Of a stretch of 64,000 bases of DNA, positions 1 through 64,000 are shown piece after piece. The first letter of the stretch is position 1; the number at the start of each line of letters is the position of its first letter. The notes beneath the pieces are model-generated. The model did no database searches and was not told where the DNA came from. It worked only from the letters and a program-made list of their open reading frames with translations. Position numbers and translations under genes: made by a program. The stretch covers positions 124,001 through 188,000 of the forward strand of contig JAHHHD010000004.1 in assembly GCA_019359505.1 (NCBI GenBank), written 5' to 3'. This DNA comes from Drouetiella hepatica Uher 2000/2452. GTDB taxonomy: Bacteria > Cyanobacteriota > Cyanobacteriia > Elainellales > Elainellaceae.

Positions 1-944
1 TTGACTTTGACATAGCCTGAATCGACGTGGGCGAGATATTGCTTAACCTGCTGGTGAGTCTGGGGAAGCTGATGAAAGGGAATTGACGGATAAAGATGAT
101 GTTCTGCATGAAACGGCATATTCCACATGAGGAATCCCAGCGGGAATAGCGTCATGGTCGATCGCGTATTTGTAAATGGATTGCGATCGTAACTGCATCC
201 TGTATGTTCTGCCAACAAGACGAATCGTAGAATCGGCTGTCCTATGAACAGTGGAAAGAGCCAGTACAGCACAAACCAAGGTTGATGAGCGGCAATCGAG
301 ATGAGGATGGCGATCGCGTAAACTGTAAGCTGCAATCGGGTTGAGCGAATGACTTCCGCACGGGCGCTCTTGGGAATAAACGGATAGCTGTCCAACTGTC
401 CTAGAGCCACACGGGTATGAGACTTTAACTTTCCCCACCACCAGGGCAAACCGCTAATCGTGATCAGATAGTCTTTGAAGGTTTGCGGCACCGGATCGCT
501 TAGCTCTGGATCTTTGTCGGGATCTTGGGCATAGCGATGGTGCCACTTATGATATCGCCGAAAGAAGGCGCTGTTATAGAATGACAGTAGACCTGCGACC
601 CAACAAACCGCGTCATTAAGGACATTGTTGTCAAATGCGGTGCGGTGCGAACATTCATGTAAGGGTGCAAACATCGCCGCAAAACCAAATCCGTAGAGGA
701 TTAAAGCCGGGAGTGCGATCGCCCAATGTCCAAAGCTTGTGCCCCAAACATATCCGCTAATGCCCAGAATCAGAAAATGTGAGGCAAGCTGAAGAGCGCC
801 TTTGGTTGTCGATCGCCGATTCAGTCCTTTCAATGTGTCGATGGTGAGAACGGAACGGATTTCCGGTGCAGTAGACTCAGAAGTAGTAGACTCAGCGCTA
901 GTAGACTCAGAAATAGGCAGAGACTCAGAAACAGCTAGGTTCAC
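1..944 (-). CDS. Fatty acid desaturase, C-terminus beyond the window
   Basis: Membrane di-iron fatty-acid desaturase (PF00487 type) that introduces double bonds into membrane acyl chains. Translating the reverse strand from a GTG at 942-944 gives 314 residues, still open at base 1. The three histidine boxes are visible: HECSH, HKWHH and HAEHH, with hydrophobic segments between them in the usual order. The N-terminus is a Ser/Glu/Thr-rich tail with repeated SEST units. No in-frame ATG lies before the first His box, and GGAAG sits just ahead of the GTG, so the GTG start is preferred. Its promoter region holds a 16-bp palindrome shared with the divergent GntR gene. Substrate and regiospecificity cannot be read from the sequence; a carotenoid-modifying enzyme of the same superfamily is the alternative. 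Confidence 0.88.
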   Translation of the reverse strand, partial: MNLAVSESLPISESTSAESTTSESTAPEIRSVLTIDTLKGLNRRSTTKGALQLASHFLILGISGYVWGTSFGHWAIALPALILYGFGFAAMFAPLHECSHRTAFDNNVLNDAVCWVAGLLSFYNSAFFRRYHKWHHRYAQDPDKDPELSDPVPQTFKDYLITISGLPWWWGKLKSHTRVALGQLDSYPFIPKSARAEVIRSTRLQLTVYAIAILISIAAHQPWFVLYWLFPLFIGQPILRFVLLAEHTGCSYDRNPFTNTRSTMTLFPLGFLMWNMPFHAEHHLYPSIPFHQLPQTHQQVKQYLAHVDSGYVKV

Positions 945-961
945 GGTTTATCTTCCTTCCA

Positions 962-977
962 ACTTGTTATAACAAGT
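962..977. promoter_or_regulatory. Palindromic operator for the GntR/HutC-type regulator
   Basis: ACTTGTTATAACAAGT is a perfect 16-bp palindrome in the 80-bp gap between the divergent desaturase and GntR genes. HutC-subfamily GntR proteins recognise GT-(N)-TA-(N)-AC cores, and GTTATAAC fits that pattern. It lies directly upstream of the desaturase ribosome binding site, so binding would be expected to block desaturase expression and perhaps autoregulate the regulator. The assignment is inferred from position and symmetry. Confidence 0.7.
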
Positions 978-1027
978 CTAATTGTTCAGAAATTGCAACA
1001 CTGTATTTGAGGCTACCGAATTTCAGC

Positions 1028-1726
1028 ATGATTCCTTTGCATTTAGCAATTTCTGAGCAACTGCGCGATCGCATTCTCGCTGGACAGTATCAATTAGGCG
1101 ACCAGCTGCCGAGCGAACATCAGTTAATGGCTGAGTTTAAGGTGAGTCGAATCACGGCAAGGCGGGCAATTTCAAACTTAACGCAGCAAGGCTTGATCAC
1201 GGTGCAGCGAGGAAAAGGCGCGTTTGTTGCCACTCAGCAGAAAGTAGCTTATCTGCTTTCGAGTCCTCTATTGCTGGAAGCAGACATGGCGCGACAGGGC
1301 GTAGAAATTACCGTAAGAACCCTATTTTTTGAGCCAGTGACGGTTCCAGACGAAGTTCGGAAAGTTCTGAAGTGTTCGATCGCCCATCTCCAAAAAAAAG
1401 TATTGTCGTTTAACGGCATTCCAGGCTGCGTAGATATTACCTATATCCTGCCGGAGTTTGGTGAAGTATACGAAAAAGATCTGCGTGAGCAACTGACTTT
1501 CACCACGTTAGAGCAACAGGGGATTCAGGTCAAAAAGATTGATGCGGTGATTGAATGTACACAAGCAGACTATGAAACTAGCGAACAGCTAGAGGTGCCA
1601 TTGGGACACCCGCTGATCGTTTATCAACACACGGCATATACCGAGAAGAACTGCGCGATCGTCTACGGTGAATCAATCTCACGAGGCGATCGCTTTTGTT
1701 ACTCGGTGCGAATCGATCGAATATAG
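1028..1726 (+). CDS. GntR family transcriptional regulator, HutC/UTRA subfamily
   Basis: DNA-binding repressor of about 232 aa. Residues ~1-65 form the GntR winged helix (PLHLAISEQLRDRI, then DQLPSEHQLMAEFKVSRITARRAI and a wing ending QRGKGAFV). Residues ~75-230 are a UTRA effector-binding domain of typical length, with the late IVYGESISRGDRFCY block. A TTG at 1007 is in frame, but the ATG at 1028 begins exactly where GntR domains normally begin and has GAGG at 1009-1012, so it is preferred. It is divergent from the desaturase with a shared palindrome, which suggests it controls that gene. The ligand is unknown; UTRA domains bind small metabolites. Confidence 0.88.
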   Translation: MIPLHLAISEQLRDRILAGQYQLGDQLPSEHQLMAEFKVSRITARRAISNLTQQGLITVQRGKGAFVATQQKVAYLLSSPLLLEADMARQGVEITVRTLFFEPVTVPDEVRKVLKCSIAHLQKKVLSFNGIPGCVDITYILPEFGEVYEKDLREQLTFTTLEQQGIQVKKIDAVIECTQADYETSEQLEVPLGHPLIVYQHTAYTEKNCAIVYGESISRGDRFCYSVRIDRI

Positions 1727-1937
1727 TTTTTTCTCTGTTGAGTACAATATTTAGCGCTTCTAAAAAACCTTCTCAGCCATGTGGCGGATCGAGAAAACAC
1801 GGGAATGCTGAGTAAAGTGCCCGTAAAGGGGCTTCAAAGAGTCTGTGAAAGTTGCGGGATGTCCCGGCAGAAGTTGGAGCGATCGCGTCATAACGGATAG
1901 GGGAAGCCATAACAGAAGTTATTTAGAGATTGTATTT

Positions 1938-2648
1938 ATGCCTAAAACAGAGATTAAATCTAGCCAAGCTCATCCAGCGACAAGTGAGCCAAAGCCTGCT
2001 TCCCAAGCTTGCCTTCAAACCCGTGCCCTTTTGTCTCTCTGGAGTCTAGAAAAAAAAGAAGGAAAGGCAGTTAGCGCAGGAAAGCTGAGCAAACACAAAG
2101 CGCTTTTTCAAGAAATGGAAGCGGCAGGCACGATCCAAATCACCCAAAACAGCAGATATCAATATTTCTCAATTTCAGAGGAGGGCAAAGGTAAACTGTT
2201 GCAAGGTTTGACGAGTGCTGATTTTAGCTTTGCTGGAACGGTGGTCAGCACAAGAGAATCACTGGATGCTCTGGAATTGGTAGTAGGGCAAAATGCTGGA
2301 ATTACGATCGCACCTACAGCCAACGGTAACGGCAAAACTGCGGAAGTCACGGCTGTAAAGGCGATCGCCTCCTATGAAGAATTCAAAACCGTGGCGCTGG
2401 AAGTCTTCGATCGGCTGAATCGTGATTACAACATGGACAATCTGGTGCCAATTTACCGGATTCGGAGAGAATTGGGCGATCGGGTGGCGCGGGGACAGTT
2501 CAGCGATTGGTTATTTACCTTGCAGTCCGATGATGTCTTTGAGTTATTGGAAGAAAGCGTAGAAGATAGCGCCCCAGACAAGATCGAAGATTCTGTAACG
2601 ACCAAGTTTGGCAAGCTACGCTGCTATGCCAAACGTCTGGCTGCTTAG
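1938..2648 (+). CDS. Winged-helix-like protein, first gene of putative defence cassette
   Basis: No family is recognised with confidence. The 236-aa product has a polar N-terminus (1-26), a winged-helix-like segment at ~27-92 (RALLSLWSLEKKEGK, then an HKALFQEMEAAG helix and YFSISEEGKGKLL wing), a variable linker, and a C-terminal helical domain at ~145-236 (LVPIYRIRRELGDRV, then FSDWLFTLQSDDVFELLE). That pattern suggests DNA binding or a specificity/adaptor subunit. A GTG at 1845 is in frame, but the preceding 31 residues look non-coding, so the ATG at 1938 is chosen. It precedes the AAA+ ATPase by about 215 bp that carry a palindromic repeat, and reads the same way as the ATPase and nuclease genes. 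Confidence 0.65.
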   Translation: MPKTEIKSSQAHPATSEPKPASQACLQTRALLSLWSLEKKEGKAVSAGKLSKHKALFQEMEAAGTIQITQNSRYQYFSISEEGKGKLLQGLTSADFSFAGTVVSTRESLDALELVVGQNAGITIAPTANGNGKTAEVTAVKAIASYEEFKTVALEVFDRLNRDYNMDNLVPIYRIRRELGDRVARGQFSDWLFTLQSDDVFELLEESVEDSAPDKIEDSVTTKFGKLRCYAKRLAA

Positions 2649-2690
2649 AGTCTAAGAGGATATCTGAAAAGTCTCAAATGTTCTGCATTC

Positions 2691-2770
2691 GCCCCCCAAC
2701 CCCCCAATTCTGGGGGGCTTTCGAGCCAGTTCTTATTCAAAGTCCCCCAGAATTGGGGGATTTAGGGGGC
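2691..2770. repeat. Palindromic repeat, CCCCCAATTCTGGGGG family, copy 1
   Basis: Imperfect inverted repeat with arms built on CCCCCCAATTCTGGGGGG and CCCCCAGAATTGGGGG, separated by a short spacer. It sits after the winged-helix gene and before the ATPase gene. Related copies lie near 7885 and 48872. It could form a strong hairpin in RNA but lacks a T-run, so it is treated as a dispersed repeat rather than a terminator. Confidence 0.85.
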
Positions 2771-2862
2771 GGTTCGGGTAGCAAATTACACTTCTCAGAC
2801 ATCCTCTAAGCGCTGGCAGATTCTTTTCCTTTCTACAAGTTAATTTTCGGTAAAAGCGAGCT

Positions 2863-4758
2863 ATGACTTCTCAATCTGCGATCGATCACCTCAATCACAT
2901 TATCCAAACCCACAACCCATTTGAAAGCCATTTTGTGGTCAAGGCGCATCAGGTTTGGGACGAGGAATTTCCCGATGTTCCTTCTCTCCATGAACATGCT
3001 TCTAGAAAAATTTTGGAGACTGTAGAGAAAATCAATTCTAAACAACTTCAGAGTGGAACAGCGGGTCTAGCCATTCTTGCGCCTAAAGGAGTAGGTAAAA
3101 CTCATGTGCTGAGCCGAGTTCGCAAGCACTTGAAGCAAAAGGGCAACGGCTTCTTCATTTACATGTGTGAGTATGGCAATCTCAGCCAAATTAAGCGTCA
3201 GTTCTTGCAAAGCTTGGCATCTAGTCTGAAGAAAACAGGTAGCCAAGGCGTGATGCAGTGGCAAGAATTGGCGGCTGCTCTGGTTAACCGTGCTACTGGG
3301 AAAGAGTACCCTGTTCAAAGGCTGATTGAACAGTTTCCAAAGCTACTGGCGCAAAGACCTCAGATTGTGAATCAGCTCACTACAAAAATTTCATCAACCT
3401 GTCCAGAGATCGATAATCCATACATTATCAAAGCAGTAGTCTGGATGCTTTCGCCTGCTCATGCTCCCTTCGCCGCCAACTGGCTCTCTGGTCGGGAATT
3501 GTCGGATGATCAAGCCAAAATGATGGATCTGCCAAATTCAAGTAAAGATGACAAGGACTCAGAAGCCTTCAGCACTGCTCGACAAATCCTGGATTTAGTT
3601 GGTTATTACACAACCCCTGTGATTTGTTTCGATGAATTAGACGGTACAGAATTGGCTGATGATGAAGATCCTCTATTGGGTGGATTCACAAGAGCGCAAG
3701 TCGTCGCCAGCCTTGGAAAAGACATTTATAACAGCCTCAAGCGAGGACTTCTTCTTTACTCTGCTTATGAAAAAACTTGGAGCGAGGAGTTTAAATCTTT
3801 ATCAACTGCTACTGCGGTTAAGGATCGAATTGCTCACCAGGAAATTTCTCTCACTTCTCTAAAGGCGGATGATGTGGTACTGCTGGTTGGGTTTTGGTTA
3901 GAGCAATTCTATTCGCATCAGAATCTTACGCCTCCTCACCCTATCTATCCGTTTGATGAGAAGACCCTACGGGATACTTTTGGTGGGCAAGGAGCCGGGG
4001 TCAGAGATGTTTTGAGATGGTGCGCCGAGAATTTTGGCACGATTCCTATCGATCGCATAGAGCAACTGGAAGTAATTTATCAAGATGTGTTAAGCAGCCT
4101 AGAAATTGATCTAGATGATAATGAAAAAATTGCCAATGCTCTTGCCTTTTGCCTAACCTACTTGAGAGGTCAAACGATCGAGAATGTCACGTTAAAAAGC
4201 ATCGATCGTGAAGTCAAGCCAAAGTATAGGCACAAAGATACCATCAACTTCAGAATTCTTGGTGAGGAAGATGGTAAGCCTGTCAAAATCGGCGTTTGTG
4301 TATTACAAAACTCTAATGGTCACTCTGTTGGAGCAGGAATTAAATATCTGACCTTGTATAAGGACTTGGATTTTACACGAGGCTGCTTAGTCAGAGGCAA
4401 GACAATTTCAAAACGTTGGCAAGTTGCCAATACTCATTTGGATTTGCTGCTTAATAAACTTGGTGGTGAATGGGTATCGCTCAAAGAAGATGAAGTCAAG
4501 CCGCTACTCGTTTTGCATACTATGTCTAAAAACTTAGATGGAGATGTGTTTAGCTACGAAGATTTTCAGCGATTCCTTTGCGAGAAGCACTCAATTCAGG
4601 ACAACTTGCTCCTTCGAGAAATTCTCAGTGATCCATCAGGTCAGGTTCCTGAAGAAATCACAGATGAAGATAATGAACTTGAGAAAGCAATTTCTGAAGT
4701 GATAATTTCTGAAACAAGCGATGAACTGGATGATCTGGATTTGCTAGATGTTGCTTAA
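2863..4758 (+). CDS. AAA+/P-loop ATPase, BrxD/Orc-like, of putative defence cassette
   Basis: A 631-aa ATPase. Walker A is APKGVGKT (residues 73-80) and Walker B is VICFDELD (253-260). Between them lies a helical insert with a WLSGRELSDDQ motif (207-217). A W-L-x-G element before Walker B is, from memory, typical of BREX BrxD/DUF2791-like ATPases. Residues ~275-400 form the lid with a GAGVRDVLRW helix. Residues ~420-560 (KIGVCVLQNSNGHS and following) may be a degenerate nuclease-like or DNA-contact domain, and the last 40 residues are acidic. It lies 15 bp upstream of the nuclease gene, so the two are almost certainly one transcript. It is probably the motor or sensor of an anti-phage or DNA-processing complex; no exact family is claimed. 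Confidence 0.82.
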   Translation: MTSQSAIDHLNHIIQTHNPFESHFVVKAHQVWDEEFPDVPSLHEHASRKILETVEKINSKQLQSGTAGLAILAPKGVGKTHVLSRVRKHLKQKGNGFFIYMCEYGNLSQIKRQFLQSLASSLKKTGSQGVMQWQELAAALVNRATGKEYPVQRLIEQFPKLLAQRPQIVNQLTTKISSTCPEIDNPYIIKAVVWMLSPAHAPFAANWLSGRELSDDQAKMMDLPNSSKDDKDSEAFSTARQILDLVGYYTTPVICFDELDGTELADDEDPLLGGFTRAQVVASLGKDIYNSLKRGLLLYSAYEKTWSEEFKSLSTATAVKDRIAHQEISLTSLKADDVVLLVGFWLEQFYSHQNLTPPHPIYPFDEKTLRDTFGGQGAGVRDVLRWCAENFGTIPIDRIEQLEVIYQDVLSSLEIDLDDNEKIANALAFCLTYLRGQTIENVTLKSIDREVKPKYRHKDTINFRILGEEDGKPVKIGVCVLQNSNGHSVGAGIKYLTLYKDLDFTRGCLVRGKTISKRWQVANTHLDLLLNKLGGEWVSLKEDEVKPLLVLHTMSKNLDGDVFSYEDFQRFLCEKHSIQDNLLLREILSDPSGQVPEEITDEDNELEKAISEVIISETSDELDDLDLLDVA

Positions 4759-4773
4759 CTTAAAGGTGTATTG

Positions 4774-6159
4774 ATGATTAGTTCCATTTCTATCAATACT
4801 GCGTTTTGCTTGGCGGCATCAGACATAGAGGCTCTGATTCAAGGTCGAATGATTGCCGCCATTTCACGAACATTTATTAATGCAATTCCGTATTTTGCAA
4901 TTTGTCCTGCTGATATTTCTGACAATAATCAAGCGATTGAAATTCGAGCTTGGGCGCGGCTTGAAATATGCAAGATTTATAGCAATCCAGTTGAGATTGA
5001 AAAACTGTCTCGTTTAACTATTTGGAACCATCAATCACTACAAGACCTGTTGCAAGAGCGAAACAAAATATTTGTTGCCTATTTGCGAGTCTATCAACTA
5101 GATCAAGCTGTTAAAATACTGAGTGATCGAGCTAACCCTGATAAAATTGGAAGCTTCATCAGATTGCCAATCTCTCTAACAGGTACGACTGCTAAACCCG
5201 CATTAACTGATACTTTATTTAAACAACGTCGGCACCAACTGATTAATTTAGAAAATCCACAACATCCTGAACTAGAGGAGCTACACACCGCGATCGCCCA
5301 ACTTCCCTCACCTAGCTTAGCATCTCAAGCTCTCGGTCACCAAATCAAAGTGTTTCTTGGGTGGGCTGATGATTCAGCTAAAAATCAGTCTGATCTAGAC
5401 GCAGATTGGATAAAGACGATCGCATCACTTGGCGATCGCAGCAAAGAACTTGAGGGAAAAAGCAATTATCAAGCTGGTACAGACTTTGAAAATATTACGC
5501 GCAGAGGTCTTGAATACTTAGGATTTAAGGTTGATGAAACTTGTAAAGGTGGCGCAGGAGGTTTAGATCTTTTTTGTTCAGAACCCTATCCTTTGGTTGG
5601 CGAATGTAAAGCAGGTAAGAGCATACCCGATCGAGCAGTTGAAGAATTAGATCGGATTGGAAAGAGGCATCTTCGAGAGAATTATATGTCTGCTGTTAGA
5701 TTGATTATTGGTTCTGGTCAGCCTACCAAACAACTTCAAGAATCGTCCATAACCTCAAAAATTAGTATTATTAGCGCAATGACCTTAGAGAAATTAGTGA
5801 AACTTCAAGCTCAACATCCAAACTCAATCAATTTGATTGAGCTTAAAAGATATTTAGTACCTGGGCAAGTGAATGATGAAATTGAGAAATATATTGAGGT
5901 AGTCTCAAGAGATATTAAATTACGATCGCATATCGTCCAAATTGTGAAAGAACATTTAAAGATTACAAGTGAAGACAATGCTGATGTTGGAACGCTCTAC
6001 GGTGCTTATATGCACTCTACTCCGCATCGGTTCTTGACGCGTGAAGAGTTGCGCGAAATTTTAATTGAACTTTCTTCTCCCTTAGTAGGACATTTAGGGC
6101 GAGCAAAAGGAAATGATGGCGATCGCTTCTATTTCCTCCGCGATTTGCCGATCGTCTAA
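4774..6159 (+). CDS. PD-(D/E)XK nuclease domain protein of putative defence cassette
   Basis: A 461-aa protein. The N-terminal third (a W-A-x-L core and the FVAYLRVYQL block near residue 100) recalls cyanobacterial DUF1802 proteins, but this is uncertain. Residues ~235-340 are a restriction-endonuclease-like fold: GTDFENITRRGLEYLGF helix, then D265 in GGLDLF, then E277-x-K279 in GECKAGK, the classical D...ExK catalytic set. The C-terminal part is helical, with a possible winged helix (RFLTREELREILIEL). ATG 4774 follows AAAGGTG at a good distance; the TTG just before it is unlikely. It starts 15 bp after the ATPase stop, and its end overlaps the convergent HxlR gene by 4 bp. Predicted role: DNA cleavage effector. 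Confidence 0.82.
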   Translation: MISSISINTAFCLAASDIEALIQGRMIAAISRTFINAIPYFAICPADISDNNQAIEIRAWARLEICKIYSNPVEIEKLSRLTIWNHQSLQDLLQERNKIFVAYLRVYQLDQAVKILSDRANPDKIGSFIRLPISLTGTTAKPALTDTLFKQRRHQLINLENPQHPELEELHTAIAQLPSPSLASQALGHQIKVFLGWADDSAKNQSDLDADWIKTIASLGDRSKELEGKSNYQAGTDFENITRRGLEYLGFKVDETCKGGAGGLDLFCSEPYPLVGECKAGKSIPDRAVEELDRIGKRHLRENYMSAVRLIIGSGQPTKQLQESSITSKISIISAMTLEKLVKLQAQHPNSINLIELKRYLVPGQVNDEIEKYIEVVSRDIKLRSHIVQIVKEHLKITSEDNADVGTLYGAYMHSTPHRFLTREELREILIELSSPLVGHLGRAKGNDGDRFYFLRDLPIV

Positions 6160-6536
6160 AGCGTGTCAGATGAAGTTTGCAGAGGTGGTGTAGGCGGATA
6201 CCAGCGTTGAGCCAGAGTATTGAGCTGCATCAGAATATCGATTAGCTCCCGTCCGCGATCGGTTAAGCCATAGGTAACTTGCGGCGGAATCGTGGCTTCG
6301 TAATGGCGAAACAAAATGCCCTCAGCTTCCAGCATTCGCAGCCGTTCGGTCAAGACTTTGGTAGAAATTCCTTCGACCTTACGCTTCAATACGCCAAACC
6401 GCGCTGCGTCTTCTGCCAGCACCCAAAGAATATACATTGTCCAGGAGCCGGATAAGACGGACAGCAAAATGCTGAGCGGACAAACAGCGTCCCTATTGTC
6501 TTCATTGTTACAAACTTTGTTCTCTTCTGTAGACAT
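6156..6536 (-). CDS. HxlR family transcriptional regulator, redox-sensing type
   Basis: A 126-aa winged-helix regulator with the HxlR signature: CPLSILLSVLSGSWTMYILWVL at the start (including the conserved N-terminal Cys19), F-x-x-L-x-R-x-V-x-G-I-S-x-K-V-L-T-x-x-L-R-x-L in the recognition region, and YGLTDRGRELIDIL in the wing. HxlR members such as YodB and QorR sense quinones or electrophiles through this Cys. It is transcribed divergently from a flavodoxin-fold quinone reductase 111 bp away, the classic arrangement for a redox regulator and its target. Repeated GTTAC/GTAAC motifs fill the gap. Confidence 0.88.
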   Translation of the reverse strand: MSTEENKVCNNEDNRDAVCPLSILLSVLSGSWTMYILWVLAEDAARFGVLKRKVEGISTKVLTERLRMLEAEGILFRHYEATIPPQVTYGLTDRGRELIDILMQLNTLAQRWYPPTPPLQTSSDTL

Positions 6537-6563
6537 GTTGAGCAGTTACTAAAAAGTGCGTAT

Positions 6564-6600
6564 TAGTTACCTTTAGGTTACTACTTTACTTTCGTAACTA
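6564..6600. promoter_or_regulatory. Candidate HxlR operator region
   Basis: The HxlR/quinone-reductase intergenic region holds TAGTTAC at 6564-6570 and its inverted partner GTAACTA at 6594-6600, with a further GGTTACTA at 6576-6583 and GTTACT at 6545-6550. This cluster of TTAC half-sites resembles operators of HxlR proteins. The assignment is inferred from repetition and position only. Confidence 0.45.
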
Positions 6601-6647
6601 CCCCCTTTAGGATAAGCCTGAACGGTTGAAAATTAGAGAGGTTTGGT

Positions 6648-7235
6648 ATGTCTAGCGTTGTCGTAGTCTATTTTTCAGGCGCAGGTCACACGCACTTAAT
6701 GGCGGAAGCGATCGCCAAAGGTGCGAATCAAGTTGCGGGAACAGAAGCCAAGCTGCTGCGGATTACGGGCGACCAAATTACAGAAGGACGCTGGAAGCAG
6801 CCCGAATTTCTAGAAACTCTGAATCAGGCAGATGCGATCGTCTTTGGCTCACCCACCTACATGGGCGGCGTAGCAGGACAGTTCAAAGCCTTTATTGACG
6901 CTGCCAGCGAAATTTGGTTTGCTCAGGGCTGGAAAAACAAGATTGCAGGGGGCTTTACCCACTCAGGCTCCCTCAGCGGCGACAAGCAGGGAACACTGCT
7001 CTATCTGGCAACTAACGCCGCTCAGCATGGCATGATTTGGGTGGGGTTTGCCGACCTGCCTAGCGCTTATTTTGGCAAAACAGACGGAGTAAATCGACTC
7101 GGCTCTTTCCTGGGCGTCATGGGGCAGAGCAATCTAGATATGAGCGGCAGCCCCGCAGAAATTGATTCGGGCGATCGTCTCTCCTCTGAAATCTACGGGC
7201 AGCGCATTGCTGAAGCGGTACAGCGCTGGCATTGA
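6648..7235 (+). CDS. Flavodoxin-fold NAD(P)H:quinone oxidoreductase, WrbA-like
   Basis: A 195-aa FMN-binding protein of the WrbA/NADPH-dependent FMN reductase group. The FMN phosphate loop is at the N-terminus (VVYFSGAGHTHLMAEAIAKGA). SPTYMGGVAGQFKAFIDA is the second flavin loop typical of WrbA, and GGFTHSGSLSGDKQGTL follows. Length matches WrbA-type quinone reductases, which reduce quinones by two electrons and avoid semiquinone stress. The divergent HxlR regulator supports a role in quinone or electrophile detoxification. ATG 6648 follows AGAGAGG. Confidence 0.88.
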   Translation: MSSVVVVYFSGAGHTHLMAEAIAKGANQVAGTEAKLLRITGDQITEGRWKQPEFLETLNQADAIVFGSPTYMGGVAGQFKAFIDAASEIWFAQGWKNKIAGGFTHSGSLSGDKQGTLLYLATNAAQHGMIWVGFADLPSAYFGKTDGVNRLGSFLGVMGQSNLDMSGSPAEIDSGDRLSSEIYGQRIAEAVQRWH

Positions 7236-7352
7236 ACCCTAAAATCCTAGAAAAATCGTCTCCACACTCCAGCCAGAAACCATCAGCAAAACTGAACAGT
7301 TGCAAGTCTCAAGGCACCCTGATAGATTCTCAGTATCGAGGGTCATAGTCTT

Positions 7353-7447
7353 AGCTGTCGCCAGCCTGCGTAGGACATTCAGAGTAAGGCGCGAAGCGCC
7401 CCACCCTAAATGTTCTCGTCATAACCGCCAAGGCGGTTGCTATGTGA
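7353..7447. repeat. Palindromic element, AACCGCC...GGCGGTT family, copy 1
   Basis: About 95 bp starting AGCTGTCGCC and ending AACCGCCAAGGCGGTTGCTATG, with a GCGCGAAGCGCC core flanked by imperfect GGACATT/AAATGTTC arms. It matches the element near 56263 (same ends, core and order) and a solo end near 60975. It lies in the gap before the holin-like gene. Confidence 0.8.
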
Positions 7448-7513
7448 CCCTTGTTCAGTTGAAGTTTCAGACTTACTGTATTTCAGACTTACTGTATCTG
7501 AGGAGTGCGTAAC

Positions 7514-7876
7514 ATGGTTGGGTTCTTAATTTCTATCGTGGTGATTGCGATTAGTCTGTTGATTATCTCCAAGCTGCCTTTGGGCGTTGAGATTGATAAT
7601 CCCGTGATTGCCTTGATTTCTGGAGCAGTCATCGGAGCCATTAACGGCTTAGTCGGGCTGTTTCCTGACTGGTTTAGATCCTTTGGAGCGATCGTCAGTC
7701 TAGGGCTAATTCCTTTGCTGAGTGGCGTGATTATCTTTGGTCTGGCCGCCCTCCTCGTTGAGGGTTTTCGGCTGCGTTGGGGAATCTGGAGCGCAATTTT
7801 GGGAGCGATCGCTCTCAGCATTGTCAACTCCATCCTCTTCTACATTCTGGGTCAAGTGGGCTTAGCTACAGCTTAA
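7514..7876 (+). CDS. Phage holin family (PF04020-type) membrane protein
   Basis: A 120-aa hydrophobic protein with four predicted membrane segments: FLISIVVIAISLLII, a Gly-rich helix around ALISGAVIGAINGLVG, GLIPLLSGVIIFGLAALLVEGF and ILGAIALSIVNSILFYILG. The pattern I-D-N-P-x-x-A-x-x-x-G-x-x-x-G-x-x-N after the first helix fits the four-TM 'phage holin superfamily IV' proteins common in cyanobacterial chromosomes, where no phage role is known. ATG 7514 has AGGAG at 7501-7505; an in-frame GTG at 7505 would overlap that site. Confidence 0.8.
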   Translation: MVGFLISIVVIAISLLIISKLPLGVEIDNPVIALISGAVIGAINGLVGLFPDWFRSFGAIVSLGLIPLLSGVIIFGLAALLVEGFRLRWGIWSAILGAIALSIVNSILFYILGQVGLATA

Positions 7877-7884
7877 TCAGTTGA

Positions 7885-7947
7885 TTCCCCTAAATCTCCC
7901 AATTCTGGACGACTTTGAGTTCCGAAAGTCCCCCAGAATTGGGGGGC
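7885..7947. repeat. Palindromic repeat, CCCCCAATTCTGGGGG family, copy 2
   Basis: Degenerate copy of the family seen near 2691: CCCCTAAATCTCCCAATTCTGG then a spacer then GTCCCCCAGAATTGGGGGG. It begins 8 bp past the stop of the holin-like gene, so it may act as a transcript-end hairpin. Confidence 0.75.
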
Positions 7948-8052
7948 TAGCGAACCTCAGACGCAAATCAAAAGACTCGTGTGTACACCGTAGCCCTCAG
8001 AAGGGTTAGGGAAGATTTCTACTATTCTAGCTATCCAAGCAGCATGGCATTA

Positions 8053-8355
8053 CTAATCAACATTCATGATTTTAGGAACCTTGAAGAAATCTCCCTGAGC
8101 AGTCACCTCCCGATCGGGCGCGCTGTCTAGGATGAGTTCGCGATCGCCACCGGATTCCACGCGATCGGGGCGCGTCACATTGCTGACATCAATTGCCCTG
8201 GTCGTAGGCTGCACGTCGTCAGTGTTGAGTTCGCTCAACTGCTCAAAATATCCCAAGATGCCATTTAGCTGCTCTGTAAACTGAGTCTCTTCTTCAAGAG
8301 TCAGATCTAGCCGAGCCAGATGAGCGACTTTGTGAACCTGTTCGCGATCGATCAT
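8053..8355 (-). CDS. gatC: Aspartyl/glutamyl-tRNA amidotransferase subunit C
   Basis: Small subunit of GatCAB, which converts Glu-tRNA(Gln) to Gln-tRNA(Gln) (and Asp-tRNA(Asn) where needed) in bacteria lacking GlnRS. The 100-aa length is typical. The N-terminus [18 protein letters not shown] and the [25 protein letters not shown] block are diagnostic; the C-terminus FFKVPKIM is also standard. It follows ycf3 on the same strand with 42 bp between them and could be co-transcribed. The gatA and gatB partners are not in the window, as is usual in cyanobacteria. Confidence 0.97.
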
Positions 8356-8397
8356 AAAAAATGGGTCAGCAGAGAATAGTAGAAACCTAGCGGAATT

Positions 8398-8928
8398 TTA
8401 GAAGAAAACGTCGGCTTTGGAACGCCCGGTCGTCTTCAGCCAGTTCTGCGCTTCGATATAGTTGTTGGGAGCCTGACGAATAGCACGCTGCCAGTAGTCC
8501 GCTGCCTGGTCAAAATAGGCTTCGGCTTCGTCCGACTTGCCTGAACTGCTAGCTGCCTCCAACTGTTCGCCCAGATGATGGTAGATCACGGCAATGTTGT
8601 TGAGAGCCTGCGGCATCCGGGGACTAATTTCGATCGCCTGATGATACAGCTCTAGCGCGCGGGTATGGTCACCATTGCTGGCATAGATCAAGCCCATGTT
8701 GTAGAAAATGAAGCTGCGATCGTAGGGATCTTCTTCTAGCTTCAGGGCTTCCTCGTAGTTGGCAAGCGCCTCAGCATACTCGCCATCCCCTTGGGCAGAC
8801 ATACCATCTCGGTAGTAAGCAAACGCCTGTTTCGCAGTCTTGTTCGTCGGGATCATCTTCAGGATCATGTCTGCCATGACCGTGAAGGTTTTATCGATAA
8901 AGTTGTCGTTTCGTTGAGATCTGGGCAT
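8398..8928 (-). CDS. ycf3: Photosystem I assembly protein Ycf3
   Basis: TPR protein that acts as a chaperone for photosystem I assembly on the thylakoid membrane, conserved from cyanobacteria to plastids. The 176-aa product begins [20 protein letters not shown], the characteristic Ycf3 start, and carries three TPRs (about residues 35-68, 72-105, 120-153), including [21 protein letters not shown] and [21 protein letters not shown]. It ends WLKTTGRS as in other homologues. GAGGC lies 6 bp ahead of the ATG. Confidence 0.97.
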
Positions 8929-9217
8929 AGTTGCCTCGCGAGTCGGGGTTAGTGAGAAGCCAGTTGATCAAGCAACCTACTGAGAAGCGTGAACGAATTC
9001 TACCTCTCACGTCAAGTAACCGTATCTCAGCTTAACCTGTATTTCAGCTTAATCTAGATGGGCTGAGCTTGAGCAGCGAAAGGCAGCCGCGCAGACTCGA
9101 TCGCGCAGACTCGATTTCCACACCCACCCCTTCCAATTCCTATACTGGAGGAAACAGTGTTCTTCATTACCGCTGTTCTTTTCATTACCGCTTAAGAGAG
9201 CTGAGGAATCAAGACGC

Positions 9218-10528
9218 ATGGCTCCAAATCCAATCGTCATGCAAGCCGTAGAAAGGCTGAAGTATCGCGCTACCGTTGGTGATGTAGCGGCTCAGGCAGG
9301 GTTAGACATCAAAGTGGCTGAGCAATCTCTGCTCGTCTTAGCCTCTGAAGCCGGAGGACATATGCAGGTCGCAGAGTCCGGTGAAGTTGCCTACCTGTTT
9401 CCCCGAAATTTTCGGGACGTGGTGCGCAACAAATACTGGCGACTGCGGTTTCAGGAAACCTGGGGCAAAATCTGGCGGATTGTGTTCTATCTCATTCGCA
9501 TTTCCTTTGGGCTAATGCTGGGCGCGTCCATTCTGCTGATTGTGCTGGCGATCGCTATTATCCTACTCGCTCTCAACTCGCGAGACGATAACGGCAGCAG
9601 CTCTGACAGCGGCTTCAGCGGCTCCTTTCCCTCCCTTTTCATGTGGGATTGGTACTGGATATTTTCACCCAACTACGGCTATTCGACCCATTCTCGCCGA
9701 TCGTCTACTCGCAGCAAACGCGGCAGAGGTGGACAAGACGAGGATTCCATGAACTTTCTGGAAGCCATCTTTTCGTTCCTGTTTGGTGATGGCAACCCCA
9801 ATGCCGACCTAGAAGACCAGCGCTGGCGATCGATTGGCACCGTCATCCGCAACAACGGCGGAGCGATCGTGGCTGAACAGGTAGCCCCCTACCTCGATCG
9901 GCTCCCTGGCGACTTTGAAGACTATATGCTGCCCGTCTTAACCCGCTTTAACGGACGACCAGAAGTGAGTCCAGAGGGCGAGATTGTTTACCATTTCCCC
10001 GATTTGCAGGTCAGCGCCAGTCAGCGTCAGTCCAAATCTGTGTCGGCATACCTGCGGGAGTCGGTCTGGCGGTTTAGTCAGGCTAGCAGCGGACAAATTA
10101 TTGCCGCGGTCGGGCTAGGGGGCGTAAATCTGGTTGGAGCGCTGGTGTTAGGGAGCTTGCTGCGCGATGGGGCGATCGCGGCTCAGATTGGGGGTTTGGT
10201 GGGCTTTGTTGCCAGCATCTACGGCGTGCTGCTTGTCTACGGCATTGGGTTTTTGGCCATTCCGCTGATTCGCTATTTCTGGGTGCAGTGGCGCAATCAA
10301 AAAATTGAGGCACGCAACCACGAGAGACAAGAAAGAGCGATCGCTCTAAATGCTGCTCTTCCTGCACTAGAACAAAAGCTTGCCTTTGCTCAGCAGTTTG
10401 TGGCAGAAACGATCGTCAGCGAAAAAGATTTGGCTTACACCACCGAAACAGACTTGACCGAGCAGGAATTTCTCAACCCCAGCAAGGTGGATGCCGACTG
10501 GCAAAGGCGGCTGGAGCAGACCGACTAG
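9218..10528 (+). CDS. Conserved cyanobacterial membrane protein with winged-helix-like N-terminus, function unknown
   Basis: A 436-aa protein. Residues ~1-60 look like a winged helix (VERLKYRATVGDVAAQAGLDIKVAEQSLLVLASEAGGHMQV, then a wing). A related second copy follows at ~190-275 (RWRSIGTVIRNNGGAIVAEQVAPYLDRL, then VLTRFNGRPEVSPEGEIVYHFPDL). Membrane helices lie at ~95-125 and ~300-360. A Ser/Arg-rich loop (~145-170) separates the halves. The last 80 residues are charged. From memory, plant chloroplast relatives are loosely labelled iron-sulfur cluster biosynthesis family; no cysteines here support that. Homology exists across cyanobacteria but the role is unknown. Confidence 0.75.
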   Translation: MAPNPIVMQAVERLKYRATVGDVAAQAGLDIKVAEQSLLVLASEAGGHMQVAESGEVAYLFPRNFRDVVRNKYWRLRFQETWGKIWRIVFYLIRISFGLMLGASILLIVLAIAIILLALNSRDDNGSSSDSGFSGSFPSLFMWDWYWIFSPNYGYSTHSRRSSTRSKRGRGGQDEDSMNFLEAIFSFLFGDGNPNADLEDQRWRSIGTVIRNNGGAIVAEQVAPYLDRLPGDFEDYMLPVLTRFNGRPEVSPEGEIVYHFPDLQVSASQRQSKSVSAYLRESVWRFSQASSGQIIAAVGLGGVNLVGALVLGSLLRDGAIAAQIGGLVGFVASIYGVLLVYGIGFLAIPLIRYFWVQWRNQKIEARNHERQERAIALNAALPALEQKLAFAQQFVAETIVSEKDLAYTTETDLTEQEFLNPSKVDADWQRRLEQTD

Positions 10529-10568
10529 CCCTTCTTTCAAAGGGCAAGCATAGCAATACATTAGAGCA

Positions 10569-11189
10569 ATGAAAGCTTTAGATGCTCCACAGGATATCAA
10601 TGCTGATTGGTTGAGCAGACCTTCGACCCAAGTTGCGCCCGACCTCATAGGCTGTGTCTTAGTCAGACAGTTGCCTGACGGCAAGATTTTGCGCGGATTA
10701 ATCGTAGAGACAGAAGCCTATACGCCCGATGACCCAGCCTGTCACGCCTATCGTCGTCGAACTCCTCGTAATTCAGTGATGTTTGGTCCGGCAGGAGCTT
10801 GTTATGTGTACCTGATATACGGAATCTATCATTGCCTAAACGTTGTGACAGATCTGGATGGGATTCCTAGTGCTGTTCTCATTCGTGCTCTTCAGTTGGA
10901 GACATCGCCTCCTTGGATAGACCCTCAAAAAAATGTGAAGCTGCATCGGTTAGCTGCTGGCCCAGGTAAATTATGTCTTGCTTTGAAAATTGACCTGTCT
11001 CTAAACGCAACCCTGCTGCAACCTGTACAACCTTTATGGCTTGAACACCGTAGCGAACAATTTCAGCAGCAGCTTAATGAGTCGCCCTCCAACTTAACTC
11101 AAACGACTCGAATTGGACTGACACAAGGTGTGGATTTGCCCTGGCGCTGGTACTTGACAGATAGCTCAGCTGTGTCAAAACGAGGGTGA
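10569..11189 (+). CDS. DNA-3-methyladenine glycosylase, AAG/Mpg family
   Basis: Base-excision repair glycosylase (PF02245) that removes alkylated purines. The 206-aa product has the family hallmarks: VAPDLIGCVLVR at the start, catalytic Glu in IVETEAYTPDDPACHAYRR, the MFGPAGACYVYLIYGIYHCLNVV block with the conserved YGMH-like Tyr, and AAGPGKLCLALKI near the end. Length matches bacterial AAG proteins (~200 aa). It starts 40 bp after the preceding membrane-protein gene on the same strand. Confidence 0.93.
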   Translation: MKALDAPQDINADWLSRPSTQVAPDLIGCVLVRQLPDGKILRGLIVETEAYTPDDPACHAYRRRTPRNSVMFGPAGACYVYLIYGIYHCLNVVTDLDGIPSAVLIRALQLETSPPWIDPQKNVKLHRLAAGPGKLCLALKIDLSLNATLLQPVQPLWLEHRSEQFQQQLNESPSNLTQTTRIGLTQGVDLPWRWYLTDSSAVSKRG

Positions 11190-11432
11190 AAGTTGTGAAA
11201 TATAGCGTGGGGGATTGCCAGCAGATTGGGATAGGCGATCGCACTGTTCCACAGCATCAAGGTTAACAGAAGCAGTTTAGCGTTTTCAATCGCCTGCGGC
11301 AGGCCGTTTAGGGTTGTGAGACCGGAGCTTTCAGCTCAGCATCTCAGGTGAGGGCTAGCGCAGGCTGGCGAATGGAGATTTCAATCACAAATCCTCTTTT
11401 CATAATTCTTTCATTTTCCCTGCTTTTCGTGG

Positions 11433-11534
11433 TATAGCCCTACGTAATTTAGTTAGGACAAGTTATTTTTTGAGAGCCGCGCTCCGCGCGGCTCTCAAAA
11501 AATAACTCATTGGATCTAAGCGCGTAGCGCTATA
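11433..11534. repeat. Family-A palindromic element, left of mntCAB
   Basis: About 102 bp with outer ends TATAGCCCTACG and CGTAGCGCTATA (imperfect terminal inverted repeats) and a perfect inner palindrome at 11461-11507 (22-bp arms around TCC: AGTTATTTTTTGAGAGCCGCGC and its complement). Further copies lie near 14255, 31741, 38640 and 49029. This resembles a non-autonomous MITE-like element. The copy downstream of mntB is in the opposite orientation. The remaining ~240 bp after the glycosylase show no gene. Confidence 0.88.
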
Positions 11535-11555
11535 CTTTTGAAAAATGAAAGAATT

Positions 11556-12554
11556 ATGAAATTAGCCATGAGGCACAAGCCGCCCTTTAACAAGCATTTT
11601 CGAGTCGTTAATTTATATCCAATTGGGCTGGTGGGTCTATTAGTCGGTGTTTGGATCAGTGGATGTACACCCACAACTCCAACTCAGCCGCGTGAAGAGT
11701 CCCGTACCACTACCACTACTCCCGCCCGAAACGACAAAAAAGTTATTCTCACCACGTTTACCGTTCTGGCTGACATGGTGCGAAATGTAGCGGGAGACAA
11801 GGCGATCGTTGAATCTATCACCAAACCGGGTGCTGAAATTCATGGATATCAAGTCACACCCAGCGACTTGGAACGGGGTCAAAAAGCTGACCTGATTTTG
11901 GAAAATGGCTTAAACCTAGAGCGCTGGGCAGATCGCTTTCATAACAGTCTACCTAAAGTTCCTCGCATAACTTTGAGTGATGGGCTTCAGACGGTCAATA
12001 TTGCTGAAGATGCCTACCAAGGTAAACCTAATCCCCATGCTTGGATGTCGCCTAAAAATGCCTTGATTTACGTTGAAAATATTCGCAAGGCGTTAGGAAA
12101 TCTCGACCCAGCCAACGCTATAACCTATGACGCAAATGCCAAGACCTACAGCGAACAAATTCGGGCAATTGATGAAAAACTGAAGCAAGCGATCGCGACA
12201 ATTCCCGCTGATAAACGCTACATCGTCAGTTGTGAAGGCGCATTCTCTTACATTGCCCGCGACTATGGCTTGAAAGAAGTTTACCTTTGGGCAGTCAATG
12301 CTGAACAGCAATCCACGCCAAAGCAATTAGAAAAAGTGATTAATACCGTCAAAGCAAATCAGATTCCTGCTGTATTTTGCGAGAGCACCGTCAGCAATGA
12401 GACGCAGCTTCAGGTTGCAAAGGAAACAGGCGCAAATTTTGCAGGTGTGTTTTATGTCGATTCTTTGTCTTCTGCCGATGGTCCTGCCTCCACCTATCTC
12501 AGACTACTAGAATACAACGTCAATACTTTAATCAAAGGCTTGCAAGAGAAGTAA
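11556..12554 (+). CDS. mntC: Manganese ABC transporter substrate-binding lipoprotein MntC
   Basis: Cluster 9 periplasmic metal-binding lipoprotein that captures Mn2+ for uptake, important for photosystem II. The 332-aa product has a signal peptide with lipobox ISGC (Cys37) and a Thr-rich linker. Predicted ligands are H96 (EIHGYQ), H161 (NPHAW), E227 (CEGAFSY) and D302 (YVDS). Their spacing (65, 66, 75) equals that of Synechocystis MntC H89/H154/E220/D295, and the disulfide pair C226/C275 also matches. Zn-specific ZnuA normally has a third His and a His-rich loop, both absent here. ATG 11556 is preferred over TTG 11538. It heads mntC-mntA-mntB, with a MITE-like element directly upstream. Confidence 0.93.
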   Translation: MKLAMRHKPPFNKHFRVVNLYPIGLVGLLVGVWISGCTPTTPTQPREESRTTTTTPARNDKKVILTTFTVLADMVRNVAGDKAIVESITKPGAEIHGYQVTPSDLERGQKADLILENGLNLERWADRFHNSLPKVPRITLSDGLQTVNIAEDAYQGKPNPHAWMSPKNALIYVENIRKALGNLDPANAITYDANAKTYSEQIRAIDEKLKQAIATIPADKRYIVSCEGAFSYIARDYGLKEVYLWAVNAEQQSTPKQLEKVINTVKANQIPAVFCESTVSNETQLQVAKETGANFAGVFYVDSLSSADGPASTYLRLLEYNVNTLIKGLQEK

Positions 12555-12577
12555 AGGAAAGGAAAACAAAGAAAACT

Positions 12578-13333
12578 ATGAATTCAGTCAGCATTGACAT
12601 TGAAAACGTAACCGTTACTTATCACAGCAAAGTAGCATTACACCAAGCCGCGCTCCAGCTAAAAGCAGGGACGATTTGTGGATTGGTGGGGATGAATGGA
12701 GCAGGGAAATCGACCTTGTTCAAAGCCATAATGGGATTTGTCAAGCCCGTCAGCGGGAAAATTTTGATCAATGGATTAACCATCCGTCAGGCGCAAAAAA
12801 GTAATCTGGTGGCCTATGTCCCTCAGTCCGAGGAAGTAGACTGGAATTTTCCGGTTAGTGTCTACGATGTCGTCATGATGGGGCGCTATGGCTATATGAA
12901 CCTCCTGCGAGTGCCGAGATCATGCGATAAAAAAGCTGTAAGAGACAGTTTGGAACGAGTGGAAATGTGGCAGATGCGCGATCGCCCAATCGGTGAGCTA
13001 TCCGGCGGGCAGAAAAAACGCACCTTTTTTGCGCGGGCATTGGCACAACAGGGAACAGTCTTGCTTTTGGATGAGCCGTTTGCTGGGGTCGATATCAAAA
13101 CCGAGAAAATGATGATCACTCTGCTAGTGGAGCTTAGCCAAACAGAACGCACGATTCTGATCTCAACCCACGATTTAGCGTCAATTACGACATTCTGCGA
13201 TCAGGTTGTTTTGATTAATCGCAGCATTTTGGCTTATGGCAAAACCTCTGAAGTGTTTACCGAGGAAAATTTATCTCGCACCTTTGGTGGAGCAGTTGGC
13301 GATTTCTCTTCTGCCAAACGTCAAGTTAATTAA
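12578..13333 (+). CDS. mntA: Manganese ABC transporter ATP-binding protein
   Basis: ATPase subunit of the Mn2+ importer, 251 aa, cytoplasmic face of the inner membrane. Walker A GMNGAGKST (near residue 40), Q-loop AYVPQSEEVDWNFPVSVYDVVMMGRYG typical of the Mn/Zn family, signature LSGGQKKR, Walker B VLLLDEPFAGVD and switch His in STHDL are all present. It lies 23 bp after mntC and 20 bp before the permease gene. The order binding protein, ATPase, permease matches Synechocystis mntCAB. Confidence 0.93.
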   Translation: MNSVSIDIENVTVTYHSKVALHQAALQLKAGTICGLVGMNGAGKSTLFKAIMGFVKPVSGKILINGLTIRQAQKSNLVAYVPQSEEVDWNFPVSVYDVVMMGRYGYMNLLRVPRSCDKKAVRDSLERVEMWQMRDRPIGELSGGQKKRTFFARALAQQGTVLLLDEPFAGVDIKTEKMMITLLVELSQTERTILISTHDLASITTFCDQVVLINRSILAYGKTSEVFTEENLSRTFGGAVGDFSSAKRQVN

Positions 13334-13353
13334 ATCAATCAGGAGAAGTTCTA

Positions 13354-14226
13354 ATGGATTTAATTCAATGGTTTGCTGCGCCATTACAGCATGGATTTAT
13401 GATTAAAGCAATTCTGGTCAGTGCGTTGGTGGGAGTTGTTTGTTCTGCTCTATCATGCTACATGACTTTGAAAGGTTGGGCATTGATGGGCGATGCTGTT
13501 TCCCATGCCGTCATGCCGGGGGTAGTGATCGCTTATGTGCTGAATATTCCTCTTGCGGTTGGTGCCTTTGTGTTTGGAGTGGGTTCTGTGATAGCGATCG
13601 GATTCATTAAATCAAAAACGCGCATCAAAGAAGATACGGTGATTGGCTTAGTATTTACTGGATTTTTTGCGCTGGGATTAGTATTAGTATCTAAAATTAA
13701 AAGCTCAGTTGATCTGACTCATATTTTGTTTGGTAATATCTTGGGAATTTCGGATGCAGATATTACTCAAACAGTAATAATTAGTGCGATCACTTTAGTG
13801 ACATTAGCAATTTTACAAAAGGACTTGATTCTGTTTTGCTTTGACTCGACTCATGCTCGATCGATTGGTCTAAACATTACTTTTCTCTACTATGTCCTTC
13901 TGTCTTTACTATCGCTCGCAGCTGTTGCTGGACTTCAGACAGTAGGCATTATTTTAGTCGTAGCAATGTTGGTTACTCCAGGTGCAACTGCTTATTTATT
14001 GAGCGATCGTTTTGATCACATGCTCCTGATTGCGATGGCTTCCGGCGTATTTTCCAGCGTCATGGGCACTTATATTAGTTACCACATTGATGGTTCAACT
14101 GGGGGCTGTATTGTTGTGGTACAAACCCTACTGTTTCTCGCCGCGATGATTTTTGCACCCAAGCACGGCTTATTGGTGAGATCTAGGAACTCTCAGACTG
14201 TCAGTGAATCGGACGCAAATCAATAA
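13354..14226 (+). CDS. mntB: Manganese ABC transporter permease
   Basis: Membrane subunit (ABC-3 family) of the Mn2+ importer, 290 aa, eight or more hydrophobic helices. The MTLKGWALMGDAVSHAVMPGVV motif near residue 40 is diagnostic of ABC-3 metal permeases, as are TVGIILVVAMLVTPGATAYLL and the final HGLL segment. AGGAG sits 9 bp before ATG 13354. It is the last gene of mntCAB; a family-A repeat begins 28 bp past the stop and may end the transcript. ManS/ManR control is known in Synechocystis but no site was identified here. Confidence 0.93.
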   Translation: MDLIQWFAAPLQHGFMIKAILVSALVGVVCSALSCYMTLKGWALMGDAVSHAVMPGVVIAYVLNIPLAVGAFVFGVGSVIAIGFIKSKTRIKEDTVIGLVFTGFFALGLVLVSKIKSSVDLTHILFGNILGISDADITQTVIISAITLVTLAILQKDLILFCFDSTHARSIGLNITFLYYVLLSLLSLAAVAGLQTVGIILVVAMLVTPGATAYLLSDRFDHMLLIAMASGVFSSVMGTYISYHIDGSTGGCIVVVQTLLFLAAMIFAPKHGLLVRSRNSQTVSESDANQ

Positions 14227-14254
14227 CCTTTCAGCACTGACTGCTGCCCCCTCA

Positions 14255-14357
14255 TATGGCGCTACGCGCTTAGATCCAATGAGTTATTTTTTGAGAGCCG
14301 CGCGGAGCGCGGCTCTCAAAAATAACTCGTCCTAACTCAATTACGTAATGCTGTATA
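14255..14357. repeat. Family-A palindromic element, right of mntCAB, inverted
   Basis: Same element as at 11433 but in reverse orientation: begins TATGGCGCTACGCGCTTAGATCC and ends ATTACGTAATGCTGTATA, with a GAGAGCCGCGCGGAGCGCGGCTCTC core. Together the two copies bracket mntCAB as a mirror-image pair. Confidence 0.88.
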
Positions 14358-14413
14358 GCTTTCGGAAATATGGCTAAAGCCTACAGCGCATCTACAAAAT
14401 CACCCGATCGCCC

Positions 14414-15223
14414 TTACCGCTTTTTCAGCAAATCTTGAAACTGTTCGTTGTCTCGTAGAAAGTCGAAACAGCTATCGGTTTGTGCCATGACTCGGTATAG
14501 GTTAGGGCTGAGAACGATCGCCCGATACAAGTTCTTGAGGGCTGCTTCTGCATCTTCCTGGGTCGCATAGGTGCAGGCTTTGCCATACCAGGCGTTGGGA
14601 TTGTCAGAGCGATATTGCAGCGATTTATCGAAGCTGGCGATCGCCTCTCCATAACGACTCAGCTTAGTCAGCACTAGCCCCCGATAATTCCAGGCATAGA
14701 AACAGGTGCGTTTCAGCGTTAGTGATGTGTCTAAACTCGTGAGGGCATCTTCGTAGCGACGAAGGGCGGCCATCGCTACAGCACGGCTATACCAGGCTTG
14801 GTAGTTATCTGGCTTCAGTTCGATCGTTTTGTCGAAGCTAGCGATCGCCTCTTTGTAGCGGTAGAGGTGCAGATAGGTTTGCCCCTGGTTGTACCAGGCT
14901 TTGATGTCTTCAGGCTCGTGTTTGAGAGCTTTATTAAAACTGATGACTGCCTCTTCGTAACGCCCTAATTTGGCTAGCGCAATGCCTTTGCCATGCCATG
15001 CCAGCGCGTGTTTCGACTTGATGCGAATGGCTTTCTCGAAGCTGGCGATCGCTTCGTCATAGGACTTCAGTTCACAGAGGGCATAGCCCCGCTGAGTCCA
15101 AGCCTGATGATGGGCAGGCTGAAGATCTAAAAATTTGTCGAACCGAGAAACGGCTCCCTCATAGCGCCCCAGTTTATATAAAGCATTGCCTTGGTCGTAC
15201 CAAGTTTGCAGATCTTGACTCAT
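14414..15223 (-). CDS. Tetratricopeptide repeat protein
   Basis: About 269 aa, almost wholly TPR. Seven 34-residue units can be traced, each with the pattern AW-x-x-x-G-x-x-L-x-x-x-x-R-Y-x-E-A-I-A-S-F-D-K-x-L, for example YEGAVSRFDKFLDLQPAHHQAW and YKEAIASFDKTIELKPDNYQAW. The C-terminus (CFDFLRDNEQFQDLL) is the short capping helix common in cyanobacterial TPR proteins. ATG 15223 (MSQDLQTW) is chosen; a GTG at 15277 adds 18 non-TPR residues. No signal peptide. It presumably scaffolds protein contacts, and partners cannot be inferred. Confidence 0.88.
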   Translation of the reverse strand: MSQDLQTWYDQGNALYKLGRYEGAVSRFDKFLDLQPAHHQAWTQRGYALCELKSYDEAIASFEKAIRIKSKHALAWHGKGIALAKLGRYEEAVISFNKALKHEPEDIKAWYNQGQTYLHLYRYKEAIASFDKTIELKPDNYQAWYSRAVAMAALRRYEDALTSLDTSLTLKRTCFYAWNYRGLVLTKLSRYGEAIASFDKSLQYRSDNPNAWYGKACTYATQEDAEAALKNLYRAIVLSPNLYRVMAQTDSCFDFLRDNEQFQDLLKKR

Positions 15224-15464
15224 AGAAGTTTCTGAGCCTGGAGCAGTTTGCGATCGGTTTAGAGAGAGTTTAAGCACAGCCTTTCTACTTCACAGTCTAG
15301 AGGCTAGACTCGAAGAATACTAGAGAAGGCTTACCTCCTAGGCAGAGGGCTATCTCTTTCTCAGCTATTGTTGCTATTGTTCCCTATTCGGCATATTTGA
15401 TCGACTTAGACGTTTGGGTAGCCCTCAAAATGTATAGGATTTACGCAAGCCCTCTAGCTGTAGT

Positions 15465-15515
15465 GCATTTTTGTTGTGTGTGGTGGGCGCAGCCCACCAC
15501 ACACAACAAAAATGC
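15465..15515. repeat. Perfect 24-bp inverted repeat with 3-nt loop
   Basis: GCATTTTTGTTGTGTGTGG... with TGGGC/GCCCA at the tip: arms 15465-15488 and 15492-15515 are fully complementary. It lies between purQ and the TPR gene, both on the reverse strand. Either RNA strand would fold into a very stable hairpin, so it could end the purQ transcript. Confidence 0.85.
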
Positions 15516-15525
15516 GTAACTCCTA

Positions 15526-15580
15526 ATGTAATGATTTCTTATGGGGTGAGCGAAGCCTACTCCATAAAAAATCATTACAT
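15526..15580. repeat. Second inverted repeat downstream of purQ
   Basis: Arms ATGTAATGATTT and AAATCATTACAT enclose an imperfect inner stem (TTATGG.GT / AC.CCATAA) around GCGAAGC. It starts 10 bp after the 15465-15515 palindrome and ends 28 bp from the purQ stop. It is probably a mobile palindromic repeat doubling as a transcript-end structure. The remaining ~240 bp toward the TPR gene show no gene. Confidence 0.75.
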
Positions 15581-15607
15581 GAATACCAGTACTGAAGTTT
15601 GCGCTAG

Positions 15608-16309
15608 TTAGGCAACAGCCGCCCCGGTGAGAGCCAGTAGCCCCTTAAATAAATGAATGCCCTCAGTATTGCCCAGTATCGGATCTGCGGCTCGTTCGGG
15701 GTGGGGCATCATGCCCAGCACATTGCCTTGGCGGTTACAGATACCCGCAATGTTGTGGAGCGACCCGTTGGGATTGCCTGACTCGATCGCCTCTCCCGCA
15801 GATGTACAGTAGCGAAACAGCACTTGCTGGTTGGTTTCCAACTCCTCCAAGGTTTGGGAATCGGCGTAGTAGCAGCCTTCGCCATGAGCGATCGGGAGCG
15901 TCACTACCTGCCCCGGATAATAATTTTGTGTCCAGGGTAAATTAGTGCGTTCAACCCGTAGGGCGACACGATCGCAAATGAAATGCAGGTTCCGGTTGCG
16001 GACTAAGGCTCCGGGCAGCAGCCCTGCCTCAGTCAACACCTGAAAACCATTGCACACGCCTAAGACAAACTTGCCCTGTTCTGCATGTTTGAGCGTTGCC
16101 TGTAGCGCTGGAGAAAAGCGGGCGATCGCTCCACAGCGCAGGTAGTCTCCATAGCTAAACCCGCCAGGAATAATCACCACATCCAGATCAGACAAATCGC
16201 TGTCTTCATGCCAAACCATGCGCGTCGGCTGGCGCAATAGATCGCGTACCACCATGGCAATATCGCGATCGCAGTTGGAACCTGGAAACACAAGGACTCC
16301 AAACTTCAT
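15608..16309 (-). CDS. purQ: Phosphoribosylformylglycinamidine synthase subunit PurQ
   Basis: Glutaminase subunit of FGAM synthase in purine biosynthesis, 233 aa. Class I glutamine amidotransferase fold: oxyanion region IPGGFSYGDYLR, nucleophile Cys in VLGVCNGFQVL, and the catalytic His/Glu in MMPHPERA. It supplies ammonia to PurL (not in the window) with PurS as the third subunit. It overlaps purS by 4 bp (ATGA), so the pair is translationally coupled. Confidence 0.97.
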   Translation of the reverse strand: MKFGVLVFPGSNCDRDIAMVVRDLLRQPTRMVWHEDSDLSDLDVVIIPGGFSYGDYLRCGAIARFSPALQATLKHAEQGKFVLGVCNGFQVLTEAGLLPGALVRNRNLHFICDRVALRVERTNLPWTQNYYPGQVVTLPIAHGEGCYYADSQTLEELETNQQVLFRYCTSAGEAIESGNPNGSLHNIAGICNRQGNVLGMMPHPERAADPILGNTEGIHLFKGLLALTGAAVA

Positions 16310-16581
16310 CGGTTCACCTCATCAGCGACTTCTTTTAGCTCAAATCGATAGTTTTCAATCACAGGATTGGCGAGGAGCTGGTCACAAATGCGATCGAGCT
16401 GTTGTTGGGCGGCAGCTTGATCAGGAGCAGTCAAAGTCAGCTCCACATATTTACCAATGCGCACCTGCTCGACATTGCTATAGCCCATATGGGTTAGCCC
16501 CGACTGTACAGCGGTTCCAGCTGGATCGAGGACAGAAGGACGCAGAGTAACGTAGATTTGAGCCTGAAAAATTTGGTTCAC
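16306..16581 (-). CDS. purS: Phosphoribosylformylglycinamidine synthase subunit PurS
   Basis: Small subunit that bridges PurQ and PurL in the FGAM synthase complex, 91 aa. The opening QIYVTLRPSVLDPAGTAVQSGL and the VRIGKYVELTL strand are diagnostic. The length is typical (80-95 aa). It is immediately upstream of purQ with a 4-bp overlap. Confidence 0.96.
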   Translation of the reverse strand: MNQIFQAQIYVTLRPSVLDPAGTAVQSGLTHMGYSNVEQVRIGKYVELTLTAPDQAAAQQQLDRICDQLLANPVIENYRFELKEVADEVNR

Positions 16582-16612
16582 GCGCTTGAAGAAGACGAAA
16601 GCACCTTCTATT

Positions 16613-18643
16613 CTATAGCTCTTTTAATCCGGTACTCGTGATCGTTCCGGTTAGTGGCGAACTGGCGCTGGCATAGGATTTGATGGGAATTCGCCCAGCG
16701 AGATAGGCTAAACGTCCGGCTTCTGTGGCGAGTCCCATGGCGCGACCCATAGCCGCCGGATTTTCTGCCAGAGCGATCGCCGTATTGATCAGCAGCGCGT
16801 CAGCTCCCATTTCCATTGCCTGAGCCGCTTCGCTAGGTGCGCCAATTCCAGCATCCACCACAACAGGCACTTGAACCGTTTCAATAATAATCTGAATATT
16901 GGCGGTATTCTTGATACCCTGCCCTGAGCCGATCGGTGAACCCAGCGGCATAACGGTGGCACAGCCCACCTCTTCCAATCGCTTTGCCAGTAGCGGATCG
17001 GCATTGATGTAGGGCAGAACGGCAAAGCCTTCTTTTACGAGCTTTTCAGCGGCTTCCAGGGTGCCGATTGGGTCGGGCAGCAGATATTTGGCATCGGGAA
17101 TGACCTCTAACTTAACGAAATTGTTGTCTTCCTGACCCAACAGCTTCGCCATTTCTCGCCCTAGCCGCGCCACACGAATTGCCTCCTCTGCGGTTTGGCA
17201 ACCTGCCGTATTGGGCAGCATCCAGATTTTGCTCCAGTCCAGCGCTTCGGCAAGTCCTTCATGACCGGGTGCGTTGGTCTGGACGCGACGAACTGCGACC
17301 GTGACGATCTCGCAGCCGCTAGCCGCGACGCTCTGACGCATTTGGTCAAAGTTGCGATACTTTCCTGTCCCTGTCATCAGGCGCGATCGAAACGATCGCC
17401 CTGCAATCACTAAAGGCTTAGGATCAACCAACGGTGCAGCGGCAGAATCAATGGGGGCAGAATCAATGGGGGCAGAATCAGGCGGGGCAGAATCAGGCGG
17501 GGCGATCGGGGAAGAATATTGCAGCATTGTGTCAGAGGGAGAAGTAGAGTCAGAGATGGAACCTGTAGGCTGGGAACCGTAAAACCGCTCCCAGGAAAAA
17601 GCGTCGAGTAAGGGAGAAGATTGCTGATTGAAGACGCGATCGCCCACCAGCCTTGCCGTGATGGGTGCCAGCAGAATTCCGTTGCGGTAGTGTCCCGTTG
17701 CCAAGGTCAGGTTATCACAGAGGCTTGACCCCAGAATGGGTAGCTCATCGGGCGTTGCCGGACGAAAGCCCCACCAGCATTCGTGAATCGGCAAATTGCT
17801 CAGCGCTGGGTAAAGCCGAATAGCGGCATTGAGCAATTTCTGCATTCCGGCGGGCGTATTGTAGGGAGTAAAGCCCACCTCTTCATTCGTGGCACCTATG
17901 ACGATCCGTCCATCTCGACGGGGCACAATATACGCCTCTTCGCCAAACAAAACCCGCTGAAGCGGCAGTTTCTCAGCCTCAGCAACCTTTACCGCCAGCA
18001 TTTGTCCTTTGCGGGGCTGCACGGGCACAGGCAGCAAGTCTTGTGACCAAGCTCCGGTTGCTAAAATGTAGTGTCCGGCAGTGCGATCGCCCCCCGTCGT
18101 GGTTAGCCTCACGACCTGCCCTTGGTACTGCTGAATTCCAGTAACAGCAATTCCTTCCTGAATATCTACGCCCAGGATTTCTGCAACCGATCGCAAGACC
18201 TGAGCCAAGGCCCGATTATCGACCTGTCCTTCTTCAGGATACCACCAGCCGCCGATCGCTTCACCTAGTCCAGGCTGGGCATGATGGAGGGCGGTGCGAT
18301 CGAGCCAAATTTGGGCAGGATTGCTCAATTTAGTTTCAGGGAGCTTGTAAAGTGGGGCAAGGATGCCGCTCGACCAATAGCCTGTACTCTTGCCGCTCAG
18401 GTTTTCTAACTTGCTGATCCAGCCTGGATAAAGCGACAGGCTCTTCAAGCACAAGTCCAACATGGGGCTATCGGGAAGGGCTTCAGCTCTGGGAGCCAGC
18501 ATTCCGGCGGCAGCATGGGAGGCTGCCTGCTGAAAATCACGGCTGAGGATAGTCACTGCGGCTCCGCGCAGCTTCAGGTCAATGGCGATCGCCAACCCGA
18601 TGATGCCGCCACCGATGATTGCAATATCACTTATCGGATGCAT
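16613..18643 (-). CDS. thiO/thiG: Bifunctional glycine oxidase / thiazole synthase, ThiO-ThiG fusion
   Basis: Thiamine thiazole biosynthesis. Residues ~1-365 are ThiO, an FAD-dependent glycine oxidase that makes dehydroglycine: dinucleotide motif [14 protein letters not shown] at the start, [12 protein letters not shown] and the C-terminal [12 protein letters not shown]. After a Ser/Pro/Asp linker, residues ~415-676 are ThiG, which condenses dehydroglycine, DXP and ThiS sulfur: [19 protein letters not shown], the Schiff-base Lys region [20 protein letters not shown] and the phosphate loop [14 protein letters not shown] 18643 has GGAG 6 bp upstream; an in-frame TTG at 18667 lacks support. The fusion is known in cyanobacteria. 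The linker is encoded by four 15-bp tandem repeats. Confidence 0.95.
17441..17500. repeat. Four 15-bp tandem repeats in the ThiO-ThiG linker
   Basis: Two copies of GGCAGAATCAATGGG are followed by two copies of GGCAGAATCAGGCGG. On the coding strand they give repeated Pro-(Ile/Pro)-Asp-Ser-Ala pentapeptides that make up the flexible linker. The units are in frame, so copy-number change would alter linker length only. Confidence 0.9.
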
Positions 18644-18822
18644 GAAAGACTCCGTACTTGCCCTCAAATCGTGCTTGCCCGAAACCTATTCCAGTTCAGC
18701 TTCTTCAGCTATGAAATTCCAGCTATGAGATTCTCTACAAAAGTCGCTGGATTGTAGAAAAAAAGCATCTAACGCAGGTTAGGCATTAGCGTCTTGAGAC
18801 AACCTAAAGACAGTCTGCCTTG

Positions 18823-19476
18823 CTACCACCATGCAGACACGGGGCGGTTCGCACCTGCTCCACCTGCTCCAGCTGTAGCAGCATTTGGTGCTCTTGCAGA
18901 AGAAGGTGAGTCAGGCACCACTAGCGTACTAACTCGGCTGGGCACTCCATCTGGGCGAATCTGATAACCTTGCTGTTCAGGAGGCAGTTCTACCTGAGAG
19001 GATTCGGGTTCTGTACGTCCGTCAGCTTGCCGATCAGGGGGTGGTTCAACGGCATTGGGATCGCCGTATACGAATCTGTCAAGACCTTCTGAAACCGACT
19101 TTGCAAAGTCTGAAATACCTTTGGAGACAGAATCAAAGCTGAAGGAGGGCGATCGCTGAGTTGGAGAAGTGGATGCGTCAGGATTGGGATTGGGAGAATT
19201 GTTGGAATTCGGGTAGGTAAAAGTGGGATCTGGGTAAGTGGTGTAGGGACTTGGAGAAATAGGAATATTAGGATTTGGATAGTTGGGATTAGAACCAGGG
19301 TTGGTCAAGTTTCCTGAGGGCGACATCGTCCGGTTAAGCAGCACCAACAGCACAAACCCAAGCAGCCCTAATCCGATAAATCGCCCAGCATCTTTGACGA
19401 GGTTAATAGCGGTGAATATCAAGCCAATCAGAATAATTCCGGCAATCCCAATCGTTACTCCAAATGGTTCGGGCAT
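18823..19476 (-). CDS. Small membrane protein with Asn/Pro/Ser-rich tail, unknown
   Basis: A 217-aa product of no recognised family. Two membrane segments at the N-terminus (VTIGIAGIILIGLIFTAINLV and FIGLGLLGFVLLVLLN) are followed by a long disordered tail rich in Asn, Pro and Ser (~50-110), an amphipathic stretch (FDSVSKGISDFAKSVSEGLDRFVYG) and a C-terminus ending ANRPVSAWW. GGAG lies 9 bp before the ATG. The next gene on the same strand (19596-20150) has the same design, including an RVST motif and a Trp-ending C-terminus, so the two may be distant paralogues. Confidence 0.6.
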   Translation of the reverse strand: MPEPFGVTIGIAGIILIGLIFTAINLVKDAGRFIGLGLLGFVLLVLLNRTMSPSGNLTNPGSNPNYPNPNIPISPSPYTTYPDPTFTYPNSNNSPNPNPDASTSPTQRSPSFSFDSVSKGISDFAKSVSEGLDRFVYGDPNAVEPPPDRQADGRTEPESSQVELPPEQQGYQIRPDGVPSRVSTLVVPDSPSSARAPNAATAGAGGAGANRPVSAWW

Positions 19477-19595
19477 ACCCTGATCTCCATCAACAAATCT
19501 ATTTCAATCATCGCCTATGATCTTCAATTTTGCGGTTACTAAAAATAATTGCTTGTAGCTAAAGCTGGAAATGCTGAAGCTGGAAATAGGAATAT

Positions 19596-20150
19596 TTACC
19601 AAAGCCCTCTGATCGGTTGAGCTGTCGAGACGCGGGGAGGAGGGGCAGAAGGCTGTAATAATGCTGTGCCAGATTCAGAGCCATTGGGAGGAGCTTGATT
19701 GATCAGGTTTGGCTGACCTGATTGCCCCACCTCAACTTCCCCTAATTCGCCGGGTTGCGCAGGCTGACTTTGCGCAAGCTGATTCTGACCATACAGCGTA
19801 GACAAAGAAGGATTTAAGCCTTGTGCTACGGATTGCCAACCCTGCGCCAGCGGTGGAGAAGAAATTGTGGAATTTGAAGACAGGGTGGAGGTAGGATCAG
19901 GAACAAGCGATGGATTCTGGCTGGGCTGTGAATTGGGGCTAAGCTGTGGATTCTGGCTGAGCTGTGGATTTTGGCTGAGCGCTGGACTCTGGCTGAGGGC
20001 GTTGGTAGCATCCACAATTTTGCTAGAACCAAACAAGAGCGCGGCTGCCGTTAGCATTGCCCAGCTTAGCGGACGAAGAATCCCCTTGACTGCCGTTCCT
20101 GCGATCGCCGCAATGGCGCTAGCTCCCAGCAAACCAAGCATTGGATCCAT
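19596..20150 (-). CDS. Small membrane protein with Ser-Gln-Asn-Pro repeats, unknown
   Basis: A 184-aa product, no family recognised. N-terminal hydrophobic segments (MLGLLGASAIAAIAGTAV and LSWAMLTAAALLFG) precede a low-complexity tail containing SQNPQL hexapeptide repeats, encoded by five 18-bp units. The C-terminus is APPPRVSTAQPIRGLW, comparable to RVST...RPVSAWW in the neighbouring gene. GGAGG lies 8 bp before the ATG. It is probably anchored in a membrane with a flexible domain outside it. Confidence 0.6.
   Translation of the reverse strand: MDPMLGLLGASAIAAIAGTAVKGILRPLSWAMLTAAALLFGSSKIVDATNALSQSPALSQNPQLSQNPQLSPNSQPSQNPSLVPDPTSTLSSNSTISSPPLAQGWQSVAQGLNPSLSTLYGQNQLAQSQPAQPGELGEVEVGQSGQPNLINQAPPNGSESGTALLQPSAPPPRVSTAQPIRGLW
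19912..20001. repeat. Five 18-bp tandem repeats, coding
   Basis: Degenerate units of GGATTCTGGCTGAGCTGT that encode the SQNPQL-like hexapeptides of the reverse-strand membrane protein. Units three and four are nearly identical, suggesting recent slippage. Confidence 0.85.
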
Positions 20151-20409
20151 GTGGCGTACCTCCGTTCTACTAATCTTGTTCCGCTACCTCCATTCTAAAG
20201 TGAAGCAATAGAGGATTGCTAAACAAATATCAAACCTGATATTCAGTCTCATCAATTAGGCTCATTGACTAGGCTCAGACTAGGCTTACAGGTCAGTGGT
20301 TTTGCATGAGAGAATAGGAGGAAAGCGATCGCTGGTTTCCTGGCGTTCCTGATGCTTTGTCTTTACTATTTTGTTTTCATAGCTTTGTTCCCATAGCTTT
20401 TTCCATGCC

Positions 20410-22062
20410 ATGAACCCAGACTCACACGCCGCCAAAACCCTCTGGATCTACGACACTACCCTGCGGGATGGCGCTCAGCGGGAAGGGCTGTCGCTGTCTA
20501 CAGATGACAAGCTGCGGATTGCCCGTCAGCTGGATTGCCTAGGAATTCCATTCATTGAAGGCGGCTGGCCTGGAGCCAATCCCAAAGATGTGCAGTTCTT
20601 CTGGCAGTTGCAGGAAGAACCGCTGACCCAAGCAGAAATCGTTGCCTTTTGCTCGACCCGTCGCCCCGGCAAAAAAGCTGCTGAAGACCCGACGCTGCAA
20701 CCGATTTTGGCAGCAGGAACCCGCTGGGTGACTTTGTTTGGCAAGTCTTGGGATCTGCATGTAATTGAAGGGCTGCAAACGACGCTAGACGAAAATCTGG
20801 CGATGATTCAAGACACGGTCGAATACTTCCGCAGCCAGGATCGGCGCGTCATTTACGATGCTGAACACTGGTTTGACGGCTACAAGCAAAACCGCGACTA
20901 TGCCCTAAAGACGCTAACTGCGGCGATCGCTGGCGGAGCCGAATGGCTAGTGCTGTGCGACACTAACGGCGGCACTCTGCCCCACGAGATTACGGCGATC
21001 GTCCAAGACGTCATTCACTTCGTTGAGCTTTCCCACTCCTCCTCTGCGCTCCCCGCTCCCCAGATCGGTATCCACACCCACAACGACTCTGGAACTGCCG
21101 TAGCCAATGCGATTGCTGCCGTCATGCAGGGAGCCAGAATGGTTCAAGGCACCGTCAATGGCTATGGCGAACGCTGCGGCAATGCTAATCTCTGCACTTT
21201 GCTACCCAATCTACAGCTCAAGCTAGGCTATCAGTGTGTCCATTCCGATCAATTGGCTCATCTCAGCGCATCCAGTCGGCTCATTAGCGAGGTTGTCAAC
21301 TTAGCGCCAGATGACCATGCACCGTTTGTGGGTCTGTCGGCATTTGCTCACAAGGGCGGTATTCATGTCAGTGCCGTTGAGCGCAATCCCCTTACCTATG
21401 AGCATATTGCGCCAGAGCTAATCGGTAACGCTCGCCGAATTGTCATCTCCGATCAGGCAGGCTTGAGCAATGTGTTGGCAAAAGCCCGTAGCTTTGGCAT
21501 TGATCTAGATAAGCAAGATCCTACCTGTCGGCAAATTTTACAGCATTTGAAAACGCTGGAAAATCAGGGCTATCAGTTTGAAGCCGCTGAGGCTAGCTTT
21601 GAACTACTGATGCGGGAAGCGTTAAGGCAGCGACAGTCATTTTTTGTGATCAAAGATTTTCATGTTCATTGCGACATGGTAGGCGGATCGAAGGCAGGAC
21701 AAAGCCACTCTTTAGCAACTGTGAAGGTCATGGTCAACGGACAAGATATCTTGGAAGCCGCCGAGGGAAATGGCCCTGTTGCAGCGCTAGATGCAGCATT
21801 GCGCAAAGCCTTGACTAACTTCTATCCTGAAATTTCCACCTTTCACTTGACAGACTATAAAGTTCGGATTTTGGATGGCGGCGCGGGAGCTGCGGCAAAG
21901 ACCCGCGTACTGGTAGAGAGCAGTAACGGACATCAGCGCTGGACGACTGTAGGCGTATCAAGCAACATTATCGAAGCGTCCTACCAGGCTAGCGTTGAAG
22001 GACTAGAGTATGGACTAATGCTGCAAAGTCAGGCTAAAGCCGCCCTAGCACCTTCCTCCTGA
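20410..22062 (+). CDS. cimA: (R)-citramalate synthase CimA
   Basis: DRE-TIM metallolyase that condenses pyruvate and acetyl-CoA to citramalate, giving threonine-independent isoleucine synthesis. The 550-aa product begins LWIYDTTLRDGAQREG, where GAQ replaces the GEQ of LeuA, a CimA hallmark. EHWFDGYKQNRDYALKTL and CDTNGGTLPHE are also CimA-type. Metal-binding GIHTHNDSGTAVANA and the GYGERCGNANL block are present, and the C-terminal LeuA-type regulatory domain (~425-540) is intact. A separate leuA at 32673 shows that both paralogues are kept, supporting the split in function. Confidence 0.92.
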   Translation: MNPDSHAAKTLWIYDTTLRDGAQREGLSLSTDDKLRIARQLDCLGIPFIEGGWPGANPKDVQFFWQLQEEPLTQAEIVAFCSTRRPGKKAAEDPTLQPILAAGTRWVTLFGKSWDLHVIEGLQTTLDENLAMIQDTVEYFRSQDRRVIYDAEHWFDGYKQNRDYALKTLTAAIAGGAEWLVLCDTNGGTLPHEITAIVQDVIHFVELSHSSSALPAPQIGIHTHNDSGTAVANAIAAVMQGARMVQGTVNGYGERCGNANLCTLLPNLQLKLGYQCVHSDQLAHLSASSRLISEVVNLAPDDHAPFVGLSAFAHKGGIHVSAVERNPLTYEHIAPELIGNARRIVISDQAGLSNVLAKARSFGIDLDKQDPTCRQILQHLKTLENQGYQFEAAEASFELLMREALRQRQSFFVIKDFHVHCDMVGGSKAGQSHSLATVKVMVNGQDILEAAEGNGPVAALDAALRKALTNFYPEISTFHLTDYKVRILDGGAGAAAKTRVLVESSNGHQRWTTVGVSSNIIEASYQASVEGLEYGLMLQSQAKAALAPSS

Positions 22063-22221
22063 TTCTCTTTTGAGCCGATTCATCTTTCGAACTTGAGCCG
22101 CTACTCAAAATACAGCGTTTTGCACTTGGTCGAGTCTGGGCTATCCAATTGAAAAATGCTGTAAGTTAGCCCCTTTTAAGTTAGCCCCATTAATGTCATA
22201 CCAATTTAAGACCCAATCAGG

Positions 22222-22265
22222 GCAGATGATTTTCGAGAGCCGCGCGGCTCTCGAAAATCATCTGC
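22222..22265. repeat. Perfect 44-bp palindrome with ATACCA-type outer ends
   Basis: 22+22 bp perfect palindrome (GCAGATGATTTTCGAGAGCCGC and its complement). It is flanked by ATACCAATTTAAG (from ~22198) and CAATTTAAAGTGGTAT (to ~22289), which are near-complementary outer ends. The core resembles the family-A core but the ends differ. It abuts the transposase relic. Confidence 0.85.
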
Positions 22266-22291
22266 TGTCTCATCAATTTAAAGTGGTATCA

Positions 22292-22650
22292 GGGTCGATG
22301 CTGTTCCTTGCCTTCGTTCTGGTACTCCCCTTGTAATTCCCTCTTCGCATCGATCGAAATCACAGGTTGGTGTTGATAAAGCTGTTTCACTCGTCTGCTA
22401 ATTTGCTGTTAATCTGCAAAAAGGCTTCCACTAGGATTTGTAAATCCTTGACCCATTAAGGGTCAGGGTTTTCAGTGATTTGCGTCTTCCCAGTTGACGA
22501 ATGCTTGGGCTTCCTGCCATCCCTCACTTGGTGGCTATTCCGATGCAATCACTTTGCAAATGGTAGTACGGGACAATCCAGTGACTTCAGCTATTTCGCT
22601 CACTTCGTCCCGTCCAATTGCTCTTGCTTCGGTGGCTGCTCAGGTGCACT
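22292..22650 (-). pseudogene. ISAzo13-family transposase relic
   Basis: Reverse-strand translation shows two recognisable pieces in different frames. The first is AATEARAIGRDEVSEIAE then VTGLSRTTI (about 22540-22640), the N-terminal helix-turn-helix of ISAzo13 transposases. The second is QPVISIDAKRELQGEYQN then EGKEQHRP (about 22292-22370), the first strand of the DDE domain with its Asp. Between them are stops, frameshifts and a deletion of most of the protein. The forward ORFs over this stretch are therefore chance. It is a dead remnant; no partner ends or target duplication could be seen. Confidence 0.8.
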
Positions 22651-22911
22651 ATGTCTCCTCATTCGGAAACAGTTTAGTAGACTCATATTCTCACTAATCA
22701 TAGCTTCAGTAACAGCTTGCACAGTCATAGACCTTACTAAGCTAAGCAAGTAATAGTCCTCATTTCCAATTTAGATCTGTTTAAGTCGTTCTAAATAGCT
22801 GCCTGAGAGCTTGACATTAAGGGCTTAATGTTCAGAGACTCAAGCCGTTAGAGAGCCGAGCCATCGAAGCATTTTGAATACTGCGATCGCAAAAAATGAG
22901 TTGACCAGAAA

Positions 22912-23295
22912 TCACTCTTCATCATCATCCTGATCCAGCTTGACTAACTGAATGTGCTTATAGCCCAACTTGATCTCAAATTCATCTCCTGCAATCAGCC
23001 CCATTTTTTGAGTGTAGGTTGAGCCAATCACAATCTGACCATTTTGATGAACGCTGACACGGTAAGTCGGCTCGCGCCCTCGACCATCTTTCGAGCTTTC
23101 CGTATCTAGCGTTGTGCCTTTAGCTTCTAGAATTGCCTCCAGAAAGTCTGCAACATTGACGCGGGCTTGGTTATTTTTCCCAGTCGTATAGTAGCCGCAA
23201 CGTTTAGCCTTTTCTCGTCGCGGTAGATCTGATAGCTCTTTAACTTTTTGCAGGAGTGCTTTTCCAGTCAGTGGAGCAGTTGCCATTTCAGTCAT
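22912..23295 (-). CDS. cyAbrB family transcriptional regulator
   Basis: Cyanobacteria-specific AbrB-like DNA-binding regulator of carbon/nitrogen balance, photosynthesis and hydrogenase genes. The 127-aa product starts TEMATAPLTGKALLQKVKEL and has the conserved RCGYYTTGKNNQARVNVADFLEAIL block. Its AbrB domain is C-terminal, opposite to Bacillus AbrB: GRGREPTYRVSVHQNGQIVIG, YTQKMGLIAGDEFEIKLGYKHI. It ends in an acidic DQDDDEE tail. Which paralogue it is (cyAbrB1 or 2) is not decided here. Confidence 0.93.
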   Translation of the reverse strand: MTEMATAPLTGKALLQKVKELSDLPRREKAKRCGYYTTGKNNQARVNVADFLEAILEAKGTTLDTESSKDGRGREPTYRVSVHQNGQIVIGSTYTQKMGLIAGDEFEIKLGYKHIQLVKLDQDDDEE

Positions 23296-23866
23296 TGCTT
23301 TCTAGGGTTCCTCACAATCGTTGAGATCAACACGTCAAGATTATCGATGTAAATCGTAATCTGCTTTAAATCCTATAAAGAATATAGCCTTAAAGCTCTA
23401 AAATTTGATAGCTAAATGATGACTCGATCGATAAAATCTAAGATCACAATTATCCGGTTCCAAAAAATTCTACTTCATATCAGATTAAATACTTCTCCAA
23501 TCAACATTACTCTCTTAGCCAACATCAAGAGAATTTGACTCAATATCTGGATGAGTCGAATACCTGGGTAGGTTAAGTATCTAGATAAAACTTAAGTTAG
23601 TTGCTCAACAGAGGCTTGCTCAAGATGAAATCTCCCGTGAATTATATGGGCTGGCAATAATGAAGCTGGCAATAGCGGTCAAAGAATTTGAATTAGCTTA
23701 AGTTCGTAAGAAAAGCTTGATGAGATGTAGAACGAGTCTGTACATGGCAAAGCCGATCGCTTCAATCAAGAGAATCTGTAAGCATTCTGCGATCGCACAG
23801 CTTCAAAAAGGTTTGGGTTTAGACTAGAGATATATCGCTCCGCATCACGATCGCCCATTCAAATCT
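23296..23866. other. Intergenic region between cyAbrB and sdhB/frdB
   Basis: 571 bp between divergent genes. It is AT-rich with no convincing ORF, no repeat family and no T-run hairpin. It probably holds both promoters, but no specific box could be defended. Confidence 0.5.
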
Positions 23867-24883
23867 ATGCAAGTTCAATTTCAGGTCATTCGACAAACCG
23901 CAGATTCTCCCGCACGAATCCAGACTTATGCACTAGAAGTGGAGCCAGGAAACACGATTTTAGACTGCCTCAATCGGATCAAGTGGGAGCAAGATGGCGG
24001 TTTGGCATTTCGCAAGAATTGTCGCAATACCATTTGTGGAAGCTGCACCATGCGGATTAATGGTCGATCGGCACTAGCCTGCAAAGAAAATGTGGGGAGC
24101 GAACTAGCGCGACTGGAGGCGATCCATGCCGCATCACCGGACGGTGGTTCTGCCCCTTCAGCCAGTGCGATCCCCACTTTAACGATCGCCCCCATGGGCA
24201 ATATGCCTGTGATCAAGGATCTGGTCGTGGATATGCAGAGCTTCTGGGATAACCTAGAGGCGGTCGATCCCTACGTCAGCACCGAGGCGCGGCAGGTGCC
24301 AGAGCGGGAGTTTTTGCAGCTTCCAGAAGAGCGCGATCGACTGAATCAGGTGGGCAACTGTATTCTCTGTGGAGCTTGCTACTCAGAATGCACCGCCCGC
24401 GAAGTGAATCCTGAGTTTGTTGGGCCGCATGCCCTGGCAAAGGTATATCGGACGATTGCCGACTCTAGGGATGACCAGACAGAAGCACGGCTAGAGCAGT
24501 ATAGCGAAGGCACGAGTGGCGTTTGGGGCTGCACGCGCTGCTACTACTGCAACTCTGTCTGCCCGATGGAGGTAGCCCCCATGGAGCAAATTAGCAAGAT
24601 TAAGCAAGAAGTGCTCGATCGCCAAAATGCCCAGACTAGCCGCCCTGTGCGCCATCGTAAGGTGCTGATTGACCTGGTGAAAGAGGGGGGATGGATTGAT
24701 GAGCGCAAGTTTGGGCTAATGGTGGTAGGCAACTCATTCCGGGATTTGAGAGGTCTAGCAGGCTTAGGGCCTCTGGGCTTGCGGATGTTGGCACGCGGCA
24801 AGTTCCCGCTGATGTTTGAGCCATCTGAAGGAGCCGCAGAAGTGCGATCGCTGATGGAAGCCGTGCAAAAAGCAGAAAGTTAG
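23867..24883 (+). CDS. sdhB: Succinate dehydrogenase/fumarate reductase iron-sulfur subunit
   Basis: Electron-transfer subunit linking the flavoprotein to the quinone site on the thylakoid or plasma membrane, 338 aa. Plant-type [2Fe-2S] Cys set near residues 55-75 (CRNTICGSC and a later Cys). The [4Fe-4S] motif is CILCGACYSEC and the [3Fe-4S] motif CTRCYYCNSVCP. The protein is longer than E. coli SdhB (~240 aa), with an insertion after the 2Fe-2S domain and a C-terminal extension, as in cyanobacterial homologues. The SdhA partner is not adjacent, as is common in cyanobacteria. Confidence 0.92.
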   Translation: MQVQFQVIRQTADSPARIQTYALEVEPGNTILDCLNRIKWEQDGGLAFRKNCRNTICGSCTMRINGRSALACKENVGSELARLEAIHAASPDGGSAPSASAIPTLTIAPMGNMPVIKDLVVDMQSFWDNLEAVDPYVSTEARQVPEREFLQLPEERDRLNQVGNCILCGACYSECTAREVNPEFVGPHALAKVYRTIADSRDDQTEARLEQYSEGTSGVWGCTRCYYCNSVCPMEVAPMEQISKIKQEVLDRQNAQTSRPVRHRKVLIDLVKEGGWIDERKFGLMVVGNSFRDLRGLAGLGPLGLRMLARGKFPLMFEPSEGAAEVRSLMEAVQKAES

Positions 24884-24926
24884 CGGCACAAGCAGCTTAG
24901 GATCGTAGCACTAACCTGTAATAGTT

Positions 24927-24963
24927 ATTTGGAAGTGCCGCGCTTCGCGCGGCACTTCCAAAT
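24927..24963. repeat. Palindromic repeat downstream of sdhB
   Basis: Perfect 17-bp arms (ATTTGGAAGTGCCGCGC and its complement) around TTC, 43 bp past the sdhB stop and 39 bp before the convergent Hsp70-like gene end. It may serve as a bidirectional transcript-end hairpin between the convergent genes. Confidence 0.8.
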
Positions 24964-25002
24964 TATTGGATCTCATCTAATCCATGCTCCTTAGATTTTT
25001 GG

Positions 25003-26787
25003 CTAGGGTTGTTCGAGAAACTGGGGCTGTTGAAGGAGCTGTGGCTGTAGCGGCAGCACCGCTAGTCCGTAAGCAATGCGACTACAGCCAGGAATACAGC
25101 GATCGCTTGAGGCTCGGTAGGTATCTTGGGTAATAGTGGCATTGGGCAGCTTTTGCCTCAGCCAGCGAGCGATCGCCCCCAAGGACGCAGTGCCGCCTGT
25201 GCAAATGACTTGATTAACGTCTGTTACAGTCAGATCTGCTTGGGTCAGCAACGCATTTAGCTCACGATTGAGCCGCTGAATATAGGGCAGCAAAACCTGA
25301 CTTCCCAAATCCTGCCGGAGGATGGTCTGCTGTTGATGACCCAACTGTAGGCGGCAACGGCTCTGCTGCTGGAGGGTGAGCTTAATATATTGCGCCGCAT
25401 TGAGCAAAATATTACCCGATCGAGAGCTTTGTAGACGCTGTTGAAGTTGACTACGCAAAGCTAAATCCGGCTCTCCAGCATGAGGCAGCTTCAAATTGTG
25501 GAAGGCAAGCACCGTCAGATCGATCGCCTCGGCAATAAAATCTTCTGCAACGGCTTCTCCCAAACCCTCTAGCGATCGCGCAATACTGTTCCCTGCGTCT
25601 TGGGTGAGAAAAGGATAGATTAATTGACAGATAATATCCTGATCAATCCCCTGACCGGCAAACGGAAGGCTGCGAATCTGCACCTTGTTTCGATTCAAAT
25701 CTAGCGAGTTTGGGGCTACTGGCGAATTTCCTGCAATCTGCATGATTGCAAGTTCGGTCGTGACGGCTCCAGCAACCAATACCAGCGTGTTTTTGGACTC
25801 CGAAGTTTCGGTTGCAACAGCATTTCGCTGAGAGCTGTGCGGCAAAACAATTTCTCGACCGCTACTGCTGTTCAGAGTAGACAAGAATGCTGCGATCGAG
25901 TCTTCCACAAAGTAAATCTGATCTGGATCAGTTACCAGATGGGCATCCAGGACAATTTGCCGCAGATTAGAACAGTAAACCTCTGACCAGTCAGCAGGAT
26001 AGCCGATCGCGACACCCGTGATCGGCGGCAGGGCAGCTTCAAGCTCTAGCGCTTCAGCCGAGCCGATGAGACTAGAAAGCAGAGCTGACAGCGCCTGAGT
26101 GATTTGAATGAGCGAAATTTGCTGAGTATCTGACCCTTGCACCACCGTTGGTCTGCGATCGCTCGTCTGCTGGGGAAGCTTTAGGTAAGGCTTAAAATCA
26201 TGCAGATGAAAGGCAGCGTGGTTAGCAGTCTGGAGCGAGAGAGCTGAGGGCAGACGAAATTTGAGTTCGCTAGGGACTTCAGATCTTTCTGGCAGTCCTG
26301 AGATCGGCGATGTCCAGTAGAGGGGGTAGAGGTGATAGGTTGCTTGATTGAGCAAGACGGCTGAAATTCCAGTCGTGCCAAAGTCTAGACCCAAATACCA
26401 CCGGGCTTCAGTAACTTGAGGGATGTCTTCAGGGATAGGTGGCTCGACAGCGATCGGCGCTGCCTGGACTTCTTCTGCCATGTCCATTGCCCAAGCCTCT
26501 AAGCTTAGAGCTTGAAGGTCAGGCGTTTGAGGATCGGGCAGGAGAACCTCTTGAAGTGATGGAGATTCAGGGGCGATCGGCTGAGCTGCCATCATATCCA
26601 TTGCCCAAGCCTCCAGGCTCATTGCCCCAGCACCGCCTTCCTGCGATTCGCCTGTTGGCGCGTCTACCGGAAAAATATCTACGAAGGGATCGTTTTCCAG
26701 AAGGCTTTCATAGTCGATCGACGAGGAATCAGCGTCGGGACTTGCCGAAACCCAGCCCGGACTGATATCGGGATCTAGACTTTTTTT
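25003..26787 (-). CDS. Hsp70/actin-fold ATPase-like protein, continuous with upstream ORF through an A9 frameshift
   Basis: The frame is open from 26787 to 25003, about 595 codons; the first ATG is at 26622 (539 aa). The Hsp70-type phosphate-1 loop is YLGLDFGTTGISAVLL (about 80 residues after that ATG) and the adenosine motif is ICTGGTASLGAIARWL near the C-terminus. The phosphate-2 loop is degenerate (VLVAGAVTTELAI lacks the usual Asp-x-Gly). A SLEAWAMDM motif occurs twice near the start. The codons upstream of 26622 read as acidic Ser/Asp/Pro-rich protein (DPDISPGWVSASPDADSSS) like the tail of the 974-aa ORF, and AGGAAGG is too far from ATG 26622 to be a good site. A -1 slip on nine A residues would join the two frames into one ~1,565-aa protein. 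Function unknown; ATPase activity is doubtful. Confidence 0.78.
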   Translation of the reverse strand, partial: KKSLDPDISPGWVSASPDADSSSIDYESLLENDPFVDIFPVDAPTGESQEGGAGAMSLEAWAMDMMAAQPIAPESPSLQEVLLPDPQTPDLQALSLEAWAMDMAEEVQAAPIAVEPPIPEDIPQVTEARWYLGLDFGTTGISAVLLNQATYHLYPLYWTSPISGLPERSEVPSELKFRLPSALSLQTANHAAFHLHDFKPYLKLPQQTSDRRPTVVQGSDTQQISLIQITQALSALLSSLIGSAEALELEAALPPITGVAIGYPADWSEVYCSNLRQIVLDAHLVTDPDQIYFVEDSIAAFLSTLNSSSGREIVLPHSSQRNAVATETSESKNTLVLVAGAVTTELAIMQIAGNSPVAPNSLDLNRNKVQIRSLPFAGQGIDQDIICQLIYPFLTQDAGNSIARSLEGLGEAVAEDFIAEAIDLTVLAFHNLKLPHAGEPDLALRSQLQQRLQSSRSGNILLNAAQYIKLTLQQQSRCRLQLGHQQQTILRQDLGSQVLLPYIQRLNRELNALLTQADLTVTDVNQVICTGGTASLGAIARWLRQKLPNATITQDTYRASSDRCIPGCSRIAYGLAVLPLQPQLLQQPQFLEQP

Positions 26788-29699
26788 TTAGGCTGTGTCT
26801 CAAGCTCAGGGGCTTCAGTATCGGGGATCTCTAATCCGGGCAGCGACGGTATTCCTTCAAACAAAATGTCTAAGCCTTCTAGAGTAAAAGCATTGCCTGA
26901 TGCAGCTAAGTTCTCTGAGGAAGCGCTCCGGCTGTCTGAAGCCCGGTCTGAAGGTTGGTCTGAAGCTTGGTCTGGAAACTGGACAGATGTTTGATCAGAC
27001 GTTTGATCAGGAGCCTCGAAGAAATTGATATCGGGATCTGGGTTAGCACCTGAATTAGGATCTGGAGCAAATGCCTCTAGCTCATCCGTAAATAGAAGAT
27101 CTTCTAGCGTGATGGCGTTAGCAATTTGGTCAGCCTGACTGTCGATCGTCCCTTCCGAAGGAGCCTTCAGGTATAAATCTGCCAAGGGATCTACGCTCAA
27201 TGTATCCTCACGATTCGTTGCCTGTGGCGCCAGGTCACTTTCCAGATTTAAGCTTGCGCTTTCCAGATTTAAGCTTGCGCCAGGAAGCTCTAGGGTAGAT
27301 AGATCTGCCGTGAGTCGTTGCAGCGTGTCCTCGCCGACCTCAAAGTTAGCGATCGTCTCTTGCGAGGTGGCTGAAATCAGCAGATCTTCTCCAGGATGAG
27401 CAGGTTCAAAGGCATCAGGATCGCTGACATCAGATTCAGCGGGGGTAGCGATCGCCCACACACTGTCTTCAGGTCTTTCTAGCTCAGGGACGTCTAGATT
27501 GGGAGTGGCATATTCTGAAATCAAATCGGTCAGCGCCGAAATGGTCTCTACCGGAGCCGTAACGGCTGGAGAAGCCGCAACTGGCTCGATCTGAATTTCC
27601 TCTGCCAGCTCCCAAAAGATATCTTCCTCAATGGGTGTGCTGATTTTAGATGAGTCGAAACTAGAGGGTTCTTGGGGGGATGCAGGTTCGCTCAACAGGA
27701 AATTTTCGACCGACTGAGGGAAAGGAGCGATCGAGAAATCGGGTAAAAAGTCAGCTTCTGCATCTTGAATGGGCTGAGCGATCGCCGGATCGACGGCTCC
27801 ACCAAAGAGGTCTTCGTGGGAAGGCGCTGCCGTCAGGCTGTAGCTTTGGAGCGGATCTTCTGGCTGAAGCGTGTTGCTCTGGGACGTGTTGCCCTGGGGC
27901 GTTGGCACATCCTCTTGAAACCACTCATTCAAATCCACAGATGGCGCTAGTTCATTCTCTGTATCTACCTCAAAAGACAAGAAATCTGTTGGCTCCAGAG
28001 TTTCAGAGGCTAAATCAGGGTTTGGCAGATTTGTGAGATTGCTGTCTAGATCCCTGTCTACATCAGAATTCTCCGAGATTTTCAAGTTCTTGTTGGTATC
28101 ACCAAACAAGCTCTGATAGAAATCGTCAGTGTAGAGATTGTCAGGAGAATCAATCAGTGAAGGGGGAGCGATCGCCTCAGACTTCTCCTCAAACCTTTCC
28201 TCAACTGACCCTAATTCTAGAGTGCCGTCTGGCTTGAAGGAATCTATAGGCAGTTCATTAGATTCGGCTTTAGATATGCTGCCTTCAGGGAGTTCTGTCT
28301 CAGCTTCAGCGCTAAGTTGATTGAGCAGATCTAGGGCAGACTCCAGATCTTCAGAACTAGAATCAGATGGGGCGTCACTCTGGGAAAAGCTTTCTGGAAG
28401 GAAGGTGTGAGAGATGTCATAGGAAGGGGAAGGGTCATGAGAATCCCTAATACTGACCTGATCCAGATCTTGAATAGCCTGATCTAAATCCAGATTTTGA
28501 ATACGGGTTGCGTCTTCCGAGGAGAATTTTGAGAAGGGAAATTCCTGATCTTCTTGGAAGAAAGTCAGGTCGCCATCGTCATCAGGAAAATAATCTACCT
28601 CTAACGGAGCAACCGACAGGTCAAGCTGCTGCAACTCCTGATCCAGCGCTTCCAAACTGCCGACCTCTAGCGCAAAGGGCTGTGGCTGCCATCGCGTCTC
28701 TAAAGAATCGGGTTGAGGATTGGTGGGGCTAAGCGAATTCAATTCCTCTAGGAGTCGGGCAATCTCAGCATCTGCATTTTCATCTAACGCTCTTTTTGTA
28801 GACAGAGCGCGATCGCCCTCCAAAATTTGCGGTTGAGCAGGTGACTGGACTTGTTGCTGAGCTTGCTGCTGGGACTGCGACTGCAAGTAGACTGATGCCT
28901 CCTTGCCCAACTGTTCTGCCAGTCGAGTGACGAGCGCAGAAAACATCGCTTCGCCCTGCTGCCCTAGGCTTTGCATTCGGCTTAGCCCTTGCTCTAGAGA
29001 CTCTTGGTAAGTCAGAATATTGTTTTGCAAGGAATCAAAAATGACTTGCAGCGTTGAATCTAGCTTTAGCAAAAGCTGATCCGACTGAATTTGTACGCGC
29101 TGAATTTGCTCAAGCCGCTGGGCTGAACTCAAGGAAGCGATCGCCAAATTCTCAGAGTCTGCCGCACCATGCAGCAGCGGCGGCTCAACCGCGCCCTCAA
29201 CGGCCAGACTGGCAACCATTTGCGTCACCTGCCCCCGCAGACTTTCCTGCATCTGCCCCATAGCCGACTGAAGAAACTCCATCAAAAGCTGCGGATTGCC
29301 CTGCGGTAGACCATACTGCTGGCGTTGGGCTTCGAGCTGACGAATTTCTTGGGTGAGCGCCTCTCGCTGCTGCCGCAACAAATCTACATCCGATCGCATC
29401 GGTTGCAGCATATTGACCCGCAGATAGGTCATTTCCTGTAAAACCGCTTGCAGCACTTGTTGAGCAGATTCTGCTGCGGGCTGTCCAGAAGGCAGGAGCT
29501 TTGCTTCAGGATCGATCGTCTGATCGGTTAGCCCTTGACTAGGGATTTGCAGTTTGTCCAGACAACTCCGGGCTTGCTCCAAAACTTGCCGCTGCCGCAT
29601 AGCATCGGTGGACATGACCCAAGGCAAACGAGGGGTGGTTTTGCTAAGAACCTCGTCAATTTCTTGGATAAGCGCTTGAATTTGGTCGTTTTGAGCCAC
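26775..29699 (-). CDS. Large acidic coiled-coil protein, conserved in cyanobacteria, unknown
   Basis: A 974-aa product starting at a GTG with AGGGAC 9 bp upstream. Residues ~1-300 are helical and Gln/Leu-rich with coiled-coil heptads (LRQQREALTQEIRQLEAQRQ; LEQIQRVQIQSDQLLLKLD). Residues ~300-970 are disordered and acidic, dominated by Asp, Glu, Ser, Pro and Leu, with short internal repeats (LNLESASLNLES; SDQTSDQTS). The ORF ends QPKKKV at a run of nine A (coding strand), and the -1 frame continues without a stop into the Hsp70-like ORF. The N-terminus could be an oligomerisation or scaffold module for the C-terminal Hsp70-like part. Confidence 0.8.
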   Translation of the reverse strand: MAQNDQIQALIQEIDEVLSKTTPRLPWVMSTDAMRQRQVLEQARSCLDKLQIPSQGLTDQTIDPEAKLLPSGQPAAESAQQVLQAVLQEMTYLRVNMLQPMRSDVDLLRQQREALTQEIRQLEAQRQQYGLPQGNPQLLMEFLQSAMGQMQESLRGQVTQMVASLAVEGAVEPPLLHGAADSENLAIASLSSAQRLEQIQRVQIQSDQLLLKLDSTLQVIFDSLQNNILTYQESLEQGLSRMQSLGQQGEAMFSALVTRLAEQLGKEASVYLQSQSQQQAQQQVQSPAQPQILEGDRALSTKRALDENADAEIARLLEELNSLSPTNPQPDSLETRWQPQPFALEVGSLEALDQELQQLDLSVAPLEVDYFPDDDGDLTFFQEDQEFPFSKFSSEDATRIQNLDLDQAIQDLDQVSIRDSHDPSPSYDISHTFLPESFSQSDAPSDSSSEDLESALDLLNQLSAEAETELPEGSISKAESNELPIDSFKPDGTLELGSVEERFEEKSEAIAPPSLIDSPDNLYTDDFYQSLFGDTNKNLKISENSDVDRDLDSNLTNLPNPDLASETLEPTDFLSFEVDTENELAPSVDLNEWFQEDVPTPQGNTSQSNTLQPEDPLQSYSLTAAPSHEDLFGGAVDPAIAQPIQDAEADFLPDFSIAPFPQSVENFLLSEPASPQEPSSFDSSKISTPIEEDIFWELAEEIQIEPVAASPAVTAPVETISALTDLISEYATPNLDVPELERPEDSVWAIATPAESDVSDPDAFEPAHPGEDLLISATSQETIANFEVGEDTLQRLTADLSTLELPGASLNLESASLNLESDLAPQATNREDTLSVDPLADLYLKAPSEGTIDSQADQIANAITLEDLLFTDELEAFAPDPNSGANPDPDINFFEAPDQTSDQTSVQFPDQASDQPSDRASDSRSASSENLAASGNAFTLEGLDILFEGIPSLPGLEIPDTEAPELETQPKKKV
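26781..26789 (-). promoter_or_regulatory. A9 slippery run, candidate -1 frameshift or slippage site
   Basis: Nine consecutive A on the coding strand, read as AAA AAA AAA then GTC TAG in the upstream frame. The -1 frame after the run (AGT CTA GAT...) is open for 593 codons. The run contains the heptamer A AAA AAA, a classical -1 slippery sequence and also a transcriptional slippage site. Translation (programmed or not), RNA polymerase slippage, or a sequencing/mutational indel would all give the same picture. Confidence 0.6.
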
Positions 29700-30052
29700 G
29701 GTTTAAGTCCCTGACTAGAGTTTCGCAGATGAGCAGGTTACAGAAGACGGGAGCGGGAAAACAGACGCTTTGTTTGCTAGGTAATCTGCCCCCAGATAAT
29801 CTACCCGTAGATGAAGGGTACACCCATTCTAGAAAAATTATCCCTAGATATTCCTGAAACAAAACGCAAATCTAGATTTCTAAAGAATTAATGATTTCTA
29901 GAGAACCCAATGACGGCAATTCGTTGAATTTAGCGCCAACGGTTCATAGTTATAGCTTGCTTCAAGAGATTGCTTCAAGAGATTGCTTTAAAGGAATTGT
30001 CTGTAAGCTCACCTAACTCTATTAAGCCCACATGGAGGAATTCAATCGCCAT
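29700..30052. other. Upstream region of the large coiled-coil gene
   Basis: About 350 bp with no supported gene. It contains two adjacent copies of TGCTTCAAGAGATT near 29957-29985. Part must be the promoter of the reverse-strand gene starting at 29699; no clear -10/-35 pair is claimed. Confidence 0.5.
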
Positions 30053-30535
30053 TTAGAACGATTCTTTAAGGAGAACGATAGATTGAGCGATCGCGACCGT
30101 CACCGCTCTATGCCCATCTTGGCGAAAGATCTGCTTGGAAACGCGCAAGAAACCACGGAGATTTTCGCCTGTTGCTCTACAGTCTGTAGCCGCCAGGATT
30201 GCTGCCGCTTCGGAGATGCTGGGTGTTCCGATCAATTGAGCAACAATCGCTGAAGGACTAGACACAGCCACGGCACCTAAATCACTTGCCGGAAAGCCGC
30301 GTAGCTGCCACTGACGATCGTGACACAAATCTATAAGCTGGCTGTCCTGCGTTTTGGAGTCGAGGGTGGCAAGTCCAGCGATCGCCCTTTCTGCCAGATT
30401 ATGGGCAAGACACACAGATCGAATTGCAGTTTCAATCAACTGTCGCGAAGTGTCTTGCCCATAGCCAACGCCCACCCATAGCATCCTGAGATCGGTATCT
30501 GCCCGATCGCCGCTGTCTACTGAATGGGCTTGCAT
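30053..30535 (-). CDS. CbiG C-terminal / CobE-like cobalamin biosynthesis protein
   Basis: A 160-aa protein matching the CbiG_C/CobE domain (PF01890). It starts LWVGVGYGQDTSRQLIETAI (the G-V-G-x-x-x-x-T-S motif), then AIAGLATLDSKTQDSQLIDLC, then LGTPSISEAAAILAA-like GTPSISEAAAILAATD. In the anaerobic pathway CbiG opens the ring lactone of cobalt-precorrin-5A. Stand-alone CobE-like domains occur in aerobic-type gene sets, with an undefined role. Its start is 8 bp past the end of the dehydrogenase gene on the same strand, so the two are probably co-transcribed, although no functional link is obvious. Confidence 0.85.
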   Translation of the reverse strand: MQAHSVDSGDRADTDLRMLWVGVGYGQDTSRQLIETAIRSVCLAHNLAERAIAGLATLDSKTQDSQLIDLCHDRQWQLRGFPASDLGAVAVSSPSAIVAQLIGTPSISEAAAILAATDCRATGENLRGFLRVSKQIFRQDGHRAVTVAIAQSIVLLKESF

Positions 30536-30543
30536 AGAGTTTT

Positions 30544-31557
30544 TTAGCCTGAAATACCCACTACCACCTTACCAAAATGACTGCCGCTTTCTAGGTACGT
30601 CATCGCCGATCGCGCCTCCTCAAACGGAAACACACGATCGATCACCGGATGAATTTGGTGCAGAGCGATCGCCCGATTCATCTCCTCAAACATATCTCGT
30701 GAGCCAACATAAATGCCCTGCACCCGCACCTGCTTGTGCAAAATTGCGCTCGTATTAACCTCTCCAGTCGTACCATTCAGCACGCCAATCATCGCAATCT
30801 TGCCGCCATAGCGCACCGATCGCAGCGACTTTGAGAGCGTTGCCGAACCGCCCACCTCCACCACATGATCCACACCGCGACCATCTGTTAATGCCCAAAC
30901 CTTCTCCTCCCAATCAGGCATAGTCCGGTAATTAATCCCCGCATCTGCGCCAAGCTGTCTTGCTCGCTCCAGCTTTTCATCACTGCTGCTCGTCAGAATC
31001 ACCTTTGCGCCAGCCATCTTAGCGAACTGCAAAGCAAACAGAGACACTCCCCCAGTTCCCAACAGCAACACCGTCTCACCCGCCTTAAGCTGACCCTCAA
31101 CAACGAGCGCATTCCATGCCGTCACCGCAGCACAGGGCAGCGTCGCCGCCTCTTCATAAGAGAGAAAATCAGGAATCTTGACCAACCCCTGCTGATCAAA
31201 CACCACATATTCCGCCAAAACTCCATCGATCGCCCCACCCAACGCCGAACCCGACTTTTCAGGAGTTAGCTCCCCGGAAATAAAGCCCTGCATAAAGATA
31301 CCCGCCACGCGATCGCCCACCGCCACACGAGTTACCCCCTCACCCAGAGCCACCACCTCACCCGACCCATCCGACAGCGGCACGATCGGCTTAAACTCCT
31401 TTGCCCCATAGGAACCCTTCGCCACCAGCAGATCGCGATAATTCAGACTAGCCGCCCGCATCTTCACCAACACCTGCCCAAAACCAGGCTGAGGTTGCGA
31501 TCGTTCCAGCAAAGCAGGAGAATCCGAGCGATCGTTCCGCAATTCATAAGCTCTCAT
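30544..31557 (-). CDS. Zinc-independent MDR alcohol dehydrogenase / quinone oxidoreductase family protein
   Basis: A 337-aa medium-chain dehydrogenase/reductase. N-terminal GroES-like domain with GQVLVKMRAASLNYRDLLVAKGSYG and PLSDGSGEVVALGEGV. The Rossmann domain has LLLGTGGVSLFALQFAKMAGA, then ILTSSSDEKLERARQLGADAGINY, then DHVVEVGGSATLSKSL. The catalytic Cys/His zinc ligands and the structural four-Cys lobe are absent, as in the quinone oxidoreductase-like branch. ATG 31557 (RAYELRND) follows GGGAGAG; upstream codons in the same frame look non-coding. It diverges from an HxlR regulator, suggesting electrophile- or aldehyde-responsive expression. Substrate unknown. Confidence 0.88.
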   Translation of the reverse strand: MRAYELRNDRSDSPALLERSQPQPGFGQVLVKMRAASLNYRDLLVAKGSYGAKEFKPIVPLSDGSGEVVALGEGVTRVAVGDRVAGIFMQGFISGELTPEKSGSALGGAIDGVLAEYVVFDQQGLVKIPDFLSYEEAATLPCAAVTAWNALVVEGQLKAGETVLLLGTGGVSLFALQFAKMAGAKVILTSSSDEKLERARQLGADAGINYRTMPDWEEKVWALTDGRGVDHVVEVGGSATLSKSLRSVRYGGKIAMIGVLNGTTGEVNTSAILHKQVRVQGIYVGSRDMFEEMNRAIALHQIHPVIDRVFPFEEARSAMTYLESGSHFGKVVVGISG

Positions 31558-31740
31558 AAATCTCTCCCAAAATATTCGTCGGTACGTTCCAAAGCCATTT
31601 TCAAAAAAAACTACTGCCGCCTTATCTAATGCAACGCGCCCTCTCCCTCCCATCCACCATCTCGTGCGGAGGGGGTTCGGGGGAAGTGCTTCGTCCCCCG
31701 ATGGGGGTTTGGGGGAAACCCCCAAGGCTGTTTGCCTTGC

Positions 31741-31843
31741 TATGGCATTCCGTAATTGAGTTAGGACGAATTATTTTTTGAGAGCCGCGTGGAGCGCGGC
31801 TCTCAAAAAATAATTCATTGGATCTAAGCGCGTAGCGTCATAT
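31741..31843. repeat. Family-A palindromic element in the dehydrogenase/HxlR gap
   Basis: Same ends and core as the element at 11433: TATGGCATTCCGTAATTGAGTTAGGA at the left, GGATCTAAGCGCGTAGCGTCATAT at the right, and a GAGAGCCGCG...CGCGGCTCTC stem. It sits between the divergent dehydrogenase and HxlR genes, 184 bp from the dehydrogenase start. Confidence 0.85.
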
Positions 31844-31915
31844 CTAGCTTTCAAGCTTTCAGGCTGTTACACTTTTATTGTTAGGACTACTCCCAGCTTT
31901 GACAAGTACGTACAT

Positions 31916-31936
31916 TTTTGTAGAGTAGTATCAAAA
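31916..31936. promoter_or_regulatory. Possible operator ahead of the second HxlR gene
   Basis: TTTTG and CAAAA arms surround TAGAGTAGTAT, 22 bp ahead of the HxlR start. HxlR sites such as the YodB box contain TACTA-type half-sites, and AGTAGTA is reminiscent. Weak evidence based on symmetry and position. Confidence 0.3.
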
Positions 31937-31957
31937 ACTATCCTGTCCAACAACAAA

Positions 31958-32323
31958 ATGCCCACACGAGAATATAGTTACCGTTACGGTTGCTCAGTCG
32001 AAGCTACCCTAGACGTAATTGGCGGACGCTGGAAAGGCGTAATTCTATTCCACCTGACCAGCGGCACAAAGCGATTTAACCAGCTTCAAAGACTGGTGCA
32101 AGGATGCACTCAACGAATGCTGACCCTCCAGCTTCGTGAACTAGAAAAAGACGGCGTAGTAGAACGCACGGTATATGCTCAAGTGCCGCCCAAAGTGGAA
32201 TACTCGCTCACAGAATTTGGACGTAGTTTAGAACCGATTTTACTACTCATGAGAGAATGGGGCGATCGCTACATTCAGCAGCTCGATGACACGCAGCAGT
32301 CTGGTGAAAAACTACCTGAATAA
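31958..32323 (+). CDS. HxlR family transcriptional regulator
   Basis: A 121-aa winged-helix regulator. The N-terminus has the conserved Cys in YGCSVEATLDVIGGRWKGVILFHL, followed by TKRFNQLQRLV, the recognition helix GCTQRMLTLQLRELEKDGVV and wing VEYSLTEFGRSLEPIL. It is divergent from the MDR dehydrogenase at 30544-31557 and is the likely controller of it. It is a paralogue of the HxlR at 6156-6536, which likewise faces an oxidoreductase. Confidence 0.9.
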   Translation: MPTREYSYRYGCSVEATLDVIGGRWKGVILFHLTSGTKRFNQLQRLVQGCTQRMLTLQLRELEKDGVVERTVYAQVPPKVEYSLTEFGRSLEPILLLMREWGDRYIQQLDDTQQSGEKLPE

Positions 32324-32672
32324 CAGCTAGGTGAACCTCTAGAAGCGAATTTTTAACGTCAGCCCTCTTCTGGGAAACAATTTAAATTGCTGTAGCTTCC
32401 GCCTGAACTCCAGAATAGAAGATACGAGCTAATTAATGAGCGATAGCTGTAATGGCTTCCGGTATTCCCCATCAGTTCGCAGACAACGATAAAAGCCACC
32501 AAGAGCAGAGCGCGTTTTGCTTGTCGCCCCAGCAGCCCTGCAAAAACGCTTGTTCGGGCATGATTGGGCAAGGTTGATGGATCATGCAAGTTAACAATTG
32601 ACCACCGATCGTCGGCTCACCCCTTAAAATAGCTTTTATGACTACAGTTTTCACCTACCCTGTCTTTACCCT
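32324..32672. other. Region between HxlR and leuA
   Basis: 349 bp without a supported gene. A reverse-strand frame at 32359-32589 (TTG start) encodes 76 residues with one hydrophobic stretch but has no ribosome binding site and no recognisable homologue. The leuA promoter must lie at the right end. Confidence 0.45.
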
Positions 32673-34304
32673 ATGAGTGCCCAACCCCAACCTACGTCCC
32701 AGACTGACCGGATTCTCATTTTCGACACAACTCTGCGAGATGGCGAACAGTCCCCCGGAGCCACCCTGAATGTGGATGAGAAACTGACGATCGCCCGTCA
32801 GCTAGCGCGTCTTGGGGTAGACATCATCGAGGCAGGGTTTCCGTTTGCCAGCCCTGGCGACTTTGAAGCCGTCAGCAAAATTGCGCAGCAGGTGGGCACC
32901 GAGGATGGCCCAATTATCTGTGGTTTGGCACGCGCCACGCGATCGGACATCGAAGCTGCCGCTAAAGCAGTTGCCTATGCCGCCAAGCCGCGCATTCACA
33001 CCTTCATTGCTACTTCAGATATTCACCTGGAATATAAGCTGAAAAAAACGCGCCGTGAAGTCTTGGAAATTGCGCCCGAAATGGTGGCTTATGCCAAGAC
33101 CTTCGTCGATGATGTAGAGTTTTCGCCCGAAGATGCGGGGCGCTCTGATCCAGAGTTTTTGTATCAGGTATTGGAAAGGGCGATCGCGGCTGGAGCCACC
33201 ACCATCAACATTCCTGACACCGTTGGCTACACCACGCCCGCAGAATTTGGCGCAATTATTAAAGGCATTAAAGAGAACGTGCCTAACGTCGATCAGGCAA
33301 TTATCTCCGTGCATGGGCATAACGACCTGGGTTTAGCGGTCGCCAACTTCCTGGAAGCCGTGAAGAATGGCGCAAGGCAGCTAGAGTGCACGATCAACGG
33401 CATTGGCGAACGGGCAGGCAATGCGGCACTGGAGGAGCTGGTAATGGCGCTGCATGTACGGCGGCAGTACTTCAATCCGTTTTTGGGTCGTCCGGTTGAT
33501 TCGGAAGCACCGCTCACCCAAATTGACACGCGCCAGATCTACAAGACTTCTCGCCTAGTGTCTAACCTGACCGGAATGCTGGTGCAGCCTAATAAAGCGA
33601 TCGTCGGTGCCAACGCCTTTTCTCACGAGTCTGGAATTCATCAAGACGGCGTGTTAAAACACAAGCTGACCTATGAAATCATGGATGCTCAGTCGATCGG
33701 GCTGAATGACAACCAGATTACTTTGGGCAAGCTGTCGGGACGTAATGCCTTCCGGGTGCGCCTGAAGGAGTTGGGCTTTGATCTAGCTGACCAGGAGCTA
33801 AATCGTGCCTTCTTGCGATTTAAAGACATGGCGGACAAGAAGAAAGACATCACTGACTGGGATCTGGAGGCGATCGTCCATGACGAAACTCAGCAGGCTC
33901 CCGAACTGTTCCGCCTAGAGCATATTCAGGTGTCCTGCGGCGACCATGCCCGACCCACGGCAACCGTTACCCTCCGCACCCCCGAAGGCGAAGAACTGAC
34001 CGATGCGGCGATCGGCACAGGGCCTGTGGATGCCGTCTACAGAGCCATTAATCGCGTCATTGATATCCCCAATCAGCTGATTGAGTTTTCAGTGCAGTCT
34101 GTGACGCAGGGCATTGATGCCCTGGGGGAAGTCACGATTCGCTTGAAGCACGAAGAGGTGATTTTCTCTGGTCATGCCGCCAACACAGACATCATCGTTG
34201 CCTCAGCGCTTGCCTATACCAGCGCATTGAATCGTCTCTATGCCAGCCTGCAAAACGGCAAGGTGTTGCATCCGCAGCATGACGAGGCGCAGCCTGTGGC
34301 GTAA
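32673..34304 (+). CDS. leuA: 2-isopropylmalate synthase
   Basis: First committed step of leucine synthesis: condenses 2-oxoisovalerate and acetyl-CoA. The 543-aa product has [23 protein letters not shown] (catalytic Arg, metal-binding Asp), the metal-binding [12 protein letters not shown], the [15 protein letters not shown] block and [14 protein letters not shown]. The C-terminal allosteric domain (~400-530) gives leucine feedback. Compare cimA at 20410, which has GAQ in place of GEQ. An intrinsic terminator follows the stop. Confidence 0.97.
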
Positions 34305-34334
34305 GAAAATCTGAAAAACTTGAGTTTAACTCAC

Positions 34335-34367
34335 CGATCGCCCGATCACTCTGGCGATCGTTTTTTT
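34335..34367 (+). terminator. Intrinsic terminator of leuA
   Basis: Stem CGATCGCC (34335-34342) / GGCGATCG (34353-34360) with a 10-nt loop, followed by seven T. It begins 31 bp after the leuA stop and overlaps the end of the convergent XRE gene. The stem is built from a HIP1-like sequence. Confidence 0.85.
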
Positions 34368-34576
34368 GTAGCCTCCACCAATTCCTCAAATGAACACTGC
34401 AAAGTCTCCATAAGCTGCTTCGTCTGAACAGGAGTCATCCGAGGCTCATTCGCACCCATTTCCCAGACATAAATTGTTTTTTCGGTGACTCCGAGAGCGA
34501 TCGCCACTTGTCTGCGCGTCAATTCAGCCCGTTTGCGCAATTCCGCAAGTGTTACTTGATCGTCTGCTTGAGTCAT
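34346..34576 (-). CDS. Small XRE-type helix-turn-helix regulator
   Basis: A 76-aa protein that is essentially a single Cro/CI-type HTH: VTLAELRKRAELTRRQVAIALGV, TEKTIYVWEMGANEPRMTPVQ, then an LMETLQCSFEELVEAT closing helix. ATG 34576 (MTQADDQ) gives the usual domain start; the in-frame upstream extension to 34639 lies inside a set of operator-like repeats. No target gene is adjacent apart from itself. It could be an orphan antitoxin-like or phage-derived regulator. Confidence 0.8.
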   Translation of the reverse strand: MTQADDQVTLAELRKRAELTRRQVAIALGVTEKTIYVWEMGANEPRMTPVQTKQLMETLQCSFEELVEATKKRSPE

Positions 34577-34587
34577 ACTATACTGAA

Positions 34588-34620
34588 ATGTAATTACATT
34601 CTCGTATATACATTCTTGTA
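34588..34620. promoter_or_regulatory. Operator-like repeats upstream of the XRE gene
   Basis: A perfect palindrome ATGTAATTACAT (34588-34599) overlaps two direct repeats TACATTCTCGTA (34595-34606) and TACATTCTTGTA (34609-34620), spaced 14 bp. They lie immediately ahead of the XRE start and so are likely autoregulatory binding sites. Confidence 0.55.
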
Positions 34621-34776
34621 AATGTAGATTCGAGTGCATTTGAGCCGTCTGCTCTACTCTAATTGCAGAAAGGCTAGAACGTTTCGGGTTTCTCCCTTAT
34701 CAGTTTCTCATCAAGCGGACTCGAAGACCGCCAAATTTACTATGCCTAAAATTCAACTCCTAAAAGAGATAGTGCC

Positions 34777-34956
34777 ATGAGCTACCACGATCGCCTTCAT
34801 CCCTGGTGCATCATTCGCTGTTTGCCCAATGCGCAAGTTCTGATCGCAGCTCGATTTCGTAAACGCAACGAAGCTGAAGAATATCTCATCCGACTGCGGC
34901 GACTTGTGCCTGACGGCATTTTCGAGATTGTTTTTGATTTAGAAACAGAGACTTGA
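34777..34956 (+). CDS. Small conserved-looking protein, 59 aa, unknown
   Basis: ATG 34777 to TGA 34956 with AAGAGA about 8 bp upstream. The product begins MSYHDRLHPWCIIRCLPNAQ, continues VLIAARFRKRNEAEEYLIRL and ends FEIVFDLETET. It reads as a compact beta-alpha-beta unit (WCIIR strand, NEAEEYLIRL helix, FEIVFD strand). It resembles small unannotated cyanobacterial proteins I have seen, but I cannot name a family. No operon partner; the next gene is convergent. Confidence 0.6.
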   Translation: MSYHDRLHPWCIIRCLPNAQVLIAARFRKRNEAEEYLIRLRRLVPDGIFEIVFDLETET

Positions 34957-35013
34957 TTTAGAAATAAAAACGATAGAGCGCGATCGATGGCACATTACGC
35001 ATTTAAAGACGCA

Positions 35014-35751
35014 TTAGAGGGTATCGGGATCAATACCGAGCGATCGCAACTGAGCTTTCAATCGCTCAACCTGTTCTTCTGCTTGCTGTCTTGCCAGCCT
35101 TTCCTGCTCTTTTGCCAACCTTTCCTGCTCTTTTGCCAACCTTTCCTGCTCTTTTGCCAGTCTTTCCTGAGCCAAGGCTGTTGCTAATTCCTCCGGAATC
35201 AGCAATTTCTCCCCCGTGTCTTCCCGATAAAATCCAATGAGCTGTTCCTCAACCTGCAATCGCAGCTTCAGCGGTTCACTTCGTCCATCTGTAATAGGCG
35301 CATAGCCTGACTCCTGCAAGCGATAGCCCCGAAGCTGAGGTGAGATCCATTCACCTTTCGGGTCAAAGAGCCAGTATTCCTGCACCCCCAGCCGTTCGTA
35401 CAGCGTTTTCTTCTCGCCCATATCTTCAGCTTTTGTGCTTTTTGAGGTCATCTCAAACACAACCACAGGCACCTGCTTTTCTTCCCAAATTTTGTAGTTA
35501 TCGCGTCCACCAGGAGCCACGTCAAAAATTACCATGACATCAGGAGCTACACGTAGCTTTGGGAAACCTTGGGCATAGTACATAAACTGATTACCCAAGA
35601 CAGTTGCGCTCCGCCCCTTCAGGTACTGCCTCAAGACTTCCAGCGTGACGAGCAGAGCATAGAAATGCACGTAGGTTTCAGCCACAGGTTTACCATCTGC
35701 ACTAGGGTAAAAGACTGCTGTTGATTGAGAATCAGTGAGAGAGACAGTCAT
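35014..35751 (-). CDS. Uma2 family (DUF820) endonuclease-like protein with heptad-repeat tail
   Basis: A 245-aa protein. Residues ~1-175 match the Uma2/DUF820 family, a PD-(D/E)XK-fold group massively expanded in cyanobacteria: LRVAPDVMVIFDVAPGGRDNYKIWEE, then VPVVVFEMTSKSTKAEDMGEKKTLYERLGVQEYWLFDP, with Asp in PDV and Glu-x-x-Ser-Lys as likely active-site residues. The tail (~185-245) is a coiled coil of repeated RLAKEQE heptads encoded by 21-bp DNA repeats. The biological role of the family is unknown. Confidence 0.88.
   Translation of the reverse strand: MTVSLTDSQSTAVFYPSADGKPVAETYVHFYALLVTLEVLRQYLKGRSATVLGNQFMYYAQGFPKLRVAPDVMVIFDVAPGGRDNYKIWEEKQVPVVVFEMTSKSTKAEDMGEKKTLYERLGVQEYWLFDPKGEWISPQLRGYRLQESGYAPITDGRSEPLKLRLQVEEQLIGFYREDTGEKLLIPEELATALAQERLAKEQERLAKEQERLAKEQERLARQQAEEQVERLKAQLRSLGIDPDTL
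35092..35170. repeat. 21-bp tandem repeats encoding RLAKEQE heptads
   Basis: About 3.5 copies of a 21-bp unit (CTTTCCTGCTCTTTTGCCAAC) in the 3' part of the Uma2 gene, each adding one coiled-coil heptad. Near-identical units imply recent expansion. Confidence 0.85.
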
Positions 35752-35810
35752 GGTTAAAGATTGCAGCTATCGCCTTATTTTATCGCGATCGGCTAATGAC
35801 TAGCCCAAAT

Positions 35811-36704
35811 TTACCTTACCCTTCTGACGCTGACAGGTTCTAGGGTCATGATGTCATTACTGTTGCGCTGCATGGTTTCGCAAAAGCTGTCTAGTGGCAG
35901 ATCGTTAGCATCGCGACCAAAGGGATTTTCGATTTCTAGCCCAATCTCTTCAATGCCCAACAACGTGAAGCTGATGAGCGCAACGATCGCCCCCGTAAGC
36001 CAATGCAGGTCAGCAACAAATTGAAAGGGCAACGTTAGGCAATAGATCAGTAAAAGCTGTTTCAGGTGAATCGCATAAGCTAACGGAATAGGAGTCTTTA
36101 AAATGCGCTCACAGCCTCCCAAGCAGTCCACCATTTCATTTAAAGTTTGCAGCAATATGTTGAGCTGAAACCCATCTAAACAGCCTTTATGAGCCTGCTG
36201 CTGCAAGTAATCCTGAATCCATACCGCGATTTCTAACGGCGGATTGTTCATCGTTTTGAGCGTGTTGTAATGAGTTTGTGAGAGCAGTGGTTCCAGCTCT
36301 GAGTTGATAGGTTCCTGTCGCAAATGCAGCTTTGTTGCTACTGCAAAAGCAATGATCAGATGAAGAGCAGCAACCTTAGCAGCGCGATCGTGCGGATCTT
36401 TTTCATCGATAGAAACCCAAATATTTCTAGATAAATTCCGCACCGTGTTGATGAGATTGCCCCAAAGCTTTCGCCCTTCCCAAAATCTTTCGTAAGCCGT
36501 GTTGGTGCGAAAAACCAGCATAAGACCTAGGACAATATTGGGGATCACTCCTGCCAGAATCGGTAAGGCAACGGGATATCCCAGACTATGGAGCCAGGAA
36601 ACAAGCACCCCAAACACACCGCAAACTAGGGCGCGCAGACTCACTACGGGTACAACGGAGCCATGCAGCGTCAGCGCCGATCGAAACCAATTTTTTTGTT
36701 TCAT
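35811..36704 (-). CDS. Bestrophin-family anion channel
   Basis: A 297-aa membrane protein of the bestrophin/UPF0187 family, probably a pentameric Cl-/HCO3- channel. Features: WFRSALTLHGSVVPVV, the RTNTAYERFWEGRKLWGNLINTVRNLSRN block that is diagnostic of bacterial bestrophins, then a cytosolic helical region and FTLLGIEEIGLEIENPFGRDANDLPLD near the C-terminus. Plant thylakoid relatives (VCCN1) tune the proton motive force; a similar role here is inference. ATG 36704 with AGAAGG upstream is preferred to the GTG at 36737. Confidence 0.92.
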   Translation of the reverse strand: MKQKNWFRSALTLHGSVVPVVSLRALVCGVFGVLVSWLHSLGYPVALPILAGVIPNIVLGLMLVFRTNTAYERFWEGRKLWGNLINTVRNLSRNIWVSIDEKDPHDRAAKVAALHLIIAFAVATKLHLRQEPINSELEPLLSQTHYNTLKTMNNPPLEIAVWIQDYLQQQAHKGCLDGFQLNILLQTLNEMVDCLGGCERILKTPIPLAYAIHLKQLLLIYCLTLPFQFVADLHWLTGAIVALISFTLLGIEEIGLEIENPFGRDANDLPLDSFCETMQRNSNDIMTLEPVSVRRVR

Positions 36705-36880
36705 CCAGCCTTCTTGTTTCGCCCAGCCTTTTTTCACGATAGCGGTATACCTGCCTTATAACCCGTTTAAATTGGGATGAGAAGCCAATTTTTGAATAGC
36801 CTACATTTAAGTAACCCAACAATTCGATCGCCTTGGGTTATGAAAGAAGTCACTCACTGCAATTCTCAGAGCGAGAAGAG

Positions 36881-38485
36881 TTATTCTATCAAGCCCATTT
36901 CTTCCAGGGGCGTAAAGATACTGGCATCCACATAGTTAATCCGCGCCATGGGGCTGAGTGCCGCTAATACCTGCTGCCCGTAGCTCCGGTGATTGACCCG
37001 ACTGTCTAGTAGCGCCACTACGCCCTGGGCATCTCGTACGGGGGCGATCGCCCGTTGCAGGGTTCCTAACGCCTCAGGCAGCAGATAGAGGCGAAACCAG
37101 TCTTGACGCGATCGCTTGTAGTGGGCAACTCGTCCAGCGACTAGCGGCTCCTCCAGCGAAGGAAAGGGGAGAGTCGTAATCAGCAATAGCCGGGGAGCAG
37201 GCAAAACAGATTGGTGCTGCTGCCAAAACTCCCAGCCTGACACCAAGATTCCCTGCTCGTCAAGACAGGTTTTTTCGACTTGCACCCGTGAACCAAATTC
37301 TGCGGCCAATACAGAGCCAACCTGTGCTTTAAGCGGGGTATCGCCCACCAAAATTACGGTGAGTCCCTGACGGGCAGTGTGCGTTGACCCAATTAAAGTG
37401 CGAATCTCTTGGAGCAGCGCCCCCTGAAACTGAGGCGTGTTGGGCATGGGCATTCCGTCGGGCAGATAGAGCTGAATTAGCTCATGCTGGCGATCAGGAC
37501 AAAACTTGAGACAGGTCATGTCGGGCAGCCCCAAGCGCTGCCGATAGACGGGAGCTTCAGAGTACAAATCTAAAAAGCCACCAATTAACACAACGGGTTG
37601 CTGCGACCAGATTTGGCTTAGAGCAGGAGCTAATTCAACAGGGCCACAATGGAGCGAAAATTGCCCCTGTCGTCGGTTAACTTCTGTCCACAGCAGTTGA
37701 TCGGTCTGGTGGAGCGCTTTGCCAAACTGCTGCCAAACGGCAGGCAAAAAGTTGCTGCTCAGCCAATCTGAATGAGGCTCTGCTTGAGATTCAGTATCGC
37801 TTTCCACAAGACTCAAGGTGTAGCTCAGGCGCAAGACTTGGTAAAGCTGGGTCAGGATGCTCTGTTCCGAGGCTTCGATCAGATAGCAGTTGTAGGGGTT
37901 GACGGGGTGCTGAAAAAACGATCGCGTTAGCCCCACGCGCGCATCTCGAATGGCTTCGGTCTGGGTTGGGCAAGCCCGCATCAGGTCGTCCCAGTCGTGG
38001 GGCTGAATTTGGGCAGTGAGCTGTTGATATGCCCAAGTCTCTAGGTCATCGGCGCTATCAATAATCGTTGGAATATCTTTGGGAAACAGCCCTGTGGCAG
38101 ACAGGCGATCGGCAAGCCAAGCCTGGGGCGAGGTGATGAGTAAACCCTGGAAGTTGTCTGAAGGCCAGCGATCGCCCGTCCGAATTGCCTTGTGAGCTGA
38201 AATCCACTGATGCAATCGGGGAATTTCTACCATCAGCAATCTCTGCTGCACTGCTTCTGGTACCACCAAGAGGGTTGGCTCTTGCCATAGCAATAGCGGC
38301 ATCAGGTAGCTCAAGCGGTAGCCACCGTGATACCCCGATGGAGCACCTGCCTGAATCAGCGCACTCCGCCCTAGCCGCAAGGCGCGAGCCACCAGTCGCG
38401 CCATCGTCAAGTGATGGTGCCAGTATGGCTCTCCCTGCTCTCGTAGGAAGGCACGGAGCTGTTGATGAACTTCGACCTCAATCAC
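36881..38485 (-). CDS. DinG-like helicase-related protein lacking ATPase motifs
   Basis: A 534-aa protein with the layout of a DinG-type superfamily 2 helicase but degenerate motifs. The position of Walker A reads AGAPSGYHGGYRLSYLMPLL, with no GK(S/T). The DEAH position reads TIIDSADDLETWA. The C-terminal region (LPEALGTLQRAIAPVRDAQGVVALLDSRV) clearly matches the DinG motif VI area, although the Arg pattern is altered. GTG start with no obvious ribosome site. It probably has a DNA-binding or regulatory role, not helicase activity. Cyanobacterial genomes carry such shortened homologues alongside active ones. Confidence 0.75.
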   Translation of the reverse strand: MIEVEVHQQLRAFLREQGEPYWHHHLTMARLVARALRLGRSALIQAGAPSGYHGGYRLSYLMPLLLWQEPTLLVVPEAVQQRLLMVEIPRLHQWISAHKAIRTGDRWPSDNFQGLLITSPQAWLADRLSATGLFPKDIPTIIDSADDLETWAYQQLTAQIQPHDWDDLMRACPTQTEAIRDARVGLTRSFFQHPVNPYNCYLIEASEQSILTQLYQVLRLSYTLSLVESDTESQAEPHSDWLSSNFLPAVWQQFGKALHQTDQLLWTEVNRRQGQFSLHCGPVELAPALSQIWSQQPVVLIGGFLDLYSEAPVYRQRLGLPDMTCLKFCPDRQHELIQLYLPDGMPMPNTPQFQGALLQEIRTLIGSTHTARQGLTVILVGDTPLKAQVGSVLAAEFGSRVQVEKTCLDEQGILVSGWEFWQQHQSVLPAPRLLLITTLPFPSLEEPLVAGRVAHYKRSRQDWFRLYLLPEALGTLQRAIAPVRDAQGVVALLDSRVNHRSYGQQVLAALSPMARINYVDASIFTPLEEMGLIE

Positions 38486-38639
38486 ATGCGGTGTCTCGTA
38501 CTGTGAACCCTACAGACTGAGCCTGGATAAGCTGAACCTTAGCCGAATTCTATGGACTGCATCTCATTGTGCCACAAACCTTATGAGGGTAAACAGCCAA
38601 CAGCCTTATGGGTTCTCGAAAATCGCAGTATGAGCCGTG

Positions 38640-38740
38640 TATGGCGCTACGCGCTTAGATCCAATGAGTTATTTTTTGAGAGCCGCGCGGAGCGCGGCTC
38701 TCAAAAAATAACTCGTCCTAACTCAATTACGTAATGCTAT
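38640..38740. repeat. Family-A palindromic element, 3' of the DinG-like promoter
   Basis: Copy in the same orientation as the one at 14255: TATGGCGCTACGCGCTTAGATCC ... ATTACGTAATGCTAT with a GAGAGCCGCGCGGAGCGCGGCTCTC core. It is followed by three short direct repeats of GTGAGCCAT (about 38740-38772). No gene was seen in the rest of 38486-38916. Confidence 0.85.
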
Positions 38741-38916
38741 GTGAGCCATGTGTGAGCCATGTGTGAGCCATGTCTGCCCCTAGGTTCTGATCGTGTAGAT
38801 TCTGGATTTTTACCTGTTGAGAATGAAGGAAGCGAAATCAATTGCAAGATCCTTTACAGTGAGAATTATCGAGTGAAAGATATCGTCACCTTTTCCCTAG
38901 CTGTGTAGTAAAGTTT

Positions 38917-39630
38917 ATGCCTGTTTTTGCGCCTAGTTTATGGCTTCAGATAACGATCGCTTCCTCATGGCTGGTGATCGTGGGGCTATTGGCGGTGGCA
39001 CTCCAGCGCTGGACGGCTGATCCGGAAGTGGTTCGTAAGGTTGTTCACATTGGCACAGGCAACATTATTTTGCTGGCATGGTGGCTCAAGATTCCGGCTT
39101 GGGCAGGGATTTCTGCATCGGTGATCTTTAGCCTTGTGACGCTGTTGTCCTATGTTCTGCCAATCCTGCCAGGAATTAACAGCGTCGGGCGTAAAAGTCT
39201 GGGCACTTTTTTCTACGCGGTCAGCATCGGGGTGCTGATTGCTCTCTTCTGGCAAAGGTTTCCTCAATATGCGGCGATCGGTATTCTCATCATGACTTGG
39301 GGCGACGGTCTGGCAGCGCTTGTGGGACAGCGTTGGGGCAAACATCCCTACAAGCTGATGGGAATGCAAAAAAGCTGGGAGGGTTCGCTAGCTATGGCGT
39401 TGACGAGCTATGGAGTCACTAGCCTCGTTTTGTGGGGTGTTCAGGGACAGAGCTGGCAGACCGGACTGATTCCGGTGGGCGTGGCGTTGCTAGCAACGGG
39501 GCTAGAGGCTTTTTCGAAGCTGGGAATTGATAATCTGACGGTGCCTCTGGGCAGCGCGATCGCCGCATTTTTACTCAATGAAGGCTACTTCAGTATCTTG
39601 CTATCGGCTTTAGAAAAACACTTGACGTAG
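38917..39630 (+). CDS. Phytol/dolichol kinase family protein (VTE5-like)
   Basis: CTP-dependent polyprenol kinase of the phytol kinase group, 237 aa, about six membrane helices. It recycles phytol from chlorophyll for tocopherol synthesis; the Synechocystis homologue is slr1652. Diagnostic motifs: VVRKVVHIGTGNIILLAWW, then RKSLGTFFYAVSIG, then IMTWGDGLAALVGQRWGKH and QKSWEGSLAM. The C-terminus contains LGIDNLTVPLGSA, the family's D-N-L-x-x-P block. Confidence 0.93.
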   Translation: MPVFAPSLWLQITIASSWLVIVGLLAVALQRWTADPEVVRKVVHIGTGNIILLAWWLKIPAWAGISASVIFSLVTLLSYVLPILPGINSVGRKSLGTFFYAVSIGVLIALFWQRFPQYAAIGILIMTWGDGLAALVGQRWGKHPYKLMGMQKSWEGSLAMALTSYGVTSLVLWGVQGQSWQTGLIPVGVALLATGLEAFSKLGIDNLTVPLGSAIAAFLLNEGYFSILLSALEKHLT

Positions 39631-39821
39631 GATGATTCATTGAGACAATGAATGTTCTGCAAACCAGCTGTTTGATCTGTTGTGGGAATCGATCGCTTTG
39701 TCTTTTAGCTTTCAGTTCTACAGCTGGATTTCATAAGTTATATCCTGCGACAGAAGAGCGTTTCTACAGAAATCGATAACGTATTAATAGGAACTAAACA
39801 TAAAGGCTTTAGAGGTTTACC

Positions 39822-40091
39822 ATGAACATTATTGCTTGGCTATTATTGGGTCTCCTAGCAGGTGCGATCGCGAAAGCAATCTATCCCGGTAGTCAGGGTG
39901 GCGGCATCCTCTCCACGATTATTCTGGGAATTATTGGTGCATTCGTAGGCGGAAGTTTGTACACGTTGCTGACCACGGGCACTCTCCAGTTAGCCGCGAC
40001 AGGATTGAGTATTCCTGGTTTATTGGTGGCAGTGCTAGGTGCAATGGTTGCTATTTTCTTGTGGGGTCTGATGACGCGCCGTGCGGCATAG
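39822..40091 (+). CDS. GlsB/YeaQ/YmgE family small membrane protein
   Basis: An 89-aa stress-associated membrane protein (transglycosylase-associated family). Three hydrophobic segments: IIAWLLLGLLAGAIAKAI, IILGIIGAFVGGSLY and LLVAVLGAMVAIFLWGL. The Gly-rich GSQGGGILSTIILGIIGAFVGG block and the final TRRAA tail are typical. AGAGG lies 7 bp before the ATG. Exact role unknown. Confidence 0.88.
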   Translation: MNIIAWLLLGLLAGAIAKAIYPGSQGGGILSTIILGIIGAFVGGSLYTLLTTGTLQLAATGLSIPGLLVAVLGAMVAIFLWGLMTRRAA

Positions 40092-40307
40092 ATTTGGCTG
40101 TTAATCTACGGCTGTTTCAGTCTGATTAAGCGATGGGTGTAGCAACTAGGTCATCTCTCTAAAGCCTAATATTTGATTCTCCAACTTGCTGTTGTTAAAG
40201 TATTCGCAAATTTTTGTGAGACTTTTCGTACGGTGACTGCGGCTAGCGATCAAGTGTTCTGGAAGCTAGAGGTGAGTTGGGGGCATATCGCACCAGTGAG
40301 AGCTGGT

Positions 40308-40370
40308 TATGAAGCAGATATTTTTTAAGAGCCGCGCGAAGCGCGGCTCTTAAAAAATATCTGCTTCATA
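40308..40370. repeat. Perfect 30-bp-arm palindrome
   Basis: TATGAAGCAGATATTTTTTA...AGAGCCGCGC, 3-nt GAA loop, then the exact complement. Arms 40308-40337 and 40341-40370. The core resembles family A but the outer ends differ. The rest of 40092-40695 (about 600 bp) holds no ORF or RNA that could be recognised. Confidence 0.85.
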
Positions 40371-40695
40371 GTGAGAATGAAATTACCGCACTGCCAGCTT
40401 TCATTGAACAGATGGCATCTAAAGATAATCGTATTTACTTTTGACGAGTACCCCACAAAACAGCACAGACCGCCTTTGACAGCGGCAAAGATGAGTTGAG
40501 GTGCTCAAAAGCAATCAGTCTGGCTTGCTGGAGACAATCAAAATTCGTTTTCAGCCTCAGCAGCAGTGGGTCAGTAAAGGAGTAAGGTCGCATCGAAAAG
40601 CGCACTCCTATCATTCCCCATCGCTTAGATAGCAGAGTGAAAATCAGAGCGTGAGATTACTTTAAGATTACTCATTTCGTAGACATAAGCGCGCC

Positions 40696-41055
40696 TTAAT
40701 AGTAATCTTCAGATTCGTCAAAGTATTCTGGAGTATCGCCATGGCGATCGGACAATGGGTTCTGCAAGAATTCCTTATTCCAGCAGCGCTCTAAAAACTC
40801 AACCACTTGGAGGCTCTGCACAAGCTTGATGCCAACCCCCGTTTTTAACCAACATATCTCCAGAAACTGAACCGGGTTCTCGACCCAGACAGGTTCCGAT
40901 ATATGCCTTTCCCAGCAGACTTTAAGCTGTTCGGCGTTGTAGAGGTGCCAAAACCGCCGAGGGTTAAGCGATTTGAACTCAGGGCTAAAGAGAGGCTGAG
41001 TGAGGTATTTCCAGAGGGGAAACTTCAGACGGGTGCGATCGCGTTCCGTATCCAT
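40696..41055 (-). CDS. Hypothetical protein, aromatic-rich, unknown
   Basis: A 119-aa product unrelated to anything I recognise. It is rich in Trp, Phe and Leu and has a repeated pattern with W-x-x-x-x-x-x-P-V/L: RFWHLYNAEQLKVCWERHIS, VWVENPVQFLEICWLKTGVG, VVEFLERCWNKEFLQNPLS. Three loosely similar ~22-residue units each carry LEICW/LKVCW/LERCW, possibly a small helical repeat. It ends in an acidic ESEDYY. ATG 41055 is used. A thioredoxin gene lies upstream on the same strand, 230 bp away. Confidence 0.5.
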   Translation of the reverse strand: MDTERDRTRLKFPLWKYLTQPLFSPEFKSLNPRRFWHLYNAEQLKVCWERHISEPVWVENPVQFLEICWLKTGVGIKLVQSLQVVEFLERCWNKEFLQNPLSDRHGDTPEYFDESEDYY

Positions 41056-41202
41056 GATCAAAAGACGTTAAACCGGGAGAGGAAGCAGGTCAGGTTTTTG
41101 CCTACTTTGCTAGCATAGGAAGTCCTAAAAGTTTTGGCTTCATTCATATGGAGTATTCCGCCAGAATTAAAGGATCTATCTAAAGGATCTAAAGCCCTAG
41201 TT

Positions 41203-41263
41203 AAAACCTTAACCGCTTGAACCTGGGCTTGGGTAAAGCTGCGACATTCCCGGTTAAGGTTTT
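41203..41263 (-). terminator. Long-loop inverted repeat downstream of thioredoxin
   Basis: Perfect 13-bp arms AAAACCTTAACCG (41203-41215) and CGGTTAAGGTTTT (41251-41263) with a 35-nt loop. They begin 24 bp past the thioredoxin stop and end in TTTT on the reverse strand. It may terminate the thioredoxin transcript; the large loop is unusual. Confidence 0.5.
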
Positions 41264-41286
41264 CAAAAAGACTTACGGGTCAAGAC

Positions 41287-41598
41287 TTAGATCAGATTTT
41301 GTAGGCGACGCACTATTTGCTCAGCCGATAGCAGCCCTTCAACGCGATCGACAGGCTGACCCTGATTGAACAGAACTAAAGTGGGCAAAGCCTGAACCTG
41401 ATACTTGGAGGCAAGGTCAGGATATTTATCGGTATTGATCTTCACGATCTTCACCTTTTGCTTCATGGATTGGTTCACCTGATCTAGGTTTTTTGCCATC
41501 ATCTGGCAAGGACCACACCAGGATGCATAGAAATCTACAAGGATCGGTAGATCTGATCCAGAGATTAATTCTTGAAAGCTGCCAAACTGTTTTTTCAT
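41287..41598 (-). CDS. Thioredoxin
   Basis: A 103-aa thioredoxin fold with the WCGPC active site (LVDFYASWCGPCQMMAKNL), the conserved cis-Pro region QVQALPTLVLF and G-Q-P-V-D-R-V-E-G-L-L-S. It most resembles the cyanobacterial y/TrxB type (KKQFGSFQEL start), which reduces peroxiredoxins; that subtype is a tentative call. ATG 41598 starts at the usual domain boundary. A further ATG at 41688 would add 30 residues that look like a weak signal-like stretch without family support. Confidence 0.92.
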   Translation of the reverse strand: MKKQFGSFQELISGSDLPILVDFYASWCGPCQMMAKNLDQVNQSMKQKVKIVKINTDKYPDLASKYQVQALPTLVLFNQGQPVDRVEGLLSAEQIVRRLQNLI

Positions 41599-41928
41599 TA
41601 CGCTGAGGTTTTTTAGGTAAACGGTATTTCGGTCAGTGGCTAGATTGGGGGCGATCGAGAAAGTGCTCAATGCCGCTATGAATGTCATGAGCAGAGGCTT
41701 CTATAACCTGGAGCAGAGATAATCAATTAAGGGCAAAGTTAAGCATTCATCGCCGGACTTAAATTTCCCGCTCTAATCCTAGATAATTTTTTATAAAGTT
41801 GCCGAAGATAAACTAAATGTCTTAACAGAATAAATGTCCAGACTCCACCAGAGTGCCCATTTTGAGAGAGGATTGAGTCAGGCTCTAAAAAGCCATGTAT
41901 GCAGGTTCAATTCAAATGTTTGATGTAG

Positions 41929-42702
<774 letters not shown>

Positions 42703-42750
42703 CAAAAAGAAAGTTTAAGATTTAGACAGCATTTAGAAAGTTTGTATATT

Positions 42751-42777
42751 AAGCCACATTTACCCCGTGGCTTTTTT
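42751..42777 (+). terminator. Intrinsic terminator of fabG
   Basis: AAGCCAC (42751-42757) pairs with GTGGCTT (42767-42773) around ATTTACCCC, followed by a T-run. It lies 49 bp past the fabG stop. Confidence 0.85.
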
Positions 42778-42935
42778 GTCATGGTGTACCGTATCTAATT
42801 TGCAGTTCCTGCTAGATATTTCCGAGTTAGCCAAGCAATGTTTTAGAAGTTTTTTGCAGGTTTTGATAGGGTTTCAGAACTCTACTTTTGATTCTTAACA
42901 TCAATCTTTATTAATATCAATATCAGGGGGACAGC

Positions 42936-43613
42936 ATGGGGTACGCATTTGACTTCTCTGTTATTCGAGATAATATTGGGCTATTTGTTGCAGGTGCGCT
43001 GCTAACTTTTAGGGTTTCACTGATTGCGATCGCCTTCGGGTTAATCCTGGGTATTATCGGAGCCTTGTTCAGAACGTCGGGTAATCGGATTTTGAACGCT
43101 GTTACTCTGGCCTACGTTGAAGTGATTCGGAATACCCCCTTTCTCATTCAGCTATTTTTTATATTCTTTGGATTGCCGAAGCTAGGAATTCGCTTAAATG
43201 CAGAGCAGGCGGCTATTCTGTCTTTAGCAATTAATTTTGGGGCTTACTCAACTGAGATTGTGAGAGCAGGCGTTGAGAGCATACCCAAAGGACAAATTGA
43301 AGCCGCAATGGCTTTGGGATTCAAGCCTCTGAAAATCTTTCGCTACATCATCCTTACGCCCGCTTTGTCCAACATCTACACGGCGTTAACCGGGCAAGTG
43401 ATTCTGGCCGTTCTATTTACAAGTGTTGTTTCACAGATTGCCACAGAAGACCTCACCTTTGCGGGTGACTTCCTGAATTCCCGCACCTTTCGTAGTTTTG
43501 AAATCTACTTCACCGTCTGCCTGTTCTATTTGGCAATTGTTTGGATTATTAAAGGCTTTGCCTACTGGATTGAACGGCGCTTTTTTGAATTTGCAAAATA
43601 CTCTCGACGTTAA
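42936..43613 (+). CDS. Polar amino acid ABC transporter permease
   Basis: A 225-aa HisM/GlnP-type permease with about five membrane helices. The EAA loop near residue 130 reads GQIEAAMALGFKPLKIFRYIILTPALSNI. The RNTPFLIQLFFIFFGLPKLGI segment is typical of amino-acid permeases. AGGGGGAC precedes the ATG. It forms an operon with a second permease (18-bp gap), a binding protein and an ATPase. Substrate not decided by sequence; Glu/Gln, Arg or His are plausible. Confidence 0.92.
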   Translation: MGYAFDFSVIRDNIGLFVAGALLTFRVSLIAIAFGLILGIIGALFRTSGNRILNAVTLAYVEVIRNTPFLIQLFFIFFGLPKLGIRLNAEQAAILSLAINFGAYSTEIVRAGVESIPKGQIEAAMALGFKPLKIFRYIILTPALSNIYTALTGQVILAVLFTSVVSQIATEDLTFAGDFLNSRTFRSFEIYFTVCLFYLAIVWIIKGFAYWIERRFFEFAKYSRR

Positions 43614-43631
43614 TCATTGGCTTAGGTATTT

Positions 43632-44291
43632 ATGAGCGACGAATTTACACTAGGGCGAATTTTCATTAATCTGCTGATTGCCACAAAGTGGACAATTATT
43701 CTATCAATTATTGCCTTTGTTTTTGGCGGTATTGCTGGATTTTTGATCATGATGATGCGGATTTCTCCGATCAAGCCGATCCGGTTCTTGAGCTGGGTCT
43801 ATGTTGAGTTCTTTGAAGGAACGCCTCTGCTGTTGCAGCTCTTTCTGGCATTTTTCGGCGTTTCTGTGGTGTTTGGAATCAATCTATCGCCCTTGGTTGC
43901 AGCAACGATCGCCCTAACAGCATTCACCAGCGCCTTTCTGGCGGACATCTGGCGAGGTGCGGTCGAAGCGTTACCCAAAGGGCAGTGGGAAGCGTCTTCT
44001 GCGCTCGGATTTGGCTACTTCAAAAAACTGCGCTACATTATTTTGCCGCAAGCCGTAAAGCTGGCGATCGCTCCCACAGTGGGCTTCCTCGTACAGGTAA
44101 TTAAGGGCACTTCCCTAGCTTCGGTAATTGGTTTTACAGAGCTGTCTCGTGCCGCCTCCCAGATTAACAACGTCACTCTGAAGGCGCTGCTTGTGTTTGC
44201 GCTGGCAGGGGCAATCTACTTCTTGCTCTGCTATCCTCTCTCTCTGTGGAGTCAGCGGGTTGAGCAGCGATTAAATCAACAGGCTCATTAA
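43632..44291 (+). CDS. Polar amino acid ABC transporter permease, second subunit
   Basis: A 219-aa partner of the preceding permease: EFFEGTPLLLQLFLAFFGVS, EAA loop GQWEASSALGFGYFKKLRYIILPQAVK, and GTSLASVIGFTELSR. Two different permeases form the heterodimeric channel. It is 18 bp downstream of the first and 48 bp upstream of the binding protein. Confidence 0.92.
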   Translation: MSDEFTLGRIFINLLIATKWTIILSIIAFVFGGIAGFLIMMMRISPIKPIRFLSWVYVEFFEGTPLLLQLFLAFFGVSVVFGINLSPLVAATIALTAFTSAFLADIWRGAVEALPKGQWEASSALGFGYFKKLRYIILPQAVKLAIAPTVGFLVQVIKGTSLASVIGFTELSRAASQINNVTLKALLVFALAGAIYFLLCYPLSLWSQRVEQRLNQQAH

Positions 44292-44339
44292 CGTAGCGCT
44301 TTCGCTTATTAACGTGGTGCTTTTAAAGGTGAGGCAATT

Positions 44340-45224
44340 ATGTTTCTAAAAAGTTTTCGAGGGGCGATCGCCCTGTTTTGTGTCAGTCTGTTGCTCACTG
44401 TAGGAATTACCGCCTGCTCTGGAGCGTCGGTCAAATCTGCGAAAGTCGATACTTCCTCCGCAGTAGTTAATTTGCCCAGTGCGCCCAGTCCTGGCAAGGC
44501 GCTAGAGGACATTATGCAGCGCGGCGAGGTCAAAATTGCAGTTCCTGATGACTTTCCACCCTTTGGATCGATCGGGGCAGACATGAGTGTTCGTGGGTAT
44601 GACGTTGATGTCGCTAGCCAGGTGGCTCAAGCAATGGGGGTCAAACTCGATCTCGTACCTGTGATTGGGAATTACCGCATTCCCTTTTTGCAAACAAACC
44701 GGGTAGATATGGTGATTTCTAGTTTGGGAAAGAACAAAGACCGAGAGAAAATTATCAGTTTCTCTATTCCTTACGCGCCTTTCTACTCTGGTATCTATGG
44801 CGGCGATGCGTTGACTGTCAAATCCTACGCCGATCTTCAGGGGAAAACCTTGGGTGTTGCGCAAGGCTCTCTAGAGGATCTGGAGTTGGCAAAAAACTTG
44901 ACGGAAGGAAACGTGCAGAACGTCACGGTGAAACGATTTGCCAACAATAGCTTGACCGCTTCGGCACTCATTTCCGGACAGGTTGAGTTGATTGCGACTG
45001 GGAATGTAGTGGCAAACAAGTTGATGCGAGACAATCCCGATCAGCGGATCAAAAATCAGTTTGTGATGAAGAACTCGCCCTGCTATGTAGGACTCCGCAA
45101 GGGGGATACTAATCTACAAGCAAAAGTGAACGAGATTTTGAGGAATATGCGTCAGGATGGGGAGCTAGACAAGCTGGCAAAACAATGGTTTGGTGAACCG
45201 CTGGGTGATCTGCCAACCGCATAG
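44340..45224 (+). CDS. Amino acid ABC transporter substrate-binding lipoprotein
   Basis: A 294-aa periplasmic binding protein. Signal peptide with lipobox near TVGITACSG (Cys in ITAC). Family 3 solute-binding core: ALEDIMQRGEVKIAVPDDFPPFG, GYDVDVASQVAQAMGVKLDL, RVDMVISSLGKNKDREKIISFS, and a typical second lobe with YADLQGKTLGVAQGSLED. The ligand Arg/Asp positions cannot be assigned to one amino acid. AGGTGAGG lies 6 bp before the ATG. Confidence 0.92.
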   Translation: MFLKSFRGAIALFCVSLLLTVGITACSGASVKSAKVDTSSAVVNLPSAPSPGKALEDIMQRGEVKIAVPDDFPPFGSIGADMSVRGYDVDVASQVAQAMGVKLDLVPVIGNYRIPFLQTNRVDMVISSLGKNKDREKIISFSIPYAPFYSGIYGGDALTVKSYADLQGKTLGVAQGSLEDLELAKNLTEGNVQNVTVKRFANNSLTASALISGQVELIATGNVVANKLMRDNPDQRIKNQFVMKNSPCYVGLRKGDTNLQAKVNEILRNMRQDGELDKLAKQWFGEPLGDLPTA

Positions 45225-45306
45225 TTTTAGCAGGTGTATTCAACTCATAGATGGCTCAGGTATATAGCTTAGGCACACAAAAGCACACAGCTCAGGGGAA
45301 GATTCA

Positions 45307-46086
45307 ATGACTCAGTTTGAGACATCTGGAAGTAGCGTCGCTACGGCAACAGAAGCGGCGATCGTCGCGCGGGACGTGGAGAAATGGTACAGCAATGGCT
45401 TCCATGTCCTCAAAGGCGTTAGCCTCACGGTGAATAAAGGCGAAGTAGTGGTGCTCATGGGGCCTTCTGGCTCAGGTAAATCCACTTTTATTCGCACATT
45501 TAATGCTTTGGAACCTTTTCAGAAGGGCAGTATCGAGGTAGATGGCATTTTGCTCACCCCGAAGCTGAAAAACGTAGACGCTATCCGGCGAGAAGTAGGG
45601 ATGGTGTTTCAGCAGTTCAATTTGTTTCCTCACCTGACGGTGTTTGAGAATGTCAGCATCGCTCCGATTCAGGTGCGAAATATGCCAAAAGCCAAAGCTG
45701 ACGAGATCACAACTCAGCTGCTAGAGCGGGTCGGCATTCTGCATCAGGCAAAGAAATATCCAGGTCAACTCTCTGGAGGACAGCAGCAGCGGGTCGCGAT
45801 CGCCCGTGCCTTAGCCATGCAGCCCAAAATCATGCTCTTTGATGAACCCACCTCGGCGCTTGATCCCGAAATGGTGCGGGAGGTTCTAGACGTGATGCGA
45901 TCGCTGGCTAGCTCTGGTATGACAATGGTCTGCGTTACCCATGAGGTGGGTTTTGCCCGTGAAGTTGCCGATCGCATCATCTTCCTAGCCGATGGTTTGT
46001 TGGTAGAAGACACAACTCCAGCGGAATTTTTCAACAATCCCAAAAGCGATCGCACACGCAAGTTTCTGTCACAAATCTTGCACTAA
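45307..46086 (+). CDS. Polar amino acid ABC transporter ATP-binding protein
   Basis: A 259-aa ATPase, GlnQ/HisP type. Walker [12 protein letters not shown]-loop [20 protein letters not shown], signature [15 protein letters not shown], Walker [14 protein letters not shown], His switch [11 protein letters not shown]. It ends in [18 protein letters not shown], a typical GlnQ-type tail. It is the last gene of the four-gene importer operon. Confidence 0.94.
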
Positions 46087-46093
46087 AGCCTAA

Positions 46094-46420
46094 TTAAGCC
46101 CCTGTTTTCGATCGTCTGCCGCCTCGACTCGCTTTGGGCTTGTCTGCATCTTTCTCTCGCTTTACCGATGCCAAATATCGCTTGAGCGAAGGAGCCGTGA
46201 TGTCTACCCCCTTCTCGCCCAACATAGCTGCAACTTCTTCGTGGCTGTAGCCGCGATCGATCGCGCTGATAATAGAGTCATGTAAGAGACTAACTGCCTC
46301 TCGCAGAGACCAGTTGTCCTTTGGCTTTTGTGGCAGCGCTTGCAGCATAGTGCTTGCTTGGGCGATCGCAGATTTAGAAACTGCTGCTGAGGCGGACGAC
46401 CGTCTTTTAAATGTTGCCAT
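46094..46420 (-). CDS. Small basic HTH-like protein, mobilisation/regulator-like
   Basis: A 108-aa basic protein. The core reads SLLHDSIISAIDRGYSHEEVAAMLGEKGVDITAPSLKRYLASVKRE: a helix, a G-Y-S-x-E-E turn, and a helix ending L-K-R-Y-L, which is the pattern of small HTH proteins found with plasmid mobilisation genes and in cyanobacterial chromosomes. The ends are Ser/Ala/Lys-rich and probably disordered. AGGAATT precedes the ATG. It is convergent with the transporter ATPase gene (7-bp gap). It probably binds DNA; target unknown. Confidence 0.65.
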   Translation of the reverse strand: MATFKRRSSASAAVSKSAIAQASTMLQALPQKPKDNWSLREAVSLLHDSIISAIDRGYSHEEVAAMLGEKGVDITAPSLKRYLASVKREKDADKPKASRGGRRSKTGA

Positions 46421-46562
46421 ACATCAATTCCTATAGGAGTTAAGCTTCTTGCCTTCATAAAAGCAGTGAAGGTGATTTCTTTATACATTACAAAATCATT
46501 TTTGGATCAATTAAATTTTTCAAATTATGCAGATTGGCGTGAATCGTAAGAGCATCAATCAC

Positions 46563-47468
46563 TTAGCGCATTTGATCTAGCATAGAATCTTGAATGGTTT
46601 GGCGAACTACCGCTATAAACGCATGCAGTACACAAGACATATTGTCTTGTCGCCAGATCATGGCAGTTTTAAGGGGAGGAATTTTTTCCTCTAAAGCAGC
46701 GTAAATTACTCCCGTTCGCTGAAGGTTTTGTAGGGAAGCGGGAACGAGCGCAACTCCCATTCCGCCTGCAACTAGACAGACGATCGTCTGCATCAATTTT
46801 GCCTCCTGAATCACGTTAGGTGTGAATCCAGCTTGCTGACAGGCGCTCAACACCTGATCATAAAAACCGGACGCGACGTGACGAGGAAATAGAATAAAGC
46901 GATCGTTTGCAAGAGATGTCAGAGAAATCTGAGGATGATCAGCCAAGGGATGAGTTTTAGGAACGGCAACCATCATCGGTTCTTCTAAAACAGTGAGCAA
47001 ATTCAATCGCTCTTCTGCGATCGGCAAATGCACAAATCCTAGGTCGATCGTGCTGCCATGAACGCCTTGGGTTTGTAAGCTGGTGTTCAGCTCATGCAAA
47101 ATCAGCTCCACACCGGGAAATTTTTCTCGAAAAGCTCGCAGGATGTCGGGGAAAATGCTGTAGGCGATCGAGCTGGCAAAGCCGATCACCAACCGTCCAA
47201 GTTCGCCCTGACTAGCGCGCTGAGCGGTTTCAACGGCGCGTTCTGCCTGTATCAACGTTTGACGCGCTTCCACCAAAAACAGTTCTCCCACTTCAGTCAG
47301 GCTAACGCGATGCTTGTTTCGGTTGAAGAGCTGCACGCCTAGCTCTGTTTCTAGGCTACGGATTTGCTGACTGAGAGGAGGTTGGGCAATGTGCAGTCGC
47401 TCTGCGGCTCGACTGAAGTTCAGTTCTTCAGCAACGGCAACAAAGTAGCGCAGATGGCGGAGTTCCAT
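46563..47468 (-). CDS. LysR family transcriptional regulator
   Basis: A 301-aa LysR protein. The N-terminal HTH reads MELRHLRYFVAVAEELNFSRAAERLHIAQPPLSQQIRSLE, an especially clean LysR start. The substrate domain follows with LGRLVIGFASSIAYSIFPDIL and LVAGGMGVALVPASL. It is divergent from an MFS exporter gene, which it probably controls in response to an unknown ligand. The 140-bp gap should contain a T-N11-A site, but none could be singled out. Confidence 0.92.
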   Translation of the reverse strand: MELRHLRYFVAVAEELNFSRAAERLHIAQPPLSQQIRSLETELGVQLFNRNKHRVSLTEVGELFLVEARQTLIQAERAVETAQRASQGELGRLVIGFASSIAYSIFPDILRAFREKFPGVELILHELNTSLQTQGVHGSTIDLGFVHLPIAEERLNLLTVLEEPMMVAVPKTHPLADHPQISLTSLANDRFILFPRHVASGFYDQVLSACQQAGFTPNVIQEAKLMQTIVCLVAGGMGVALVPASLQNLQRTGVIYAALEEKIPPLKTAMIWRQDNMSCVLHAFIAVVRQTIQDSMLDQMR

Positions 47469-47608
47469 AGGGGGCTATGACTAGGGGAAGACGATCGCTA
47501 TATCTTTTAAGTCTTACCATGCCTTGAAATATATATTGGACATCTAGCAGAGAACTTTCTAGGATGGGCGTGTTGCGATTAAGGTTTAGCAGTTGAGGTC
47601 AGATACGA

Positions 47609-48826
47609 GTGTCTTTCGGTAAATCTTTTCGGCAACATCGGTTAGGTCTTTCTAAAACAAGCTCTTCTAAAACAAGCCTTCCGGGAAAGCGATCGGCATA
47701 TGCGATTGCCTTTGTTGGATTTTGCTCATTCCTGAATTTGTATGCGACTCAGCCGTTGCTGCCATTGTTCACCCAGATTTTTCATGCCTCCGAAGTAGAG
47801 GTGAGCCTGACGGTGAGCGCTACCACGATCGCCGTAGCCCTATCGGCACCTTGGGCAGGTGTTCTTGCCGATCGCATGGGTCGTAAACGAATGATTGTCC
47901 CAGCGTTGCTTCTACTCAGCCTGTTTACAGGGTTAACGGCAACGGCAACTGGGCTGGACGCGCTCCTTGGCTGGCGGTTTATGCAGGGATTGCTGATGGC
48001 GGCGGTGTTTGCCGTCAGCATTGCCTATGTCAGCGAAGAATGGGCGGGTGCTGGCGTGGGCGCAGCCATGGCGATTTATGTCACCGGAAATGTCTTGGGC
48101 GGCTTTTCAGGCAGAGTTTTATCGGGATTTGTGACAGATACGCTGGGGTGGCGCTGGGCGTTTGTGCTGCTCAGTGGTCTGACGCTACTGGGGGCAATCG
48201 CCAGCTGGCTTTGGCTGCCCAGCTCCCGCAACTTTACGGGCAAAAAAAATATTCGATCGTCCCTTCAAGCCATGGCGCTTCATCTGCGAAATCCGCATCT
48301 CATTGCCGCCTATGCTGTGGGCTTCAATATTCTGTTTTCTAGTGTGGCGATTTTCACCTACGTCAATTTTTATCTGTCGGCTGCGCCCTTTAACTTAAAC
48401 ACAGTCGCTTTGGGTCTGGTGTTTTGCGTCTATCTGCTGGGGGTGGTGATTACCCCCATTGCGGGACGCTGGATTGAGCGGCTGGGCTACCGTCGATCGC
48501 TGATGCTGGCGATCGGCATGATTTGTGTGGGCATATCGATTACGCTGATCCCGCAGCTTTGGATGGTGATTGTGGGATTGGCAGTTAGCGCTTCGGGTAT
48601 CTTTGTCTGTCAGTCGGTGACTACTAGCTATGTCGGCACTACCGCCCGCGAATCTCGGTCGGCGGCAACGGGGCTATATGTTTCGGCGTATTATGTAGGC
48701 GGCAGTTTAGGAGCCGTACTACCCGGATTCTTTTGGAATTTGGGACAATGGAAGGCTTGCGTGCTGCTGATTCTGGCGATTCAAGGGATGACGGCTGGAG
48801 TGGCGATCGCCTCTTGGAAAAAGTAG
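47609..48826 (+). CDS. MFS transporter, YnfM-like efflux family
   Basis: A 405-aa protein with 12 membrane helices, drug:H+ antiporter type. MFS signature A between helices 2 and 3: GVLADRMGRKRMIVPAL. Helix 5 contains GNVLGGFSGRVLSGF. ASEVEVSLTVSATTIAVAL near the N-terminus and SRSAATGLYVSAYYVGGSLG at the C-terminal half match the YnfM group. The first ~25 residues are basic and rich in Ser. GTG start at 47609. Paired with the divergent LysR gene. Substrate unknown. Confidence 0.9.
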   Translation: MSFGKSFRQHRLGLSKTSSSKTSLPGKRSAYAIAFVGFCSFLNLYATQPLLPLFTQIFHASEVEVSLTVSATTIAVALSAPWAGVLADRMGRKRMIVPALLLLSLFTGLTATATGLDALLGWRFMQGLLMAAVFAVSIAYVSEEWAGAGVGAAMAIYVTGNVLGGFSGRVLSGFVTDTLGWRWAFVLLSGLTLLGAIASWLWLPSSRNFTGKKNIRSSLQAMALHLRNPHLIAAYAVGFNILFSSVAIFTYVNFYLSAAPFNLNTVALGLVFCVYLLGVVITPIAGRWIERLGYRRSLMLAIGMICVGISITLIPQLWMVIVGLAVSASGIFVCQSVTTSYVGTTARESRSAATGLYVSAYYVGGSLGAVLPGFFWNLGQWKACVLLILAIQGMTAGVAIASWKK

Positions 48827-48871
48827 CGTTCAAGAGCCTTACATTTGGGCGTTGCTGAAGGCAAGTATGAA

Positions 48872-48946
48872 AGCCCCCTAAATCCCCCAATTCTGGGGGA
48901 CTTTGAATGGCTCGGAAGTCCCCCAGAATTGGGGGATTTAGGGGGC
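48872..48946. repeat. Palindromic repeat, CCCCCAATTCTGGGGG family, copy 3
   Basis: AGCCCCCTAAATCCCCCAAT, then TCTGGGGGACT, a spacer, then AGTCCCCCAGAATTGGGGGA and TTTAGGGGGC. It is the best conserved of three copies and lies 46 bp after the MFS stop. Confidence 0.88.
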
Positions 48947-49028
48947 GAGAAAACTGTCAACTCAGATAGATTCATACTTCGATTCAGCAACGCCTACATT
49001 TGCCTCTATTCAGGGTAGAGCCTGACGA

Positions 49029-49134
49029 TATAGGGGTGAAGTCGAGCTTAGACCCAATGGATTCTTTTTTGAGAGCCGCGCGGAGTGCGGCTCTCAAAGA
49101 AGAACCTGTCCTTACTCAATTACGTAACGTTATA
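49029..49134. repeat. Family-A palindromic element, degenerate copy
   Basis: Ends TATAGGGGTGAAGTCGAGCTTAG and TTACGTAACGTTATA, with an inner stem GAGAGCCGCGCGGAGTGCGGCTCTC. One arm has drifted (CAAAGAAGAACC instead of CAAAAAATAACTC), so this copy is older than those near 14255 or 38640. Confidence 0.82.
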
Positions 49135-49227
49135 TCGGTTAAGGCAAGGGCTAAGCGGCACCTGTTCGTAACTTTTGTTTACAATTGAATAGAGTAAACC
49201 CTTCAAAGCAAACGATCGCTAATTCCC

Positions 49228-49695
49228 ATGACCCTCTCAGAAACCTCGTCTCAAGCCCCGGCGATCGCCTCCTGGAAAATTAAGCTGCTTTATGACGGCG
49301 AATGTCCCTTGTGCATGCGGGAGGTCAATTTTTTGCGGAAGCGGGATGCCGGACGGGGGCTAGTGAAATTTGTGGATATTGCCGCAGATGACTATGCTCC
49401 TGAAGCGAATGGCGGCGTGGATTTTGAGACGGCAATGGGGCGAATTCATGCAGTGCTGCCAGACAACACCGTAATTAAAGATGTGGCGGTATTCCGTCGC
49501 GTCTACGAAATTTTGGGCATGGGCTGGATCTATGCCATCACCAAACTACCGATCGTCGGATTTTTGGCAGATAGTCTCTACGGCATTTGGGCTGACTGGC
49601 GGTTGGCGCTGACCGGACGACCTAATTTGGCTGCGATCGTGACCGAACGGCAAAACCGAATTGAATGTGAGGCACGGTGCCGAATAGAGGGATAG
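49228..49695 (+). CDS. DCC family thiol-disulfide oxidoreductase-like protein (DUF393)
   Basis: A 155-aa protein. The DxxCxxC motif of the DCC family is plain in LLYDGECPLCMREVNFLRKRD. GFLADSLYGIWADWRLALTGRP at the C-terminus is also typical of this family. The fold is predicted to be thioredoxin-like with a membrane-associated helix in the middle. Redox role is inferred from the family. Confidence 0.9.
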   Translation: MTLSETSSQAPAIASWKIKLLYDGECPLCMREVNFLRKRDAGRGLVKFVDIAADDYAPEANGGVDFETAMGRIHAVLPDNTVIKDVAVFRRVYEILGMGWIYAITKLPIVGFLADSLYGIWADWRLALTGRPNLAAIVTERQNRIECEARCRIEG

Positions 49696-50044
49696 GCTGA
49701 TGTGGGAATTTGACCTCGGAGGGCGATCGATTCAGCTCTGAGCTTGAAGGTTTGAGCTATTTGCTCGACATTCCGAGTTCGGAGCTTGAATGCTGGAGTG
49801 AAAAGGTCGAAGATCCGAGTTCAGCAGGCAAAGTTTCGAGTTTTGAGGTCGGAGTTTTGAGTTCAGTAGGCAAAAGATGGACTTCTGAACAGGATTAGTT
49901 CTGTCTGGAAGCAAAAGTTTCGTGTGTGAAACCTGACATTTCCGGATTTGAAGGTAAAAGATGGAGAATTGAGAGGGAATACTGAGCCGTGACTGCTCAA
50001 GCTTCGTTCTTCTGCCCGCTCTGCTGTTACTGATGGGTTGCTTC
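49696..50044. other. Low-complexity repeat region before the R-M relic
   Basis: 349 bp with degenerate direct repeats, for example GAGTTCAGCAGGCAAA and GAGTTCAGTAGGCAAA about 42 bp apart (near 49816 and 49858), plus several GAGTTC/GAGTTTTGAG words. Weak ORFs on both strands follow the repeat, not a protein pattern. No gene supported. Confidence 0.6.
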
Positions 50045-50644
50045 ATGCCTTCTACACCCGAAAGCCTCCAGAAATTTGTCCAATATTGCCAGCAGCATCT
50101 CACAGGCGATGAGAAAGGAGAGTCACAAAACTTCCTCGATCGCTTTTTTCAGGCATTTGGGCACGAAGGTGTGAAAGAAGCGGGGGCAACACTGGAGCAA
50201 CGGGTAAAAAAGGGCAGCAAAAAAGGCAATACGGGCTTTGCCGATCTGGCGTGGAAGCCGCATTTGCTGATTGAGATGAAGAAGCGGGGCGAAGACCTGA
50301 ATAAGCACTACGCCCAAGCGGTAACGTATTGGATGCAGTTGCAGTGCCCCAGCTATGTGATGCTGTGCAACTTTGACGAGTTTTGGATCTATGACTTTCG
50401 CAAGCAGTCGGAAGAACCGATCGAGAAGGTTGCTTTAGAACGGTTGCCCGAAAGAGCGGGGGCGTTCACGTTCATGAATCCAGAGTTGGAGCGATCGCCT
50501 GTCTTCAACAACAATCTGATCTCGGTGACGGAGAAAGCTGCCGGACGGATGGGCGAATTGCTAACGATGCTGACCCAGAGACAGCGAGATGCTGTTGATC
50601 CCAAAACAGCTCAGCGGTTTGTGCTATCGAGAAGGTTGCTTTAG
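50045..50644 (+). pseudogene. MmeI-like type IIL restriction-modification enzyme, 5' fragment
   Basis: N-terminal part of a single-chain restriction-methyltransferase. It starts MPSTPESLQKFVQYCQQHL; the nuclease domain shows FADLAWKPHLLIEMKKRGEDL, with Asp and Glu-x-Lys of a PD-(D/E)XK site in the MmeI arrangement. The frame is lost after QRFVL because a 206-bp segment is repeated in tandem at the 3' end. The protein then stops at 50642-50644. Homologues continue directly to the downstream pieces, so this is a broken gene. Confidence 0.88.
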
Positions 50645-50831
50645 AACGGTTGCCCGAAAGAGCGGGGGCGTTCACGTTCATGAATCCAGAGTTGGAGCGA
50701 TCGCCTGTCTTCAACAACAATCTGATCTCGGTGACGGAGAAAGCTGCCGGACGGATGGGCGAATTGCTAACGATGCTGACCCAGAGACAGCGAGATGCTG
50801 TTGATCCCAAAACAGCTCAGCGGTTTGTGCT
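50420..50831. repeat. 206-bp tandem duplication inside the R-M gene
   Basis: Bases 50420-50625 and 50626-50831 appear identical by eye (ATCGAGAAGGTTGC... to ...CAGCGGTTTGTGCT). 206 is not a multiple of three, so the copy destroys the reading frame. Removing one copy restores the protein to ...QRFVLQCVLAMFAEDRKLL. It is either a very recent event or an assembly artefact. Confidence 0.92.
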
Positions 50832-50910
50832 GCAATGCGTGTTGGCGATGTTTGCAGAAGATCGAAAATTGCTGCCAGCGGATCTGTTTATTGGCATGGT
50901 GCGGGAGTGA
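50650..50910 (+). pseudogene. R-M gene fragment between the duplication and a nonsense codon
   Basis: This frame runs through the second copy of the duplication and continues QRFVLQCVLAMFAEDRKLLPADLFIGMVRE, then meets TGA at 50908-50910. The next codons in the same frame are LDRTRQGKPSNTYDILGNLF, the continuation expected of the MmeI-like helical domain, so the TGA is a nonsense mutation inside the gene. Confidence 0.85.
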
Positions 50911-50955
50911 CTCGATCGCACCCGTCAAGGCAAACCCTCGAATACCTACGATATT

Positions 50956-52557
50956 TTGGGCAACCTGTTTCAGGAGATGAATCGACCGGGCATGACTCCG
51001 GCAGGACGCTATCAGGGCGTAGATTACTTTAACGGCGGTTTGTTTCGGGAGGTGCATCCGCTAGAGCTGACCGGGAAAGAGCTGGAGCTGTTGGAGGCGG
51101 CGGCATCGCAGGACTGGAAGGCAGTGCGTCCGTCGATTTTTGGCAATATCTTTGAGTCGGCGATCGGTAAAAGCGACAGCAAAGAACGTCATGCCCACGG
51201 CATTCATTTCACCTCAGAAGAAGATATTCTCAAGATCGTTCGCCCCACGATCACGCGCTATTGGGAAGAGAAGATCGCTAACGCAACAACACTGGCAGAA
51301 CTCTCTACGTTGCAGACGGAGTTACGCAACTACAAAGTACTTGATCCGGCTTGTGGGTCGGGCAATTTCCTCTACATGGCGTATCTAGAGCTAAAGCGCC
51401 TGGAGCGAGTGCTGCAAGATAAGATTGATGCCCGACGGCGATCGGAAAGTGGGCAGGGGCAAATGAGTATTGGCTTTGTCACCCCGCAGCAGTTTTATGG
51501 CATGGATACGAATGCGTTTGCGGTGGAGTTGGCGCGAGTGACGCTGATGATTGCCCGCAAAGTGGCGATCGACCTGTGCGATATTCATGATCAGCCTGCT
51601 TTGCCGTTGGATACGCTGGATGAAAATATTGTTTGCAAAGATGCGCTGTTTACGGAGTGGGTGAAGGCAGACGCGATTATTGGCAATCCGCCGTTTTTGG
51701 GTGGAAAACATATGCGGATCAATCTCAGTGATGAGTATATCGATCGCGTATTTGCTCGTTTTCCAGATGTCAAAGATTCAGTTGATTTTTGTGCCTATTG
51801 GTTTCGGTTGGCGCATGACCAGATTGGCGAAGAAGGTCGGGCGGGATTAGTGGGAACCAATTCAATTAGTCAAGGTAAGAGCCGGATTGCTGCATTGGAT
51901 TACGTGGTGCAAAACGGTGGCGTTATTTATGATGCGGTTTCGACACAGGTTTGGTCGGGTGAAGCGAACGTTCATGTGAGTATTGTGAATTGGGTTAAAG
52001 TGCCTTCACTCCTAGATCTGGAACCCTCACCCCTAGCCCCTCTCCCTACTGGAGAGGGGGACAAGAAGGATCGGCTCTCTTCTCCCTTAGGGAGAAGGGT
52101 TGGGGATGAGGGGGATTGGGATAAAGATATTGCAGACTTGGCAGGACGAACCCGACAGATTCCACGGGAACTTTTACAACGTGCAAAAGAACTACGACAA
52201 AAGCAAACGCCAGCAGAACAGCTTTTGTGGGAATGTTTGCGCGATCGCCGTCTTCTAAACGCCAAGTTCCGTAGGCAGCATAATCTTGGTCAGTTCATTG
52301 CAGATTTTTACTGCCATGCAGCCCATTTGATTATTGAGCTAGACGGCAATATTCATGAGTCACGTCAGGTTGAAGATGCCGATCGCGATCAATGGATGCA
52401 AGACAATGGCTTCACAGTTTTGCGTTTTTGGAATGATGAGGTTTTAGAAACTATTGACCAGGTTTTGGGGACGATCGCGGAAGTTCTAGAACCCTCACCC
52501 CTAGCCCCTCTCCCATCGGGAGAGGGGGACAAGGCAGTCCGGCTCCCTTCTCCCTAA
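50956..52557 (+). pseudogene. R-M gene methyltransferase fragment carrying an inserted DUF559 domain
   Basis: Open frame of 533 codons. Helical-spacer end (GRYQGVDYFNGGLFREVHPLEL), then the methyltransferase core: motif I LDPACGSGNFLYMA, motif IV IIGNPPFLGG, and later motifs to VHVSIVNWVK. There the homology breaks. The frame runs into a palindromic repeat, a complete DUF559 (Vsr-like) nuclease domain and a second repeat, ending at TAA 52555-52557. Motifs I and IV suggest an N6-adenine methylase. The target recognition part lies downstream in the same frame, so without the TAA it would read through. Confidence 0.85.
52021..52112. repeat. Left 92-bp palindromic repeat of the DUF559 element
   Basis: GAACCCTCACCCCTAGCCCC, then CTCTCCC...GGAGAGGGGG and CTCCCTTAGGGAGAAGGG, TTGGGGATGAGGG. 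Two nested inverted repeats within one unit. It reads in frame as PSPLAPLPTGEGD and SSPLGRRVGDEG. Confidence 0.88.
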
Positions 52558-52580
52558 GGGAGAAGGGTTGGGGATGAGGG
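52489..52580. repeat. Right 92-bp palindromic repeat of the DUF559 element
   Basis: Same orientation and nearly the same sequence as the left copy. It reads PSPLAPLPSGEGD, then hits TAA within CTCCCTAAGGGAG. Confidence 0.88.
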
Positions 52581-52605
52581 CAAACCCACAGCCACACCAC
52601 CAACC

Positions 52606-53583
52606 ATGCTCTGCTACCTCGACAATCAACCCGTCCCCTACATCAATTCATCCTTAAAAGCCGCGATCGATGTTTCCCAAGCCGTTCGGCTCAAAGCCAA
52701 TCTCAATCAGTGTTTTCAGGGCGTAATTCCTGTCGGTAAAGGATTTGTGGTTACAGAAAAGCAGGTGAATGATTGGATTAAAGCTGATTCTAAAAACCAA
52801 GAAGTTCTCAAGCTTTTCTCAATGGGCGCAAATTTGGCACAAGAAGTAAACGGAAAACCGGAAAGATGGATTATTGACTTCAACGATAACGATATGTCAC
52901 TTGAAGATGCGAGTGATTATAAACTTCCTTTCGCTCATCTGAAAACCAACGTTAAGCCAGAACGTGATAAAAATCGTAGAGAAGTCACCAAACTCAACTG
53001 GTGGAAATATGGTGAGAAAAGACCCGCAATGAGAAAAGCGATCGCGTCTTTATCACATTATTTCGCCATTCCCAGAGTCTCTAAATGGGCAATCTTCATT
53101 CCATTTCCGTCTCATTGGTTGGCTGGTGATAAATCAGTGGTGGTTGCCTCAGATGATTTCTACGTTTTTGGCATTCTTACATCCAACGTCCATCGCACCT
53201 GGATGCACGCCCAAAAATCAACCCTCAAAGCCGATATCGCCTACACTCACAACACCTGCTTTGAAACCTTCCCCTTTCCCCAAACCCCAGCCCCCAGCCT
53301 CATCACCACCATCCGCACCACCGCGCAAGAACTCCACGAATACCGATCGCAACAAATGGAGAAGAAACAGTGGGGCATCACCAAACTCTACAACGAATAC
53401 TTCCACGAACCCACCAGCCAACTCTTCAAACTCCATGCCAAACTCGATCAACTGGTGCTGCAAGCCTACGGCTTTAACCCAGATGATGATTTGCTCGAAA
53501 AACTGCTGACGTTAAACTTAGAATTGGCAGAGAAAGAAAAGCGGGGAGAGGCGATCGTGGGTTGCTGGGCACCGACACAATAA
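52606..53583 (+). pseudogene. R-M gene target-recognition and C-terminal fragment
   Basis: 325 codons in the same frame as the methyltransferase fragment, starting just after the DUF559 element. LNQCFQGVIPVGKGFVVTEKQ, WWKYGEKRPAMRKAIA and RVSKWAIFIPFP with VFGILTSNVHRTWM match the MmeI-type target recognition domain. The C-terminal helical part includes YGITKLYNE-like WGITKLYNEYFHEPTSQLFK and ends EKLLTLNLELAEKEKRGEAI. It is intact as an ORF, but alone it lacks nuclease and methylase. A second, decayed copy of its 3' end lies at 54150-54336. Confidence 0.85.
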
Positions 53584-53631
53584 ACTTAATGAACCTACTG
53601 TTTTAGTTAAAGCACCCTTGGAGTAACCGTT

Positions 53632-53859
53632 ATGGAACCCACTATCTCGCTTGACGCACAAGCTCTCAAAGCCCTGATCAAAGAAAGTGTTCGTGAAGTC
53701 ATGCGCGAAGAGTGGTTCAAATTCTTTGCCCTGCTAACTCCCTACGTAGACAACGAAGAGCAGGCTGCGATCGAAGCCGCATTCTCCCCAGATGATCACC
53801 CCGATACCGATTTCGTTGATATCACAAACTGGTTTGATCATGAAAATCAAGCTCAGTAA
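53632..53859 (+). CDS. Antitoxin-like small protein
   Basis: A 75-aa acidic protein: LDAQALKALIKESVREVMREEWFKFF at the N-terminus and DDHPDTDFVDITNWFD near the end. GGAG lies 10 bp before the ATG. Its 3' end overlaps the RelE-like gene by 20 bp, the usual order for an antitoxin and its toxin. The N-terminal helix could be a dimerisation/DNA-binding segment. No named antitoxin family is claimed. Confidence 0.65.
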   Translation: MEPTISLDAQALKALIKESVREVMREEWFKFFALLTPYVDNEEQAAIEAAFSPDDHPDTDFVDITNWFDHENQAQ

Positions 53860-54120
53860 AGCAGCCGATAAGTTTCTGAAAAAGCTTGATAGCAGCAGTC
53901 AAAAAGCTGTTATCGCAAAAATTGGCACGCTAAAAACTTGCCTGGAGACTCAAAAGATTTATCCCCCGAAGAACTGGATATTAAAAAGCTAAAGGGCGAA
54001 CTGTCAGGATTTTCTAGGATTCGCGTCGGTAAAATTCGCATTATCTTTCAAATTCGTAGAGAAACGAATGAGATTTTCATTTATGACATCAACTATGGAG
54101 GCAATATCTATAACCAATAA
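53840..54120 (+). pseudogene. RelE/ParE-type toxin, frameshifted
   Basis: First part: MKIKLSKAADKFLKKLDSSSQ, then KAVIAKIGTLKTC; it then stops at 53990-53992. Second part in the -1 frame from about 53938: LPGDSKDLSPEELDIKKLKG, ELSGFSRIRVGKIRIIFQIR and IFIYDINYGGNIY. Together they make a complete ~93-aa RelE/ParE toxin (K-L-K-G-x-x-x-x-x-R-x-R-x-G-x-x-R-I-I-F motif). One base in or near AAAAACTTGCC (53930-53945) breaks it. The toxin is probably inactive unless slippage or a sequencing error is involved. Confidence 0.8.
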
Positions 54121-54149
54121 TCCAAACAGCGACGACAAAACAGAACAGC

Positions 54150-54429
54150 ACCACCAAACTCTACACGAATACACGAACCCACCAGCCCACTCTACAAACT
54201 CTACGTGCTGAAAGCTTACGGCTTCAACCCAGACGATGATTTTCTCGAAAAGCTCCTAACGTTAAACTTAGAATTAGCCGCAAAGGAGAAAAGCGGGGAG
54301 AGGCGATCGTGGGTTGCTGGGCACCGGAGCCGTGAGGGGCGATCGCTTATGGCTACTGGATTGACTGAAGAAGAGGCGATCGCGGAGAGGAAAAACGCAA
54401 AGGATGCTGATGCAAGAAATCAGTTATGA
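54150..54429 (+). pseudogene. Second, decayed copy of the R-M gene 3' end
   Basis: CACCAAACTCTACACGAATA... and KAYGFNPDDDFLEKLLTLNL with ELAAKEK repeat the terminal part of the R-M gene (53378-53577: QAYGFNPDDDLLEKLLTLNL). DNA identity is high, for example GGGGAGAGGCGATCGTGGGT in both. A segment before KAYGF is deleted and the frame is altered. The toxin-antitoxin pair thus lies between two copies of the same tail. Confidence 0.85.
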
Positions 54430-54545
54430 AAAGCACCCACTACTTCAATGAGTTTGCTTCTCAGAAGCATCCTGAAATTCGGCGAGAGCAGATAGAGTAT
54501 GTGCTAGCTCATCTGGTTAAGCGAGAAGTCGTTAAGCGAGAAGGG
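54426..54545 (+). pseudogene. Fragment of a small DUF4258-like protein
   Basis: MKSTHYFNEFASQKHPEIRR, then EQIEYVLAHLVKREV, resembles the first 35 residues of small cyanobacterial proteins annotated as DUF4258 or toxin-like; the expected continuation is missing. The ORF stays open to 54725 but the later codons read non-coding. Assignment from memory and weak. Confidence 0.45.
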
Positions 54546-54594
54546 GTTACGGTTCAGCCCCCATTTCATCAAGCAATTTCTCCAGGAGGGAATC

Positions 54595-54690
54595 ATGGCG
54601 ATTCCTCAACTAGAGGCTTTGAGCGAGGTCTTGCTAGATTTTACGGAGCGACCGGATTTGACAACTTGGCTGCAAGAGAATCAAGTCTAG
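54595..54690 (+). pseudogene. 31-codon fragment with strong ribosome binding site
   Basis: MAIPQLEALSEVLLDFTERP, then DLTTWLQENQV and stop, with AGGAGGG 4 bp before the ATG. The sequence resembles the C-terminal DUF4351 tail of Rpn/PD-(D/E)XK transposase-like proteins (L-E-A-L-x-E-x-L-L-D-F). It is probably a remnant, though expression of a micro-protein is not excluded. Confidence 0.45.
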
Positions 54691-54877
54691 AGAACGTGAG
54701 TAGCAATAAGAACTACAGATGGTAAGGCGGTCGAGTGCTGAAGATAAATTGGCGGTGACTAAAGTTGGCTGTGTCGAGTGACGCAGCTGTTGTTTGAGTT
54801 CTCGAATTTTCTTAGGCATTGCGGATTCTAGTCCAGTAGGGTGGGGGATGCCCACCCTACTCTCTGCCTACAGAGCT

Positions 54878-56098
54878 TTATGCATTATCCAAGGCAGCAA
54901 TTCCCGGCAGAACCTTGCCTTCCAGCAGCTCTAGGCTGGCACCACCGCCCGTCGAAATGTGGCTCATTTGATCGGCAACGCCAACCTGCTCGACTGCCGC
55001 CACAGAGTCGCCGCCGCCGATGATGGTGGTTGCGCCCGTTTTGGTGATGGCTGCCAAGGAATGGGCGATCGCTTCAGTTCCCGCCGCAAACTTGGCAAAT
55101 TCAAACACGCCCATGGGGCCATTCCAAATCACCGTCTTACAGTCTGCCAACGCCGCTTCAAACACCTTCACAGAGTCAGGGCCGATATCCAGACCCATCC
55201 AGCCATCCGGAATATTCTCAACACTGACGGTTTGGGCGTTGGCGTCAGGAGAGAAATTATCGGCAACGACCACGTCTGTGGGCAAGAGTAGCGCCACGCC
55301 TTTCTCTTTTGCCTTGGCTTCCAGGGTTTTGGCTAGCTCCACGAAATCATCTTCTACCAGAGATTTGCCAACGCTAAGACCGCGCGCCTTGTAAAAGGTA
55401 AAGATCATGCCGCCGCCGATCAGCAGCTTATCCACTTTTTCTAGCAGCGCTTCAATCACAGTGATTTTACTGGAAACCTTGGAGCCGCCAATGATCGCCG
55501 CCAAAGGACGCTGAGGAACTTCGATCGCTCCCTGCAAATACTGCAACTCTTTCTCAATGAGGATTCCGGCAACCGAAGGCTTCAGGTAGTGGGTTACGCC
55601 TTCCGTCGAAGCATGGGCGCGGTGTGCTGTCCCGAAGGCATCGTTGACATACAAATCGGCAACGGAGGCAAGCTTTTGAGCAAAGCCAGGATCGTTCTTT
55701 TCTTCTTCAGGATGGAAGCGTACGTTTTCCAGCAGCAGCACATCTCCGTCTTTCATGGCGCTCACGGCAGCAGCAACCTCGTCGCCGATGCAGTCGTCAG
55801 TTTTCACCACGGGCTGACCTAGAAGCTCCGAAAGGCGAGTAGCAACGGGCGTGAGGCGAAATTTGTTTGTGACCCGCGACGCAAAATCATCGCCTTTGGG
55901 TCGCCCAAAGTGGCTGGATAAAATCACCCTTGCGCCATTGGAGGTCAGGTATTGAATTGTGGGTAAAGCTGCCCGGATGCGAGTGTCGTCGGTGATGCTA
56001 CCCTGATCATCAAGGGGCACATTGAAATCTGCTCGGACGAGCACTCGTTTGCCTGACAAATCTGCTGCTGATAAACTCGTTACGCTTTTCTTAGACAC
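54878..56098 (-). CDS. pgk: Phosphoglycerate kinase
   Basis: Glycolysis and Calvin cycle enzyme interconverting 1,3-bisphosphoglycerate and 3-phosphoglycerate with ADP/ATP, 406 aa. [13 protein letters not shown] at the N-terminus, [34 protein letters not shown] in the hinge area, and the nucleotide loop [13 protein letters not shown] with [16 protein letters not shown] at the C-terminus. All conserved blocks are present. GTG start with AAGG just upstream. Confidence 0.97.
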
Positions 56099-56262
56099 GA
56101 CCTTAATCCCCTTAAATAAGTCTTTTTACCTATGAAGTATTGTAAAACGTTGGGGATCATTGCAAAAGTCTAAAATTGCCCTGAGTTTTAAATTTCCCAG
56201 AACAATCTGTAGCCGATCGCGCAAAATGTTCCAAAATATTTAGACTTGTACTTCTGCACATG

Positions 56263-56358
56263 TATAGCTGTCGCCATCTTGCTTAGGACATTTAGGGTGG
56301 GGCGCGAAGCGCCCCACCCTAAATGTCCCCGCCCTAACCGCCTTAGCGGTTGCCATAT
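56263..56358. repeat. Palindromic element, AACCGCC...GGCGGTT family, copy 2
   Basis: TATAGCTGTCGCCATCTTGC, then GGACATTTAGGGTGGGGCGC, GAAGCGCCCCACCCTAAATG, and an end in AACCGCCTTAGCGGTTGCCATA. A 20-bp-class inverted core. It is the best copy of the family seen near 7353. It lies in the pgk/usp gap. Confidence 0.87.
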
Positions 56359-56393
56359 CATGTCTCTGCGAGTCAACGACGTTTGAGGTCATT

Positions 56394-56804
56394 ATGTTCA
56401 AGACTGTCTTATTCCCGATCGATCACAGCCCAGAGTCCCGTGAAGCTGCGGAAACGGTAGCCAATGTTGTCAAAACCTGTAATAGCCGTCTGGTGATTCT
56501 TTCTGTGGTGGAGTCAGAAGTAGGTGAAACTCCCCCAACTGTCCCAGACACGACTTCCCCGGAGGCGATCGCCCAACTTCTATCTACGGCTAAAGCCCTC
56601 TTCGCTAACCTAGGCATTGAGGCAGAGCTGATAGAACGCCAAGGAAAACCTGCTTTCACTATCTGCGATGTGGCAGATGAGATCGACGCAGAGGTGATTA
56701 TCATGGGGTGCCGTGGTCTGGGGCTAACGGATGAAGGAGCGCAGGATAGCGTCACCCTGCGGGTGATCAATCTATCGCCTTGCCCGGTACTCATCGTGCC
56801 TTAA
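56394..56804 (+). CDS. Universal stress protein family protein
   Basis: A 136-aa UspA-fold protein: MFKTVLFPIDHSPESREAAE, an ATP-binding-type G-x-x-G motif region (MGCRGLGLTDEGAQDSVTLRV), and PCPVLIVP at the end. The usual G-2x-G-9x-G-S/T is slightly altered (GCRGLGLTDEGAQDSV). GAGG precedes the ATG. General stress-response role inferred from the family. Confidence 0.92.
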   Translation: MFKTVLFPIDHSPESREAAETVANVVKTCNSRLVILSVVESEVGETPPTVPDTTSPEAIAQLLSTAKALFANLGIEAELIERQGKPAFTICDVADEIDAEVIIMGCRGLGLTDEGAQDSVTLRVINLSPCPVLIVP

Positions 56805-56884
56805 ATAAATTTGGGTCTTAAATTTTCGGCATGGCTTAGTCGGGAGAGGCATTTTGGGGTGAAGCGTGAGCCTGATGGTAAAAA

Positions 56885-58261
56885 TTAAGGCTTATACACT
56901 TGAGCCGAAATCCCCTGCTGTTGGAGTTCCTGAACGCGCTCTTGGGCAGCGGCTTCGCTGGTAAAAGCACCCAGTTGAACTTTCGCCCCACCGGGCAAAT
57001 TCCGCACATAGGCATCTGGAACTGACTGGCGAGCTTGCTGCAAGCTGGAGTCACTGCTATAGTCTGTGCCCACATAATAGAGGCTTTCGGACGGGCTAGC
57101 AGGACGAACTGCCGTCTTTTCAGGGCTAGGAGCTGCTGGCGGCGCGGCTTGAGGAGCAGGTGCGGGTGCAACAGAACGCACGGGTGCTTCTGCTGAGGGA
57201 GCCTCAACTATGGGGGGATTAGACTCGACCGCGATCGCTGGGAGTTCTGGCTGGGGGGCAGGCTCTACATAGGTTTGCGGTTGGCTGCGGGAATCAGATG
57301 GGGCGATCGCACCTGTAGCGGGGCTAGTCGATCGATCGTTAGCGCGACTAGAAGGCTGATTTGCGGCTGGCTTAGATGGGGCAGCAGAGGGGCGTTTGGC
57401 GCTCCCTGGCAGGGTGCTCAACGTGTCGAGGTTTAAGTCCTTGAACTCTTCAGCCGCTAGATTGGGCGAGGGCGGAGCTACGTCGATCGGGGTTGTGGGC
57501 ACTTTGGTCAGCGGGCTAGGGCTGGGAGTGCTGGCGGTCGGCGCGAAGAAAACGCCTAGGACAGAAGGATTCATGATCACGAAGCCCAGAGTGGTGCTAG
57601 AGAGCAGCAGCAACAGCATGGAGCCAATGCCTAGCGGTGTGAGCAACGTATCCAGCAGATCGGGGCGGCGCTGCGCCCTTTGCGATGAGGTTTCCTCTTG
57701 AATGCTCTTAAGCAGCTCTTCCGAGGATTCTAAGTAATCTTCTGGTGCTTCTGAGGCTGCTGTTGAGGCAGAGAGATTGTCTTGAATCAGCTTTTGCAGG
57801 GCGGCATTGGGTTCATGTGTTGATAACTCTATCTGCTGAGCATAGCTGGCAATGCCTTCGTTAGGAAATTGAGGAAGGGGCGGCGGCTCGATCGCTGGAG
57901 GCTCGATCGCCTGAGAAGCCGCATCTGCCGTCGTTCCAAAAAGAGTTCTGACGGGATTTTCACTAGCGGCACTGTTGCCAATGGGAAACTCACCCGTTGT
58001 ATGCAGATGAAAAGCCTCTCGCACATTGGGCAGACGAATGCCGTCCTGCGTTGGGCGGGTTGGAATACGGTTGAGACGGGGTGGAGCAACTGCCTTTCGC
58101 CGCCCATACGGCTCAGACTGCAAACGCTGCTGCCGACGGTAGCGAATCAGCTCTTCTTCAAGATTGACATCAAGATTGTCAAGAGCCGCCCGCAAGACCG
58201 GATGGGGCACTTGTGTATCTGGAGAAGGAATAAAGGGTTCTATCGAAGCGGGTTGGCGCAT
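56885..58261 (-). CDS. SPOR domain membrane protein
   Basis: A 458-aa protein. The N-terminal ~220 residues are cytoplasmic and low complexity, with an RYRRQQRL segment. One membrane helix follows (IGSMLLLLLSSTTLGFVIM), then a long Pro/Ala/Ser-rich periplasmic linker. The C-terminal SPOR domain (~385-458) reads SLYYVGTDYSSDSSLQQA to VQLGAFTSEAAAQERVQEL and QQQGISAQVYKP. SPOR domains bind denuded peptidoglycan at septa, so a role in division or cell-wall remodelling is likely. ATG 58261 has AGGAG 8 bp upstream; the in-frame start at 58312 is rejected. Confidence 0.88.
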   Translation of the reverse strand: MRQPASIEPFIPSPDTQVPHPVLRAALDNLDVNLEEELIRYRRQQRLQSEPYGRRKAVAPPRLNRIPTRPTQDGIRLPNVREAFHLHTTGEFPIGNSAASENPVRTLFGTTADAASQAIEPPAIEPPPLPQFPNEGIASYAQQIELSTHEPNAALQKLIQDNLSASTAASEAPEDYLESSEELLKSIQEETSSQRAQRRPDLLDTLLTPLGIGSMLLLLLSSTTLGFVIMNPSVLGVFFAPTASTPSPSPLTKVPTTPIDVAPPSPNLAAEEFKDLNLDTLSTLPGSAKRPSAAPSKPAANQPSSRANDRSTSPATGAIAPSDSRSQPQTYVEPAPQPELPAIAVESNPPIVEAPSAEAPVRSVAPAPAPQAAPPAAPSPEKTAVRPASPSESLYYVGTDYSSDSSLQQARQSVPDAYVRNLPGGAKVQLGAFTSEAAAQERVQELQQQGISAQVYKP

Positions 58262-58312
58262 TGCAGCACTCCTACCATTCACGGGCAAAATAATAAGTGA
58301 ATTTGTAAACAT

Positions 58313-58739
58313 TTATGAGGCTCTGAGGGAGTCTCTGTGAAACTGAGTCTTTTGAGGCACACCTGAATCGATCGCCATTCTAAAAGTCTTTTAGACCTAT
58401 ATCTCTTTTAAACCCTATATCTGGAGTTGAGAGCTATATTAACTCCTAGTAAAGCCGCTGGCGACGCTATATGTGGAGAGCAGAAGCCTGCTCCTGCCAC
58501 TCCCAATGGCATATGATAACCAATTTCTAGAAGAAAACCGTGAAGTCGTCAATAATGGCGTAAATATATCAGGTGGCATCAACATAACAGGGTTAATCTA
58601 TGTTTTGCAGCCTCATAGATTACGTCTAGTTAGATCACGCCTGGTTAGATCACGCTCAACGTTGGGGTTTTCTGGGTCAGCATCTGGATAACCATGGGGT
58701 ATACAAGGCAGTCTGTAATGACGATGTAATGGCGATGTA
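58313..58739. other. Region between SPOR and DciA genes
   Basis: 427 bp with no supported gene. It holds short direct repeats, CCTATATCT near 58397 and 58424, and GGTTAGATCACGC/AGTTAGATCACGC near 58625-58650. An ATG at 58510 with NNGVNISGGINITG codons was considered but lacks a ribosome site and a typical protein composition. Confidence 0.5.
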
Positions 58740-59324
58740 ATGGTTATGAAAGCAATGGCGATGAAATCTCTGCAACAGGTTTTGGGTGGGCTAGATCATC
58801 AAGAGAGCTGGAAAGGGCGGCGGCAATTTCAGCAGCTTTTGCTTTGCTGGGGAGAAGTCGTGGGCGTTGCCGTAGCCGCTCAAACTCGCCCGATCGCCAT
58901 TCAGCGCAAAGCCCTGAGCGTCGCCACCTCTAGTTCTGCCTGGGCGCAAAACCTGGTGTTTGAGCGTCATCGCATCCTAGAAAAGCTAAACGATCGCCTT
59001 GCCCTAGGCATTACGGATATCCGGTTTTCGACGGCTCAGTGGCATACTCAAAGCCTTGCGCCAGAGCCGCCAGAATCTGTCACCGTCTGGAAAAATCATC
59101 CCAGTCGCCTTGTCCCCGATCAGGCTGCTGCCCCGCTTCAGAACTCTGCTGACCCTCAGAGTGCTTTCCGGGACTGGGCAAGAACGATGCGATCGCGTGC
59201 TCAAGATCTGCCTCTTTGCCCTGACTGTCAGTGCCCAACTCCCGCAGGAGAACTAGAGCGCTGGTCGGTCTGTTCGCTCTGTGCGGCGAAGGAGTTTGGG
59301 CGTGGAACGCGCGATCGGGCTTGA
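58740..59324 (+). CDS. dciA: DciA (DUF721) family replicative helicase loader, zinc-finger tail
   Basis: A 194-aa protein. Residues ~8-95 match the DUF721/DciA domain (LCWGEVVGVAVAAQTRPIAIQRKALSVATSSSAWAQNLVFERHRILEKLN), the ancestral DnaB loader in bacteria lacking DnaC/DnaI. After a linker, the C-terminus has two Cys pairs, CPDC...CSLC (about residues 166-188), consistent with a zinc ribbon. Several in-frame ATGs (residues 1, 3, 6, 8) leave the start uncertain. Confidence 0.83.
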   Translation: MVMKAMAMKSLQQVLGGLDHQESWKGRRQFQQLLLCWGEVVGVAVAAQTRPIAIQRKALSVATSSSAWAQNLVFERHRILEKLNDRLALGITDIRFSTAQWHTQSLAPEPPESVTVWKNHPSRLVPDQAAAPLQNSADPQSAFRDWARTMRSRAQDLPLCPDCQCPTPAGELERWSVCSLCAAKEFGRGTRDRA

Positions 59325-59470
59325 GAGACAATCAACCTTGACGGCTCTCTGGTTCACTTTAGCTGGTTCACTTTAAACTGTGCCTGATGGTTCAGTTTGA
59401 AACTTAGAACGTAGACTTGAAAACTTAGAACTTAAGGCAGCAGTTTTCCCCACCCTACTTCCCGCATCTC

Positions 59471-60967
59471 ATGACTTTTCTCTCCATTATCTACAGCATC
59501 TTTCTGCTGAGTACCCTCGGAATTTTCTGGTCAGTTGAGGGGCGATCGCTGCGGCTGTGGGTGATTGTGATCACAGGTATGGTGTTCTACAGTTCGCTGC
59601 AAATTCAGTATTTGCCGCTCCTGTTGGGCATGATCCTCATCACTTTCTTTTTGGGCAAGGCGATCGGCGCACCCATGAACTGGCGAATTTCTAACGAAGA
59701 CTGGCAATATGTACAGCAAGATTGGGATCAGCGAAGGCTAAAGCTGCTATGGGTGGGAGTTTCGCTGATTTTGCTGCTGCTGTTGGGCTTTAAGTATGTG
59801 CCCTTTTTGCTAGAAACGATCGGCTGGATGTCGGAACAGGAAAGCTTGGTTCAGAGCGCAGACTGGCTCCGTAGCAACCTGCTGGCTCCGCTTGCCATCA
59901 GTTTTTTCAGCTTTGAGTGCATTGCGTATCTGGTAGACGTCTATCGAGGTGCGCCTGCTACCCATGATTTTCTTAAGTTTTCTGCCTATAAGCTGTTCTT
60001 CCCTAAGCTGATTTCAGGCCCTATTACTCGATTTCATCCTTTTGCCTCGCAGCTACAAACCTTAAAGTTTCCTGTTTCAACTCAAATTGTCGAAGGGCTA
60101 TGGCTGATTGCCTGTGGGGCAATTAAGAAGCTGCTGCTAGCCGATCATCTGGGCACTGTAGTGAACCTGATTTTTGGCAACGTTGAGCGGGCGGGCAGTG
60201 CCGATCTGTGGCTGGCGATGGCTGCCTATGGGCTGCAGCTCTATTTGGATTTTAGCGGCTATGTGGATGTTGCCAGAGGAAGCGCGCTGCTCATGGGGTT
60301 TGACTTGCCCCATAACTTCAACTTTCCCTATCTCAGCGCTAATATTGCCGACTTTTGGCGACGGTGGCACATGACGCTAGGTGACTGGCTGCGAAACTAT
60401 CTGTACTTTCCCCTAGGCGGCTCCCGACAAGGACTGTGGCGCACTTGCCTCAACTTGATGATCATCATGCTGGTAGCAGGCGTTTGGCATGGTGCAGCTT
60501 GGGGTTTTATTGTCTGGGGAGGGCTGCATGGGCTGGCATTGGCGGCACATCGACTCACGGATGCCCTGTCTCAGCGCTGGAAATTCTTGCAGATGTTTTG
60601 GCAGAGCCTGCCCGGAGTGCTGTTGGCTTGGGCAATGACCCAGATGATGGTGTTCACATCCTGGATTTTCTTCCGTCTACCCAACCTAAAAGATTCAGGA
60701 CTGGCAATACAACGGCTATGGGGTCAGGTGGGCGACATCCAGTTTGCTCAAAAGATTTACGTAGAAACACTGCAAATCGATCGCTTCCACATTGCTCTAC
60801 TTCTAGGAGCTATCTTTGCGGGAATGGCGATCGCCTACACGATCCATCGCGGCTTAAAGCTTCACCTCAACTGGATTGTGAAACTACTGCTAGTCCCAAT
60901 TTGCCTGTTTGCGGCTTGGCTTCTAGCTCCCAATGAGGCTCCTCCCTACATCTATTTTGATTTCTAA
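59471..60967 (+). CDS. MBOAT family O-acyltransferase
   Basis: A 498-aa membrane protein with about ten helices, AlgI-like. The catalytic His region is readable: NIADFWRRWHMTLGDWLRNYLYFPLGGSRQG and LMIIMLVAGVWHGAAWGFIVWGGLHGL (conserved His in VWHGA). Such proteins move acyl groups onto polysaccharides or other exported substrates. No SGNH/AlgJ partner is next to it, so the substrate is unknown. Confidence 0.9.
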   Translation: MTFLSIIYSIFLLSTLGIFWSVEGRSLRLWVIVITGMVFYSSLQIQYLPLLLGMILITFFLGKAIGAPMNWRISNEDWQYVQQDWDQRRLKLLWVGVSLILLLLLGFKYVPFLLETIGWMSEQESLVQSADWLRSNLLAPLAISFFSFECIAYLVDVYRGAPATHDFLKFSAYKLFFPKLISGPITRFHPFASQLQTLKFPVSTQIVEGLWLIACGAIKKLLLADHLGTVVNLIFGNVERAGSADLWLAMAAYGLQLYLDFSGYVDVARGSALLMGFDLPHNFNFPYLSANIADFWRRWHMTLGDWLRNYLYFPLGGSRQGLWRTCLNLMIIMLVAGVWHGAAWGFIVWGGLHGLALAAHRLTDALSQRWKFLQMFWQSLPGVLLAWAMTQMMVFTSWIFFRLPNLKDSGLAIQRLWGQVGDIQFAQKIYVETLQIDRFHIALLLGAIFAGMAIAYTIHRGLKLHLNWIVKLLLVPICLFAAWLLAPNEAPPYIYFDF

Positions 60968-60974
60968 TGCCAGT

Positions 60975-61006
60975 CCTCGCCCTAACCGCCTTGACGGTTG
61001 CTATGT
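60975..61006. repeat. Solo end of the AACCGCC...GGCGGTT element
   Basis: CCTCGCCCTAACCGCCTTGACGGTTGCTATGTGAG matches only the right end of the copies near 7353 and 56263. It is either a truncated insertion or the footprint of an excised element. The remaining ~420 bp before the nitrate permease contain its promoter; no perfect NtcA site GTA-N8-TAC was seen. Confidence 0.65.
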
Positions 61007-61423
61007 GAGCTTTCGATCGATAGCGAAAAAGGAGTGATTTATTCATAAGCCGTATAGACCTCATGCGGTTTATCAATAAGCCCCTCTATGTTTGTGACTT
61101 AACGAACAAATTAGGAAGAAAATTGCCAGTAACTTTGGGTGAAAGCAGTAGCAATGGTCTGAAATCAATTCAATGAGTGTACACCTTGTATGATTTCATC
61201 ACCATCAAAACTTGAATTGAGCAAACAGAAAGGTAGCCTCTAATTGAGTTTTTCGTAATACGCAAACTTTGATAGAGATTCTCTATTCAAAGATATCCGT
61301 GAACATATCGCTCTGTTCCTACATCTCGCTAGCTCTCAATGATGGCTGCCTATTTTGGCAATCTGTTCGGAGTGGCGAGGCGATGATTTTGCTGTGCAAT
61401 TTTTATTAAGAGGAATGAGATCT

Positions 61424-62935
61424 ATGGCTGGAATTTGGTCATTCACTGGGCGACATCGCATCTTGCATTTTACCTGGTTTGCTTTTTTTCTCACATTTGT
61501 AATTTGGTTTAACTTTGCTCCGTTTGCGACAGCAGTGAAGGCTGAAATGGGGCTATCGGAAGCACAAATGCGAACGCTGGCGATTTGTAACGTTGCCCTA
61601 ACAATTCCAGCACGAATTATTGTGGGTATGGTGTTGGATCGGTTTGGTCCGCGCATTACCTATTCCTGTTTGCTGATCTATGCGGCATTGCCTTGTTTTG
61701 CATTTGCAATGGCGCAAAATTTTGAGCAGCTAGTCTATAGCCGTTTGGCGTTGAGCATTGTTGGCTGCGGGTTTGTGATTGGCATTCGCATGGTGGCAGA
61801 GTGGTTTCCGTCAAATGAAATTGGTCTGGCGGAGGGAATTTACGGCGGCTGGGGCAACTTCGGCTCATCCGCTGCGGCATTCACACTGCCTGCGATCGCT
61901 GCTGTCAGTACGTTTATGGCGGCAGGTCAACTCAATTGGCGGTTTGCGATCGCGCTCACAGGCCTTGTTGCGGCTGCCTACGGCGTGGTCTATTTTTTCA
62001 ATGTCTCCGATACACCACCTGGAAGAGTTTATCAGCGCCCGCCGAGCAGTGCGGGAATGGAAGTCACGACCAAGCGGGATTTCTGGTTCATGCTGCTCAT
62101 GAATATTCCCCTAGTGGCTGCTCTAGCGGTGATTGCATGGCGGTTGAATAGAGTGCAGTTCATCAATGGAACTACCTTCACCATCATCTGTGTTTTGCTA
62201 GTGGCACTCTATTTGTTTCAAGCCTACAACGCCTACAAGGCAAACAAGCCCTTGATGACGGGTGAAAAGCAGTATGAAGCGAGCGATCGCTATCGCTTTT
62301 CGCAAGTGGCAAATCTGGAACTTTCCTATGTCGCCTGCTTTGGTACAGAGCTAGCAGTCGTGTCAATGCTGCCTTCATTCTTTGAGCGGGGCTATGGTCT
62401 TAGTGCCGCAGTCGCTGGGGCTGTGGCTAGCACCTACGCCTTCATGAATATTCCTGCTCGTCCCGGTGGAGGGTGGCTGTCAGATAAAGTCGGGAGTCGC
62501 AAGTGGACGCTGGTGTTTACCTTGGCAGGAACGGGGATAGGCTATCTCATCTTTGCCAGTTTGGGGCAGGGAGTGCCGTTAGCCATTGTGGTGGCCGTGA
62601 CAATGGCAGCATCCTTCTTTGTTATGGCAGCTGAAGGAGCAACCTTTGGGATTGTGCCCTTGATCAAAAATCGAGTAACGGGGCAAATTGCGGGTAACGT
62701 CGGTGCTTACGGCAATGTGGGCGCGGTCATTTATTTGACAATTTACAGCCTGATGCCGCAAGGGGCAGAGAGCGATCGCGCCTTCTTCCAAATGTTGGGA
62801 GTTGTGGCTCTGATCGTGACTTTCTTAAATGCTTTCTTTCTGAAAGAGCCGACTGGTTCTCATGACGCTGGTTCTCATGACGAAGAGCATGCCAAAGTGG
62901 AAACAATGGTTTCGGCAGTACCAGAGGAGCGCTAA
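61424..62935 (+). CDS. nrtP: NarK/NrtP-type nitrate/nitrite permease
   Basis: A 503-aa MFS transporter with 12 helices. The nitrate-porter signatures are present: FAPFATAVKAEMGLSEAQMR, GIRMVAEWFPSNEIGLAEGIYGGWGNFGSSAAAF (nitrate signature 1) and the matching second one near GNVGAYGNVGAVIYL. RIIVGMVLDRFGPR is the MFS motif A. It resembles cyanobacterial NrtP, a bispecific nitrate/nitrite permease of marine and some freshwater strains. ATG 61424 has AAGAGG 10 bp upstream; upstream in-frame ATGs are rejected. No nirA or narB neighbour in the window. Confidence 0.92.
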   Translation: MAGIWSFTGRHRILHFTWFAFFLTFVIWFNFAPFATAVKAEMGLSEAQMRTLAICNVALTIPARIIVGMVLDRFGPRITYSCLLIYAALPCFAFAMAQNFEQLVYSRLALSIVGCGFVIGIRMVAEWFPSNEIGLAEGIYGGWGNFGSSAAAFTLPAIAAVSTFMAAGQLNWRFAIALTGLVAAAYGVVYFFNVSDTPPGRVYQRPPSSAGMEVTTKRDFWFMLLMNIPLVAALAVIAWRLNRVQFINGTTFTIICVLLVALYLFQAYNAYKANKPLMTGEKQYEASDRYRFSQVANLELSYVACFGTELAVVSMLPSFFERGYGLSAAVAGAVASTYAFMNIPARPGGGWLSDKVGSRKWTLVFTLAGTGIGYLIFASLGQGVPLAIVVAVTMAASFFVMAAEGATFGIVPLIKNRVTGQIAGNVGAYGNVGAVIYLTIYSLMPQGAESDRAFFQMLGVVALIVTFLNAFFLKEPTGSHDAGSHDEEHAKVETMVSAVPEER

Positions 62936-62987
62936 CGTCTCTAGCAGTTATCATCTATGCATGAATTGAGCAGTGGTATTCAAGCAA

Positions 62988-63197
62988 TGATTTTTTGTAG
63001 AGAAGAAACCTCTATGACAAAAATCATGACCCTTTGAAGGTTACTAAGGATCGTGGATTAAGTAACCTGTACAACCGATCTGCTGTAGGGGCTTAGCAAT
63101 ACTAAGCTGCTATCCCAAGATTTACATCTTGTTAAGTCCATTCAAAGCCCCCTGACTCTGCTCCCGCCTGTGGAAATTCAGAGTCGGGGCATTTTTT
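62988..63197 (+). ncRNA. Candidate structured RNA with five hairpins and terminator
   Basis: Within 210 bp downstream of nrtP: TGATTTTT...AAAAATCA with TAGAG/CTCTA (62988-63026); GGTTACT/AGTAACC (63039-63067); GCTTAG/CTAAGC (63091-63107); AAGAT/ATCTT (63117-63130); and a final GCCCC-GACTCTG / CAGAGTC-GGGGC stem (63147-63190) followed by TTTTTT. The last stem is a good intrinsic terminator about 210 bp past the nrtP stop. Either a long structured 3' UTR or an independent small RNA. Not matched to a known RNA family. Confidence 0.45.
63147..63197 (+). terminator. Intrinsic terminator downstream of nrtP
   Basis: GCCCC, bulge CT, GACTCTG pairs with CAGAGTC GGGGC; six T follow at 63192-63197. It ends the candidate RNA above or the nrtP transcript. 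Confidence 0.75.
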
Positions 63198-63258
63198 CAC
63201 TGAGTTTTCTCAAGCATTCAATCTGAGCTAACTCGCTCTGCCGCGATCTGTCTGCTTG

Positions 63259-63708
63259 TCAAACTTGCGGATGCTGCCAAATACGCTCCAAGGTTGCCAC
63301 TTGCTCTAGTAGCTTAGCCATTTGCTCGCAGGCACGTCGGTCATAGCGCCAGATTGCCACAATTACGCTCAGCGGCAAGCTCAAATAAAATGTCCAGAGC
63401 AAACTGCTTGACAGCATCTCATCTAGTTCTGGATTAAACAGAGCCGTGCGCTTGACTGGAGCAGACTCAATGGCTTCAATGGTTTCGCTCGTTTTCACTG
63501 CGGCAGACTTTTGCGCAAAAGCCATGGTTTCGGCTGCTTGCTCCAGGGGTTGAACGTCACGACCTAAAGCAGGCGTCGTCACCAGCAAGCTTGCTGCCAA
63601 ACCCGTACTCAGAACTGCTGCAAGTTTGGAAGCTATCCCCATAAACTGTAGTGATCGCGCTGGGTGGTGAGGCTTCGCAAATTGCAGTTGACCAAGTTCT
63701 ACTTTCAT
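63259..63708 (-). CDS. Small exported/membrane protein, unknown
   Basis: A 149-aa product. Residues ~23-50 look like a signal peptide (MGIASKLAAVLSTGLAASLLVTTPALG) after a 22-residue basic leader. A second hydrophobic helix lies at ~104-122 (LLWTFYLSLPLSVIVAIW), followed by a charged C-terminus with RRACEQMAKLLEQVATLERI. The ATG at 63708 has AGGAAAAG upstream, so the longer form is used. No family recognised. Confidence 0.6.
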   Translation of the reverse strand: MKVELGQLQFAKPHHPARSLQFMGIASKLAAVLSTGLAASLLVTTPALGRDVQPLEQAAETMAFAQKSAAVKTSETIEAIESAPVKRTALFNPELDEMLSSSLLWTFYLSLPLSVIVAIWRYDRRACEQMAKLLEQVATLERIWQHPQV

Positions 63709-63929
63709 CTTTTCCTGTCTGCCTAGTGCAGACCAACTGGTTGTTTATAATTTCTGTATCCAAAGTTACTATATCATCTCAAATTACAGATCTTCTCAAA
63801 GGTGGATTTAAAGCCTGCCCTTCTTAAGAATCTGAAACACTTGAATACAGAAATTGAACGCGATCGCGATACCGTAAGCTGGTAACTGGAAGGAACAACT
63901 CACAATGGACAACTCACAATAGAAACCTT

Positions 63930-64000
63930 ATGGGTGAGACAGGTAATCGGGCTGAATCTGAACTCTCAAAATCTACTGCACCTTCAAAACCTGTAGAGCT
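63930..64000 (+). CDS. Possible start of a gene continuing past the window
   Basis: An ATG at 63930 opens a frame (GETGNRAESELSKSTAPSKP) that stays open to the edge. No strong ribosome site; only 23 codons are visible, so this could be chance. The rest of 63709-63929 shows no gene. Confidence 0.25.
   Translation, partial: MGETGNRAESELSKSTAPSKPVE

Follow-up and report, generated by a model that had tools for sequence, protein, structure and literature searches.

How can a protein domain be produced when its reading frame opens at a run of nine adenines, out of register with the long frame in front of it? This question is raised by a locus of Drouetiella hepatica within the window, i.e., the whole 64,000-nt stretch of DNA that was analysed and to which all coordinates refer. 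Nine T on the plus strand at 26781-26789 correspond to nine A (A9) on the minus strand, on which both frames are read. The first, the head (26775-29699, minus strand), encodes 974 amino acids from a GTG start and ends in QPKKKV. The junction reads CCT AAA AAA AAA GTC TAG, with the TAG stop of the unslipped frame (26775-26777, minus strand) one codon past the run. The second, the tail, lies at -1 relative to the head and is open over 594 codons (25003-26787, minus strand; stop at 25003). It comprises an acidic linker between the run and the ATPase domain (26404-26780, minus strand), recognized by its composition and alignable with the sister species L032, and a part resembling the nucleotide-binding domain (NBD) of Hsp70 (25006-26403, minus strand), delimited by an AlphaFold model and fold matches in the PDB. 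By arithmetic from these coordinates, a message with one additional A, or lacking two, would encode head and tail as one protein of about 1,565 residues. The initial annotation had described an acidic 974-aa frame ending in AAA AAA AAA GTC TAG, linked by A9 to an Hsp70-like -1 frame of about 593 codons, and this description was confirmed.

Two copies of the motif SLEAWAMDM occur in the linker past the run (26404-26622, minus strand) and have the counterparts SLEDWAQDM and SLEDWAADM in L032, so that they look like a conserved short repeat motif. A scan for promoters and terminators between 24900 and 30100 returned sites no more often than shuffled sequences did. The convergent neighbour (23867-24883, plus strand) resembles what we take to be the iron-sulfur subunit of succinate dehydrogenase, and a presumed ThiO-ThiG-like fusion lies further away (16613-18667, minus strand).

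The head consists of an N-terminal helical region of about 280 amino acids followed by a long acidic linker that is probably disordered. A model of the head start was nearly all-helical (pLDDT 75.5, pTM 0.35) and probably represents a coiled coil. Searches of the head against Pfam and NCBIfam returned no family at E 0.1. Motifs like FTLEGLDxLFxD recur in the acidic head linker shortly upstream of the run in several species. The tail model (pLDDT 82.9, pTM 0.86) found its best PDB fold matches in DnaK/Hsp70, with Z 28.4 over 334 residues at 3.3 Å against an integrative DnaK model and Z 27.3 against structure 7kru, supporting an Hsp70 NBD fold with putative ATPase activity. Modelling thus supports the combination of coiled-coil head and Hsp70-fold tail that had been suggested earlier, the coiled coil itself being only probable.

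At the sequence level the tail scored 15.0 bits against the Pfam Hsp70 family (PF00012), under the gathering score of 20.6, and a Pfam search with two long relatives gave no Hsp70 match and only sub-threshold PilM_2 and FAST_2. A sequence search of solved structures with the tail profile, A1, returned no match at E 0.01, whereas the fold search did. The same genome also carries four clear DnaK genes, and an HH comparison of the tail with these reached E 0.00018 at a probability of 48%. In the mapping obtained at this HH probability of only 48%, the Glu of the NEP-type loop and the glycines of the adenosine loop were paired, and the Asp of the second phosphate motif was replaced; the roles of these motifs are those which we assume for them. 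No substrate-binding domain is present in the tail of the window, which ends 12 residues beyond the stretch aligned with the DnaK NBD (model residues 1-454 of 466). The family thus shares with Hsp70/DnaK the NBD fold, the NEP-type-loop Glu and the adenosine-loop glycines, but differs from it in the absence of a substrate-binding domain and of the second-phosphate Asp and in the presence of a giant helical and acidic N-terminal part. The gene is, therefore, not an ordinary chaperone gene.

Homologues were collected with A1, which matched 160 of the 290 Cyanobacteriia genomes in the sample (completeness 90% or more), with one match per genome in most of them. In a sample of the phylum, 31 of 117 genomes matched at E 1e-10, all 31 of them in the class Cyanobacteriia; A1 had no match in two genomes outside the class, among those listed, and 66 further genomes were also without a match. 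In total, 136 sequences were read (29 from the search among relatives, 80 class loci, 26 named loci and the window), which together with the own genome cover 108 of the 160 matching genomes. A homologous head was present in 119 of the 136, many of the remaining 17 lying on short contigs. Eleven duplicates (L063, L066, L067, L068, L071, L076, L078, L080, L081, L084 and L085) and L102, the contig of which begins at the run, were dropped, leaving 124 loci. The 80 class loci are a manual choice, with short and long open frames about equal in number, so that the fractions given here are not frequencies in nature. Runs of at least seven A were searched by script and those of at least eight were counted. 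L160 and L126 were classed by hand as open frames without a run, and L083, L112, L118 and L064 as tails with their own start; no head was found for L107 and L119, and L092, L094-L096 and L125 were left unclassified owing to contig ends. Five run carriers on short contigs (L043, L045, L048, L050 and L111) had no head match, and the frame before the run was taken there from the longest open frame.

Some loci carry further irregularities. L126 has a frame break inside the head without an A-run, and its close relatives L161 and L162 are continuous. In L047, from a draft genome that is 88% complete, a second frame break without an A-run lies inside the ATPase region. L124 has internal stops in the tail and an intact A10; its genome (G274) is listed at 5% contamination, and the locus is either a decaying copy or affected by assembly errors.

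The A-run turned out to be conserved in homologues, a point that the initial annotation had left to be checked. An uninterrupted A8-A11 between head and ATPase domain was found in 72 of the 124 deduplicated cyanobacterial loci (two A8, 11 A9, 51 A10 and eight A11), and in the relatives sample alone it occupied the same junction in 27 genera. Relative to the head, the tail of these 72 lies at -1 in 40 and at +1 in ten, so that 50 are split, and at 0 in 22, where one open frame passes through the run. The run counts 9-11 A in each of the 50 split loci; both A8 loci are in frame 0. The frame rests on fewer than 200 codons in L040, L077, L091, L111 and L120, and leaving these out gave 67 carriers with 37 at -1, 20 at 0 and ten at +1. 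Six genomes that consist of a single contig carry split genes (G011, G029, G047, G155, G190 and G258). The other 52 loci comprise 41 with an open frame and no run, four tails with their own start, two without a head and five cut by contig ends. Of the four tails with their own start, those of three lineages, L083, L112 and L118, have head and tail in separate frames with a plausible start of the tail and no run of eight or more A (L112 has A7 near the head end), and the contig of L064 is too short upstream to show a head. Among 14 no-run loci inspected over the 600 nt before the domain, the longest A-run was 3-5 in 13 and seven in one. L149 adjoins L151 on the tail tree; both have one open frame, and where L151 has A10 the same place in L149 is broken to GAAAAAGAACAG, a recent loss of the run.

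A chance origin was rejected by this comparison together with the rarity of such runs. The own genome of 6.42 Mb contains 17 runs of at least nine A on both strands, from which about 0.004 are expected per 3 kb of one strand; 20 genomes contained 5-194 each on both strands, and at the upper end of this range, too, no more than about 0.03 would be expected in 2 kb of one strand. In the 64-kb window A8 matched six times versus 6.64 in shuffles, which is no excess, so that the case is made by the comparison and not by the window taken alone. At least two other runs of nine or more A lie inside long open frames of the own genome, both in frame: an A9 each in L178, presumably a tyrosine-recombinase-like frame, and in L177, which we take to be IspE-like. 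In G258:C1:1239960-1241058, A9 occurs nine times on one strand at intervals of about 130-140 nt, which looks like an array of repeats with an A-run in each. Selection for lysines as such is likewise unlikely. The run sits in a fast-evolving acidic linker in which KKK is otherwise almost absent: it was counted three times over 39,439 residues of upstream linker, and just one of 39 open-frame loci without a run has it within 300 residues ahead of the domain. In the rest of these genes, AAA makes up a median of 52% of lysine codons; by both figures an all-AAA lysine stretch is not the default, the run itself consisting of A by definition. Over the 72 loci the all-AAA lysines gave a summed log10 probability of -51, which is not usable as a P-value and was given no weight, because the loci are related to one another and a run, as defined, consists of A only. 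The run is a conserved element, neither a product of chance nor of sequencing error.

The position of the tail relative to the run is less constant than the run itself. On a quick IQ-TREE tree of the tail (124 rows; stars on 63 of the 121 inner branches; several branches long), the frame changed at least 17 times among the 72 carriers, and the presence of the run at least 11 times among 117 classed rows. Both frame (17 changes versus 27.7 in 50 shuffles) and run length (15 versus 19.9) cluster on the tree beyond shuffled labels and are therefore inherited and slow to change, the frame thus not being fully neutral. Among 21 sister pairs with the run, 17 have the same length and 16 the same frame. 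The five differing in frame are L033/L087, L116/L117, L111/L121, L037/L047 and L048/L055. In the first, +1 in L033 and -1 in L087 coexist with A10 in both; in the second, L116 is at -1 with A10 and L117 at +1 with A11. The frame of L111 in the third rests on 89 codons at a contig end.

Purifying selection acts on the tail in species with split loci. Of 13 pairs that include split loci, 12 gave a tail dN/dS of 0.06-0.32 (pS 0.16-0.73), and the remaining one, L111/L121, was saturated at silent sites. No ATG, GTG or TTG occurs between the run and the ATPase domain in five of the 50 split loci, and 29 of 50 have no ATG there. In the window, the in-frame ATGs after the run lie at 26622 and below within the linker, and the best SD-like stretch ends 13 nt upstream of ATG 26622, for which a poor ribosome-site spacing had been noted earlier. 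By its low dN/dS the tail is evidently expressed, even though it has no clear gene start. The 50 codons past the run had been regarded as coding on account of their acidic composition. This composition is indeed that of the head (D+E 24%, compared to 22% over residues 300-970 of the head and 9% for the Hsp70-like part), but for the reading of the stretch in front of the first start codon there is no more than a weak indication: between the run and ATG 26622, 21 of 45 residues are identical to the sister species at pN/pS 0.80, and from the run to the first start pN/pS was 0.55-0.90 (seven computable of nine pairs, the window pair included).

A further regularity concerns the frame at +1 to the tail, in which the first stop comes at a median of 2 codons past the run in loci with the tail at -1, 1.5 at +1 and 2 at 0, compared to medians of 11.5-17.5 codons elsewhere in the same genes. 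Loci in frame 0 show the near stop less clearly (mean quantile 0.30). For loci with the tail at -1, the unslipped frame is the one concerned, and its stop follows partly from the split, whereas in the other two classes no such stop is required. The stop is due either to selection for an early end of the short product or to a protein motif behind the lysines.

We consider it likely that the A-run is a conserved programmed slippage site at which RNA polymerase allows for two products, the head alone and the head with the ATPase domain. On 9-11 adenines the polymerase would produce a mixture of messages with one or more A added or missing. The templated A9 message of D. hepatica would end one codon past the run and yield the 974-aa head, and messages with one extra A or two fewer would yield the long protein ending in the Hsp70-like ATPase domain. 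As several frames would be supplied by slippage, the tail could drift among -1, 0 and +1 in the genome while selection holds the run. An uninterrupted run of at least 8-9 A or T kept at the junction and a direction of frame change that is not conserved are the properties by which slippage sites were judged, and both were found here, the run in many lineages and three frame states with it. Transcriptional slippage would account for the frame states, the length of 9-11 and the changing direction alike. As a counterpoint, the run is missing from 41 of the 124 loci, each a single open frame, and the short product seems dispensable in those lineages. Were slippage rare, a shift between -1 and 0 would invert the ratio of the products; since relatives differ in just this way, either slippage is efficient or the ratio is tolerated. 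The chances appear about even that the gene is 'frame-neutral', i.e., that polymerase slippage on an ancient A-run is so efficient that it is of little consequence in which frame the genome holds the tail, the frame having drifted through three values across Cyanobacteria with the ratio of coiled-coil scaffold to scaffold plus Hsp70-like ATPase, as set by slippage, being kept. Because the head is common to both products, a mixed assembly in which only some subunits bear the ATPase would be a likely use, and a scaffold with a fraction of subunits, set by slippage, that carries an ATPase or actin-like module appears to be the most economical reading. A link to the cyanobacterial DnaK1-type IV pilus system (PMC9239167, PMC12288463) is only a thought.

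The two-product logic itself, which the initial annotation had compared to dnaX, is strongly supported by the comparison of loci. The mechanism proposed there, a programmed -1 slip of the ribosome on A AAA AAA/G of the E. coli dnaX type, would fit only the 40 loci with a -1 tail, and we regard it as an unlikely explanation. By inspection, an X XXY YYZ heptamer is present in any phase within A9-A11, and exactly -1 is needed in 40 of the 50 split loci. SD-like motifs upstream occurred in 13 of 72 loci compared to 9.6% of control positions, and downstream folding reached z < -2 in six of 72; however, the mean folding z was -0.10, and stimulators are not evident overall. Against a constant -1 direction, ten of the 50 split loci require +1 or -2, including those of the single-contig genomes G011 and G155, the direction differs between sister species, and 22 loci are in frame and yet keep the run. 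The split loci also all have 9-11 A although a heptamer of 7 nt would do. For a mixed direction, PMC3711429 predicts transcriptional realignment. Ribosomal -1 frameshifting alone cannot account for the loci at +1 and at 0. As an A7 heptamer lies within every A9-A11 run, ribosomes may nevertheless contribute, and in the -1 loci ribosomal slippage may add to the transcriptional one.

A phase-variable contingency locus, in which the run gains or loses A in the DNA and the tail is switched between cells, would likewise leave a homopolymer in a coding sequence, three frame states and a close sister pair with A10 and A11 (L116/L117). We consider this quite unlikely, as run length and frame are shared by most sister pairs, several of them at high silent divergence (one genome per species was compared), and as L033 and L087 differ in frame at equal run length. 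Translation of the tail from its own codon after termination of the head, by reinitiation or an internal start, i.e., two separate genes, is very unlikely. Such a start is available in the window at ATG 26622 and plausible in the three no-run loci with a separate tail frame and in L064 with its short contig, but start codons are missing from a part of the split loci, the residues encoded from the run to the ATG can be aligned with the sister species (at a pN/pS that is weak evidence), and the retention of the run would be left unexplained. That sequencing or assembly errors or decaying pseudogenes underlie the pattern is barely credible: extra breaks, N stretches or internal stops do occur in L040, L047, L077, L091, L120, L123, L124 and L126 and have the look of draft errors or decay, but the run recurs at the same junction across genera, single-contig genomes are split, and dN/dS of the tail is well under 1. 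Both the indel and the two-gene alternatives raised at the outset thus fail for the family as a whole.

If programmed transcriptional slippage is indeed at work, the family would represent a class-wide cyanobacterial case, replicated dozens of times by nature and in all three frames, opening the co-evolution of slippage rate, run length and frame to direct tests. Annotation pipelines probably split such loci or call them pseudogenes, thereby hiding a family of giant proteins ending in an Hsp70-like ATPase domain. To our knowledge, few cases of programmed transcriptional slippage in chromosomal genes are known. Examples are given in PMC5009743. The gene was unreported in the literature searched by title and start of abstract, the supplementary tables of frameshift catalogues lying outside that scope. 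The passages retrieved for cyanobacterial names from PMC5009743, PMC1088944 and PMC3711429 deal with IS elements, carboxysomes and genome counts, and 'Hsp70' is absent from the main text of PMC3711429 and from the first 300,000 of 475,107 characters of that of PMC5009743.

These sources allow for a comparison with known systems. Selection against A/T runs is seen in a large share of genomes at a length of nine (PMC1088944), and a changing direction serves as a criterion for transcriptional realignment (PMC3711429). Transposases of IS elements use slippage on A-runs (PMC1088944, PMC3711429); as here, the run is kept and the direction is not conserved in some families, but these elements are mobile, whereas the present gene mostly has one match per genome. 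Two-ORF dnaX genes with 7-10 A, among them those of Chlorobi, have been read as cases of transcriptional realignment (PMC3711429) and resemble the split loci in that a long A-run joins two frames, although gene and phylum are different. The closest precedent, by analogy, would be dnaX of Thermus thermophilus, in which transcriptional slippage on A9 gives short and long products at about 1:1 and the run lies in one open frame with stops in the other frames (PMC1088944, PMC5009743). In both systems an A-run, A9 in Thermus and in D. hepatica, lies in a cellular gene and one product lacks the C-terminal part, in the present family by our reading, and the frame-0 loci have the same layout as Thermus dnaX; in contrast to the latter, the protein is unrelated and the tail may occupy any of the three frames, with -1 the commonest in our sample.
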